Of a DNA stretch of 64,000 bases, positions 1-64,000 are shown one piece after another. The DNA is taken from assembly GCF_000313135.1 (NCBI RefSeq), contig NW_004457368.1, positions 6,218 through 70,217 on the forward strand, given 5' to 3'. Under the pieces are notes generated by a model that saw only the letters and a program-made list of their open reading frames with translations, made no database searches and had not been told where the DNA came from. Every line of letters begins with the position of its first letter. Positions within the stretch are counted from its first letter, which is position 1. Origin of the DNA: Acanthamoeba castellanii str. Neff. Lineage: Eukaryota > Discosea > Longamoebia > Acanthamoebidae. Made by a program: the position numbers and the translations under genes.

Positions 1-3000
1 GAGATCACCTAGTCCACGGGTGTGTCAGGTGTGCGTGTGCGGCGTGTGCGGCGTGTGTGCGTGTGCAGCGTACCTGGCCAGGATCGGGGCAAGAGAGGTA
101 GAGCATTTGGTTCTCGCCGGCCTCGCCGCAGGTCATGACCGAGGTTTTGCCGTTGGCGATGACGAAGACGTAGTTGCCGCTCGCCACGCTGAACACCACG
201 GCCTCGTTGGTCGCCCGGGCGGCCTGGACCCCGGGCACGCCCGGCACGAAGCCGTTGTCACGCCACACCGGCCTGCCGCTCTCCGTGATCACAAAGGCCG
301 AGTAGTCCAGCAGCGGGATGGTCACGTTGGCCGTCGACTGCGACGGCACGCTCACTCGCACCGTGAATGACGAGCCGTCGTCGGCGATGAACCACGACGA
401 CGCCACCCGGCCGGCCAACCACTCGAGCGAGGCGTTGACCCCGCGGAGGCCTGCACGCCGCCCCGATCGACGATCAATAGCCTGAGCGCGTCTGCGAACG
501 GGTGGTGGAGTACCAGAGAAGAGGAGCACGTTGGAGGGCGGGGGCTGGAAGACGATCTGGCGGTAGCCGGTAGACGACTCGGGCTGGCGGATGCCCGCGA
601 GGCTCTGATACAGCCAATCGCCCACGCTGCCGAACATGATGTGATTCCTGTTTTTGTTGTTGTCGTTGTTGTTCGCGAGTGGTGTGAGTGTCGAGCTCCG
701 ACAACAAACTCAATCGTACGAGGCAGGGGCGACGAACCTGGAGTCCATCGTGGGCGAGCCGGTAGGCGCATTCCACAGCTCCCACAACGTCGTCTGTGAT
801 TGTTTGGTGAAAGAAAGAAAACGAAAATGAGCCTCTACACACCATCACGCCCGAAGGGTTGCGACGCTCACGTACAGCAGGCGTCTCGACCGTCTGCGTC
901 CACATGTAGGCCCACGAGGGGTAGGTCGTCTGCGTTGCCTGCGGGCGCGGTAATGAGAGTACGTCAATCATTCGCGCATTGCTCGATGACGAGGGCTCGC
1001 AGTTTTAGTGCGGCTTTTACCAGTTGAAGGGCGAGATCGGTCCGCCCAAACTTGGAAAGGGCCGGAAGCAGGTACTTGGTCCCTGCCGATCAGGGTGAGG
1101 GACTCGCCCAGAGCGAGAGCGGGAGCAGTAAGACGCATGACTGCCACGTACCCAGAATTCCAGTCGACAGGTGGGTCTTCTGCTTTACCACGATGTCGTT
1201 GAGCAGGTTCATGTGCAGGGCCTGCGTGTCCTTCTCGCCCGGCACCATGCCCAGCCACAGCGGCATAATGTAGCCTGTGCTCCCCCCCCCCCAAAGCCCA
1301 GGTTAGGCCTGCTGCGTCGACTGGCGACGTCGGCAAAGAAAGGCGCAAGGTGAAGTTGGCCAACGTACTGGTTTGCAGGGGCGTGTCGTAGGTGTGGTCG
1401 TTGGGGTTATAGAACACAGAGTTGAATTGCAGCACCAGCTTCTCGTACATCGTGCTGGTGGAGGAGACGAAAACGAAAACAAGTGAATCTGTGCTATGAG
1501 AAAAGAATGTGGTACGGCCAGGTCCAGTCGACTGGGCTCTCGGGTGGTGGAGGAGAATAGAGTGCCTGTAGGCGGCAGCGTCTGTAGAGTTGGGTCCGTA
1601 CAGCGCCGAGGCCATTTCGCCCAGTACCTTAACGTTGTAGAGGTAGTACCTGCGGTGGCGCAGGGTGGGTGAGACGAAAAGAGTGATCATAGGGAATGGT
1701 GGGCGGTACCACGAGGAGGTGAAGGGAATGGAGGCCTTGGCCGCTGGCGGGGGCGGGACCCAGTCGCCAAAGTCGCCGAACATGCCCTTCAGGCCACTGC
1801 GCGTGCACCAGGGCCGAGTGAGCACAATGGACGAGCCATCAAACGTTTCAAGGTGATGGCGAGGTGTGGTGGTACGTTTGGCTGGCCTGGGAGTCCAGGA
1901 AGGAGACCCAGTCTTGAATGCCGTTGTAGTGCTTCCGCACCACATCAAGATCGCCGTTGTACTTCCACACCCAGTAGGTGACCAGCGGGAACGCCGCACC
2001 CCACGCCGGGTCGGCTGTGGTCGGATAAGGTCGAGGCGAGTGAGCCACAGCCCCAAACCAGCGATAGAGCGTCGCATGCAACGTACCCGGACGGCCAGGG
2101 AAGCGGACGTTGGGTACGACGTTGGTGACTTGCTTGTTCTCCTGGTCGTCTTCCATCAGGTTGAGCCAGTGCGAATAGAAGCTGTTGCAATCATGCAAGG
2201 TCGAATCAGCCTAGCGTACGTGCGGTACCCCACACTCACTCCCACCACCACCACAAAGAAAGAAAGAAGAAACGGACCTGCCCATGTCAAAGTTGTGCAG
2301 GGCCTCCTCGGCCGAGAGCTGGGCATCGGCGGTCCAGCCCAGCCGCTCGTCCCTCTGGTTGCAGTCGGTGGGCACCGACATGAGGTTCGACGCCTGGCCC
2401 CACCATATGTTCTTCTGCAGCCGGTTCAGGATCGGCGCCGGACCGTCGTCATCTGGCAACCGAGAACACGAACAGGAGGTGAGGGCGAGGTGCGGCACAG
2501 GCGCATCATGACGCGGTCTTACCAGAGTAGAAGTTGATGCTGCCCACGGTCGGTAAAGAGGAATAGATCTGGTGGCCTTCGATGTCGCTGAGAGCGGGGT
2601 ACCAGAAATTGGAGGCCACCACCTGCACGAAGCGGAATCCGTGGTAGGTGAACCTTGACGCAGCATCAAGCGTTGTAGATTGCGAGTCAGCGGGGAACCC
2701 TCAAATCAATCACTTGACAAAAGAAAGACAGCGACCAACCTGGGCTCATAGACCTCGCCGTTGGGATCGCCCTTGAGAATGTACGTGTCTGTCGCTTGGG
2801 CTGTGGTCACACAGTAGGCCAGACGGTGTCAATGTGTGCCCTCTAATAAGCACAAAGAAGGAAGTGGTAGTACCAGAGCGGAGGTTCTCGAAGTTGGGCA
2901 TGCCTGTGCCGTCATGGCTCAACACTTCGGCATAGCGCAAGGTTATGGTAGTGCCTCGAGGACCCGTCACGCGAAGCTTGCACCAACCGCTGACCAATCA

Positions 3001-4903
3001 CACCACAGTCAACAACGATTGACCGAGCGGAAAAAGTCCCTTTGCGCGAGAGGTTGGCAACACCTGAAAGTTTGACCAAAGTCAAAGACGGGGGTGTTGC
3101 TCACAGGTATCGTGCGCGAGATGGGACTCAACACGTTCATCAGCCTGCCCAAACAAAAAGGAAGAGTCAAAAAGAGTTGCGTTGACCGGGAATCGAACCC
3201 GGGTCTAGTGCTTGGAAGGCACCAATGCTGCCACTATACCACCAACGCTTACGTATTTTGGAGAGAAAATAACATGAAATTCAGAAAATGGAGGTTGGTA
3301 CTTGATGGGATCATCTGTGCGCTGAGCTTGCCCTGCGGTCCAGCCACCACTGTAGCATTGGGCCAATTGCCCTTGAAGCCTGGACTGCTCCACCCAGGTT
3401 GTTCGAGCCTGGTGGTCTGCGTGTTAGCCATGAGAGTTCCCTAGCGGCAAGGCGGTAGTGAAACGAACCTGGCGTCATAGATCTCACCATTGTAGACACT
3501 GTCGGAGAGAATAGGTCCTTGTGATCCGGACCAAGATCCATCGCTGACCAGCACAGTTTGTTGCCCAGATAGGGAGTTGACTCTCAGCTCAAAGTAAAGG
3601 GCAGGCTCGCCGCGTTCGCCTTGCCTATACCTAGTTATTGGGAAGCAGTGTAAAAACTACACAACAAAAAGCAATAGAGAACCGGCCGTACCAGCCACCT
3701 CCAAGCATAACTCCAACTGCGTTGATGCCCGTCCTATTCAACAGTTGGGTCACATCGTGTGTAACATATAGTACTCTGGAGGGAAGACCACACACAAAGG
3801 GATGAGCATGGTGAGTTGAGGGCAGCACGTTCACATAAAGGTACCTCTTGGAATAGTGTGTCCAGCCAGGGTCGAGTTTGTTCTGGCCCACCTTGTTGCC
3901 GTTGAGAAACAGCTCGTGGTAACCCACACCGCTGATCACGATGGTAGCACTCGTGAACCCCAGCGGCAACGTGAATTCTGAACAGCACGGAGTGGTGAGC
4001 ATCAGCCAATAAGATGCGCGCCCATGGCACACCAAATATAACAGCCGTCCTAGCTCAGTCGGTAGAGCGCAAGACTCTTAATCTTGTGGTCGTGGGTTCG
4101 AGCCCCACGGTCGGCTATCACCTTTTTTGCCCACTGGGGTGAAAGACGTACCGCGTCGAAGAAGGTTGTTTTCCCCAATCCACTGCGGTGTGGCCAGTGC
4201 GCTGTTGGCCTTGTGCAGCTGTTTGGCCTCGTCTGCAGACCAGGGTAGGAGACCCGTGTGGAACGTTCCTGTCTCACTCCACGCCGTGGCCTCGCCCCTT
4301 TGATCCCAGCAGCGCACCTGCACGTGAGGGAGTGTCAACTTATGTACGCTGCAGCTGCCACCACTTTTTGGGGGGGGGGTGACGCACCTGCCACTGATAG
4401 GGCGTGAGCGAGCGCAGGGGCGGGCCTTGGTAGCGCTGGTGGGCGACCTCAGAGGACGCCACCCGGCCGCTGTCCCACACTACGTCAGATGTGCCTTCGT
4501 TCGTCCGCACTATGATCTGGTAGGCCTCCTGCCTGACCCCACGTCGTGCCCATTCCCTCTCCTGCACGAAGCATGGTGGTAAGAACAGGAATGACGTTGA
4601 TCTGCAAGATCGATTGATCGATCGAGAACGCACAGGAGGAACATCTAGGGCGTCGAGGGCCAGTTGCCAGGAGAAGCGTGGATGTGGGTCATCTACTCCC
4701 ACCACAGGGCATGGCAGGTACTCTACGCGAAGATGCGAGGGGGGTGGTAGTGCTGCAGAAGAAAGAAGAAAAGAAGAAAAAAGATCAGCTGCACATGAAG
4801 GTGTTGCACTTCACGTGGGTGAGCATCCTACCGGTGCGCTGTGCAAGGCAGCCACAGGTGCCCGCGATGAAGATGAAGGCCAGCAGCGCGAGTGGCTGTG
4901 CCA
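1..4903 (-). CDS. Secreted alpha-L-rhamnosidase, GH78 family (3' end beyond the window)
   Basis: Predicted to remove terminal L-rhamnose from glycosides or polysaccharides after secretion or in the digestive vacuole. It starts at 4903 with a hydrophobic signal peptide ([17 protein letters not shown]). Exons then give, in order, a fibronectin-like region with [13 protein letters not shown] (about 4670-4700), the N-terminal rhamnosidase beta-sandwich ([16 protein letters not shown], about 3890-3950), and the catalytic helical barrel. The barrel has the GH78 hallmark [16 protein letters not shown] (about 2330-2385), [16 protein letters not shown] (about 1970-2010), [12 protein letters not shown] (about 1220-1260), [12 protein letters not shown] (about 900) and [12 protein letters not shown] (about 600-637). 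The last visible exon ends at a GTACGC donor near 71, so the C-terminus lies outside the window. At least eight introns interrupt it, and two hold tRNA genes. The family is common in bacteria and fungi; the introns show it is settled in a eukaryotic genome. Confidence 0.88.
3178..3248 (-). tRNA. tRNA-Gly (TCC anticodon), nested in a rhamnosidase intron
   Basis: Read on the minus strand, the 71-nt sequence folds as a cloverleaf. The acceptor arms GCGTTGG and TCAACGC pair (one G-T), the discriminator base is A, the anticodon loop is CTTCCAA, and the B box reads GGTTCGATTCC. Five T residues follow at 3169-3173 on the minus strand, a plausible Pol III stop. It lies in an intron of the rhamnosidase gene, in the same orientation as its host. 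Confidence 0.95.
4044..4116 (+). tRNA. tRNA-Lys (CTT anticodon), nested antisense in a rhamnosidase intron
   Basis: The 73-nt plus-strand sequence has a canonical A box (TAGCTCAGTCGG), the anticodon loop ACTCTTAAT and a B box GGTTCGAGCCC. The acceptor arms GCCGTCC and GGTCGGC pair except for one T-T opposition. Six T residues follow at 4123-4128 as a Pol III terminator. It sits in a rhamnosidase intron but is transcribed against the host gene. Confidence 0.94.
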
Positions 4904-5953
4904 TTTCGATGTGAGGTTTGTAGGTTATGAAGGGTAGGTGGACCACAGATGAGGCGGTTGTGGTTAGCCAGCGGCGTGATTGGCGCAGACACTCGAGCAA
5001 TAACTGGCCCGCGCCAACGCTCAACAACAACCCATGGGGCAAAGGTCTCTATGAAGAGTTGCATCTTGTGCTTCGTCAACAGTCCTGACTTCAGTGGCAG
5101 AATGGCCGCTCCCTCGCTGGGCAGGTCCGTCTTCAGCCAGTGCTCGCCGCCTGGCATGGGTTCTTTCGTCTCCACCATGAGCGCCCAGGTTGACCCTGCC
5201 AAAGAGAGCTGGAGTCAGCGAGGGGTTGGCGGGCGCAAGCTGTCGTGAATCCAACACGTTACCTTCGGGCAGCGGCAGCTGGTAGGCCTCGGCCATGCTG
5301 ACCTTGAGAAGGAAGGAGCAGAACTCCTTCTGGAGGTCCATTGGGTCGTAGGTGATGACGTCCTCCTCGCCCAAGTCCACTTCAAACACAAACCGTTCTG
5401 CGCAGAGGCAAAGCATGAGATAGAGATAGTAACACAACAAGGCAAGGTGAGGTACCGATGGGCATGCCCTTGTCATCCATCATGGAGGATCATCACCTTG
5501 TCCAGGGCATTCTGCGCAGGAGTTGAGCGTTAGTGAACACGCATGGCCCGCATTCACTCACTACAGACAGCTTCAGCAGGCAGGGACGTACACTGGCAAG
5601 TGGTGCCTTGAGATTGGTGACAACGCCGCATATGTACTCGTGCACTTGAGGCAGCCTACTCATCTGTACTGGGGTGTCGTACTTCTTTCGTCGTGTGAAT
5701 GACTCTGCCAACACGCCTCCCACTCAGTCCACTTGCACAGTGCAGTTTTTATAATGGACATACGGCGTACCTCGTGGGTAGACCTCCCTCACGTACATGA
5801 TTTGATGAATTGCAACCTCCAAGAACTCAGCCAGCACGTCCGCAAACTCTGAATTAAATCGATAAATCAATTATCTGTTCCTTCTACGTAAACACGATAA
5901 CATGTACCAAATCTGTTCCATGACGCAACGACCAACCCATCATCGGCCATGGC
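4828..5953 (-). CDS. REV7/MAD2L2-like HORMA-domain protein
   Basis: REV7 is the HORMA adaptor of DNA polymerase zeta in translesion synthesis and also acts in end-resection control and spindle checkpoint complexes. The start at 5953 ([14 protein letters not shown]) is joined through a GTACAT...TTCAG intron, in phase, to [17 protein letters not shown], which matches the REV7 N-terminus. Later exons give [16 protein letters not shown] (about 5650-5700), [13 protein letters not shown] (about 5370-5400), [17 protein letters not shown] (about 5280-5330), [18 protein letters not shown] (about 5140-5190) and the closing [14 protein letters not shown]. These follow the HORMA core and safety-belt order of the family. 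The last exon stays open to 4828, beyond the usual family end, and would overlap the first rhamnosidase exon; an unseen intron or an earlier stop is possible. It is divergent from the UBR gene across about 120 bp. Confidence 0.85.
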
Positions 5954-6075
5954 GTTTCTTGATGGGGTTCGGCAGATCGTTCAATTTTGTGTCAAGCTGA
6001 GTTCGAGGAAAGGTTTGAATCAAAACCTGTTTTCCTTTTTCTTTTTTATTTTCTTTTCAAGATCGAAGGCCGAAG
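5954..6075. promoter_or_regulatory. Divergent promoter region between REV7 and UBR genes
   Basis: A 122-bp gap separates two start codons facing away from each other. It is AT-richer than the flanks and holds a long T/C-rich tract just upstream of the UBR start. No clear TATA box is visible. Bidirectional promoter use is inferred from position only. Confidence 0.4.
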
Positions 6076-9000
6076 ATGGAGAAGCAGGAACAAGCCCCTC
6101 ACTTGGATGAGGAGCAAAGGAAGCTCCTCCTCTCGCTCCTGAACTCCGGGCCTGAAGCAGCCGCAAAGACCCTCAAGTCAAAGCTTACCGCGTCTCCCGG
6201 AAGCGCTACAGGCCTGCTCGATGCATTCGTTCAATTCCTCTTCTCTGCGAGCGATTCCATAAAAACGGAGACCGCTCTGGTCTACTGCCTATGGCTGGCG
6301 TGTGGCGGGACCAATCCCAATGCTGTCATCCAAAAGATTAAGTCCAATTCCGCGGGCAAGTCCAATGCGTGCGGACGCGTTTGGAAGAGTGGCGATCTCG
6401 CCTACAACTGTGCAGACTGCCAGTTCGATGACACTTGGTAGCTCCTCCCTGCCCTCACACATGATCAACTTTATCATCTTATTGTTTATTATTTTAATCA
6501 AAACGCAACACTGACGATCTGCTATTTCTTTTGCAGCGCCATCTGCGTTGACTGCTTTCGAGCGGGCAACCACGAGGGCCACGACTTCTCCCTGATCCAC
6601 GTCGGTGGCGGCTGCTGGTACCAGAAACATGCCCTCTCAATGTCCCGAACCCAATGATGGGGCGCGCTGGTAACTGACGGCCTATCAATGCAGTGATTGT
6701 GGAGACCCTCAAGCGTGGAAGCCACAAGGATTCTGCAAGCACCACAAAGGTCATACCTGGTTTTCTTGCATGTACCAAGGTAGATGGTTACCAAGGTGCT
6801 GACACCGTTGAACGGTACACCTTGTGCACAGGTGCTTCGGAAGACGACGACCCAACGGAAACGCTGCCCACGCTGGTCAAAATGGCTTCGCACGTCACCT
6901 TTCGCTCCGTACTCAAGCATTGGTTGGCCATTCTCGACAGGTAAACTCTGGAGCGCCTTGTTCGCACTTGGTTGATCAGCTTTTCTCAACTCTGCGTGCG
7001 CGCAGGCTCTCTCAGCTGGAGCTCAATTCGGAAGAGAGGGAGGCCAAGGACGTGCAGACCGAAGAGGACAGCAAGCGAGAAGAGGAGGAGTCACAGGAGG
7101 AGCGAGAGAAGTCGACCAAGGCCAGCCTGATCCTCAACTGGCTCGCCAAGATGATCGAACACTTCGGCGACGGCATCCGGCGAGTGATGTGCGTGGAAAT
7201 CGACGGCCTCACTCACTCTACAACCACGCTCAAGCGTCTGGCGGAGAGGAAGCGGAAATGGGCAAAGCCTGATGCGACTCGCGAGGGAGAACAACTGCAG
7301 CAAGAAGTCGAACCGATCGACGTGGACATCAGCGAAGACGTGAAGATGACCACGCTGCTTCTGGAGACCGACTTCATCCTGCCCTCGGAAATCAGCAAGG
7401 GCATGAACAGCTTCTATTTTTCGCTCCTCGGCGATGCCTTCTACAAGCGGAAGTTCGCCTTCTACTTCACCAAGAGCTACGTCTCGTTCATAGACCAGAA
7501 GCTGGAGAACGCGCTCACGCCCAAGAATGAGAAGGTGACCCGGCAGGCCAGGCGGGGCGACTCGGAGAAGTACGAGAACCTGCTCTCGCTCACCGTGCAG
7601 ATCTTCACCGTGCCCAACATCGTGCCCGCGCTGGTGAGCGAGGGCAACCTGCTCGGCATCCTCATCGACAAGCTCCTGTCCGTGTTCAAGACCTACGTGT
7701 TCAAGAAGACGGCCATGACTGGATCAACCGCTGAAGGTGTGCACCTGGCCTATGATTCCAGTTTGCCGTGCTGCTGCTTGTCTCGTGATGATCTAGCTGA
7801 CTCCATCCGGTTTGGTTCGAGCAGAGGAGCCAAGATACGCATACGTACTGGACAGCGATTCCGAAGTGCTGAAGAAGCGGGCCTACTGGCACCTCGTCTA
7901 CGACCTGCGGAGCGTGCTACAGATCAGATCGGTGCCCAAGTGGCTGGTCTACACCGCAGCCGCCACGTCACCCTCCTCCCGGCTGCTGGAGAAGCTTGTT
8001 GAGGTTTAACCTCCCCTCAGCTTCTTCTCGATACGAGACCTGCATCGGCAACACCTGAGCTCACTCGTTCGGATCTGTGTGTGCAGGCCTGGGGTCTGCT
8101 GGCTGGCATGGACCGTAACAAACGCGAGGCTCGCACGCACGTCGAGTTCGAGTCGGAGCAATGGCTCGACGCCTTCACAATGGAAATGCAACTGTACGTC
8201 CTATTCGTTCAAAAACTACACTCCTTCGCTGCACTTCGCCTTGGTTTGTCAAGTTAGTTAACGTCTCCACACACACGGTCAGAACTCCGATCATCTACTC
8301 GCTGGGCCAGGGCCTGCTGGATGTCGGCAGTAACAATGGACAGGAGGGCGGCCAGTCTGTCGCAGACGTACACAGGGTGGTGTCCGCGTTCACGACCGCC
8401 CTCGAGGCCTGGTTCGCCGCCGAGCCCTCGTCAAGCCTCAAGGCAAGGGTCTGGGGCACGCCTGACGGCAGGACTGAGGAGACCCAGGTGCTCGAGTACG
8501 ACATCGCCACGCAGGGGGTGTCGCTGCACCTGCCTCTGCATCGCGCCCTCGGCGGCGTACTTGCTGAGTCGTGCAAAGAGTGGGGAACCTCCGTGCTGGG
8601 CCTGCTCCCGGCGGAGGAGAGGAGAGACCGGCTTCTTCCCTTCGTATCCGCCCTTTTGGAAGGCCCGCTTCGTGCTCAGGTAAGCTTCACATCCCGGGCT
8701 GGGTCGGTGGTGGTGGTGGTGTGTTGAGCGTTCGCTTGATTTCTTTCTGCCGAGCACAGGTGCTTGCGGCGCAGGTCCGGAGTAACCTCTGGGTGCGCAA
8801 TGGGCAAGCGATGGCCCACAAGGTGTCGTTGCTTCACGAGAACGTGCAAACGTTCGAGCTGTTCGACTTCGACGTCGCGCTCATGCAGAGCTGTGCCACC
8901 CTGTGCCACTCGATCGCCTCCGCAGGCGTGCCCCACTACTACGACTTCTTCGTCACCACCATCATCCACCGGTTTGGCCTGCACGATTTCTTCAACTGGA

Positions 9001-12000
9001 GCTCATCCGGCGGCCAGGAAGGAGGCGACTCGATCATCGACCGGCTCTCGCACTTCTTCGAGCTGAAGAGGGGAAGGGCGGGGTCGCATACAGCCACGGG
9101 AGATGACGAAGGCGCAGCCGACGACGAGGCCCAGTTCGGGTGGATGAACAAGGTCCCGCGCCAGCAGAAGCTGGCGCTCGCGGAGCAGTGCCTCCGGCTG
9201 CTCATCATCATCGCCAACGAGCGAGGCGTCGTCGGGAGCTTTCCTTCCTCGAACGACGCCTTCCCGCGCCTCCGCGACCACGACGCCCTGCATCGCCGCG
9301 AAGGGGTAACAACACTGAATTCCTCAGTCACTGTCATTAGTCATTGATCCACTCACACGTTTGGTGCTGGTGGTGGTCTTTTTATTGTTATGCAGAGTGC
9401 GGAGGAGAGGGACATCACCAACATGGAGTACATCAAGCGGGAGATCATTCACCGGCTCTGCATATCGCCGGCGACGCACAGCCAGGTGGTCAAGGCCCTG
9501 CCCAGTCGCTTCACCAAGGCCGAGGGCGACGAGAAGTCCTACCTCGGCGCCGTCGACGGAATTCTTAAGGAGGTGGCAGTCTTCTACCGGCCAGGTAATC
9601 CCGCCTGACCCCGTGTGTTGTGTGGTGTGTGTGTGTTGTCTAATCCATCTGTACAGAGGGCAAGAAGCAAGGCATGTTCCGGCTCAAGGACGATCTGTGG
9701 ACGACGGCCTTTGATCCCTACTTCCCCCACTACAGCAAGCAGAAGGTCGAGAAGGCCTACGAAAACTACATCGAGCAGTTCAAAAACAAGGTACAAGAGC
9801 TTGGACGCCTTTTTCGTTCACTCGTTACGATACGCGAGCCCACTGCGACGTCATTGCGTTATCTCTTCAGAACCGCGGTTCGTCTCGGGCAGTTCCCATC
9901 GCGTGCCCACGCTTCCGACCCATCTCTGTGGCGTTTGAAAGCGGTACCTACCAGGCCTTTCTTTCCCATCCACAACCTGGAAGAGGTTACTGACGATGGT
10001 GGCGGCGTGTTTCAGGTGTGGCGGAGATCCTGGCATCGCCGTTCGTGTTCCGCATCGTGTTCAGCGTCCTCTACCAGGTGGTCCAGCAAAAGCGTCAGTC
10101 AACCAAGCCCGCAACGTCTGCCGCGAGCGGTAACAAGTACGGCCAGACGTCGGAGGTGCTCTTCAACGAGTCCCTGCACCTCCTGCTGCTGGCCTTGCAA
10201 TGGCGCACCACCGCCGGCGGTGGTGCGCATGGCCGCCAGCGCCAGGGCGAGGAGGTGGTCATGGGCGAGGCCAGCGAGCACCGTCGACCGACCCCACGCG
10301 CCGTCGACATGTTCGACCTGCAGTTCAGCGCCAGACCCGAGGACCTGGCCCTCAATCTGTGCCGGCAGTTCGTGATCGGTGGCCGGCCAGACGCGGACAA
10401 GGAAGAGAAGCAGGAAGAAACGAAGGAGAAAGGAAAGGAAAAAGAAAAGGAAAAGGGAGAGGAGGGCATGGAGGTGGTGGTTGACAAGCCGGCCGAGCCC
10501 ACCGTCAGCGACGAGCCCGAGAGCATCCTCCGATTCCTGGTCGAGCTGGCCGAGGAGGGAGAGGGCCTGTTTGACGAACAGCACGACGTGCTGCAGGCCA
10601 TTCTCGCCCTGGCCGAAAAGTGTGACGACAGCGGAGAGGCCACCCGCTTGCTCCATGAATTGAGGTACTTAGCTTTTCGATTAACGTTCAACTCCGCTGT
10701 CATTTGAGTGCTAACGACTCATCTACCCTCTTTCATATAGAGCGAAAATTGAAGAGCGAAAGCGGCGCAAGAAAGCGGCGCAAGAGCAAGGCGCTGCGCA
10801 GAAGGATCGCGAAGAGGGACGCGAGGGTGAGAGCCTGCGGGAGAGGAAGATGCGGGAGGCCAAGGAGCGGCAGAAGGCGATCATGGCCAAGTTCGCGGCG
10901 CAGCAAAAGAAGGCGATGGAGCATTTCGAGAAGGAGAGCGAGAAGGAGGGCAAGGAGGGCAAGGAGACCAAGGACAAGGGCAAGGAGAAGGACCGGGGCG
11001 ACGCCGCGGCCCACGCCGATGGGGACGCCGCGGCTGAGGGCGGTGACGTGTGCGTCTTCTGTCGCGAGGGCGACTCCGACGAGAACCCACTCTGCGTGAT
11101 GGCCTTCATCCAGCGCACCAACCGCCTGGCGCACGCCGAGCGCCAAAGCGGGCGCGTGTGGACGAGGGAGCTGCGCAAGCGCTACTTTGGCGCGACCGAC
11201 GAGGCCGAGGCCGCCCAGAGTCAGTCCAGCGGCAGCAAGGCGACCAAGCGCAAGGCAAAGGAGACCGACGATGTCCAGGCGAGCGAGGACGCGCTGGAGG
11301 AGGTGCTGGAGAGCATGGACGTGGAGGATGAAGGCGTGGAGAACATGGACGAAGAGGAGGAGGAGGAGGAGCACGCGGAGGCTATCAGCTTGGACGACGC
11401 GCGACGACTGGCCGAAGCCGGTGAAGGCGACGAAGATGAGGGCGAAGAGGACGACGACGAAGACGCGGAGGACTACGATCATGACGAAGACGAAGGTAGC
11501 GAGGAGGACGCCGAGGAGATCTACTTCGGCGAGCTCGACAGGGTGGACGAGCTCATCGCCGAGGCGGGCCTCGAGGTACTTCTTTACCGCCTGCGCTGCA
11601 CTGCCCGGATTCGGCTGACTAACGTGTGTGTGCCTTGTCTGCAGGAGGACGAAGACGATGACGAAGATGACTACGACGAAGACGACGAAGGCAACGATCA
11701 CGAGGTCATCGCTCAGGAGCAGGTGCAAAATGCGGTCATGCAGCTGATCGACGAGTACAATCGGCAGAGGAACCACGCCGGCGAGGAGACCACTGTCGAC
11801 GGCAGTGGCGTCGGCGAGGCGCCTGCCCAGCAGGCCGAAGAGGAACAACCTGCTGCGGCGTCGGCGTCATCCTCATCATCAGCCGACACCAAGCCCGCCA
11901 AGGAGAAGAAGAAGACCGAGGCGCGGAAGCAGTTCTTTGCGCAGTGGTTCCGCGCCCTGCAGTTGTCATCGGCAGAGGTACCAAGACTGCGGTTACACCC

Positions 12001-14733
12001 CCCGAGTCGGGTAGTGGCCGAGCCCAATGTCTCATGCGTGAATCGCATCCTCCTCCTCCTCCTCTTCAGGGATCCGCGAGCAGTCTGCCCTCCCACGCGC
12101 ACAGCACCTCCTGCGGTCATTACATGCACGGTGCGCACCACCACAACGTCGCCTCACTCACACAGGCCACCTTAGTATGCTAATTCATGTGCGCTGCGTG
12201 TTGGCGGGTTTTCACGGGCAGCGTCGTGCCGACATGAGTACTATGTCACCCAGCTCAAGACCATGCTCACCGATCCCGTCTTCGTCCTCATGTCGCCCCT
12301 GGACGTCGCCAAGGGCGAGTTCGCCTGTCCGCTGTGCCGCTCGGTGGTACGCACCACATGCGGTACCGTTCCGTGGCTGCTGCCATGTACTGAAGAAATG
12401 TGTGGGTGCCATGCAGGGCAATGCGCTGGTCCCATTGGCCGCGCCGCCATCATCGCCTGCCCACTGCGAGCGCGTGGCAGTGCCGGAGCGTCGGCTGGAG
12501 CTGTTTACCGACCATCGCAGCTTCGATGCCTGGGTCGACAAGAACGTGCGCCAGGAGGCCACATCGCCGGTCGAAGCCACGGCACCGCGCTCCGAGGACT
12601 CGTCATCGTCGGCGCCGACCGACCGCAAGGCCTTCCGCGACACGATGGCCGACTTTGTGTCGCGCGTCTACGGCGTCGCGATGGAGCTGAGTCCGGAGAA
12701 CGTCGCCTTGCCCGCGCCCTATCTCACTCCCTTCGCCTACGCGCTCTTCCCGTCGCTGATCGCTTCCGCCGAGCTGATGCTCCGACCGTCGATCCCGGCG
12801 CTCACCCTCTCCTCTACCGGCGGCGACCAGGCCTTCGCGCCCGACTACGCCGTGGACCGGTGGGAGGCCCTGCGGGGCGTAGTCGACGGGACCCACCGCC
12901 AGAAGGAGGCCGACTACATGCGCACCGTCATGACTTCCCTCTTCCGCCTCGAGGAGCTCAGCTCCAGCTCCAGCTCCAGCGCCGCTGCTGCCGGCGATGC
13001 CCTGTTCGCCCTGCGGAAGCTCATCTTCGGCGGAATCCCGCCCGTCCAGGGCCAGGGCGATGACGCCGCGGTCGCCGACCCACTGCGCATACTGGGCGAG
13101 CTCAAGCGAGGCCCGGGCTCGGCCGACGATGGTGACGATGAGGAGGAAGACGAGAGCCGCATGCAACCGTTCCTGTCGACCGACATGTTCTCGCTCTTCG
13201 TGCCGGTGGTGCTCCTGGAACAGCGCAAGCGGCGCCAGACCGGTACTGAAGGCGGCGGCGGCGACGAGCTCGACAACCTGCTGCGGCTGCTGCTCGTCGG
13301 CACCGTGCTGCAGGCCCTCGTCACGATCGTGCAGCAGATCACGGGCGATCATCGGGGGACGAAAAACAGCGACAGCGCGGCGTCCAGCGGCAAGCAGGAT
13401 TCGCCGCTGGAGACGACCCTCAAAGGCGTCATCGACGCGATGAAGAAGGCGATGATCGCTTCGGCTCTGGCGCCGCCGTTGTCGCCGGCGTCGACATCGG
13501 GCGGGGGTCTGTCCGCCAGCTTCTCGCCGGCCCTGTCGGCGCTCGGCCGTCTGGCCGAGGGGGTCGTCTTCAACGGCGCGCAGCTCGCGGGCGAGGTCAA
13601 GCGGCTCTGCCTGCCCTTCCTCTACCGCGCAGTCCTCTTCCAACACTTCTGCCTCACACGCCCACTCAACCTCAGTACTTTCCTTGGTCTGCATGTCGTG
13701 TATCATTGCGTGTCGTGCGTGTCGTGCGCTAATGTGACGATCGTCTTTAGGCGGTAGGGAGGTGCGAGAGGAGGAGGAGGAGTTCGCGGCACTGCTCGCG
13801 GTGCTGGGGCTTCCCAGCTCGTTGGACGATCTGCTGCTGTCGCCCCCGTCGGGAGGCGGTGCGCTCTCCCGGCTCATCGCCGAGTGGCTCGACGACTTCT
13901 TCTCCTTCCACGCCGCACGGCAAAAGAGGGATCTCGCCGACGCCGACGCGGACGAAGCGGGCAGCACGGTCCGCTTCCCGCTTCCTGCCGAGCCGCTGCT
14001 TGCTCCCGCCCTTCCCTACGAACTGGACCGGTGCGCCTCATTTCGCTTTCGCTTTCGCTTTCGCTCCCCTAACAACCATCACACGCAGATCGGCGCTGCC
14101 CAACATGTACCAGAACATCCAGTACTTCAAGTCGGACGAGAAGCAGCGGTGCGGCGTCTGCGGTACGTCACCCCGGCAGCCGGCGCTCTGTCTTCTCTGC
14201 GGCGAGTTCCTGTGCTTCGCCTCTCGTTGCTGCGCCGGAGAGGAAGGCTCGGGCGAGTGCAACATCGTACGTCCTTTCATTCTGCCCTTTCATTGGTGTT
14301 TGGTTGCTTGCGTGTTGAAGAATGTATTGACATTCACTAAACGAACGTTGTGTTGCGCTACATACAGCATGCGCTCCGCTGCGGTGCGGGCGAGGGCATG
14401 TTCCTCTTGCTCAAGGAGACCGCCGTGGTCATGCTGCGCTACACCATCACCGGGTGCTTCTACTCCTCGCCCTACCTCGGTACCGTCGCTTGCCCCATCT
14501 TTCCCGCTTCCACTGCCCCGCACACTCACTGTGGCGGCCGTGGGCCACTTCCAGACGTGCACGGCGAAGAAGATTCGGGCCTCAGGCGCGGCCGGCCGCT
14601 CTATCTGGACATGGACAGGTACCAAGCACTGCGGGACTTGTGGCTGGGCCACCAGGTGCCCAACGTCATCTCCAAGGAGCGGTCAGGGCAGGCCAACACC
14701 GCCTTCTCCCTCATCCAGTGGCACCGCATGTAG
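6076..14733 (+). CDS. UBR1/UBR2-type N-recognin E3 ubiquitin ligase
   Basis: Recognises N-degrons and ubiquitinates the substrate (N-degron pathway). The UBR box is split over exons: NACGRVWKSGDLAYNCADC (about 6364-6420), CAICVDCFRAGNHEGHDF (about 6537-6590), then, joined in phase, GGGCCDCGDPQAWKPQGFC (about 6605-6735), which is the canonical zinc-binding Cys/His pattern. A winged-helix segment as in UBR1/2 follows (REIIHRLCISPATHSQVVK, about 9440-9500; PYFPHYSKQKVEKAYENY, about 9718-9770). A long basic/acidic helix (10740-10980) precedes the RING-like cysteines CVFCREGDSDENPLC (about 11050-11095), SCGHYMH (about 12110) and FACPLCRS (about 12320-12345). The C-terminal cap has CGVCGTSPRQPALCLLCG and RPLYLDMDRYQALRDLWL, ending in WHRM at 14733. 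An acidic insert at 11340-11700 is an amoebal addition. There are many short introns; exon joins after the UBR box are approximate. Confidence 0.93.
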
Positions 14734-15117
14734 GCCCCCAGCACCGAAGAGACAAAATAAACCCCCTTTGGTGGCCGTCCCCCAGGTAAAGGTATTGACT
14801 ACCTTGAGATGATGGCCTGTGGGTCGTGGCTGCCCATTGCTGCCGCCCCAAGACACACGCCACACACAGAAGTGAGGAACAGGTGGCTTTGAATATATGG
14901 AATTCCTTGTGTCGACAGAAATTTAAGTCCGCTGAGCCGAAAAGATCTTTTTTTCGTGGCGGCAACCACCGTTCGCACGAAAAGATGGAAGAAAGAATGA
15001 ATGGCGCAGGATAGCCGAATACTGTGTGCTCAAATAGCCACGGGCAGGCGAGGCTTCAAACCAACTCAAGGCCTACCTCGAGGCAAGACAAGCAGCAACC
15101 AAACCACAGCAAACCAA
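14734..15117. other. Intergenic: UBR 3' flank and Rac upstream region
   Basis: No gene is seen. From about 14915 to 15117 the sequence is clearly homologous, in reverse orientation, to 47671-47885 upstream of the second Rac copy, including the shared block GTGGCGGCAACCA. It therefore marks the left part of a segmental duplication and probably holds the Rac promoter. Confidence 0.6.
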
Positions 15118-15732
15118 ATGGCTGAGTATCAGGCGATCAAGTGCGTGGCGGTGGGCGACGGTGCGGTGGGCAAGACGTGCCTGCTCATCTCCTACACGAC
15201 CAACGCCTTCCCGGGCGAGTACGTGCCCACGATTTTCGACAATTACTCGGCCAACGTGTTCTACAACAATCGCAAGGTCATCAATCTCGGCCTCTGGGAC
15301 ACGGCCGGCCAGGAGGAGTACGACCGCCTGCGCCCGCTGTCCTATCCGCACACCGACGTCTTCATGCTCTGCTACTCGGCCGTCAATCCCGTGTCGCTGG
15401 CCAACATCAAGCAAAAGTGGCTGCCCGAGGTGCGCCACCACTGCCCCGAGGCGCCCATCCTACTCGTCGCCACCAAGAGCGACCTGCGCGACGACCACCG
15501 CGTGGTGGCCGAGCTGCGGGCCAAGCTGCCGCCGGGCGTCGAGCCGTGCGTGGCCACCGAGCAGGGCCGCAAGCTGGCCGACGAGATCGGGGCCGCCGCG
15601 TTCGTCGAGTGCTCGGCCCGAACGCAGGACAACCTCACCCTCGTCTTCAACGAGGCCATCCGCGTCGCCCTCGAGCCGCCGCCTGCCAAGAAGAAGAGCG
15701 GCAAGCGCGAGAAGAAGTGCTCCCTCTTCTAG
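15118..15732 (+). CDS. Rac/Rho-family small GTPase
   Basis: An intronless 204-residue Rho GTPase, predicted to switch actin organisation and NADPH-oxidase-type effectors at membranes. All G motifs are intact: P-loop GDGAVGKT (13-20), switch [10 protein letters not shown] (35-43), DTAGQEEYD (61-69), TKSD (119-122) and CSA (165-167). The tail is polybasic ([10 protein letters not shown]) and ends in a CAAX box, CSLF, for prenylation. The start at 15118 gives [15 protein letters not shown], the expected Rac N-terminus. The ORF contains about 75 CpG dinucleotides by hand count, typical of this genome. A duplicated copy at 47053-47670 on the other strand has lost every one. This copy is the likely functional gene. 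Confidence 0.97.
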
Positions 15733-15934
15733 AAAAGGGCACCCGCCACTACATTCTACAACCCGCCTGTACATACGAAGAGAAGAGGAAAAGGAGAGAG
15801 AAAGCTGCAGCAAGACACTCGAGGAGACGATGATGAACCTCCAATTTTGTAACATGGTCTGGCAGCTCAGAACACTACAATACAATCAGATAGTGGTATA
15901 GTACTCCTATGATCATACCTCTGTCACACTACGT

Positions 15935-18900
15935 TCAGCTGTTGTCGGGCTCGAAGAGGGGGAAGTGGGCCTTGGTCCAGAGCCGCACGTCCTTGGTGCT
16001 GGGCCGCAGGGGTTCTTGGGGTCGCCCGCTGGTGCGGTGGTTGTCGCTTGATGGTGGGAGTTGGGCGTTGGCTGTGGTGTAGAGGCTTCGGTGGTCGAGG
16101 AGGTGGGTCCACAGGGAGTGGGTGGCGGCGGCGGTGCGTTCGCGCACGCGCTCGGACTCGCAGTCGAAGAGGAAGGTGCCAAAGAGGCACGAGTACGAGT
16201 GGTCGAGGATCGCCTGCAGGAAGCTCTCGCCGAATTCAAACGACGCCGGGAACTGCAGCACCAACTGGTACACGCACTCGATCCTACAAATGTTACACAC
16301 CACTCTCAAGTGAGTTGCTCTTGAGCGTGTCGCGTGTGTCGTGTTTGTCATGTGTGTCATGTGTGTCATGTGTGTCTGTATGTTGAGTGTGCGGGAGGAA
16401 GGTGTAAACCATTGAAGGAAAATGGGTGAGCGCTGCTTGTCTTTGTGGTTGCTATCGCCGTGTCCAATCCTCTCCCCAAACTTGTGCCCTGTGCCAAGAA
16501 TGAAGAAGAACGAAGAATGAAAGAACGAAGAACGAAAAGGAACGAAGAGGTTAGCAGCATCTGAGATGAAAACCAGCGCCCGAAGCATAAGCCCAGACCC
16601 CGTACCGAACGAAAGCCAGTCCTTCTCGATGAGGCACATGAACCCTTCAATGGAGCGATAGTAGTCGTCGGCCAGCAATTGCACCAGCGACGTGAGCTGC
16701 GGCGTGCGATCCCACCCATCACTACGCGTGCACACACCAATCCGCAACGCAGTGAGTCCCGGCACCCAGCAACAAGCCAGCGAACTCAATGTGCGAACGA
16801 ACCTGCAGTGAATGATGACTGTCGTGCCGCCCTGCATGCACTCCAGGATCTGCATGGCTGACGACAGCAGCAGAGACACGTGCGAGAGCCACCCGGCCGT
16901 CTCCTCGCGCTGCGAGAGCCACACGGCAAAGTCGGGCACCGTCGCGCCGGCCTCGGACCTAAAAACAACCGGCGCCCGCTGTGAGTTTGCGCCGAGGCTG
17001 GGGAGGGGTTAAGGGCGCGTCGGCGTACAGATAAACGAAGGGCAGTTTGGCGACGCGATAGAGGGCGTCGCGCATGACGTGGATGTTCTCGATGCCCAGG
17101 AATTTGCGCTTGGCCTTGCGGTAGTTGGTGGTCTTTTCCATTCCCGCGCCCGCCAGCTGGTTCGCCAGCGCGTTCATCAACGGCCTGCCCCCAGGGCTAA
17201 TGCGTGAGTCAACGAGGAGTGAGAATAGTGGGGGGGGGGAGTTAGGGTACCGGGCGTCCATGATTTGAATGCTGGGCTCGAGGCTGGCGGCGGCCCGGGA
17301 GCGATCGGAGGAGCCGCTCGGGGTCCATGGTCGGCGGGTCGAAGCCGTCGCAGTGGCCGATACGGTGGAGGCCACCGACGCCGCCATCATCGACATCATC
17401 GGGAAAGCCGAGTACGGGGTCGAAGAAGACGATGACGACGAAGATGGTGGTGGAGTATAGAGTGGCGACACGAAGGAAGAAGTGGATGACGAAGCGGGCG
17501 ATGATGACGAAGAAGAGGCAGTGATCACTGGAGAAAAGGAAGAGAGACGAATGGCGTCGACGATGGACTCGTCCTCCTTGCACGTCACTCCCGTCAGACC
17601 GCTGCGGGGCTGCGAGCACCTCACGAGTACGGCGCCGGTGGCGGGGTGGCGCCACACCACGGCAGGAAGGCGCCCCTTGCTGCGGTACTCGGCCGACGCC
17701 TTGAGCGCCTCGTCGGTGATGACGCGAGGCACTATTATGTGACTGCAGACAGCACATGAAAAACGTCAACATTCACACTCGTTCGGGTGTGCGTGTGCGT
17801 GTGCGTGTGCGTGTGCGTGTGCGTGTCGCGAGGGGTGCGAACCTGGGGTAGGTTTCGGAGAGGGCGTAGTCCGCGTTCGCCGCCGAGAGTCGCCAGGCGC
17901 CGCCATCGCCGGCGCCCTCGTTCAGGGTAAGTAGCCCCAGGCGGGTGTACTCGGTCTGCGGGTCGTAGACGACATGCCCGCTGTCGGAATCCTTGGCCGG
18001 CCCAGGCGCCGACGAGGCGAGGAGCGCCTGCTTGTGGAGATAGGGCACAAATTGGAGGGGGTTCTCGGGGAAGCAGAGCTGGTTGATCTTCTCCACCACG
18101 ATCGCCGCGTGGTCTGCGGGCTTGGGACTCCCGGGCAGCGTCGACTGCGCGCATGCGAGACGAATGTGTGAGACCACGCACACTGGTTTGTGCGTGTGCA
18201 GTGGTGTGCGTGTGCGGTGGCGCCTGTGTGTGTGTGTGTGTGTGTGCGGTGGTGTGCACATGTGTGGTACCAGCTGGATGATGTTGAAGTCTTTGAGATG
18301 AATGTTGAACTGGAAGTACTTTCCGCCCAGCTGCGCTTCCTCCTCCTCGACATGAGAGATGTGGCCCAGGCTGATCTTCCAACCCCTGCACCGTTGCCAT
18401 TTGTTTGCTGCGATGGTCAAGATTCAAGAACTAGGGGTTACATCAGGACAGTCACAACGTACCGTGCCATGCGCCAGCCTCGTGCCGTACGAGACGATGC
18501 GTCCTGTGGTCCACAAGAGGCGGTTAACACCAAAACGTCGAAGGCACCTGGGCACGCACGCTTGAGTCGAGGGGTGCGAACCGTTGTGTGGGCAGCTTGA
18601 GGACGGAAGATGACGTGGTAATTTGTGAGCCAGACGGTGCCCAGCTGACCAGTCCCTACACCGCACACCGCCGGGTCCGTGTGGGAGTTGTGGGGTGAGT
18701 CTCACGATGGTGCCTTTCATTACGGAATGCAAATTTAACTCCGAACCTTTGGAGAGGAACGCCATGTCCTCGAGAGTGAGCACGAGCTTCTCGCCGGGCC
18801 ACAGGTGGTCGTTCAAGCTGGTCGACGGTGCCGCGGTTTCCTCCGCAATGGCCTGGTGGGCGGAATGGGGTCGTGTTAGATGCGCTGCGTTGCGCGTGGC

Positions 18901-21250
18901 GTTGGGCCTGTGTGATGACGCAGTTGTGTTGCGTACCGCGGCGATGCGTGAGAGGGAAAGTGCAGTGTTGGTGCGCACGAGCTGGCGCAGCTGCCGCTTG
19001 TCCTGTTTGAGAACGGTTTGGCCAGAGGCCTCTTCGCCCTCCTAACGGCCCAGCTTAGATTGAGTGTGCCCAAGTTCGTTTCCAAACGGGACGAGATAGG
19101 CGTACGTCGGCGCTGCTGGGCTGGAACGCGGAGATGATTTGCGACGACACGCTCCGCTGTTCCAACTCCTCGGCCGGCACGCCCAGCGGGATCAGCTGGA
19201 AGCAGGTGGCCTAGAGGCGAACCAAGAGTTGGTCGGAGTTAAAAAACATCACCACTCATCAGCTGTAGAGGGCCCACGAGCGTACCTCCTCCTTGGTCTT
19301 CTTATCGCCGATGAGGTCGCCCGCCTTGTTTCGGCCGCCTCTAAACCGGAGGTAGCACCCGTACCAGGTCTTGATGTAGTACTGCCCCACATTACATTTC
19401 ACACACGCCGGGGCTATCAGGATTGGTTGGCAGAAAGATATTTAAAAAAATAGAGAAAAATAGAGATTGGAGGTGTCGGGGTTTGTTTTTCTGTCGAAAC
19501 ACGCACTCTGTACTCGCCGTCCTCGTGCGGCTGGAGGGTGAACATCTCCTGCGGTCCGGCCGTCCTCGCCAAGGCGCTCACACTTCCGTCCATCTCCACC
19601 GACAGATAACTGCAGCAACGCAGGGGAGTGAAGGAATCAGCGATGCGGAGAACGTTAGGTACGATGAGGGCAGGCGCCCACCGTGGGCCAAACGGTACCG
19701 TTTGTTGGGGGTGAGGAAGGCGGCGCCCTGATGGCCCATCTCGAGCAGGAAGCACGAGGATTTGCCCAGCGTCTCGCCGCCCATCGCCTGGAACTTGCCC
19801 GCCTTGGTGCACGTGCAGATGAGACCCGAACCGACCAGCCGCACTCCCACCTGCTCCGACGATCGTCTTCAGCGTTCAGTCACACGTGGTGGCCAAAAGA
19901 GGAGGACTACGAGGCCACACGCGCACCTTGATCGCCAGACCGAAGGTTTCGTTGGGCGTGGGCTCGTTCAGCCGCCGAGCCACCACGCTCGTTCCGATCT
20001 GCAGCCAGGCCATGTAATGAGATCAGAGCATACATATAAGCGCCGAGGCGAATGGAGCAATGGACGCACCTTGCCTCTCTCCTCGCCGAGTCCGACGTAG
20101 GTTCGGTAAACACTGCGCAGCGCGAAGCGGCCGTCACCGACCGGCACCGGGGTGAAGAGCTCCGTGTCTCGCGGCGTCATCACCGACCTGCAGATTATAC
20201 GTATCAATCAGCCCAGACCAAAGGTGTGAGCCGACCCACGACCACGCCTGCAATGCAATACAATACAGTGCCATGCGGAGGAGCGTGGGCGTACGCCAGG
20301 CTGAAGGAGCCGTCCTTCCGCTCGACGCTGCAGTACACCCCATTGGCGGCCTTCAGCGCCACGCAATCGCCCGAGTGGTCGGCGGCCGATGCGGTGGCGA
20401 CCGATGAAGTGGAAGAGGCGCGCTGGCCTTTGTGCCGCCACTCGGCGGTGAACAGGTACTTCTGGCCCGCCGACTTTGCCCCGGCGGTGGCCGAGGTGGA
20501 GGGCTCGACGTCGAGCAGGCGGGTCAGCGGGTAGTCGGCCTGCACCTGCTTGGCGCCCACCGTGCGCACGAACCGCTGGGCGGCCTCCGACTTGAGCGCC
20601 ACCCGCGGGAAGTCATGGAAGAAGTGCAGCCAGTGCGGCGACGTGATCGACGAAGAAGAAGAAGACGAAGACGACGATGGTGATGGTGCGGAAGAGGACG
20701 ATGATGAAGAAGAGGAAGCAGCAGCAGCAGCAGCAGGTGGTGGTGTGGATCGTAGGACAGCAGAGGGAGAAGGCGGCGGCGATGGCGACGCTGCTCGCGC
20801 CAGCGGAGGCGAGGCCTGCTGTGGCCTGGCGGCCGGTGCGGGGCTGGCGTTGAGGGGTGGGAAGGAGGAGGGAGGCTTGCCGCGGGCGAGCCCAGAGGAG
20901 AGTTGTGGGCGCAGCACGGGGGGCGGGCGGTGGGGCGGTGGCGGCGGGATGATGGCGGTGCCGCCAGACACCAGCACGGCGGGAGCGGAGAGAGGTGGCG
21001 AGGGAGTGGACGAAAAAGATGAAGGAGCAAAAGATGGAGAGGGAAAAGTAGGAGGAAAAGGAGAAGCTGAAGTCGGGGTGGAAGAAGAAGAAGATGGGGA
21101 ACAGGAGGGGGTGAGCACGGCAGAACCTGCGGCAAAGTCAAACACGGGAGGTGCAGCGATTTTGAGGGCGTTCCTGTTCTCGCGCCTCTTCAGGGCGTCC
21201 CCGGTCGCCGAGCGCGTGGGCCGAACCAAAGGCGCCTCCGCCCCCTCCAT
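15935..21250 (-). CDS. Fascin-like beta-trefoil + GRAM + myotubularin phosphoinositide 3-phosphatase
   Basis: Myotubularins dephosphorylate PI(3)P and PI(3,5)P2 on endosomes. The start at 21250 opens a Ser/Pro-rich region (about 20650-21150). Next come beta-trefoil-like repeats resembling fascin: QKYLFTAEWRHKGQ (about 20420-20460), CVALKAANGVYCSVERKDG (about 20310-20365), RFALRSVYRTYVGLGEE (about 20085-20135) and YYIKTWYGCYLRFRGG (about 19335-19382). A GRAM domain follows (LWPGEKLVLTLEDMAFLSKG, about 18740-18800; NYHVIF, about 18610). The phosphatase has LPAVVWRHPATGAVLVRCSQP (about 17610-17670) and, across an intron, an intact CSDGWDR loop (TGC at about 16805, rest at about 16700-16725). It ends in FPLFEPDNS at 15935. 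Exon joins inside the trefoil part were read only approximately, so a mis-join of two genes cannot be fully excluded. Confidence 0.8.
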
Positions 21251-21450
21251 CCACGTCTGTGTGTTCTCACAGTTTTTTCGGAACCTAAATTGAGTTCAAC
21301 TTAAAATTAAGTCGCCAGGAATGTTAAAATGCTTCGAAATCCGAAACTGCAATGTCGGATGGCCAAAACTGGATTATTCATGGAATTTGGTGAGAGCTTG
21401 GTTTTGCTACGCAAAACTGTGCAAGACAACACACGAAAGAAGGGCACTCG

Positions 21451-24400
21451 ATGGAGACGGCGGTGAATCTGTTGATTCGACCCCCGCGCAATGAGTACCT
21501 GCCCTCCCAATTGGGACCCACCCAATTCACCATCGCTGGTCGACGCTACAAGCGACATGATTTAGAAGTACGTACTGGACCCCTTCCGCCCTTCCACTTC
21601 CCAGCCTCCTCACCCACTACTCTCTCCCTCGTGTGGTGCAGTTGGTGAACCCGCGCAACCTGCGGCTCCGCTGCAGCCATTGGGAGCCCGTGGCCGAGGA
21701 GCGGCCAAGCAAGCGCATGGGGTGCGTCATCTACCTGCACGGCAACAGCGGCTCGCGCATGGATGCCGCGGAGAACGTCGTCATGCTCCTCCACTCCTTC
21801 CGCCTGACCTACTTCGCCTTCGACTTTGCCGGAGCCGGGCAGTCCGAAGGTCTCTGCTTGACCCATCCACCGATCCGGCTCAGCACACATGCAATCGCTA
21901 AACGGAGAGTGTGCGTGTCGTGCGTCGTGTGTTGCAGGCAAGTACATTTCGCTCGGCTATCATGAACAGGACGACGTGGCGACGGTGCTGGCCTACCTCA
22001 AGTCCACCGACACAGTCTCCAATATTTGTACGTCTCCCGCGTGCGGTGTGTGTATGCGTCTGCTGACGACCAATGATGATTGTTGTTTCTTTGTATGTGT
22101 GTAGGTCTGTGGGGACGCAGCATGGGTGCAGTGACGGCGTTGATGTACACGGCCAAAGCCGAGGAGAGGCGCGCGGAAGGCGAGGAGGGGGTGATGGTGC
22201 CGGCAACGCTCGTCCTCGATTCACCCTTCGCCAGTCTCCTCAAGCTCATTCCTGAGGTCGTCGACTCTGCTGATGGCAAAGGCCAATATGTACGCACTGC
22301 ATCCCTTGGTGAGCGCCGACAACAGTCGTGGCTGACGCGACACACGCGACACAGATTAAGCAAATACCGAAGAAGGTGGTGGGCGGACTGCTCGGATTGG
22401 GCATCCCGATTCTGCGCAAGGCTATCAAAGCACGCGCCGAGTTCGACATCTCCGACCTCGAGCCCATCGCAATGGCGCCCAAGTGCAGTGTCCCTGCCAT
22501 ATTTATTCAAGGTCTCACGTCCGGCCCCCAGCCACTGCCTGGCAGTGCTCTCGCTAACGCGCGCGGTGCATGTGCAGGTCGAAACGACACGTTAGTACGA
22601 CCGCACCACACGCAACTGCTGCACGAGGCCTATGGATCGAAGGTAAAGAGGCGGATAATGATCGAAGGTGGGCACAACACGGGCCGAAGCTCGCTGTGCT
22701 TCGAGGAAATCTCTTCCTTCCTCTTTTCGTCGTTCTTTGACGACGAAGGTACGACAGCTTCTTCTCTCTTTTCCTTGTCCGCGGTTGGTCACACATTCGA
22801 GTACTTATCCTCCGTTTGCACACGACAGAGCGCAAGACAATATCCGGTGTGGATGGCAGGTTNNNNNNNNNNNNNNNNNNNNNNNNNNNNNNNNNNNNNN
22901 NNNNNNNNNNNNNNNNNNTGAACAGGACGACGTGGCGACGGTGCTGGCGTACCTCAAGTCCACCGACACAGTCTCCAATATTTGTACGTCTCCCGCGTGC
23001 GGTGTGTGTATGCGTCTGCTGACGACCAACGATGATTTTTGTTTCTTTGTATGTGTGTAGGTCTGTGGGGACGCAGCATGGGTGCAGTGACGGCGTTGAT
23101 GTACACGGCCAAAGCCGAGGAGAGGCGCGCGGAAGGCGAGGAGGGGGTGATGGTGCCGGCAACGCTCGTCCTCGATTCACCCTTCGCCAGTCTCCTCAAG
23201 CTCATTCCTGAGGTCGTCGACTCTGCTGATGGCAAAGGCCAATATGTACGCACTGCATCCCTTGGTGAGCGCCGACAACAGTCCTGGCTGACGCGACACA
23301 CGCGACACAGATTAAGCAAATACCGAAGAAGGTGGTGGGCGGACTGCTCGGATTGGGCATCCCGATTCTGCGCAAGGCTATCAAAGCTCGCGCCGAGTTC
23401 GACATCTCCGACCTCGAGCCCATCGCAATGGCGCCCAAGTGCAGTGTCCCTGCCATATTTATTCAAGGTCTCGACCCTAAGATAATTACTTTTTCACCCC
23501 GCCATCGTGTTGACAGCACGTCCGGCCCCCAGCCACTGCCTGGCAGTGCTCTCGCTAACGCGCGCGGTGCATGTGCGGTGGTGCGTGTGCGTGTGCAGGT
23601 CGAAACGACACGTTAGTACGACCGCACCACACGCAACTGCTGCACGAGGCCTATGGATCGAAGGTAAAGAGGCGGATAATGATCGAAGGTGGGCACAACA
23701 CGGGCCGAAGCTCGCTGTGCTTCGAGGAAATCTCTTCCTTCCTCTTTTCTTCGTTCTTTGACGACGAAGGTACGACAGCTTCTTCTCTCTTTTCCGCGGT
23801 TGGTCACACTTTCGAGTACTGATCCTCCGTTGCACACGACAGAGCGCAAGACAATATCCGGTGTGGATGGCAGGTTCCCTCGTCTGCGTGTGAATCTGGA
23901 TGATCTGGGCGTGCCACATTTTATCTGTCGTGTACGCACACCTCCACTGCTTCACTTCGTCTCTCTAAGCATTGGTTTTCTTATCACATTCCCTCGTTTC
24001 TTCAATGGCCAGCGCTTGCCCTATCCCCTGCAGAAAGAGGAAGTCATCACGTTTGATTCTCTCGTCTCTGTTGCGATCGATCACGCCAGCGTGCAGCTTC
24101 AGCAGCCGTTCACTGGGGTATGTACTGGTCCAGTACACTTCTCTTTCTCTCATTCAGTGATGATGCTTTTCTCGCCGGTGTGGGTAATACTGTCGCTGCG
24201 TCGTGTCAATCGCATGCAGGTAAAAATCGGCGAGTACAAGCTGGGGAGCACCGACGATAACTATAACATTCTCGGGTATGGCGTGGAGGCGATCGGCGGA
24301 GAAAGCGACCAGAAGCTGTTCTACATGCGCGTGGCGGAACAGTACACGGACTCTGATATTATCCTGCTCTTTATTACCACTCGAGTACGTGCCACACCAT

Positions 24401-24902
24401 TAGTGTACCATCTCTGCGTGCAGACTCATCTCTAATTCTTTCTGTTCTGGCAGGCCGATGAGATTTCAGATATTCTGAAGATGAGAATCGACGCTCTCTT
24501 GCGTGAGAAGCTCGCCAACGTGGTATGCGGGCAAACATATACATTTCTTATGGATTAGTTCTTATGATTATTGATCTTTTTCATGCGTGCGCGCGGCAGG
24601 ATATGGCAAGCCGCATCGAGCAGATAGTGCAGAAGCTCGTGACGCGGCGCATCGAGGAGCAGGTCGCGCAGAACAAACGAAAGCGGGAGAAGGAGGAGGA
24701 GAAAAACAATCGACGACATGCCGCGCACGAGGGTGACACCGCCGGCGGTAGCGGCGAGCAGCCCGTTTTCTCATTTCGACTGCGGCGGAGCACGGTCAAG
24801 CTCTTCCAGGCCATGATCGGAGGCGGTAGCGCAGCGGTAGCGCACGGAACGAAGAGAACCGAGGCGCCACCGCGACCAGCGCGTCTGGCACCGACGGTGT
24901 GA
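21451..24902 (+). CDS. Alpha/beta hydrolase of a plant/protist family, interrupted by an assembly gap
   Basis: A serine hydrolase of unknown substrate. The start at 21451 gives RPPRNEYLPSQLGPTQF and FTIAGRRYKRHDLEL, the N-terminal signature of a family known from plants. The fold shows the oxyanion strand IYLHGNSGSRMDA (about 21730-21770), FAFDFAGAGQSEG (about 21813-21850), the nucleophile elbow GRSMGA (about 22113-22130, Ser) and the histidine loop IEGGHN (about 22660-22680). Downstream exons (23995-24520) code for a less familiar region with KLFYMRVAEQYTDSDIILLF, then a coiled, charged tail. Exons from 21962 occur twice because of the unmerged overlap around the gap. The frame stops at 24902, but a plausible charged C-terminus continues in another frame to 25453, so a one-base error near 24825-24840 is possible. 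Confidence 0.8.
21962..22862 (+). repeat. First copy of a ~900-bp duplicated block ending at the gap
   Basis: This block is nearly identical to 22919-23876, including introns. It ends within the same sequence (GATATTGTC on the minus strand; GTGTGGATGGCAGGTT on plus) at which the second copy continues into unique DNA. The simplest reading is the end of one contig overlapping the start of the next. Confidence 0.9.
22863..22918. other. Assembly gap (56 N)
   Basis: A run of 56 unknown bases. The sequence to the left (ending GATGGCAGGTT) recurs at 23866-23876, and the sequence to the right (TGAACAGGACGACGTGG) recurs at 21962, so the gap probably has negative true length. Confidence 0.99.
22919..23876 (+). 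repeat. Second copy of the duplicated hydrolase block
   Basis: It matches 21962-22862 with scattered single-base changes and two intronic insertions: about 45 bp near 23470-23515 and a GTGCGTGTGC tract near 23578-23597. These differences look like allelic variation between haplotypes rather than two diverged genes. Confidence 0.88.
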
Positions 24903-25453
24903 CGACAACGACAACCACCGCAACTGCGAGCGTCAGCGACCTCACCACTACCATCACCGCCACCCAGTCCACCAGCGATGAACCAACAGAGAACAGCGGC
25001 GACGAGCGAAAAGAGAAGAACAGCAGCGCAGGTGCGGGGGATGTGAACGACGAGGTGCACGTCGACGAGGGGGAGGTCATCGCCACGATCGAGGAGGTCC
25101 TGTGCGAGATCGGGCTGGTGAGCGAGAAGGACCGGCCGCACCTCCACGCGGTCATATGCGACAGCGTGCGGGAGGTGATCAAGCGCGAACTCGACAATCA
25201 CCGCTGCACCGAGCGCGAGCGTCGGGAGCGAGAGCTCGAGATCAACAAGGACCATCAACATCAGCAGAAGGCGAAGGACAGCACACACGAGGGCGCCAGG
25301 CCGAAGAGCAGCAGCAGCCGAGAGAAGCGAGCCCACAAGAAGCAGCAGCAGCAACATACGGAAGACCAGCCGACACTGGCACCTTCTTCAGTGGAGGAAG
25401 TGGTCGAGGTAGTTGCTGCAGGGACGAACGACGAGGTGTCGTCATCGTACTGA
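24899..25453 (+). other. Open charged reading frame, possible true C-terminus of the hydrolase
   Basis: The frame is open for 184 residues, rich in Thr, Glu, Lys and Gln (for example ATIEEVLCEIGLVSEKDR and VICDSVREVIKRELDN), and ends at 25453. It has no good start of its own. It is offset from the preceding exon next to a near-duplicate GGTAGCGCA motif at 24825-24845. It is either a continuation after a one-base assembly error or untranslated 3' sequence. Confidence 0.4.
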
Positions 25454-25606
25454 GTAGGTATGAGCGGAAGCACAAAGAAAGAGAGTCTTCTTAGCCACGA
25501 AGCGAGGCCTCTGGTGGTGGCCCTTCGTTCGAACTAAGCACCCAACAGCAGAACCAAAAGTTAAAGGGTCTTCAGCGAAGACCACGACACAAAGCTGTTG
25601 TGATTG

Positions 25607-28600
25607 ATGGAGGGGACAGGAGGTCCGTCGAGGTATCGCTACGTGGTGGTGTTGGATTTGGAGGCCACATGCGAGGAGGTGCGGAATCCTTCGTCCTCGG
25701 GCGCAGGAGACGGCACTGAGAACCGACTGCATCACGAGATTATCGAATTTCCCTGGGCAGTGGTCGATTTGAAGGAGGCAAAGGTCATCGAGCAGCGCCA
25801 GCTGTACGTGAAGCCCGAATGGGAGGAAAATCGCCACCTCTCCGCCTTCTGTACCAAGCTCACTGGAATCACCGATGCTGTACTCGCCGAGCAGGGTCAG
25901 CCGCTCAAGCAATGCATTGCCATCTTCGCCCAGGCCATGCACGACCTCCAGCAGCAAGACGGGGGCGTAGACAAAGATTTAATCTGTGTAGCGACGGATG
26001 GGGACTGGGATCTCGACGTGCAGTTGCGAGGCGAGGCTGCAGCGAAGGGCCTCGACGTGCCCTACCATCTGCAGCGCTTCATCAACGTGCGTGAGGAGGT
26101 GTCATACTTCTACAAGCCGGGCCGTGAGCACCACATCAAGGGCCTTAAGTCGCTCCTGCGGTACCTCGGGCTGCCGCACCAGGGGCGCCATCACTCCGGC
26201 ATCGACGACGTCCTCAACATCTGCCAGATCGTTCTACGACTCGCTGCCGACGGCCACGCCTTCACTCCTGGTACGCTCTGCATGCGCGCGGTGGTGCGTG
26301 TGCGGTGATGCGTGAGCGTGTGCTTACTCGAGTGTGTGCAGAGCGCGCCGTGGTGGTCGGTAGCACAGACAAGGCTGCCAAGGCGGTGATGGAGGCGGAC
26401 TTCTCCAAGTGGTGGAGCGCGGAGGAGCTCACCCCAGAGATCCTGAGCGTCCTGATGGGCTTCCGCCCCGATGAAGGTACCCACCATTACGCTTGTAGTA
26501 GCCGACTTCTCTACGCGTGCCGTACCTGATTGTGGTGGTGGCAGCTCTCATCACCGTGATAACCATTGCCAACACTTGTGATGTGCATGGTCTATCGCAG
26601 TCCTCAACATCTACCAGTTTGGCAGCCGCGTGTATGAATGCGACGACAACGATGCACACTGGTCGTTCATCATTACGATGGGAGACTACTACAAGGGACC
26701 CGCCAACTTCACCCGCGGTACTTAGAGCACATGTAGAAGTGCTGCGAGTGCATGCGTCTAACAGGCGCCGTGTGTGTGTGTGTGTGTGTGTGATCAGGGA
26801 ATGTACATGCACGTGTGGGTCCGATGTGGAAATTTGAGGAGAGCCTGCGACACAACGACCTCTACCAGGTCATATCGTTGTCCCTCCCCGCTCGCTTCGT
26901 GTGGAAGGAGACCGTGCGGTTTGAGATGATCGATCGGCTCAACCTCCGCAAGCTGGCCCGATCCGTTCTCGAGCAGTTCCACGGTCAGACCAAGGCAAAG
27001 CTGGTGCGTATTTTCAAGACCGACGGCGCCAAGCTCTTCGTCAAGGAGATACTGCGCATGTTCAGGTACCAACCAGTTGCTGTGGGCTGCTCGTAGTGAG
27101 TGTCTACTCACCGCACGCCGACCACAACCTGCCGGCAGGTCGGTGATGTTCGGGATACAGCTGCTGGACGAGGGGAAGGTGGTGGACTACCGCCAGGCCA
27201 ACGCATACCAGCGCGAGATTGAAGCCATGGGCGAACTGACTGTTCAAGGCTGTGCAACAGTCGTCGACCGATTCAAGGTAACTGCCTCCACCGGTGTGTT
27301 ACCTATTATTTCTAAAATGCCTGCTGCTCACACTTACTGTGGTTGGCATACTATGCCAGCCCGAGCTGGAGCGATTGCTGGGCGTGTTTCGCGGGAAGAT
27401 CGCGTCTGAGGAGGAGGACTTCCGGCGGCTGGTCGAGCGAGCGTATCAGGAAACGCAACGCACTTCGGAGGACGAAAGCGCACGGGGGTTTCGCTTGCTG
27501 CGTACACTGGTGCAGCAAAAGGGCGCGGGCTTACTGGTGCGACACCTGCCGGTGACCGTGCGACGCAGCGGCTCGCTGGTGCAGCTCTGCTGCGACGAGG
27601 ACGAACTGCGACGGCGAAGGCAGGCGCAAGACTGCGACGACGAGAAGGAGCGGCCGCCGGATCTTCTCTTCGCAGACCTGCATGACGACCACGACGACGA
27701 GGAGGACAACGATTCGCCCCTGGTCACTCTCCTCGCCCGACAGTGCCACGGCGTCATCATCGACGAAGCCGACGGCGCGTGCCGAGTCGTCTCGCTGCCG
27801 TTCCCGCGCTTTGCGAAGCCGCGACAATTAGCCGATATTCAGCACCGCGTCGACGCTCTCGACTTTGCCGCATCGGGTGCGCATCTCCCAGGCCGGCCCT
27901 ATCACTACACGCTCTTGCCCTCACTAACACTTTCGCTTTTTTCTTCGGTTGGCAGGCAAGGCCCTGTGTGTGCTGCCAAAGTTGAACGGCGCGCTGTGCG
28001 TTTTGTACGCCCGCGAGGGGAAGTGGAAGGTGTCGTCCCAGACCTCGATGGAGGCCGACGACCGCGTCGAAGAAGCGTCGCTTCCCTCCTCGGAGGGCAG
28101 CACCCTGCTGCGCGACGCATTCTGGGCGCTGTGGTCGGCAGTGGGCTACACCCTTCCGCCTGCCGAGGAGCAGGGCCGTCGGTGCTTCCTCTTCCAGCTG
28201 GCCGCCGAGGGCTTGGGCGCCTTCGCCGGAGTCCGCCCAGCAGCAGCGCCGGAGGAGGACGGAGAGGTGGTGGTCGACGCCGCCGGGTCATCACCGACTC
28301 CATTGCAACGCAATCTCTCGTCCGTCACAGGCCTGCGTCTCCCTCGGCTGCTCTACGTGGGCGTGGCCTGTCTCGAGACACTGCACCATCGCCTCAGCAG
28401 CGCCAGCCACGAGGTTAGTGCTTCACCTCGTCATTCTTCATTTTTCGTTCTTTTTTCCAACTGCCTGCTTTTTGACTGATGCCACGTCACACAGTTCTCA
28501 GGGTGGGAGCGCCCGCCAGTGCTGGTCGGCGTGGACAGCGCCTCAGCCTTGATGCAGCTCCTGACTAACCTGCCGCCGAGCATTGCCTCGGGCCTCATCG

Positions 28601-29106
28601 TCGCCGCCGGAGGTGATGGTGGCCCAGCTGAGCCGCAGTTGTGGCTCGACAGCCCGGCCTACATCAGCCTGCACGATGCCGTCAGGCAGCTGCGCGGGGA
28701 GCCGAGCGAAGAGGTCATGCTCAACGTGCTGCGGCGCATCGACGTCTCGCGCGAGGAGACCGCCATGCTGGCGCGCTTCCCGCAGTTCGCGGCCCTCTAC
28801 GCCAGCGTGAGCCACAGGCTGTGGCACCTCATCGACCGGGTCGACGCCGAGTACCACCGGGTGGACAGCGAGTGCGCCGCCGAGCTCAGCGCACGCACAA
28901 GCCAGCACGCCTCGCAGGCCAAGGCGGCCAAGGACCCGGCGACCACGCTGTTTGCGAGCAAGGTGGGCCGACACCCGTTCAAGCAGGTCCTCTTCGCCAT
29001 GCGGCGAGACCACCTGACCGCCGCCCAGTACTTCCGCACCTGCCTGATGAAGCTGCTGCTCCTCAACCTCAACGCCGACAAGCCGGCCACCAAGGTGCAG
29101 CCCTGA
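25607..29106 (+). CDS. ERI1-like 3'-5' exonuclease fused to nucleotidyltransferase-like and RNA-ligase-like domains
   Basis: Predicted RNA 3'-end trimming enzyme. The N-terminal DEDDh exonuclease is complete: VVLDLEATCEE (about 25640-25675), ATDGDWDLDVQL (about 25990-26030) and GRHHSGIDDVLNI (about 26185-26222). A phase-checked join (G|AG) leads to ELTPEILSVLMGFRPDE and then YQFGSRVYECDDNDAHWSF (about 26610-26665). That resembles a polymerase-beta-type nucleotidyltransferase, but the expected D-x-D after GS is replaced by H and S. Exons at 26815-27285 (LSLPARFVWKE, FGIQLLDEGKVVDYRQAN) complete this module. The third part looks like a T4 Rnl1-type ligase: GVIIDEADGACRVVSLPFPRF (about 27752-27815) and motif I KLNG (about 27978-27990). 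The later motifs look weak (SGLIV, and WLDSPAYISLH without the usual lysines). The stop is at 29106. ATG at 25607 is the first in frame. Confidence 0.82.
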
Positions 29107-29221
29107 TTCAGCGTAACCCCCCTCAACACACACATCTTAGCAAACAACGACAGGCGCATGTTCTTGTTTTCCGGTGTTCGTCTCGTGCGCTCTTCGTTCG
29201 TCTCTTTTGGTCTTTCTCTGC

Positions 29222-30146
29222 TCATGGCTGGCAGGCGACTTTGTGGCTGGGCCAGTCCCTGTGACCATGCGTGGTGCCGCGTTAACTGTGATGATGTGCC
29301 ACGCGCGGTGGGCGCGGAGCCGACGACTTACCTGCGCTGACACTCGTGTGAGCAGTAGGAGGCGGCTTTGCACCTGCCGCACCGCTGCGAGGAGGGAGCC
29401 CCGCACACCTGGCACGATCCTGTCTTCCCCGCTGCCGTTCCTGTGTAGCATCAAGCAACGGCGCAGGTGTGTGTGTGTGTTGCGTGAGTGCGTGGGCGGT
29501 GTGTCTGGGCGATGGCGGCGCGAGGTCACCTTTCTGGGGCGACAGGGCATCCAGCAAGACCTGCTTGGCCTCCTCGTTGGGGGTGAACGATTGCTCTGCC
29601 GCATCGCGCACCGTCCTGCCCATCCAGTCCGAAACTCGCGGGTTGGCTCCCTTCTCCAACAGGTACTGCACGACGTTCGTGTCGTTAGTCGTGTCGTGGG
29701 TCGTGTCGTGTCGTGTTGTGGCGTAAGCTTGAAGCGAACGTGGCAGGTGAAGAACGACACGCACGGTGTTGGCGGTACCTTCACTGTTTCGGCGCGGTTG
29801 TACATGACGGCAAGTGTGAGCGCGGTCTCCTTCTGTGCGTTTCGGATGTCAACCGGGCAGCCCTTGTCCAAGAGCATCTTCACCACCTCGAGCTGCCCTT
29901 TGAATGCCTGTGCTTGATTCAAAGAAGTGATTTATGATTTGCACAACTTGGTGACATTCTCTTCTTTCCCACAAGATTAGATTGCGTACAGCGCAGTGCA
30001 GAGGGAACCAGCCGAGCTCGTTGCAGGGCGCGTTGGTCAAGCCCTGACTCTATGATCTGCTTCATCTTCTCGACGTCATTCTTCTCGCTCGCCTTGTAAA
30101 ACTCCTTGCCCAACTTGTCCACCTTCACCTTGCCACCAAACATCAT
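29222..30146 (-). CDS. Ankyrin-repeat protein with C-terminal MYND zinc finger
   Basis: A likely protein-interaction adaptor. The start at 30146 (MMFGGKVKVDKLGKEFYKA) leads into ankyrin repeats: ELGWFPLHCA then, across an intron in phase, AFKGQLEVVKMLLDKGCPVD (about 29850-29905), ETALTLAVMYNRAETV (about 29785-29835) and KGANPRVSDWMGRTVRDAA (about 29600-29660). The C-terminal exons encode a MYND finger, SCQVCGAPSSQRCGRCK and YCSHECQRR (about 29333-29410), joined across a short intron to DWPSHKVACQP and a stop at 29222; the zinc-ligand pattern is complete. A single extra base in the GGG at 30042-30044 shifts the frame inside exon 1, so the ankyrin frame is only reached if it is removed; this is probably a sequence error. 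Confidence 0.78.
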
Positions 30147-30261
30147 CGCTCGTCGATCTACTGTGTTGCTTTCCGCCCACAACCAAGCGTCTTTCTTTTA
30201 TTCATTTTTTTCATTTCTTCCATTTTCATTTTTTTAATTCTAAAAGAAGAAGTTGTAAAAG

Positions 30262-31541
30262 ATGGAGGGAGCTGATGCTTCCGGCCGGGCGTCGCAACTG
30301 ACGGCCGACGGAACGAAGGCTCTGTTCGATGCTGGGCGAGCGGCGCGGGTGGTGGGCATGAACGGGTACTGCATTGTGCGGTCGGCCATCGACCCGACCT
30401 TCCTCCGCGACACCGTGCGGCCGGCCTTCGACGCCCACTTCACGTCGGTCGTGCTCCCGCGCCGCCCGCAGCCCAACCGCGGCCCGGGACGGTACCAAGC
30501 CGTGCTGCCGCTCACCGCGCCCTTCATCGACCCGCGTCTTGTGGGCGCCGACATGATCGTGCGGGTTCTCGACCACCTGCTGGGTCCCGACTTCGTTCTT
30601 TCACTCGCCTCGTCCCATGTCGCCCTGCCCGGTAGCGCACCAGCCTCCCTTTCGTTGTCGTCTTCGTTTCGTTTTCGCTTTCGTTCTTTCTTGTTCTTCG
30701 TTCTTTTTGGGCCAAATGTGCAGTGATTGTTTGCTGCAGGGTGTGAGCAGCAGGAGCCGCATATCGACTACGAGCCTCTCTTTGATACATTCCTCCCGCT
30801 CCCGCCCTACTGCGTCTATGTCCACATTCCGCTGGTAGACCTCACGCCCGACAACGGACCCACCGAGTTCTGGTCAGGTGCGGCACACCAAGCCGGCTGG
30901 GACGTCGAGTGATCTTTTAGAAATAACTGATCAGCCAATCACAACAACCACAGGTTCGCCCCACATGGCCATCAGCAGCGTCATCTCATCGCTGCGCGAG
31001 GTACCGCAGCCCCAATGGAGTGGTTGGCCCACGCCCCTCACCCTCGACTCTATCTACGACCAACTCACGCACCTCGCAGTTCAGTTCGCTGCCCATTGAC
31101 GTCCTGCCATCGGACAAGGTACTCCTGAACGTGGGCGACGTTGTGATCAAGGTACTACTCACTCCCCCACTCGAGAGGCTGTTCTTTTTTTTCTGAGAGA
31201 GTGGTTCAGGACATGCGGTGCTTCCATCGAGGCACGGCCAATACCACCGACCAAGCGCGGCCCATGCTCTCCCTCATCTACTCTCGCAAGTGGTATCGCT
31301 TGCCCTACGGTTCGGCGCTTCCTCTCTGCAGCCTGAGGCTTCTGTGTGCTGAGACCTGAAGTCGTACGGTTTGATCCTTCAAATTGCAGAAAAGCTGTAC
31401 AAGGAGGAGGGCTACCCGCCCATGGCTATTAAGAAGAAGGACCTGGACCGCCTCCCGCCCCACCTCCAGCCTATGTTCCGCTTCTGCCGTGTCGCCGAGC
31501 CAGAGCAGGCATTAGAGGACCAAACACAACCATCAGCTTGA
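30262..31541 (+). CDS. Phytanoyl-CoA dioxygenase (PhyH)-like 2OG-Fe(II) oxygenase
   Basis: A non-haem iron, 2-oxoglutarate-dependent hydroxylase; the substrate is unknown. The start at 30262 gives a PhyH-type N-terminus (GYCIVRSAIDPTFLRDTV). The iron-binding HxD lies in EPHIDYEPLFDTFLP (about 30752-30795), followed by VYVHIPLVDLTPDNGPTEFW (about 30810-30870), the usual strand after HxD. After short exons the distal histidine and 2OG-binding Arg lie in CFHRGTANTTDQARPMLSLIY (His about 31226, Arg about 31258-31260). The protein ends EDQTQPSA at 31541. Introns are short with T-rich or GT-rich interiors. It is convergent with the F-box gene, about 160 bp away. Confidence 0.85.
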
Positions 31542-31699
31542 ACTGGAGGTGGAGGTGGCGCATCCAGTAGTTGACGGCACGTGGAACCGAGTTGTGCTGT
31601 GGCTTGTGCTTGAGCGTGTAAGACTCTTGTTCACTTGAACAACGTTCCGCGCTCGTTGCTAAGAACAGATCTCCTGCTGCTGCTGGTAGAAGGTTGTAT

Positions 31700-33003
31700 T
31701 TATTCGAGACTGTTTGTAACATCGTCGCCAAGGAGCCAGGGACTCTTGAGCTTCAGCTTACTGGATGTATCCCCCAGCGAGTACAACTTGGGAACCTCAT
31801 CAGCGCGGAGCACCAACCTCACCAGGCCATCGAAATGTGCGACCAGGACAGAAGAGGCGTCGACGGGATCGCACCGAACGCCCAGGAGGTATGTGGCCAT
31901 ATTGGCCAGCAGACTTCGGTAGAGCTCCGGCGACGTGGCGCGTGAGACCCCGGGTCTTGGGCTGCCGTCCTTGGCCTTGTACCTAACATAGGCTGTACCA
32001 AGCACACCTCCACCATCAGAGCGCACATTATACGACACACGACACTACACGACACATGACACTTACGACACGCACGACACACACGGTGCTGGTACGCATA
32101 ATCTTGAGCGAGCGCTTGGTCTCGTTGAAAGTGAGGGTGAGTTGCAGCGGCAGACCGGACGCCACGCTGTAGATGACAGCCTTGGCGCGGTGGCAGACGA
32201 ACCGCTTGTAGTGCCGACTCTCCGCGATGCAGTCCTTCTCGTAGTACCACTCACGCGAGCTCAGGCGGCTCCAGTAGATGTTCGGCAGCAGAGACGCGAT
32301 GGCGCGCACGGCGGCCCCGGTGCTCTCCTCCTCGCGCCCTTTGTGCACTCGTGCGAGAAGACTGGCACCGCAAGCTCAGCGTGTGTCGTGCGTGCGTGCG
32401 TGTGTTGTGCGTGCGTGCGTGCGTGCGTGCAGGACGGGAATTACCGGTGGAGTTGGCGTCTCACGGAGGCCACGCTCTCGAGGAGCGTCGCGTGATCCGA
32501 CGTGCGCTTGAGCAGCCGCTTGAGCCACTCGACTTGCGGGTTCCCCTCGCGTTTGGTGGGTTCTTCGTCAGGCTCGACGTCTGGGACCTGCTGCAGCTGG
32601 TCGGTCAATTGCCTGGCCAAGCGAGTCACCTGGTGGTTGGGCTCATCTAGTCACGGGACACCTGAGGTGAGATCATGATGGGCTACCATAGACATCAAAT
32701 CCGCACACCACACACCGCACACGCACTCTCAAAGTGGCGAGCAAGCCGCCATCGGGCGACACTCCTCCATTTGGGCGGATCACTCGATGGCGGGTACTTC
32801 TCTTCTTCTTTGTCGTCATCAGGTTCGGGTGGTGGTCCTCGTTGAGGAAGAGGCCACGTGAAGTAGGCACGCTTCCACAGGGACGCGGACTTCTCTGAGT
32901 GGATGAGGTCGCGCCAGGCCACGCACACGAGCTGCGCGCGCAGCAGGTCCTCCACACCCAGAAACTGGAGCACGAGCCACACCACCTCCAGCGGCAGCTC
33001 CAC
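31700..33003 (-). CDS. F-box protein
   Basis: The N-terminus is an F-box, LPLEVVWLVLQFLGVEDLL and ACLVCVAWRDL-type spacing (about 32900-33000; seen as RAQLVCVAWRDLIHSEKSASLWK), predicted to bind SKP1 in an SCF ubiquitin ligase. The rest (RLLKRTSDHATLLESVASV, about 32460-32520; RLSSREWYYEKDCIAESRHYK, about 32205-32275; VRYKAKDGSPRPG, about 31940-31980; SKLKLKSPWLLGDDVTNSLE at the end) is not recognised as a known substrate-binding domain. The stop is at 31700. The first in-frame codon near 33003 is GTG, not ATG, and a CAG precedes it, so a short upstream first exon is likely but not identified. Confidence 0.7.
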
Positions 33004-33396
33004 CTCGGGACTGTCACTTGCCGACCTGGCTTGATTATAATTTTAATAATACAAATAATATAGAATATATATCCATAAAATGAATGTAATGAATGTGAAA
33101 AATAACAAAATGGTTGGTGTAGCTGTACCGACGGCGCGGTGACAGTGTTTGCCGACTTGCTCGCGGTCGGGCCAGCACTCCTTTCGCTTCATGCGTGAGT
33201 TGCAAAAGAACGAAAGAGAAAAAGAAAAGAATGAAGACGAAAATAAAGCGGCAAGGATTTATTGCTGGTGGGTGCGATCGAGTGTGGAGGCGGCCACGGC
33301 TCTGTTGTATATACAACACCAGCAGCTTGCGCGCGTTTAGAAGCACTTGCGATGAACAATGGAGGGTTTCTTTCCCGCCCGATGTTTCCTCTCCTT
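33004..33396. other. AT-rich interval between actin and the F-box gene, with a second actin tail
   Basis: It is AT-rich (33035-33120) and has no gene. On the minus strand, 33366-33337 reads PSIVHRKCF followed by TAA. This repeats the last nine residues of actin, which ends at 33397, with different codons at several positions. Confidence 0.75.
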
Positions 33397-34602
33397 TCAA
33401 AAGCACTTGCGGTGGACAATGCTGGGACCCGACTCGTCGTACTCCTCCTTGGAGATCCACATCTGCTGGAAGGTGGAGAGCGAGGCCAGGATCGAGCCGC
33501 CGATCCACACGGAGTACTTGCGCTCGGGCGGGGCGATGATCTTGATCTTCATCGTCGACGGCGCGAGGGCGGTGAGCTCCTTCTGCATGCGGTCGGCAAT
33601 GCCGGGGAACATGGTGGTGCCGCCCGACAGGACGACGTTGCCGTAGAGGTCCTTCCTGATGTCGACGTCGCACTTCATGATCGAGTTGTAGGTGGTCTCG
33701 TGGATGCCCGCCGCCTCCATGCCCAGGAACGAGGGCTGGAACAGGGTCTCTGGGCAGCGGAAGCGCTCGTTGCCGATGGTGATGACCTGGCCGTCGGGCA
33801 GCTCGTACGACTTCTCGAGCGACGACGACGCCGCGGCGGTGGCCATCTCCTGCTCGAAGTCGAGGGCCACGTAGCACAGCTTCTCCTTGATATCGCGCAC
33901 GATCTCGCGCTCGGCCGTGGTGGTGAACGAGTAGCCGCGCTCGGTGAGGATCTTCATGAGGTAGTCGGTGAGATCGCGACCGGCGAGGTCGAGGCGCAGG
34001 ATGGCGTGGGGCAGGGCGTAGCCCTCGTAGATGGGCACGGTGTGGGTCACGCCGTCGCCTGAGTCCATGACGATGCCGGTGGTGCGGCCCGAGGCGTAGA
34101 GCGAGAGCACGGCCTGGATGGCGACGTACATGGCGGGCGTGTTGAAGGTCTCGAACCTGATGGAGAGAGGAGGTGAGTATCTTTCCGGCGAAACCATTGC
34201 GTGGCGGTGATGGAAAAGAGGAGGAGTCTCGTACATGATCTGGGTCATCTTCTCGCGGTTGGCCTTGGGGTTGAGGGGGGCCTCAGTGAGCAGCACGGGG
34301 TGCTCCTCGGGGGCCACGCGGAGCTCGTTGTAGAAGGTGTGGTGCCAGATCTTCTCCATGTCGTCCCAGTTGGTGACGATGCCGTGCTCGATGGGGTACT
34401 TGAGGGTGAGGATGCCGCGCTTGGACTGGGCCTCGTCACCGACGTAGGAGTCCTTCTGGCCCATGCCCACCATGACGCCGGTGTGGCGCGGACGACCGAC
34501 GATTGAGGGGAACACGGCGCGCGGCGCGTCGTCACCGGCAAAGCCGGCCTTGCACATGCCCGAACCGTTGTCGATGACCAGAGCCTGAACTTCGTCTCCC
34601 AT
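33397..34602 (-). CDS. Actin (375 residues, one intron)
   Basis: Conventional cytoplasmic actin. The start at 34602 gives [20 protein letters not shown]. The nucleotide-binding and hinge motifs are intact ([50 protein letters not shown]), and the end is [11 protein letters not shown] at 33397. One intron at 34157-34234 (78 nt, GTACGA...ATCAG on the minus strand) splits codon 123, ...TQIM^FETFNTPAM. It has no in-frame stop and a length divisible by three, so unspliced mRNA would encode 401 residues; spliced, the product is exactly 375. Codon use is strongly C/G-ending, as expected for a highly expressed gene. A TATA box lies about 110 bp upstream. Confidence 0.98.
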
Positions 34603-35072
34603 GGTTGGTTGCTGGTGATGATGGTGTTGGTGAGTGTGACTTGCTGTTAAGCTGCTTGAGCTGTTCTTGCTGTTGTTGTTGCAGTGGAGAACAAGAGGAT
34701 GTTGAGATGGCTATTTATAAGAGAGGGATGGGACTTCAGGTACCCTGAAACGTGAGCTTCGGCTGTACAGTGCGCTGAACCAAGAGCAGTAGCTCGGGGG
34801 TACTTCCTACTGCGGTCCGTCAAGCTCGAAGGAGAGCATGCCACGTCAGCACAGATCGCCTACTGCAGTTGTGGTTGCGCGGTAACCCTAAAAAGGAGAG
34901 GAAAAAGAAATCCGTGAAACCACCCAGCGCGACTGGTACGTGTCAATTGGCCACCTCTTTCACGCTCGATCTCCACCAAGCAGCAGCTCCTGCCTCCTAA
35001 CACCCGCTTCCCGGTGAGTAGGTGCTGGGGTCGGGTTGAGGTCTGATATGACGTGTTATGTATCGTTTGTAT
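34603..35072. other. Actin upstream region and 3' flank of the tRNA methyltransferase gene
   Basis: No gene is seen. On the minus strand this is the actin promoter and leader: a T/G-rich leader at 34605-34685 (CAACAACAAGAACAG-like on the coding strand), then the TATA element at 34712-34719. Farther away (34720-35070) there is no other recognisable signal. Confidence 0.5.
34712..34719 (-). promoter_or_regulatory. TATA box of the actin gene
   Basis: The minus strand reads TATAAATA about 110 bp upstream of the actin start, in a GC-rich surrounding. It is a textbook TBP site for a strong Pol II promoter. Confidence 0.7.
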
Positions 35073-35596
35073 TCAGGCTGGTGGAACCGAGTTGGGGTGG
35101 GGTGGTGGTGTGGTTGCCTCCTCGCACTGCGTAGCGTTGCGAGGCACCTTTCGGAAGGTGGCCGTGAAGATCCGGATGGAGGGATCCTCCCGAACCCACA
35201 TCGCAAACTCTGTAACAAAAAGAGAGACAGAGAAAGCCATCAGCAATCGATGATGATGATGCGGAGCGCATCTCCCATGAAAACGAGGGAAGTGGGGAGG
35301 AACAACACGAACCGCTCATGCCAAAGCGACAGGGCGGGAAGTGCTTCTCGTCGGTCTCGAGCACGAAGCTATCCCGGAGGAAGATGTCCTTGGCCTCGAA
35401 GAAGCCCTCCCCAAAGTCCGTCTCCAGGTAGACCTCGCTGTCGGGGCCGTCGTCGAGGAAGCCGTGGATGGTGCGCACTAGCTCGGGCGTCACCATGCGT
35501 CGCTTGGCGTGCCGCTTCTTGAACCAGGGGTCGGGGTAGAGGATCGATACGCGCTTCACCGTCATCGCGGTCGCGGTCGCCACGGCGCTGTCATGT

Positions 35597-35648
<52 letters not shown>

Positions 35649-36241
35649 CGGCCAACTGGCTCGCATAGGACTTGAGCAACGGCTCCAGGCTCACGTTGAC
35701 GTTGCAGCACACGTAGGCGAGGTTGGGCAGCGCGGGGAAGGGCTTGACGCGCTCCTCCTGCAGCTCCAGACCGAGGAAGTTCATCTCCGGGTGCTCGCAG
35801 GCGAGGTGGTAGACGAGGTGGCCCTTGCCGCAGCCCAAGTCGAGGTGGAACGGCAGCCGCGGGTCGGCGTAGAGCGATCGCCAGTCGGGGTAGGCCTCCA
35901 GCTGCTTTTGGCAGTGGCGCGCCAGCGGGTTGGGTGTAGGTCGCAGCCTTCCAACCAAGTGAATAAAAGTAAAATAAAAAGAAGTGTAAAACAAAATGCC
36001 AGGGAGTACCGGGTAGCGAGACAGGCGGCCTGAATGTTGATTTGAGGACATCGATTAAACTGCACAATAAAAAGGGATTAAAATGAAATTGAATAAAATT
36101 GTCAATGCTAATTAGCGAGATTGATGGAGATCTCCTTACCAGAGGCGATGATGGTGGGTGCCTGTGCATTTCCGTCGTTTTAAGGGACAGCAGGGAGCCA
36201 CCCGACGATGGCTGGAGACCGACGCATCGTGTTCGCCGCAT
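35073..36241 (-). CDS. tRNA (guanine-N7)-methyltransferase, METTL1/TrmB family
   Basis: Methylates G46 of tRNAs with SAM, in eukaryotes with a WD-repeat partner. Exon 1 starts at 36241 (MRRTRCVGLQ) and ends at a GTAAGG donor near 36138. Exon 2 has the SAM-binding motif FHLDLGCGKGHLVYHLA (about 35800-35850), FLGLELQEERVKPF (about 35740-35780) and the family signature YPDPWFKKRHAKRRMV (about 35490-35540), then SEVYLETDFGEGFFEA (about 35390-35440). The last exon gives EFAMWVREDPSIRIF and stops at 35073. Between the SAM fold and the signature it carries about 16 consecutive histidines from a CAT repeat at about 35598-35646, an insertion in a loop that is normally short. Catalytic residues appear intact. 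Confidence 0.9.
35596..35648. repeat. CAT/ATG trinucleotide repeat coding for poly-histidine
   Basis: About 17 tandem GAT units on the plus strand are read as CAT (His) on the coding strand, inside the tRNA methyltransferase gene. Slippage could change the His number without shifting the frame. Confidence 0.95.
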
Positions 36242-36399
36242 CTGTATCAATTCGATTTAATCAGAATAATTTGTTTTCCTTCAGCCTTTTCTCTCCGTTC
36301 AGTGGCCCGCAAGCAAAAGTGTTGGTGGTGAGACTGTACAAGGCAACACGTCATGCATAAAGCTGGACAGGCTCGGTGGTTCGACTTCTTGATCGCTAG

Positions 36400-37122
36400 C
36401 TAGTCGCCGCCGAAGAGGTCGTCATCGAGGTCCTTCTCCTTGTCTTTGGCGCTGGTGGCGTCCTTGATGATGTCCTTCTCCTCGAAGCTGGCGCGCGCTC
36501 GCTTGAGCTCTTCGGACATGCGAAGAAGCTCGAGCGCTCTGTCGTGCCTCTTCTGGTCCTTGCGCAGCACAAGATCAGGTCATCCGTCTGCACCTTGCCC
36601 TTCTTCGTCGTCAGCTGCAGCGCCTTCTGCGTCTTTTGATGGTTTGAAAGAGAAAGAGTTAGCCTCACGTGAGCTCATTGTTGGTGAGGAGGGCGCAGAG
36701 CAGAACGAAGGCGGCAGGGACTGGTACCATCTCGACCACGTACTCGACGACCATGTCTTCAAGCAGATCAATTGATTCAGGCAGCGGGTTAGAGACGTCC
36801 CTGCATGGCACAGCGTGTGGTGAGCTGTCTGCACGTCTGCGGCGTGTCTGAGAGGGTGCGAATCGTACCCAAAGCCGTACATCATCGCCTGCACTGCAAT
36901 GAGCCCACAAGAAACAACAACATGAGCACGAGGCAGAAGTAAGAATCATATGAACCAACTAATTTGGGGGGGCGCACATTCACGGGTGAACATGCGCTTG
37001 CGCTTAACGCCCCGCGGTTGTTTGGCCTCCACCGCGGCAGCCGCAGCTGCCCTCTCTGCTGCCTTCTCCGGGTCCTTCGGCGGACGTCCTTTCCTGCGCA
37101 CGATCGGCTGATCTCCGTCCAT
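36400..37122 (-). CDS. TFIID subunit TAF13
   Basis: A histone-fold subunit of TFIID that pairs with TAF11. The start at 37122 opens a basic N-terminus with an AT-hook-like stretch (VRRKGRPPKDPEKAAERAA) and KRKRMFTRE. The histone fold follows across introns: VQAMMYGFG (about 36870-36895), DVSNPLPESIDLLEDMVVEY (about 36745-36810), KTQKALQLTTKKGKVQTDDL (about 36575-36630), LRKDQKRHDRALELLRMSEE (about 36500-36565) and KRARASFEEKDIIKD. It ends DLDDDLFGGD at 36400. The order and spacing match TAF13; the basic N-terminal extension is longer than usual. Confidence 0.88.
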
Positions 37123-37209
37123 CTTCTCTTTGTGGATTTTTGTTGTGTTTGCTGTATTTATAATCGTTTTGATTATTTTTTATTTAATTATTGTTTTGTG
37201 TGGCAACGG

Positions 37210-38578
37210 CTAGTACAGGACTGAGGTGTCGGGAACTAGGGCGAACAGCTGGGTGTAGGCCTCCACCAACGGATGAGACCTCATCAGCGCCTCTACACGC
37301 TGCTTCCACTCCCTCCGTTCGCGGGCCTCGCTCTCCCCTGTAGCAGAGTGTTGTTACGTCTGTCCCAACCAACGCATGATGCAGAGGGATGGGTACGTAC
37401 GCACGGACTTGTTTCGTGTCTTCAGTGGCGTCATAAAGGTGGCCTCGACCTCGCTTGGGCGTGTTCGCATCAGGTCAAACTTGAGATTGACTTGCACTTG
37501 TCTGGTGGTTTATATACACAAGTGGTGAGCGACGAGGAGATGGCAACAAGAGATGGCAGCAAGGTGCGTGCGGTACCCGTGCTGACCGCTCGCAAAGGAA
37601 AAGCAAACGTAGTCGAATGCCGCACTCGTTTCTACCGACTCTATGTCGGCCTGCCGATTCAGCTCCACCACTTGACCTCGACGGGCAACGAAAGCGTTCA
37701 TGTACAAGCTCACTGCTCTCACAAAATACTGCGCGTTTGTGTAGCAGGTGAGTATTGGGATCAGAGGAGAGAAGGTGCACGCAGAAGAGCGTACCCGTAT
37801 GTTCTTGGCCAGGTGCTGCTCCTCGAGCTGCTTGATGGGAATGAAGTAGGGCACCGTGTGCTTGAACACCCGGAGCTTGTTCGTCGCACCCTTGTCCGTC
37901 TCTAGCCAGATGTGATAGCGCTTATCAAAGTACTGACCTGAGCGGAAAAGGCGGGGGTAAGTGCAGTGGCAACCTATGAGGCGCTCATAGAGACAGGCCG
38001 CGATCAGGTACCTTGGTAGGACGAGCCGAGAACGAGGAGAAGGCGATTGCCTGGATAGGGCAGCACGCGAATGCCGGCGAGGCTGAAGGCCTGGCCCATG
38101 AGCGTCTGCTTTCGCTTTCGCATGTTGGCTGCCACTGTCGCTTCCATCTTCCATTGTTCCACGCACTCATGTCAACAGACCCATCGACTTACAGCCGGCA
38201 GGTGCAATAAACTCAGAGAGCACCTTGATCTTGATCTCGGACGGCGACGCCTGCTTCTCCTCTCTGAGAGGCGGCGGGGCGTGGGGCGGACTCAAGGCGG
38301 TGGCTCGCTGCAGCTCGGCCTGCATCTCCCCATGGCGCATTCGCACCTCGGCCACTGGTTGTGAGGGCTTACGTCAGTAGCCACGCATATTGATGTGAGC
38401 CCGGGAGAAGAGCGGGGGGGGGATTACGTCTTTGCTTGAGCTGCGACAGCGAGTCTAATCGGGACAGCTGAGTCTGCTGCGCTTCACCGATGATTTCCGC
38501 CCTTTCCTTCAATTGATGTGCCAGCTCCAACGGATCCAGCTCGCTCGCGACGAGCGGCTCCAGCGTCGTCTCGTCCAT
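37210..38578 (-). CDS. CENP-O/Mcm21-like kinetochore protein
   Basis: CENP-O belongs to the inner-kinetochore COMA/CENP-OPQUR group. The start at 38578 gives a coiled N-terminus (LELAHQLKERAEIIGEAQQT; LSRLDSLSQLKQR). Middle exons have GIRVLPYPGNRLLLVLGSSY (about 38015-38080) and FDKRYHIWLETDKG (about 37890-37935). The family-like core follows, VFKHTVPYFIPIKQLEEQHL (about 37810-37870), then RAVSLYMNAFVARRGQVVEL (about 37660-37720), and FDYVCFSF. The last exon, EREW-rich and ending LFALVPDTSVLY, stops at 37210. The order of coiled coil, paired beta-sheet core and HTVPxFIP signature fits CENP-O, but the protein is fast-evolving and the assignment rests on motif resemblance. Confidence 0.7.
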
Positions 38579-38861
38579 CTCGCAAGACTCTTTTTATATT
38601 TCTTTTTCTCTTACTAACTGCACGAGAAGGAGAACAAAGGAGCCAACGTTTCCCAGCACTTCGTGCAAACAGCGAAGAAGAACTGAATGCCGTGACGCAG
38701 AACCAGCTCCAGACTGACCACAAAGGTACTTGTGCCCCCTCAAGTGCGGCACCATATATAATAATTAAATTAATAATAATTCACCATATTAAAACCATTA
38801 TTGGTAATTTAAATTAGGTGATATATTACTTGCGGTGAGGAAGAAGGAAGTGAAGAGGAGG

Positions 38862-41800
38862 ATGGAGCCCGAAGATACGCCACCACCTGTGGTAGGGCCT
38901 ACGGAAGCGTCTTCTTCCTTGTTTAGGGGAGGCGGCTCGGGTCTCCTCGTACCCTCGGCTGGCTCACCGTCCGCTGCGCTCCGGAGCAGTTTCATCGGCA
39001 AGGGCCGAGCCTCGCAGATTCTCTCTTCGTCCACCCCATCCGCCCTCCACATCGAGAACGGCTCCGAAGACGACGAAAAAGATGGAAGCTCGAGAAGACA
39101 AAAGATTTTGGACCAAGATCGAGGCCAAAATGGCGAAAGCGAAGACGGCGAGCAAAGAGCGAAGCGAAGCGCGAGCGAGGGCAACGAGCAGGAGCAGCCC
39201 AGCGGCGAACAAGAAGTCGACGGCGACGACTATGGAGGCCTGGATGATGATGAAGGTCAAAATCAAAACGAGATCAAAAGCAAAAAGGGGGCGCCGGCGG
39301 AGGAGGCGAACTTGGATCAGGCCATCGATGCAGCGTCGCACGCTTTCACGTCGGGCGTGCTTCGACGGCTCACCAAGGCCCCCTCCCCTCCCCCTCTTCT
39401 CGACTCTTCTTCATCTTCTTCGTCTTCGACTTCGTCCTCCTCCTCCACTCTTGCGTCGCCCCTCTCCCCCTCCACCTGGCTCCGGTCGCCCGCCCTCACC
39501 GCCGTTAACCGCGAGCGCTCCTTCTCCCCCATCGTCCTCGGCGAGAAGGACCGACCAGCCGCCCCAACCCTCTCCACCTCTCCACCATCATCTTCTTCTT
39601 CTTCATCATCGTCGTCTTCTTCTTCGTCATCATCATCATCGTCGTCGTCGGCAGCGAACGAGGGCGGAGTGGAGACGGCGCGGGTGCAGGTGCGGGCGTC
39701 GGGCAACCTGCAGCTGCCGCTGCTGGTCGGGCTGGTCGAGGCGGACGAGGGCCCCGGCACGCTGGGCAGCCTGCCGGGCCTGCTCCACGCCGCCGCGCTG
39801 GTGGCCTGGAGCGACGGCAGCAGCGGGAGCGGGTCGAGGAGCAACTCCACCAGCGGGCCAGACGACCGGGCATCGACCAAGGGCTTGTCCAAGAAAGGTA
39901 CGCCCGCGCTCCTTCAGCGCAACCTCGTGACACTCACCCTGCATGCGTGTGTCGTGTGTCGCGTGTCGTGTGTCGCGTGTCGCGTGTCGTGTGTCGCGTG
40001 TCGCGTGTCGTGTGAGTGCAGAGGTGATGCAGCAGCTGGCGAGGAAGATCAAGGAAGAGGGCGGACGGAACGGCAACTCGCAGGAGGGCCAGCTGGACGA
40101 GATGCTGCTGTTTTGCATTACCCAGTTCCTGGGCGAGCTGGCCCTCATCGTCAGCGATCACACGCTCTACCGGCCGCACAAGCTCATCGGCCTCAACAAG
40201 GAGCTGGCCAAGATGGCCAAGGTACTACGCACTGCCGTTCGTGTGTCGTGTGTGTCGTGTGTGTGTCGTGTGTGTGCTTTGCTGATGTCAGCACGGGATG
40301 TGGGGGTGCGTGTAGATTTTGCAGGGCGTGAGCACCGAGGACGACGCGCTGTGGATTCTGCGGCGGGCCAAGTCGACCATCTCCGAGCTACCGCGCCACA
40401 TCAGCAAGGACAAGGAGGGCAGCGCGCCCTCCGGTCTGAAGGGGAAGAGCTCCGTCGACTCCAGCGACATGCGCCCTGCCTCCCTCGTACGCACTCCAAT
40501 TCATGTGTGTTATGTGTCGTGTGTGTTGTGTGACAAAGCTGATGCCTCACACCGCAACTCTGTTTGTTTGTTTGATCGCGTAGGAACAACGGATGAGCGA
40601 TTACATCGACCAGATCTGCACGCGACTGATCGACATGCAGAAGGAGCTGGCCAGCGGCCAGGCGGGGCTCAACCAAAAGACCCACTACTCTCAGGTCATC
40701 TTCAAGCTCTCCAGCGTACGCCCGCCCGCCCCCGCACGTCAAACACGTCGCAATTGACGTTGAAGTGGTTGACCGCTCGTTTGGGCCGTACAGCGCTTCG
40801 AGGCGCTCGACAAGCAGGGTTACCTGGGTCAGGCCGAGCCCAAGGAGGATGCCCAGCAGGCCGACACCGAGGAGCAGTTGCCGAGCCTGCCCAACTTCAT
40901 CCAGAGCCTGCCCGGCGAAAAGGTCTCGCTCTCTGCTCTTTTCTTCCCGCGCAGGCGACGACCACCGTTGACTGATATCTTGAATTCCTCGCATTCCTCG
41001 AATTGTGAAGGTGAGCTATGTGGCGTCGTCGGTCAGGTCGAAGGTGTGGAACGGAGGCGCTGCGGCCGCGTGCGTCGGTACACTGTTCGTGACCACCTAC
41101 CAGGTCATTTTTGTCACGGAGGACCTGCAGACCAAGGCACAACCCTATTCCGCGTGATAGGACCTAAAATTAAGTCCGAACGCCTGTTTGGCTGACGCCG
41201 GCGCATTCGCGCGCGTCGTGTGTGTCGTGTCGTTTGTGCAGTCGTTCCCAATCCATTTCATAGCGTCGATGGAAAAGGTGGGCGGTCGGAAGCGCACGAT
41301 GGGCAACGACGACTACGGACTGGACATCTTCCTGAAGGACACCCGCATCATTCGCTTCGTGTTCGAGCGGGACTCGCCCGTCTATCCTCCGCCTCGACGG
41401 ATGACTCACACCAAAATTCTCAAGGGGTACCACCACCGCTTTCTCGCAATTGCTGTTGACATCCCACTCCCTCACACGACTCTGCCCAACCAGGTTGATT
41501 CGGCCGGCCTCGCGATTGTTTGCGTTCGAGTACCACGCGTCGCTTCAGCGTGTCGCTCCTCCTCCAGTCGATGGCTGGACCATTTACAACGCCGAGAAGG
41601 AATACAGGCGGTACAATTCTCTCTACAATCTTCCGTTGTCGTGTGCGTGTGCGTGTGCGTGTGCGTGTGCGTGTGCGTGTGCGTGTGCGTGCGGTGGTGC
41701 CTGTGCGTTGCTGATGGTGTGGCTTGGGGTCGGATGTCATCCAGGATGGGTGTACCCTCTAAGAAGTGGAAGATTTCCATGATCAACAAAAACTACAGCT

Positions 41801-44335
41801 GGTGCCCCAGCTACCCCTCCAGACTCGTTGTTCCCGCCCGGTTCCCCGACGTACGCCGCTCACCGCAGACCAAGGCCCTCGCGCACCACCGCACACGCAC
41901 ACGCACACGGTCCTGACTGGTTGGATGTGCTGAATTCAGGAATTGCTGCCGGCGGTGATCAAGTTCCGCTCACGCAATCGCATTCCGGTGCTGACGTGGA
42001 TAGACCCGAAGAGCGGGGCGGCCATCGTGCGATGCAGCCAGCCGCTGACGGGCATGCAGCGAGGCCGCTGCAGCGAGGACGAGCAGCTGCTGGCCAGCAT
42101 CATTCGGACAGTGCCCAAAGCGGGACAGCTCCACATTTTTGACGCGCGACCCAAGGCCAATGCCGTAGCCAACACCGCCAAAGGTACACCACTGCACACG
42201 TTCCACTGCACACGCACACACGCAATACTAATGTCGTGATGGTGGCCTTAGGCGCTGGCTATGAGGTGTTGGCAAACTACCAGAACTGCAGTCTCTCCTT
42301 CCTTGGAATCAACAACATCCACGTTATTCGGGACAGCCAGAAGAAGGTGCGTGTGCGTGGTGCGTGTGCGTGTGCGTGTGCGTGTGCCGCTTTCGTATTA
42401 ATAAGCGTGTGTTGATGTGTCAGGTCCGAGATATGTGTCATCAGTTCGTCAATCCGATGAACGACGACAGCAAGTGGCTCAACGCCCTCGACGCCTCGCA
42501 GTGGCTCTCGCACATCTCCCTCATCTCATCTTCGAGCGCCGACGTCGCCAAGTTCGTCCATTTGCACGGTACGGACCATGCCGGCACTCCGTCCCCGTCC
42601 CCGATTGAATAATAATCTCACCACTGCACACCGCACACACCGCACACACCGTACACACGCATGTAAATCTGCAGGCGAACCGGTGGTGGTGCATTGTAGC
42701 GACGGGTGGGACCGAACGTCGCAGATCGTCGCCCTCGCCCAGATCATGCTCGATCCCTACTACCGCACCATCGAGGGCTTCATCGTGCTGATCGAAAAGG
42801 ACTGGCTCTCCTTCGGCCACCAGTTCGCCCTCCGCAGCGGACACGACGGCTACTTCTACGCCGGTGCGCCCCCAATGAATATGGAATATATTTATTATAT
42901 TTTTTATCATCATTCTTATTTATAATTTGTTGTAGTTTATTAATTTGTTAATTAATTGTTCGGTCGTGTGAGTGCAGATGGGCAGCGAGCGCCGATCTTT
43001 ATGCAGTGGGTGGAGTGCGTTTGGCAGATGCTCCGCCAATCCCCGCTCGCCTTCGAATACAACGAACGGTGAAGAGCCCTCCCACACGCGCGCTTTCTCC
43101 CCGGATTCAGAAATGTGAATGTGCTCACCACCGCACACGCACGCGCAATCGCACACGCAACACCAGGTTCCTGCTGGAGCTTCTGCACCACTCCCACTCG
43201 TGCCGATTTGGGACATTTCTGTACAACACCGAGAAGGAGCGCATCCAGGAGAAGCTCAGCCAATCGACCGTACGTGCTTCTTCCCCCCCGCGCGCGCACA
43301 TACACACACACACACACGGGTGGATGATTGGCTCACACGATCGTTTTCATGTGAGAACAGGAGTCGCTGTGGACGTACCTCCTCGCGGAGAAAGACAACC
43401 TGCGGATCGTCAACCCGTTCTACAAGCCCGTCAACCGCGTCATCATCCCCAACTGCAGGTATGTGCCCACACCACTCAACGGCACACGCACCACCGCACA
43501 CGACACACACGCACACGCACACGCTCCACCGCACACAACACGCACACGCACACGACACACGCGCTGACCTATTGGCAGCCTGAGGAGGATGCAGTTCTGG
43601 GAGGGCTACTTCCTGCAGTGGGCGCAGGAGGGGCTGCGCGACTCGGACGCCAGCAACCTGGACCAGCACGTGCTCAACCTGGTGGCCGAGAAGGACCGCC
43701 AGATCGCCCAGCTGCAGGCCCAGCTGCACGAGTACCAGGCCATGCTCAACATTACGCCGACGGCCGCGAGCAACAACAGCAAGACGACGACCAGCATCGG
43801 CGACGCGATGACGAGCAAGCTAAGGGGCCGCGGGCTGGCCAAGATGAAGCTCATCAGCGAACGCAGCGCCAAGAAGCCCAAGAGCAAGCGGATCGTCACC
43901 ACCACCGCCGCGACGGCCTCGAGCGCTGCTGGAGACGCGGCGGCCGAGAGCCAGCTCCACCCGCGGGCCACCGCCCCACCAGAGCACAGGACCGACCACC
44001 GGACTAACAAGAAGACCAAGGCCAACGGCGGCAAAAGCGTCACCGCCGCGGCTGCCTACGTCGCCCAACGGTCAACGGTCCCCTCCTCCGCTTCTACATA
44101 CACCAGCGACAGCTCGTTGGCTGCGGCTGCAAACGGCAGCAGCCATGGCGATGCGCCCAAGCCTGCAGCCGCCCACGGCGCCACGGCGCCACCGCCTGCG
44201 GCCCCAGACGCCATGGCGACCACAGGCGATCCGGGAGAAGGTAAGGAGGACGAGCCGAGGAGGCCAGCCACACAGGGCGAGGGTCTTGGGTCCAACGTCA
44301 GCGACGTCAAGTGGCGCGTCGGTGTAAAGAATTAA
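38862..44335 (+). CDS. Myotubularin-family phosphoinositide phosphatase
   Basis: The start at 38862 ([12 protein letters not shown]) opens a long disordered region with a 20-residue serine run (about 39588-39650). Then come a helical part (40020-40700), a GRAM-like segment ([20 protein letters not shown], about 41060-41130) and the phosphatase. The phosphatase shows [14 protein letters not shown] (about 41573-41610), [18 protein letters not shown] (about 41765-41820), [19 protein letters not shown] (about 41975-42030), [16 protein letters not shown] (about 42300-42347) and the intact catalytic loop [19 protein letters not shown] (about 42686-42740). The C-terminus ([19 protein letters not shown], about 43680-43740) is a coiled coil, followed by an Ala/Thr-rich tail to 44335. 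It lacks the beta-trefoil extension of the gene at 15935-21250. Several introns are filled with GTGCGT or GTGTCGT repeats. Confidence 0.93.
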
Positions 44336-45067
44336 AAGAACTCTTACGTTTTTAGGTCGTGTAAGTAACACTGTTCACTCACGCCAGTGAGAGGCGATTG
44401 GGGCGACGGTGGTGTGGGCTGTACCGGTCGTATGTGCAGATGCGAAACTGTGGACAAGCGCACGCGCACGCGCATGTTGTCGAGTGCGTACCCTGGGCAT
44501 TTGAGCAAATCACTTTGACCTCGTCCTTGTGCCAACTCTTCCTTCATCCGGTGCTCTCCTCGCCAGTCACGTGTGGCAGAGTAGTCCTTCAACTTCTCTG
44601 TTGGTGGTGAGAACAAGCTTCAATAAAGATTGCCAACAAGAGGCAGTTGAGATCAAGTACTATAGCGTACTGAAATGGCAATGATGCAGGCGCGGAATTC
44701 CGTAGATGCAGTTTTTTGGAAGCCGCAATTTGTCACAAACCAGCACTGTGCTGGTCGGGCTCAAATTGCATGAGCTGGAGGCAGTCAAAGGCCGTGAACG
44801 GGAGCCCATGTTGTTTGTACATTCTCCCAGTCGCGCTCTGTCGTTTCGTGAATGCTGTTCTATGTTCTTTCCTAACCCACCCTGTTTCTTGGTCATTTCA
44901 CAGGAACCACTAGGGTGGATCGCAAAATTTTGGATTGGTGGAGCGCTTCGCTTTAATGTTTGGCGGTTACACAACAAAAGGAAGAAATCTGTCCTTCTCC
45001 AGCCGCACATCAACACATGCGGACACTCAAGCTTGAACTCATCTCCCGGTTTCCCACACCTCCTACC
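44336..45067. other. Gene-poor interval
   Basis: No convincing coding region on either strand. GC is lower than in the flanking genes and a CGCGCACGCG-type tract is present near 44460. A decayed mobile element or long untranslated region is possible, but nothing in the sequence supports either. Confidence 0.5.
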
Positions 45068-45509
45068 ATGGACATCTTCGGAGGCAATGCGGCCACCTTC
45101 TCCTGCCCGATCGATCGATCGAAGGTGCGCAAACGAACCTCATCTCCATCTCATCTATGGGTCCGTGACGAAAGTAAGTGCCGACATCGTCTGACTATCC
45201 TACGTGATTAACGAATGCAACTTTGGCTGAGGCCCCCAAATCTTAAGATTTCCTGCCACACTCACCCACCTCGGTGGCTGACCATCTTTTCTTCATGCAG
45301 GTCGGGGGCCAGATCAGATCGATCAAAGGAACGGTCTTGGTGCCCCACACGACCTGCAAACCCATGTCAATCGGAGGGACGAGACTCAGGGCGGCCATAG
45401 TGGTCGTGGGTGCTCTTTTCGAAACCCAAAAAAAACACAAATAGCACCTTCCACGCTGATTTCTATGCATAGCAGACACTCCTCTCTTGATGGCCAACAT
45501 GCCTCGTGA
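45068..45509 (+). CDS. Possible small two-exon gene, unknown
   Basis: An ATG at 45068 opens MDIFGGNAATFSCPIDRSKV. A strong GTAAGT donor (about 45173) and a pyrimidine-rich CAG acceptor (about 45300) would join it to an open second exon ending at a TGA at 45507-45509, about 100 residues in all. No known domain is visible. Splice signals are the only support, so this is a weak call. Confidence 0.22.
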
Positions 45510-45602
45510 ATGCCTCCGCAACATTAGAGATGTATTGATGATCAGGCGTGAACAAGGGAAGTGCAATAAGAAAATAGAATAGGTCGTTAGTGTTTATATA
45601 AT

Positions 45603-46556
45603 TCATTTGATCGTGAGGAACTTCTTGGCTCCGGCGGCGTGGCGGAGGGTGTAGACCTGCCGCCTCTTCCAGTCCGTCCCGACCGCCTTCTCGGACATGA
45701 CGTAGACGTCGCCGTGCTCGAGAAGGAGCTTCACGCGCTGCCCGACGGGCTTGGACTCGAGGAACCACTGGTAGTGCAGCGGCAGAGCGACGCCTGTGCG
45801 CACCGCCACGACCTTGCAGCGCTCGGCGTCACCGTGGAAGCCGATCCCGCACTTGCTGGGGTCAAAGTAGTAGTTGCCCTCGGCCACGAGCCCGCTGGCC
45901 TTGTCGCCCAGCAGGTCGACAAGCGCATCGCGCGTCTTCTTGAGGAGAGGCACTTGGTCAAAGGCCACGACGGTGCCCTTGCCGCTGTCGTAGTCCGGCG
46001 TCTGAGCTGACGCGGCGAAGCACAGGTTGTGGCGCGCGCGCTTCTCGACGACGCGGCCGTACATCTTGGCCTTGGAGTCCTTCTGGAGCCCGGCCTGCTC
46101 CTCGTGGAAGGCGTCGGCGTCGCCCATGAGGGCCTTGAGCCCGTTCCGGGCCACCAGCACGTAGGCGTCTTCTGCTTCTTGTTGCTGCTGTTGCTTCTTC
46201 TTTTTGGTTGTTGTTGTTGTTGTTTCGGCTTCAACACTTGAAGGAAGGGCCTCGTTGAGGTGGTGCAGCTCGACGGTGACGCCCTGCGCTTCGAACCAAG
46301 CCTTGGCCGTCTGGAGGTCCTCCAGCGTGAAGCCTTCGCTGGCCTTTTGGCCAAGGATCTGCATGCCGGCGTGGTTCTCGGCCTGGTCTCCAAATGTGAT
46401 CGTGAAGGTTTGCGAGTACACTACGCGCCTCCTCCTCTTCTTGTCGTCGTCGACGTCACATTGAGTGCTGCCACCGCCCCCCTGCTGCTCCTCTTCCTTT
46501 TCCTTCTCTGCTTCGTCCCTTTTGCGCTTTGTTGTGGTGTTGGCAGGGTCCTCCAT
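45603..46556 (-). CDS. Intronless AlkB-like/2OG-Fe(II) dioxygenase family protein
   Basis: A predicted 317-residue protein from ATG at 46556 to TGA at 45603. After a lysine- and glutamate-rich N-terminus it reads FTITFGDQAENHAGMQILG (about 46360-46415), YVLVARNGLKALMGDADAF (about 46110-46170), KRARHNLCF (about 46020-46050), GKGTVVAFDQVPLLKKTRDAL (about 45925-45990), then GIGFHGDAERCKVVAVRTG (about 45795-45850), LHYQWF, HGDVYVMSEKAVGTDWKRR and YTLRHAAGAKKF at the end. HGD plus the distal RHAAG histidine fit an Fe(II)-binding jelly roll. From memory, the closest relatives are uncharacterised proteins of algae, amoebae and giant DNA viruses. It has no introns in an intron-dense region. Substrate unknown. 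Confidence 0.68.
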   Translation of the reverse strand: MEDPANTTTKRKRDEAEKEKEEEQQGGGGSTQCDVDDDKKRRRRVVYSQTFTITFGDQAENHAGMQILGQKASEGFTLEDLQTAKAWFEAQGVTVELHHLNEALPSSVEAETTTTTTKKKKQQQQQEAEDAYVLVARNGLKALMGDADAFHEEQAGLQKDSKAKMYGRVVEKRARHNLCFAASAQTPDYDSGKGTVVAFDQVPLLKKTRDALVDLLGDKASGLVAEGNYYFDPSKCGIGFHGDAERCKVVAVRTGVALPLHYQWFLESKPVGQRVKLLLEHGDVYVMSEKAVGTDWKRRQVYTLRHAAGAKKFLTIK

Positions 46557-47052
46557 CCTCTTCTTCTTCTTTTTCGGCAATATGAAAGTGCTTTGCGAAT
46601 CGCTCCTTTATATTAAAGTGGTGGGTTTCCTGGTATTGCTATTTTTTTCCTGGAAAAGTTTGGCTTAATTCTAAGTAATCACCTGGTCTCACCCCTGCCC
46701 ATGAGCTCCGGTGTTCGCCTGCTCAGTAGCTCCAGTGTGGCCTGGCTTGTCCTACTCTAGACTGATCACAGATCTGACAACAGCAAGAGTGATCAGGATG
46801 GTGAGCAGGAACAGGCAGTGTGAATACTTGGTGGATGTGTCTTTGACTCCTGGGCCTATGGAGGAAAACAGGGGGAGTGATCAGTTGATGGTAGGTACTA
46901 CTGGGGTCTTTCATTTGATTGTATTGGAGGGTACTGAGCAGACCATGTTACAAAATTGGAGTTTATCATCTCCTCATGTGTGCTTGCTGCAGCTGTCTCT
47001 CTCCTCTTCCTCTTCTTCATATGTACAGGCAGGTAGTGGTGGGTCCACTTTT
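46557..47052. other. Intergenic: dioxygenase upstream region and 3' flank of the second Rac copy
   Basis: No gene is seen. From about 46900 to 47052 the sequence, read on the minus strand, is homologous to the Rac 3' flank at 15733-15900 (shared block CCAATTTTGTAACATGGTCTG appears in both, split here by a few changes). From 46718 onward it contains no CpG at all. Confidence 0.6.
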
Positions 47053-47739
47053 CTAGAAGAGGGAGCACTTCTTCTCATGCTTGCCACTCTTCTTCTTCTT
47101 GGCAGGTGGCAGCTTGAGGGCAACACAGATGGCCTCATTGAAGATGAGGGTGAGGTTGTCCTGCATCCAGGCCAAGCACTTGATGAATGTGGTGGCCCTG
47201 ATCTCATTGGCCAGCTTGTGGCCCTGCTTGGTGGCCATGCATGGCTTGACACCCAGCAGCAGCTTGGCCTGCAGCTTGGCCACCATGTGGTGGTTGTTGT
47301 GCAGGTTGCTCTTGGTGGTGACAAGTAGGATGGGTGCCTTGGGGCAGTGGTGGTGCACCTTGGGCAGCCACTTTTGCTTGATGTTGGCCAGTGACACAGG
47401 ATTGATGGCTGAGTAGCAGAGCATGAAGATGTTGGTGTGTGGGTAGGACAGTGGGTGCAGGTGGTTGTACTCCTCCTGGCTGGCTGTGTCCCATAGGCTG
47501 AGATTGATGACCTTGTGATTGTTGTAGAACATGTTGGCTGAGTAATTGTTGAAGATTGTGGGCATGTACTCACCTGGGAAGGTGTTGGTTGTGTAGGAGA
47601 TGAGCAGGCATGTCTTGCCCACTGCACTGTTGCCCACCACCACACACTTGATCACCTGATACTCAGCCATTTGGTTTGCTGTGGTTTGGTTGCTGCTTAT
47701 CTTGTCTCAAGGCCACTCATTGGTTTGAATGTTGAGCCT
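46718..47739. other. 1,022-bp tract without a single CpG
   Basis: Reading every base from 46718 to 47739, no CG dinucleotide occurs on either strand, although the genome is GC- and CpG-rich. The tract covers the second Rac copy, its 3' flank and about 70 bp upstream of its start. CpG reappears at 47740 upstream of the gene and at 46716 on the other side. Confidence 0.97.
47053..47670 (-). CDS. CpG-depleted Rac GTPase paralogue, probably inactive
   Basis: A full-length 205-residue frame aligns end to end with the Rac protein at 15118-15732. Nearly every difference is a C-to-T or G-to-A change at a former CpG. Key residues are hit: P-loop GDGAVGKT is GNSAVGKT, switch I is YMPTIFNNY, DTAGQ is DTASQ, TKSD is TKSN, and CSAR is CLAW. 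From known small-GTPase biology these would disturb GTP hydrolysis, the G60-type switch and guanine specificity, so normal switching is unlikely. The CAAX box CSLF and the basic tail survive. The only in-frame CGA (Arg) of the parent, which would become TGA, is TGG here, so no stop arose. The duplication includes flanks on both sides, so it was DNA-mediated. Confidence 0.9.
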   Translation of the reverse strand: MAEYQVIKCVVVGNSAVGKTCLLISYTTNTFPGEYMPTIFNNYSANMFYNNHKVINLSLWDTASQEEYNHLHPLSYPHTNIFMLCYSAINPVSLANIKQKWLPKVHHHCPKAPILLVTTKSNLHNNHHMVAKLQAKLLLGVKPCMATKQGHKLANEIRATTFIKCLAWMQDNLTLIFNEAICVALKLPPAKKKKSGKHEKKCSLF

Positions 47740-47885
47740 CGCCTGCCCTTGGCTATTTGAGCACACAGTATTCGGCTATCCTACCCATTCATTCTTCTCT
47801 CCATCTTTTCGTGCAAATGCTGGTTGCCGCCACGAAAAAAATCTTTTTGGCTCAGCGGACTTTGTTGGGCCGTGAAATTTCTGTG
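47671..47885 (-). repeat. Duplicated Rac upstream flank
   Basis: On the minus strand it matches 14915-15117, including TAGCCGAATACTGTGTGCTC and GTGGCGGCAACCA, with small indels. Unlike the gene body, from 47740 outward it keeps CpG sites, so CpG loss stopped at the promoter. Confidence 0.85.
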
Positions 47886-48194
47886 AAGCATTTCCAGTCG
47901 ACAGGATTTAAAACATTAATAATTATTTACACGCAGCGAGCTGCTTGCGTGCGCATGAAGGAGTGCTTCCCTTTCCATGTCCAGAGGTTTGTGTGGTAGA
48001 GAGTTTGATTGGCGCCTCTGTGAGCCCTGCGGTTTTGAGTTTTTTGGGCTTGTCTGCTTGCATGAAGGAACCAACCATTTTGCTTGTTCCTTGATCCATG
48101 GTGTCAAACTAAACTCAAAAGGCCACGTTTGCCACAGGGACGACCCTCACAATCGGAGAAAGGCCAGGCCTGGTAGTTCTCTGGTAGACCAGTA
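47886..48194. other. Unassigned interval beside the Rac duplicate
   Basis: No convincing gene. A low-complexity TTTTGAGTTTTTTGGG stretch is near 48033. It keeps scattered CpGs, unlike the Rac gene body. Confidence 0.4.
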
Positions 48195-48245
48195 CTCCTT
48201 GATGTAGTTTTCATAGGCCTGCTTGACCTTTTGCTTGCTGTAGTG
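48195..48245 (-). pseudogene. 51-bp fragment of the UBR ligase winged-helix exon
   Basis: The minus strand reads HYSKQKVKQAYENYIKE. It aligns with HYSKQKVEKAYENYIEQ at 9728-9778 in the UBR gene with 45 of 51 identical bases by eye. All three CpGs of the parent segment are lost here. Homology is not obvious on either side, so only a relic remains. It lies about 525 bp upstream of the CpG-free Rac copy. Confidence 0.6.
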
Positions 48246-48300
48246 GACAACCCTTTCTCTCAATCTTGTTTCTTTCGTTCCTTCCTTCACTCCCCACTAC

Positions 48301-51300
48301 TCAATCATCAAAGTCAAGTCGCTTGGCGTTGGCCCGAGGCTTGTTGTTCTCCTTGTCCTCCCTCGTGGTGCTGGTGGTGGCCTTCTTGCTGGCGCTAGTG
48401 GGGGCGTGCTTCCGTGTGGCGGAGGCTCGCAGCGAAGAAGACGAGACCGCCGCGGGTGAGGGGAGAGGCCTGCTGGAAGAAGAGGTGGTGGTGGTCTTGC
48501 GCTGGGGCGTGGCCGCGATGAGTGCCGAAGACGACGCGGGCGAGGCTGCCAGCCTGCGCATGCGGGTCTTCTCAATCACCCGCGAGTAGACGGTCACCGG
48601 CGGCGTGAAGGCGTTGAGCGCCGTGTCGACGATCGATTCGCGCGGCCTTCTGCGCCTCGCGGGCGGCGCGCTCCCCGTCACCACCTCCCGCTTCGTCTTC
48701 GCTTCTTCTTCCGCTCCTCCTCTCGTTCGCGGTTGGCTTGCCGGGGTGTATGCGGCCTCACCCGCGCCACCGTCAGCGCCGCCCTTCACGAGGTCGCGAG
48801 CGCCTTCATCGTCGCCCTCGTCGTCAGAGTTTTGATTCTTGAGATGTCGCGCAGCCCTGTGGAATGACGAGCGTCACATTTGTTTCGTGTTAAAAGCTTT
48901 TAACCAGTGCAGGCAGAGGTGCGGGAGGGCGTACTCCTTGGCCTGCTGCTTGGCGACGGCCGAGGACTCGACGGCCTGGGTCTTGCTGAAGAGGAGGTCG
49001 TGGTCGCTGATGCCGTGCACGCCGCCGATCTCGTGCAGGTACTGGATGTGCCGGTCGGTGTACTCGTCGGTGACCCGCTCGTGGGCGTGGAGGGCGTGGA
49101 GGTCCTTCTGGGTCTGGGCCACGCGGGGATCGCCCAGGTGGAAAAGGTCGGTCAGCTCCTCCCGCGAGAAGTACCGCAGCGACGACTTCTGCGTCATTGT
49201 GCTCTGGACGATCGCTCCCTTGAACCTGTACACGGCCAAGGCACGAGTGAGCCACATGCACACATAGGTGTGCACTTAAAGACCGCCTCTAGAGGAATTA
49301 GGGCACGCACACTTGGCGTCGGTAGATCTTCTCTTCGATGGTGCCGCAAGTGATGAGACGGTACACGATCACGTTCTTCTTCTGACCCAAGCGGAATGCC
49401 CTGCAGACCGCCTGATATATAGAGTTGCCACGGTCCATGAAAAAACGTAGGTTGCGTGTCGCAAGCGTGCGTGGTGTCATTCGTACCTGGTTGTCGTGCG
49501 TCGGATTCCAAGAGGGATCGACAATCACTACACGGTCGGCGCCGGTGAGATTGAGTCCGATTCCGCCCACCACCGTGGTGAGGAGGAAGCAGAAATAGCT
49601 CGGGTCGGAGTTGAAGAGCTCCACCCTACGCTGGCGCTCGTCGGACTTGGAGATGGAGCCGTCGATGCGCAGGAACGAGTAGTCACCCTCGCGGAGCAGC
49701 AGTTCGATGATGTTGAGCATCTTGCGCGACTGCGAGAAGACCAGCACGCGGCTGCCCTCCTCGCGCAGCTTGGGCAGGAGTCGCATGAGGAAGACCAGCT
49801 TGGCCGAGATCTGGTGCACGCACTCCCGTCGCTTGCGCAGGAAGCACTCGCGCCAGCTGGCCTCCTTGGGCGGAATCGGTATCTCCTTCCCCACGTCCTC
49901 CGTGTCTGCGCCCTCGTCGGTTGCGCCGTCGTCAGCGTCGCTCTCGGACTCGTCGGCTTCAGCGTTGTCGGGCGTAGGGTGGATGTTGTAGGCCATACGG
50001 CGGGCCTCGCGAGCCTCTTCCTTGGCCCGTTGGGCCTCCCGCCTCGCGGCGTTGGCCAGCGCCATGGCCTGGAGGTCGCGACCTCGAGCATCGACGAAGG
50101 ACTGGTGCCGGCACAGGGGGAACCACAGAGCGTCGTCGCTGGCCACCTGCCTCCAGTGGCTGCAGACCAGCATCAGCCTGGACACCTCCACCACGTCGTT
50201 GAGGCCGCACGCGAACCCGAAGATTCGCAGCTTGACCTCGTGCGGCAGCCGAGTGTTGAATTCGTCGACCGCGAGACGCCGGCCACCTGAGATTTCAGTC
50301 TTGACCTTGGCCTTGATGAGCGGCTTCCGCTTGGCCGCCTGACGCGTCACGGGAAGATGGTCGACCTCTTCATCCTCATCTTCGCTTTCGCTCTCCTCCG
50401 CTGCGTCGTCTTCGTCTTCGTCATCGCTTGTTGCGCGAGTGTTACGCTTGGCCGCTCTCTTAGGTTTCTCGCTATCTTCGTCATCCTCTTGCTTGTCGCG
50501 GAGCCAATCCTTAAAGCCGCTGCGCAAGAGAGGAAACTTAGCGCTTGCATTGCGTGCGTGCGGGCATGTATACGGGAGCGAGAGAGGATACGCACCATGT
50601 GGCCAGCAGCTCGGCATCCACGGCTTCCGCGTTCTTGGCGGTGAGAAGACGAGGGTGGTCGCAGAGCTTCTTCAGCAGGACCAAACCCTCGAGCACGTTC
50701 TTGGTCGTGGCCAGCACGTTTTTGACCTGGTCCGATGCGAGGAAGCTGCGATAGAGCTTCTCCTGAACCTGTAGTTGCGCACGCACGCGCACATTGAACT
50801 ACGGATGAGCGACTAGGCAATATAGGGCTTGTAAGGGAAGTGCCGACGGACCGGGCTGAGACTGAGCCACACGATGAAGTCGTTCATCCGAGTGGTAAGT
50901 GCTTGCTGCTGCCTTTCCTCCGAGGAAGATGGAGAAGGCGACGACTGGTCACCCGCGTCGGCCTTGGAAGCGCTGCCGTTGGTGTTGAACACGTCCTTCT
51001 TCTCGCGGCGCAGGAAATGGGGCGCCAGAATATGACGCAGCTGCTTCGACAGCTCGTGTGACTGGTCGCCAATATGCACGCAAGAGAGGTGAGCCGGCGT
51101 GACACCACATCTCCCGCAGCGTGTAGGTGAAAGGGCATGGGAAGACGTACGAGCTGCTTCTCCTCGGCCGAGGCGCACTTGTAGGTGGCATATTTGATGG
51201 GCTGTTCGAACTGGCGACCAAACTGGTGGATGGTGCCCAACAGCTGACCCTTGCACGTGTAATCGAAGAGGGACCACAGTTCCTGTATTCCCGTTACGTA

Positions 51301-54089
51301 ACCACACAAACCCCGGACGTGAGAAGGAAGAACGAGCCTGCGCCTGTTGCAACAGCGACGAGTGTACGTACCATCAAGTTGTTTTGGATGGGCGTTCCAG
51401 TGAGAAGAATGCGCGTGGTCGAGGGGATCCTCCGCATCGACTGAGACAAACCGATGCTGCGCGGGTACAAGAAGGGGTGTGTTAGGCTCCACTACGACCT
51501 CGGGAATAAAACCTGTAGAAGAGAAAAGGGGCGCAGCTTACCGGTGGTTCTTGATCTTGTGGCCTTCGTCCAGAAGCACGATGTCCCAATTGATGGAGAC
51601 GAATGAGGCCAGCTTAGTGGGAATGTTGCCGTACGTGGTGAAGCACAACCCACCCTCGTGATGGAACACCTTGAGCAGAGCGGGAGTCAGTGAGATACGT
51701 GTTGGTCGCCTTGCGAGTCGAGAGAGAGAGAGAGAGAGAGAGAGGAGCTAGACGCATACCTTGTCCTTGATCTCGTTCTTCTTTTTGTTCATCGCACCGT
51801 GCATGATGCAGATGCCCATACCTCGGCTCTCAAGCATGGCGCCATTGTCACTCCACTTCATCAGCTCGTTCTCCCAGTTCTTCATGACCGAGAGGGGCAT
51901 CACGATGAGGACCCGCTTGGCTCGGCCCGAGGTGAGCGCGCCCAGGACGAGCACGAGCGCTTGAATGGTCTTGCCCAGACCCATTTCATCCTGCGCAACG
52001 ATTCCGTTAGAGTCGCGAGGAAGCGTAAGCCAGGAGAATGAAACACGTACGCCAAGGATACCGCCGGTCTTCTTGGTATAGAGCGACCACATGAACTCAA
52101 CGCCGCGCTGAAGAGACCGAAGAGAGTGAGCAACGAGACTCGACGATGAATTGAGAGAAACACAGTGGGTGTGACACACCTTTTGGTACGGGTACAGGCC
52201 GTCCCACATCTTGGCAGGAATCGAGAGGCCCTTCCACAGCTGCACCCGCTCGACCTCTTCCTCGACGAAGTCCTCGTCGGCGTTCTTGCCCTTCTTCGCC
52301 TCGGTCTTGACCGCGTCCTTGGTCTTACCCTTGAGCTCAGCAGCCGTAGCCGCCTTCTTCTTGCCGGAGGAGTCAGACTTCTTCTCAGAGGTGCGTGGCT
52401 CGTCCTTGACCTCCACAAACTTACGCAGCCTCTTCCACGAAGGTGTTTCTTCTTCCTCCTCTTCGGACTCTTCCTCTTCTTCGCCTTCTTCCTCCGCTTC
52501 CTCTTGTTCGATTGCTTCAGACTTGTGCGCCTTTTTCTCCTCGCGTTCGACCTCGCGCTCGGTCTTGACCTTCTGGAGTGTCTTCGCCTTGTTTGTCGGT
52601 GTCGGAGGTCTCTTCTCATCGTCATCCTCAGCGATGCATTCCGCCTCGTAGTCGTCGCCTTCCATCTGCTCGTCAGTCGGACATTCGCTGTCGTGCTCGT
52701 CTTCGCTATCCCTTTCTTCCTTAGCTTCGCTCTCGCTGCCGTCCGACTGCGCTGCGTCCTCGATCGCTTCGCTTCCAGTCTGCCTCGCCAGCATTCGCAG
52801 CTTGTCCATCATGCCACCTTTTGCGGCTGGGCGCGCTTCTTTGCCCCTTTGCTTCTTGTCGCTTGGAGCCTCCTCTTCCTCTTCTTCGCTCTCGTCCGAG
52901 AACATTGGTACGTGGCCCTTCTTCTTGGACTCTCGCTCGGCTTTCACCTCCGCCAGCTTCCTCAACCTCCTACGCACCACCGGCTTCTCTTCTTCCTCTT
53001 CCTCTTCCTCTCGCACCTCCTCATGAGCTCGGCGACGCGAAGGCTTCTCCTCGTTCCCCCTTCGACGATTCTTCGCTCTCCCTCACGTCCTGATGGTTTC
53101 GCTCCTCCTCACTTTCCTGTTCGCTTGACTCTTCGTTCTCTTCGGCGGCTTTCTCCACTTGCTCGACGTCCTCGTCCGCCTGCTCGATCTCCGCGGGACC
53201 GGTCAGTTCCTCTTCGTCTCCTGCATCAGCGCCGTCTTCCGCCTCGACAACTGACGTAGCCTCCGTCACTTGCTCATCGACAGTTTCGTCTTCTTCCGGT
53301 TCGTCCCCTCCATCGGTGAGTTGAAGTTGTGCGACGGCGGCGAGTATGCCACGGATGGTCGGATCGTCATCTTCTTTCTGTTCCTCCTCCTCCTCCTCCT
53401 CTGTCTCGTCGTCTGTTATTTCCTCACCGTCCTCGGCGCGTCGGCTCTGCTCCTCGGTCTCCCCTTGGACGTTCGACAGTTCCGTTTCGGCATCCTCCTC
53501 TTCGCTGTCGTACGCGACGTCGCCTTCGTCATTAACCTGCGGTTCCTCCTCTTCCTCCGTCGCTCCGTCTTCGTCGTACTCATCCTCATCAACGGCTTCC
53601 AAAGCCAGACGGGCGGTCTCCTCTTCCAGCATGCGAATCTCTTCGGCTAGCCTGCGCGTTTCCTCGTCCTCGGCCTCTTCTTCGTACGGATCGTCTGCTT
53701 CCTCCAGCCCCTCCTCGAATGAATGCTCCAGTATGACGCTTGCATCGCTGTCCTCTTCGCCAGCGCTGGACATAATTGATCCATCTTTAATTGGGCTCAG
53801 GGATTTGCCAGCACTGCACGTAATCAAGATGGCACCTCAGCAGCGCCCAAGCTAGTGGAAAAAAGTGGATGGCATACCTCGTGCGGGTCCGTGGCTCATC
53901 CAAAGAGACCTCGAGGGAGCTGCCGACGATTAGGCTGTTGTTACAGGAAGATCGGCGCCTTGATGCACGTCTCTTCAGCCGCTTCAGCTCCCGCTTACGT
54001 GCGGGCAAGGAGTCCTCGATTTCCTCCTCCAAGATGGAAAGTCGCGACAGCGCCCGCAGCAAATGGTTTTCACCGATCGATTCGGTCAT
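48301..54089 (-). CDS. ERCC6L/PICH-type SNF2 ATPase with an F-box between the helicase lobes
   Basis: A DNA translocase of the ERCC6L/RAD26-like group. Exon 1 starts at 54089 (MTESIGENHLLRALSRL). A very acidic region follows (52400-53780). Lobe 1 has DEMGLGKTIQALVLVLG (about 51945-51995), LCFTTYGNIPTKLASF, VLLDEGHKIKN (about 51555-51590) and RILLTGTPIQNNLM (about 51365-51410). Then comes an insert whose core, LPHEVKLRIFGFACGL and VSRLMLVCSHWRQVASDDALW (about 50115-50260), fits an F-box. Lobe 2 has RVLVFSQSRKMLNIIELLL, GGIGLNLTGADRVVIVDPSW (about 49510-49570) and CRAFRLGQKKNVIVYRL (about 49345-49400). The C-terminal LRYFSREELTDLFHLG and GVHGISDHDLLFSKT match PICH relatives. The stop is at 48301. 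The acidic exon is broken by one extra base in the C5 run at 53056-53060, probably a sequence error. Confidence 0.88.
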
Positions 54090-54331
54090 GGTGGTCTCGT
54101 ACTATTGCTGCCGCTCTCTTCTGGCGTTGCGCGAACTACACCAAGATGAGTACCCGTCAGCTTTCTCTTTGCCGCGTTGCGTTCCGCTTTCCCGCCAATT
54201 TGAATTGTCGACAGCCCCAATTTGCCGCGAATTTTCGCCAACCGAAAAAGCGAGAAACTGAAAAGAAATAACGGGCCAAACGGGATTGCAAGATCGCTAG
54301 CGATTTGTTTGCCGGAGGCTGCAAGAGAACG

Positions 54332-57300
54332 ATGGAGGGTTCGAGCTTGTTCTTGCTTCAGACGAACCCGAATCACCCCGTGGTGGGCGTGTCTCCCTCG
54401 GTCATCAATGCCTCACAGATCCTCGTCACCATTCAGAACTCCGGGGTGCAGCTGCATGAGGTTCGTAATTTAATCTAGGATGGAATCAATTTTCCCCAAT
54501 TTTGGTGCGCTAACCCTTTGTGTTGATGCGCAGGCCTTCGATCAAAAGGTGATTTACAGCTGGCCCCAGAAGACCGGCAGCCGATGGACTTTGCCGGCGA
54601 TGGAGATTCATCAGGCCACCAAAGCCCCCGAGCCGCGCTACATGGGGGTCATGGACCACAACTTCGTCTGCACCTGGACGCAGCGCGATCCCTCCATCGA
54701 TACCCACAAGAAAGGCGTACGTTTTTTTTTTTGGCTCGAGCCCTTCTTGAAGATGCATCTTAGTAGCGGTGATTCACCTCTTTCTCTACTCTTTCCTCTT
54801 GGTCATAGTTCAAGAGCAAGGTGGTCGCCGTATTGACCGATAAGATGATCCACGAGGCCGTCATCTTGGTCCACGAGGACGGTGCCCTGCGCCTCTGCAG
54901 CCACGATCTCGAGAAGATCTCACCCACGCTGCTTCCCCCCGGGGCCAAGGCGCCCAGCGCCAAGGTGGTGTGGACCCGCGCCTTCGGCCTGCAGCAGAGC
55001 GGCGTCACCTTCGTCCTCGTTCTCGTCGCAGCGCCCGCCCAGGCCGCCGAGCTGACCTACGTGCTTCACGTCTACACGCTCAACCCGCCGCCCACGCATC
55101 CCTCGCAAAAGAAGAGGTACAGCCGCAGCCTCCAACCTCACTTGTTTGGTTGCCCACCGGCAATTGTGTGCTCATCACCATTCGACTTCTCTCTCTCTCT
55201 CTCTCTCTCTTCTCCTGCCATAACAGGAAGATGGCTGAGGACCAGAAGGGAGTGTCGGCTATCGAGCAGGAGATCACCTGGAACGTCTCGCACGAGATCA
55301 AGCGGTTCGCCACCAACGCGAAGCCCGGCGTCGCGACGTGTTCGTTCGATTTCGCCAACCTCACCAACTACATCCTCTGTACGTGCAACACACACACACA
55401 CACACAACGAGTCGCCTGGGTTTATTTGGTTCTCGCGGCTGCGGCTGACCCCATGCGCCGTACGTTCTTAGGGTCGGACGGCAACGCCGAGGTGTTCCGT
55501 TTCTCCAACCTGCACCACCTGCTGGGCAAGCAGGAGTACGACCAGCCGCCGTTCCTGCAGTCGTCGACCAAGCTCAACGCCTTCCAGATCACCCAGCTGG
55601 TACCTACGAAGCCTGCTACCGGAGAGAATGCAAAGAATTGCAGCAGCGAGTGCTAAGTCCGATGTTTTTTTCGTGCACCTCGTGCAGGGCCAGCAAAACA
55701 AGACCAAGCAGGTCGCCGGGCGGCTCGATCGGGAGATCACCGGCGTCGCCTCGGCCCCGTTCCAGTCCTTCGTCGCCCTCTCCGGCAAGCGCAAGGACAC
55801 CGGCCAACGTACGTTGCTAGACGGCCAGGCGGCTGCAGCATTCATTCCCGAACGTACGCGCGATGGACACTCACGAATTTCTCTGGTGACAGCGTGGCTC
55901 ACTCTGTGGGACCCCATCCACGGCAACCTCCACGGAGCTCGCGAGGTCAACTTCGAGCAGTCGGAGGACATCATCATCAACCCGGTCGCCCCCGACGAGC
56001 GCGTGGTGCAGGTACGGTCCCAACATTGCCGGCTCACTCCGCAGTTTTTTGTTTTCAACAACACAAACTCACCGCCCTACTCACCGCCACCACCAACCAC
56101 CAGCTCGCGGTCTCGACCGACGCGTCGTACGTGGTCGTGGCGCTCGAGAATCACGTCGCGATCTGCCCGCTCTACTGCCCGCAGCCGGCGCTCGGCATGC
56201 TGCTCAACAAGATGAAGTCCACGCTCTCCTTTGCCGAAGAGGGTACGCAATGCGCTGTGCATGAACAATTCCAGAAATGCTGGCTCGTTCACACACACAC
56301 ACACACAGACGCACTGCCTTCGTTCTCGTCGCCCATTCTGCTGGACGTCGTCACGTCGCAGGTGAGCGCCAACGCGCAGCAGCCCGTTTCCGGCGCCAAG
56401 AGCGCCAAGCCGACCGACGAGGCGGCCGCGAGTGCGGGCAAGCAGGAGGACCTGATCTTTGAGATTAAGGAGGCGCTCGACGTCGATCGCGAGAGCGAGG
56501 AGATCGAGGAGAAGAAGATCGAGCAGACGCGCGAGGTCTTCCTCGACGACGGCACGTGGGACAGCTTCATTGACGAGAACGAGCGCGAGCGGGAGGCCAT
56601 CGCCGCGCTGCTCGCCGCGACCAACAAGAAGGACGGCTCGGTCATCTTCCGCAAGTTCCTCGAGGAGCTGCCCGCCGTGCGATTCCCGCAGCCGTCCCGC
56701 CGCCAGCGGAAGGGGAAGGCGGGGGTGGAGGTGGAGGAGGAGGAGGAGTCGGACACGAAGCAGCAGAAGAAGAAGAAGCGAATGCCGAAGCGTTACAAGC
56801 TGCTGTCGCACCGCTTCGTCAGCCAGGTCGGGGAGAAGTGCCTTCGCTTGGGTGCGGCACACACGCACACGCACCACCGCACACGCACAAGCACTACCGC
56901 ACACGCACATGCACTCGGCTAACACCAATCAATGCTGCAACATCGTAGGTATGTGGGCCGAGCTGGAGCACCTGCTCAAGCTGGGCCAGCTCTCCACGCA
57001 CGAACTCCCCGACCTGATCCCCTCCCTCCTGGCCAACAACCAATTCGTACGGCGACCACCACCTGCCCGCCTGCTCTCACTTTTTCTGCGCACCCGCCAC
57101 GCACGGCTGACGCCGGTGCGCCGCGCCACTCTCAACACAGGGTACGCTGCGCACGTTGATTCGTACGTCGAGCGATCTGCCGACGGGAGCCGTGGTCTCG
57201 CTCCTCGACTACTTTACGCGACCGCGCGCCAACAACCAGCCGCTGGCCCAGTACCTCATGAACGAGCTGGCCAGGCAGAAGAAGTCGGAGACTCCTGAGG

Positions 57301-58121
57301 TCTCGCCGCCGACGATCACCGAACAGGAGGCCGTCGACGTCATGAGCAAGCGGTTCCTGTACGTCCTCCGCGCACCTGCTCTTCTTCTTCTTCTCTTCGT
57401 GGCGCTGACCATCTCGTCCGGCTGCGCAGAAACGTGCTGGTGGCGAGGAGGGAAAACTTTGCGTTCCTGCTGCAGTACATGAAGTCATTCCCCCTGGAAC
57501 AGATCACGGTACAGAGCTCGCCCCCCCCCCAAACCACCACAAGGAGCCGCGCGTGATTGTTTCGTTCGTTCGTTCTGGACTTACGACTCGCGTGTGTTGT
57601 GCGTTCGCCCCCGCTGCTGCAGTATCTCCTCAACTACTTGACTGAGTGGCTCGAGGCGCACTGCGCCCACGATTCTGCGGTGTGGAAGAAGCAAACGAAC
57701 GTTGTCGCTAACTGGGCCGTCCCGCCCCTCCCAGTGGTACGCCAACACAGGACCACACACGACCACACACGACCACACACACACACCACACACACACGAC
57801 CAGAACACAATTTGGCTTACATGAACACGTTTGCGGTGGCTTCGCCAGGTGATTGAGTGGCTGGGCTTGCTGTTGGACAGCCGCTTCTCGGAGCTGGTGC
57901 TGCTGGACGACAGCCACCCGATCATCCAGCGCGTGGGCGTCATCACCAAGGAGCAGGTGCGCATCGCCCAGGAGCTGGGCCGCTTCGAGGCCTACCTGGG
58001 CGACTATCGGAGGACCCTGCAGCGCTGGGCCCAGGTGCTCAAGAGCCAGTCTGCGTCGACCATCAACAGTAAGCACGCCAAGACCGGCGACACCTACATT
58101 GTCGAGGTCCTCTACATCTGA
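54332..58121 (+). CDS. NOL11/UTP8-like nucleolar protein
   Basis: Likely a WD/beta-propeller protein of the small-subunit processome needed for rRNA transcription and 18S processing. The start at 54332 (MEGSSLFLLQTNPNHPVVG) is followed by blade-like segments: VTIQNSGVQLHE; YMGVMDHNFVCTWTQRDP (about 54638-54690); KVVAVLTDKMIHEAVILVHED (about 54820-54880); YVLHVYTLNPPP; WLTLWDPIHGNLHGAREV (about 55893-55945); LAVSTDASYVVVALENHVAIC (about 56103-56165). A charged region (56450-56790) leads to helical C-terminal exons ending with VIEWLGLLLDSRFSELVLL (about 57850-57905) and YIVEVLYI at 58121. The propeller plus VIxWIxxLLDxHF-type end suggest NOL11, but similarity is modest. It is convergent with the NADAR gene, 85 bp away. 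Confidence 0.6.
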
Positions 58122-58205
58122 GCCCACTGGCGAGAAAGATGATGAAGACGAAGACGATGGTAATGAAACAGCCTTGGATCCAAGCAGCAGCAGCAGCAAC
58201 GACCA

Positions 58206-59365
58206 CTAGTTGTAATCCACAAATTCGGAGTTGGGTCGGTTGAGGTAGTCGAGGTCGAGGTCAAACTCCCTGCCCTCGCGCAGCTCGAGGAAGACCTGCG
58301 TGATGAGCTTGCCCAGCATGTTTTTGCCGCTTCCGTCGCTTCCGTCGCCCCATTGCCTGCACACAACGTGCATCGCCAGTCAGTCAGGGGGGAACCCCAT
58401 GAGCGCTGTCGGTAGCATGACGTCAGCAGGAGATCGAGTACAGGCGCGCACCTGTCATTTCTCGTGTGCTCCACGAAGAAGACGTCCTGCCCCGACTTGA
58501 TCAGGTTGTCCATGTACTCCCTGAACGGCTGCATCTCCTGTTGTGGCGCAACGTAAGCAGCCGCAGAGCTGGGGAGTGCGGCGCCTTGATGACGATGGTG
58601 AGTAGACGAGCCACATACCTTGAACTTGATGCGCAGGGCGACGAGCATGACGAGCGGCTTGACCTCATCCCAGTCGTCTCGCTTGGGACAAAAGCCTGTG
58701 TGCGTGCGCTTGAACTTGTCCTTGCCCGACTGCTTGATCTCGGCCTCGTCCACGCCCAGCTCTACCAGCCGTTGCTGTTGATCGTAATCACACACGTGGC
58801 ACACAAGAGGGACCACAGTTCGTCAAAAAGAGCCTCGCGAGGCAGACGATTGGGGGGGGGATGTTCTCAGAACCTTTTGCTTGGTGGTGAGGTACATGCG
58901 GCCTTGGCCGTAGCGCGCGGCGTCGCCACCGTTGAGTTCGAAGTAGAACCTGGCGTCAGCCTCGAGAGAGCACTTGGCGGCCTGGAACAAGTTCTCGGTG
59001 GAGGCCAGCGCCTTGTCGAGCAGGCAGTCGTGCAGCACCAGCTTCACACCTGCAACGTTGTCGCCCGTTGCGTAGAGCAATCATAATGGAATAAATGCAA
59101 ATTCGATAGGTGAGGTGAAAAGGAAAACAAGAGGAGAGTCGGTGGTACCGTTGACCTCCTTGAGGCGAGCGGGGAGGGCGATGGGACAGGGGAAGAGATT
59201 GGAAAAGCACCGCCGGTCAATGCCCAGGGAGTCGTCGACGGTCTTCTCCACGTCATCGCGGCGCGTGTGCGAGTAGAAGGGAAGCACCGTCGATGCCTGG
59301 TAGGTACGGCCCAGCCCCGAGAACAGGGTGAGTGCAGAAGTATTTGGCGCCAGACCTACCTTCAT
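58206..59365 (-). CDS. NADAR-family protein (YbiA-like N-glycosidase fold)
   Basis: NADAR proteins cleave N-glycosidic bonds, with roles in riboflavin-intermediate clean-up and in removing ADP-ribose marks from nucleic acids; which applies here is unknown. Family motifs across exons: RCFSNLFPCPIALPARL (about 59150-59205), ASTENLFQAAKCSLEADARF (about 58955-59010), FCPKRDDWDEVKPLVMLVAL (about 58635-58700) and FFVEHTRNDRQWGDG (about 58345-58480, across an intron). It ends KNMLGKLITQVFLELREG and PNSEFVDYN at 58206. An ATG at 59365 (MK) is followed directly by GTAGGT, so the first intron probably starts after two codons and rejoins at ASTVLPFYSHTRRDDVEK. The N-terminal part before the NADAR core is not recognised. 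Confidence 0.78.
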
Positions 59366-59514
59366 CTTGCTAGCTCGATTGGAAAGTTCTATTTGCGTTA
59401 GAGAAAAAACAAATGCGTATTGCTTGAAATCCAACATTTCCATGAAAAGACAATCTGCAACATTTCTTCATTGGCCGGTTCACCTAAACAACAGCACTCG
59501 ACCGTGCGCTAAGC

Positions 59515-62282
<2,768 letters not shown>

Positions 62283-62625
62283 TACCTGTTGCAACCACCA
62301 ACGATTACTATTTAAAATCATCTATTACCATTCCTTTTACTGCATTTTGAAGACACTAAAGATTAAAAAGAGGCAAAGGCACATATGAGTGAGATCGGAG
62401 CGGAGAAGGCCGTACTTCAAGGGATTGCTCGATTGGTGTGGGGTGGTGCTGGTGGGTCTGCTCTGTGTGGGTTCGGAAACGACCGGCCGAAAGCACTTTA
62501 TGGCGAGCAACTGCTTTTCGCCTTCCCTTCTGTTGCTCTTCTGCCAACTTTCTTCCAGAAGACTTCTGCTGCGGGCCCGGCAATCACAAAGTGCCAAGCA
62601 CCGTTCCCGACGGCGAAGCTCGAAG

Positions 62626-64000
62626 ATGGAACCGGCGGTTGAGAGCACCGCCACCCGGGTGGTGCAGGTTCGCCCGTTTCAATCGGATGATGGGACCGCC
62701 CTGCACCAACTCGAGGCCCTCTGCTCGCAAGGTAAAGTAGTATCTGGTCTTACCTACTTTACCTTGCGAGCAGGTAAGACCGATTCTCTCTATTACCCTC
62801 TTTTTCCCCCTCCATGAAGCTCGCACGCTCACGATCTGATCATCACTCGTCACTACCACCACCACAACAGACTCAGCTACGGCTACATCGCCGAAGGCAA
62901 CGAAGCGTCGGAACGCTTCTTCATGAAGAACGGCTACGGCAAGTTGCCTTCTTTGCGACTGCTGGGCATTCTCGTGCAGAACATGCCCAAGCCGGTACCG
63001 GACTGGGTAGAGACCCAGCTTCTCGTGGAGGAGGAGGAACGCACTGAAGAGGAGCGCCAGGCCAAGGCCGACGAAGCCGTGGAGAGCATACACACGTTCT
63101 GGGGACAGGCCGACTTCCTCTTGCCCAGGGATTCGCTACGACGCGTGCTCGCCGATCCTCACAGTTCGGGTCCGTACGTCATCACCTCCACAGGTAAGCC
63201 CCTCACACGCCTCAACTAGGGTACTATACTACTACCACACAACTACCGCTGAACGTTGGTGTGGCGCTCATCATCTGTCAGATGGCGAGTCGGAAGCGGG
63301 GTGCAGTGTGTGGAGTCATGGGTATAGCATTAAGCTACTGGTATGTACAAACCGATGACACACCGGCTTCACATTCGATCAAGAGCGCAGCACCAATCAT
63401 TGACCTCTCTCCGCTCGGCTCGCAGGGCGCGCCATGGTACATTCGCTCGGGGATCTCGGTCATCAACCGCCTGGCCGTGTTTCTGCCCTCGCTGATCCCC
63501 TCCCTGCCGGACATCGGGAAGAAGGACCACCTCGACATGCGCACCGTCTTTGGCGTATGGGTGAAAGGGACAGAAGGCCCCGCGCTACTCAGTCACCTGC
63601 TCGCCCACGTACACAACACCCTCATCAAGGTACGTCACACTTGAGATTCGCTTGAGAGCATCATCATCACACGCAGATTCCCGTAATCAATCAGGAGGAC
63701 GTGGACTATCTGAGCGTGCCCCTGGCCAACGGCCACCCGCTCGCGGCGAGCGTGCCAGCTTCGTCACTGATAGGTGCTGCATACTCGTGTGTTCGTTACA
63801 CTGCAAACTTGTGGGTGTCGTGGCCCGTTGCGGCAGCTCTGTGGTCTGAACAACGCCCACTTCCTTGCTCTACACGCACGCAGAAACGTCGACCCTGCCC
63901 GTGTTGAAAGGCCTGACCAGCGAAGGCCAGCGCCTTGCGGGCTACACCAGCCAGAAGACGGCTGCGCACGTGGCGGTCGGCGAAGCGTCCGGCAAGACAC
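62626..64000 (+). CDS. GNAT-like acetyltransferase, 3' end beyond the window, possibly disrupted
   Basis: The start at 62626 (MEPAVESTATRVVQVRPFQSD) resembles the first strand and helix of a GNAT fold. The next exon, LSYGYIAEGNEASERFFMKNGY (about 62870-62940), resembles its end (the motif B N-E-x-S...F...GY pattern). The central acetyl-CoA loop (motif A) is not seen between them. No GT donor near the end of exon 1 gives the phase needed to enter the second exon; the join falls on a perfect inverted repeat (62721-62773). Later exons read in phase (KLL to GAPWYIRSGISVINRLAVFL, about 63330-63480; LLAHVHNTLIK) and are not recognised. The gene runs off the window. It may be a damaged GNAT gene or a locus with an assembly error at the repeat. 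Confidence 0.5.
62721..62781. repeat. Nested inverted repeats over the first splice donor of the GNAT-like gene
   Basis: 62721-62740 and 62754-62773 are perfect 20-bp inverted copies with a 13-bp loop. A second pair, GGTCTTACCT (62746-62755) and AGGTAAGACC (62772-62781), overlaps the first right arm, so the two hairpins exclude each other. Both arms carry GTAA-type donor sites (GTAAAG at 62732; GTAAGA at 62774). Confidence 0.95.

Follow-up and report, generated by a model that had tools for sequence, protein, structure and literature searches.

A Rac gene duplicate without CpG in Acanthamoeba castellanii Neff and a probable RIP-like hypermutation of silenced DNA

In vertebrate pseudogenes, methylated CpG decays to TpG or CpA in DNA that is not under selection, with an approximately tenfold excess of change at CpG. 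RIP is described as a fungal-specific process (PMC2621366), and in Neurospora 91.9% of RIP mutation clusters consist purely of C-to-T or purely of G-to-A changes, which the authors of that study read as one strand being mutated per round (PMC7296669). Single-copy linker DNA adjoining Neurospora repeats is also mutated, in a DIM-2-dependent manner (PMC11969663), and in Rhizoctonia solani AG8 CpG is changed to TpG in repeats as well as in genes (PMC4014442). Repressive CpG methylation is present on retroelements and silent genes of the Acanthamoeba castellanii strains Neff and C3 (PMC12344493, PMC12210455); by EM-seq, 5mC in Neff is confined to CpG and covers 381 genes, most of them silent, as well as young LINE and LTR copies, together with H3K9 methylation (PMC12344493), and methylome, histone and Hi-C data for Neff are published. 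The main texts of these two Acanthamoeba reports contain no match to 'RIP', and 'deaminat' matches 0 and 1 times respectively, the single instance being in a reference. Judged by titles and the opening parts of abstracts, our searches of open-licence PMC papers brought up none on such a process in Amoebozoa.

Here we describe a locus in a 64,000-nucleotide stretch of the Neff genome (contig NW_004457368.1; hereafter the window, with positions counted from its first nucleotide) and compare it with the genome at large, searched as 38.4 Mb in 250 contigs. The pattern resembles Neurospora crassa RIP (RID and DIM-2 routes) in being C-to-T only, clustered and laid down one strand at a time (PMC7296669), and in acting on repeats with an apparent link to 5mC; as in DIM-2-dependent mutation (PMC11969663), the affected tract covers apparently single-copy DNA, here 196 bp of it. 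It shares its CpG context with the CpG-biased RIP-like hypermutation of basidiomycetes, but it is nearly exclusive and saturating, whereas in R. solani AG8 the bias towards CpG is moderate, at about 40% of C-to-T (PMC4014442). The CpG-only context and the occurrence on retroelements and silent genes are shared with the repressive 5mC of A. castellanii, for which the published work describes methylation.

A Rac duplicate emptied of CpG

The window has a GC content of 58.6% and a CpG observed/expected ratio of 1.00, and contains a tract of 1,022 bp with no CpG, bordered by CpGs at 46716 and 47740; nowhere else in the window does a CpG gap exceed 158. Given the C and G that it contains, the tract should have about 65 CpGs, and the Poisson chance of finding none is about 5e-29. 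The CpG-free island is narrow, since the observed/expected ratios beside it are 0.96 (46001-46500), 0.55 (48001-48500) and 1.25 (48501-49000). Within it is a second, inverted copy of a Rac gene, the parent of which is found elsewhere in the window. The features of the two loci are as follows.

46718..47739, no strand: CpG-free tract, a CpG gap of 1,022 bp
47053..47670, minus strand: Rac copy CDS, 205 aa, open frame, 0 CpG (Pfam Ras PF00071, E=2.6e-38)
15118..15732, plus strand: parent Rac CDS, 204 aa, 75 CpG (Pfam Ras, E=2.3e-47)
14915..15891, plus strand: duplicated segment, parent side, homologous to 47884-46913
46913..47884, minus strand: duplicated segment, copy side, inverted, homologous to the parent
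46717..46912, minus strand: 3' part of the tract beyond the homology, 196 bp, at the tract's downstream end; a genome search gave no second copy
47741..47884, minus strand: 5' homologous flank outside the tract, 6/10 parental CpGs kept in the alignment with the parent

All 81 parental CpGs that align inside the tract have been lost (75 in the CDS, 5 in the 3' flank and 1 in the 5' flank), whereas the homologous 5' flank beyond the tract has lost 4/10 (Fisher P=3e-7). The borders of tract and duplication differ, the first 144-145 bp or so of the upstream homology lying outside the tract. At non-CpG positions the parent and the copy differ at 4/465 sites of the CDS, 11/173 of the 5' flank and 10/129 of the 3' flank, and the flanks bear substitutions and indels of their own. 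The 75 CpGs of the parental CDS, all still present in the parent itself, have without exception undergone transitions in the copy, 55 to CA and 20 to TG on the coding strand, with TA at none of the 75 sites; transitions also make up 78 of the 79 substitutions in the CDS as a whole. Among the 254 C/G sites of the CDS that are not part of a CpG, none shows C-to-T or G-to-A. The rate of change of a CpG cytosine is at least 84-fold that of all other sites and at least 140-fold that of transitions at other C/G sites (95% bounds), unlike the roughly tenfold excess in the decay of vertebrate pseudogenes.

The original prediction had given about 75 CpGs for the parent CDS, none for the copy and 1,022 bp for the tract, and these figures prove exact. 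It had further attributed almost all the protein changes to the conversion of CpG to TpG or CpA, described the non-CpG sites as well conserved, and placed the end of CpG loss upstream of the start codon with CpG retained in the homologous flank; alignment of the two loci, with CpG and non-CpG changes counted separately (75/75 lost versus 4/465), bears out the observation. The motifs that it held to be altered are altered as well: GDGAVGKT of the P-loop reads GNSAVGKT in the copy, DTAG reads DTAS, TKSD (the TKxD motif) reads TKSN, and SAR (the SA motif) reads LAW. The C-terminal CSLF is retained.

The choice between CA and TG is blind to the protein, and the copy was therefore unconstrained when it was hit. 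CA was the outcome at 9/11 sites in codon phase 1, 15/22 in phase 2 and 31/42 in phase 3; in this last group TG is always silent, yet 31 sites took the protein-changing CA, and CA was taken at 15 of the 22 sites where CA is the silent outcome. An earlier period of protein constraint is suggested by the zero-fold non-CpG sites, which differ at 0/312 positions as against 21/302 in the flanks (four-fold sites, 2/63). The open frame of the copy is no evidence of use. G-to-A after C cannot create a stop and C-to-T creates one from CGA only, and the parent has a single in-frame CGA, which reads TGG in the copy, so that an open frame needs no selection; together with the codon-phase outcomes, this rules out selection as the reason for it. 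The copy has probably ceased to function as a gene; the frame has stayed open because CpG transitions hardly make stops.

Sequence context does not set the strand either, since sites with the same base preceding C on both strands gave 15 CA to 1 TG; with the phase counts, this excludes both the adjacent bases and the codon phase as the source of the strand bias. No base preference adjoining CpG stands out at the lost sites of the CDS.

Strand runs in young copies and CpG loss in retroelements

The CA and TG outcomes in the Rac copy fall into runs, of which there are 24 where 36.9 are expected (P=0.0007). Expectations were obtained by shuffling outcomes while keeping each copy's TG/CA totals, and constant strand bias therefore does not explain the runs. 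Nine copies were tested in this way and four survive correction for nine tests, namely the Rac copy and the retroelement copies L033 (16 observed, 25.4 expected, P=0.0012), L034 (40 and 60.5, P=0.00004) and L032 (9 and 18.1, P=0.0011). L037 (80 and 92.9, P=0.03) shows weak runs that are not significant after correction, and there are no strand runs in L042 (13 and 15.9, P=0.16), in L043 (7 and 9.7, P=0.11), or in the CpG-rich (6 and 6.5, P=0.47) and CpG-poor (48 and 46.4, P=0.67) copies of a host duplicate on contig C124 that is described below. The older retroelement pairs L020/L025, L035/L039, L018/L031 and L015/L017 also lack strand runs; opposite-loss columns are clustered in L035/L039 (P=0.0076). 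Young copies carry same-strand runs, unlike ordinary methylated-CpG decay, in which none are expected, and older copies are compatible with independent sites.

Seven retroelement pairs were compared, only two of which are below 1% non-CpG divergence. L033 and L034 align without a gap over 3,378 bp and differ at 5 of 2,738 non-CpG sites (CpG columns and columns with TG opposite CA being left out). L033 has lost 80 CpGs and L034 149, with opposite strand bias: 15 TG to 65 CA in the former and 108 to 41 in the latter (Fisher 3e-15). As this is one sequence compared in one direction, neither context, nor codons, nor the element's own transcription sets the strand, and the direction of that transcription is ruled out as a source of the bias. 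We note that L033 and L034 could be alleles and not separate insertions.

Depletion of CpG is widespread among retroelements. Thirty reverse-transcriptase loci (L015-L044) were taken, and removal of four that overlap others (L026, L039, L041 and L044) left 26 distinct loci with a median CpG observed/expected ratio of 0.42, 13 of which contain a CpG gap of at least 300; three loci, L021, L029 and L032, are without depletion, at ratios of 0.98 to 1.07. As a control we used 20 random stretches of 4 kb, from which L063, all N, was dropped; the remaining 19, three of them partly N and with 72,100 called bases in all, have a median ratio of 1.03, and one (L051) has a gap of at least 300, the longest gap in called DNA being 353. 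The frequency of CpG-free tracts in the genome is accordingly an estimate by sampling. Within the 31 reverse-transcriptase matches of the genome (the 30 loci and one further match), none of which lies on C172, the contig of the window, the in-frame stops number 23 TGA, 2 TAA and 0 TAG, a skew such as CGA to TGA would give; the stops encountered in a Rac-family search of the genome were 4 TGA, 4 TAA and 3 TAG.

Competing explanations and a possible mechanism

The origin of the gene from a CpG-poor organism, or selection against CpG, would account for the absence of CpG and nothing else, and we find either hardly credible: 461/465 non-CpG sites of the CDS equal the parent, 31/42 phase-3 sites took the protein-changing route, and the best 120 of 4,790 matches comprise the copy itself, a protein designated P0001 at 74% identity, and others all at 55% identity or less. 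Transfer from a CpG-poor Rac, which the original prediction had named as the finding that would speak against it, has left no sign and is ruled out, there being no relative closer than P0001 among these 120 matches. An artefact of sequencing or assembly, for example the miscalling of methylated C, is very improbable; nothing was found in its favor, TA occurs at none of the 75 sites, and the flanks show independent substitutions and indels. The published annotated Neff assembly was built from Illumina, 454 and Sanger reads (PMC4053784), and at 45.1 Mb it is presumably the source of the 38.4 Mb used here.

The remaining rivals invoke deamination of the copy itself. In passive decay, a silenced copy would be CpG-methylated and its 5mC deaminated site by site, with poor T:G repair and low replication error elsewhere. 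Consistent with poor repair, a search with one UDG-superfamily model gave no TDG-type enzyme and a single match (L075, C124:12459-12935), which has a TGA inside a UNG-type motif. Methylation of silenced DNA in Neff is confined to CpG (PMC12344493), and saturation alone could arise with time. We nonetheless consider passive decay rather unlikely, because independent sites give no strand runs even under constant strand bias, the shuffles having preserved the totals, and because the two copies of one sequence, L033 and L034, are biased in opposite directions; replication direction could give a copy-specific bias but not switches inside a copy. Such runs with switches, and outcomes free of protein selection, are what an AID/APOBEC-like deaminase would leave on single-stranded DNA (resection, R-loop or cDNA), with CpG singled out because the enzyme favors methylated C, or CpG itself. 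The strict CpG context, with 0/254 other C/G sites of the CDS showing C-to-T or G-to-A, and the lack of any outstanding preference for bases adjoining CpG make this distinctly improbable; a search with PF08210 (APOBEC_N) returned no match, but its controls were equally silent.

The explanation that we favor, and regard as probable, is that a Rac duplicate was silenced and then hit by RIP-like hypermutation of CpG, a process to which the retroelements of this genome are subject as well. A roughly 1-kb segment that includes the Rac gene was copied, in inverted orientation, to a site about 31 kb away. The copy would have been kept under protein constraint for a time, as its zero-fold sites suggest, before being silenced, the probable means being the CpG methylation and H3K9me3 described in Neff. 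Across some 1 kb, the C of CpG was converted to T in runs, each on a single strand, until every CpG had gone, perhaps in a burst of one or a few rounds. CpG methylation is not visible in the tract today because no CpG remains there. The likeliest candidate for the agent is a cytosine methyltransferase that belongs to the silencing pathway and serves as a mutator, or a deaminase acting on methylated or single-stranded DNA; profile searches give DNA methylase (PF00145) matches, at the level of family only, on the four contigs C215, C248, C94 and C155.

Duplication, inversion and the relation to RIP

Further tracts and duplicates bear on what may attract the process.

C124:404404-405563 and C124:408280-409540, inverted, 2.7 kb apart: second inverted host duplicate (L073, L074, L051)
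21963..22862, no strand: tandem duplicate control, first copy, 81 CpG
22919..23876, no strand: tandem duplicate control, second copy, 87 CpG, 8 mismatches to the first
C94:879809-880809 (positions about 500-1500 of L012): CpG-poor tract of about 1 kb, observed/expected 0.06-0.14 in 500-bp windows

One copy of the C124 inverted pair has CpG gaps of 733 and 353 and its partner is CpG-normal; of 115 CpGs in the rich copy, 78 read TG or CA in the poor copy and 3 are kept. With 162/885 non-CpG sites differing, the pair is an older case. The protein of this duplicate has a weak match to DUF7918, below the cut-off. Both copies of the tandem duplicate in the window (about 0.9-0.96 kb) are CpG-rich and have been spared, which rules out the notion that every duplicate is hit, but this duplicate may be too recent. 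The CpG-poor tract of L012 adjoins a DNA-methylase match, and the search found no second copy of it.

Two inverted host pairs, set against one spared tandem and one unpaired tract, suggest that duplication or inversion may play a role. The original prediction had spoken of a methylation-induced or RIP-like process aimed at duplicates. Its RIP-like element is favored over plain decay by the CpG specificity and the strand runs, and methylation at the locus is presumptive; the aim at duplicates gains from the second inverted host pair and loses from the spared tandem, the 196 bp of uncopied DNA and the unpaired L012 tract. As to its concern that CpG-free kilobases might be common in single-copy DNA, there are none in the 19 random stretches.

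The process works like RIP, yet we do not class it as RIP, because the parent is untouched, the tandem duplicate is spared and the context is CpG. Under fungal RIP both members of a duplicate should be mutated, whereas the parent Rac keeps its 75 CpGs and the C124 partner is CpG-normal; fungal RIP hits duplicates above a limit of size and identity, whereas the 0.9-kb tandem with 8 mismatches, if not too recent, has escaped. Fungal RIP also depends on RID or DIM-2 and on the sexual cycle. RIP in Neurospora is CpA-biased and the changes here are CpG-only, and the host belongs to Amoebozoa, not Fungi. More broadly, Amoebozoa may possess an active CpG mutator that works strand by strand and destroys retroelements that have been silenced, along with some host duplicates, likely through a methyltransferase of the silencing pathway and perhaps with inverted pairs as one trigger, a proposal that we consider evenly poised. 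If it is true, a RIP-like genome defence would operate outside Fungi, and the connection of cytosine methylation with targeted mutation would predate fungi or would have arisen again; it would also explain the death of duplicates and retroelements in a compact genome, and would provide a fossil record of past silencing legible in sequence alone.

Finally, we note that the Rac copy reads KKKK near its end, as does P0001 (a 98% relative), and the parent reads KKK; the parent probably lost one codon after the duplication.
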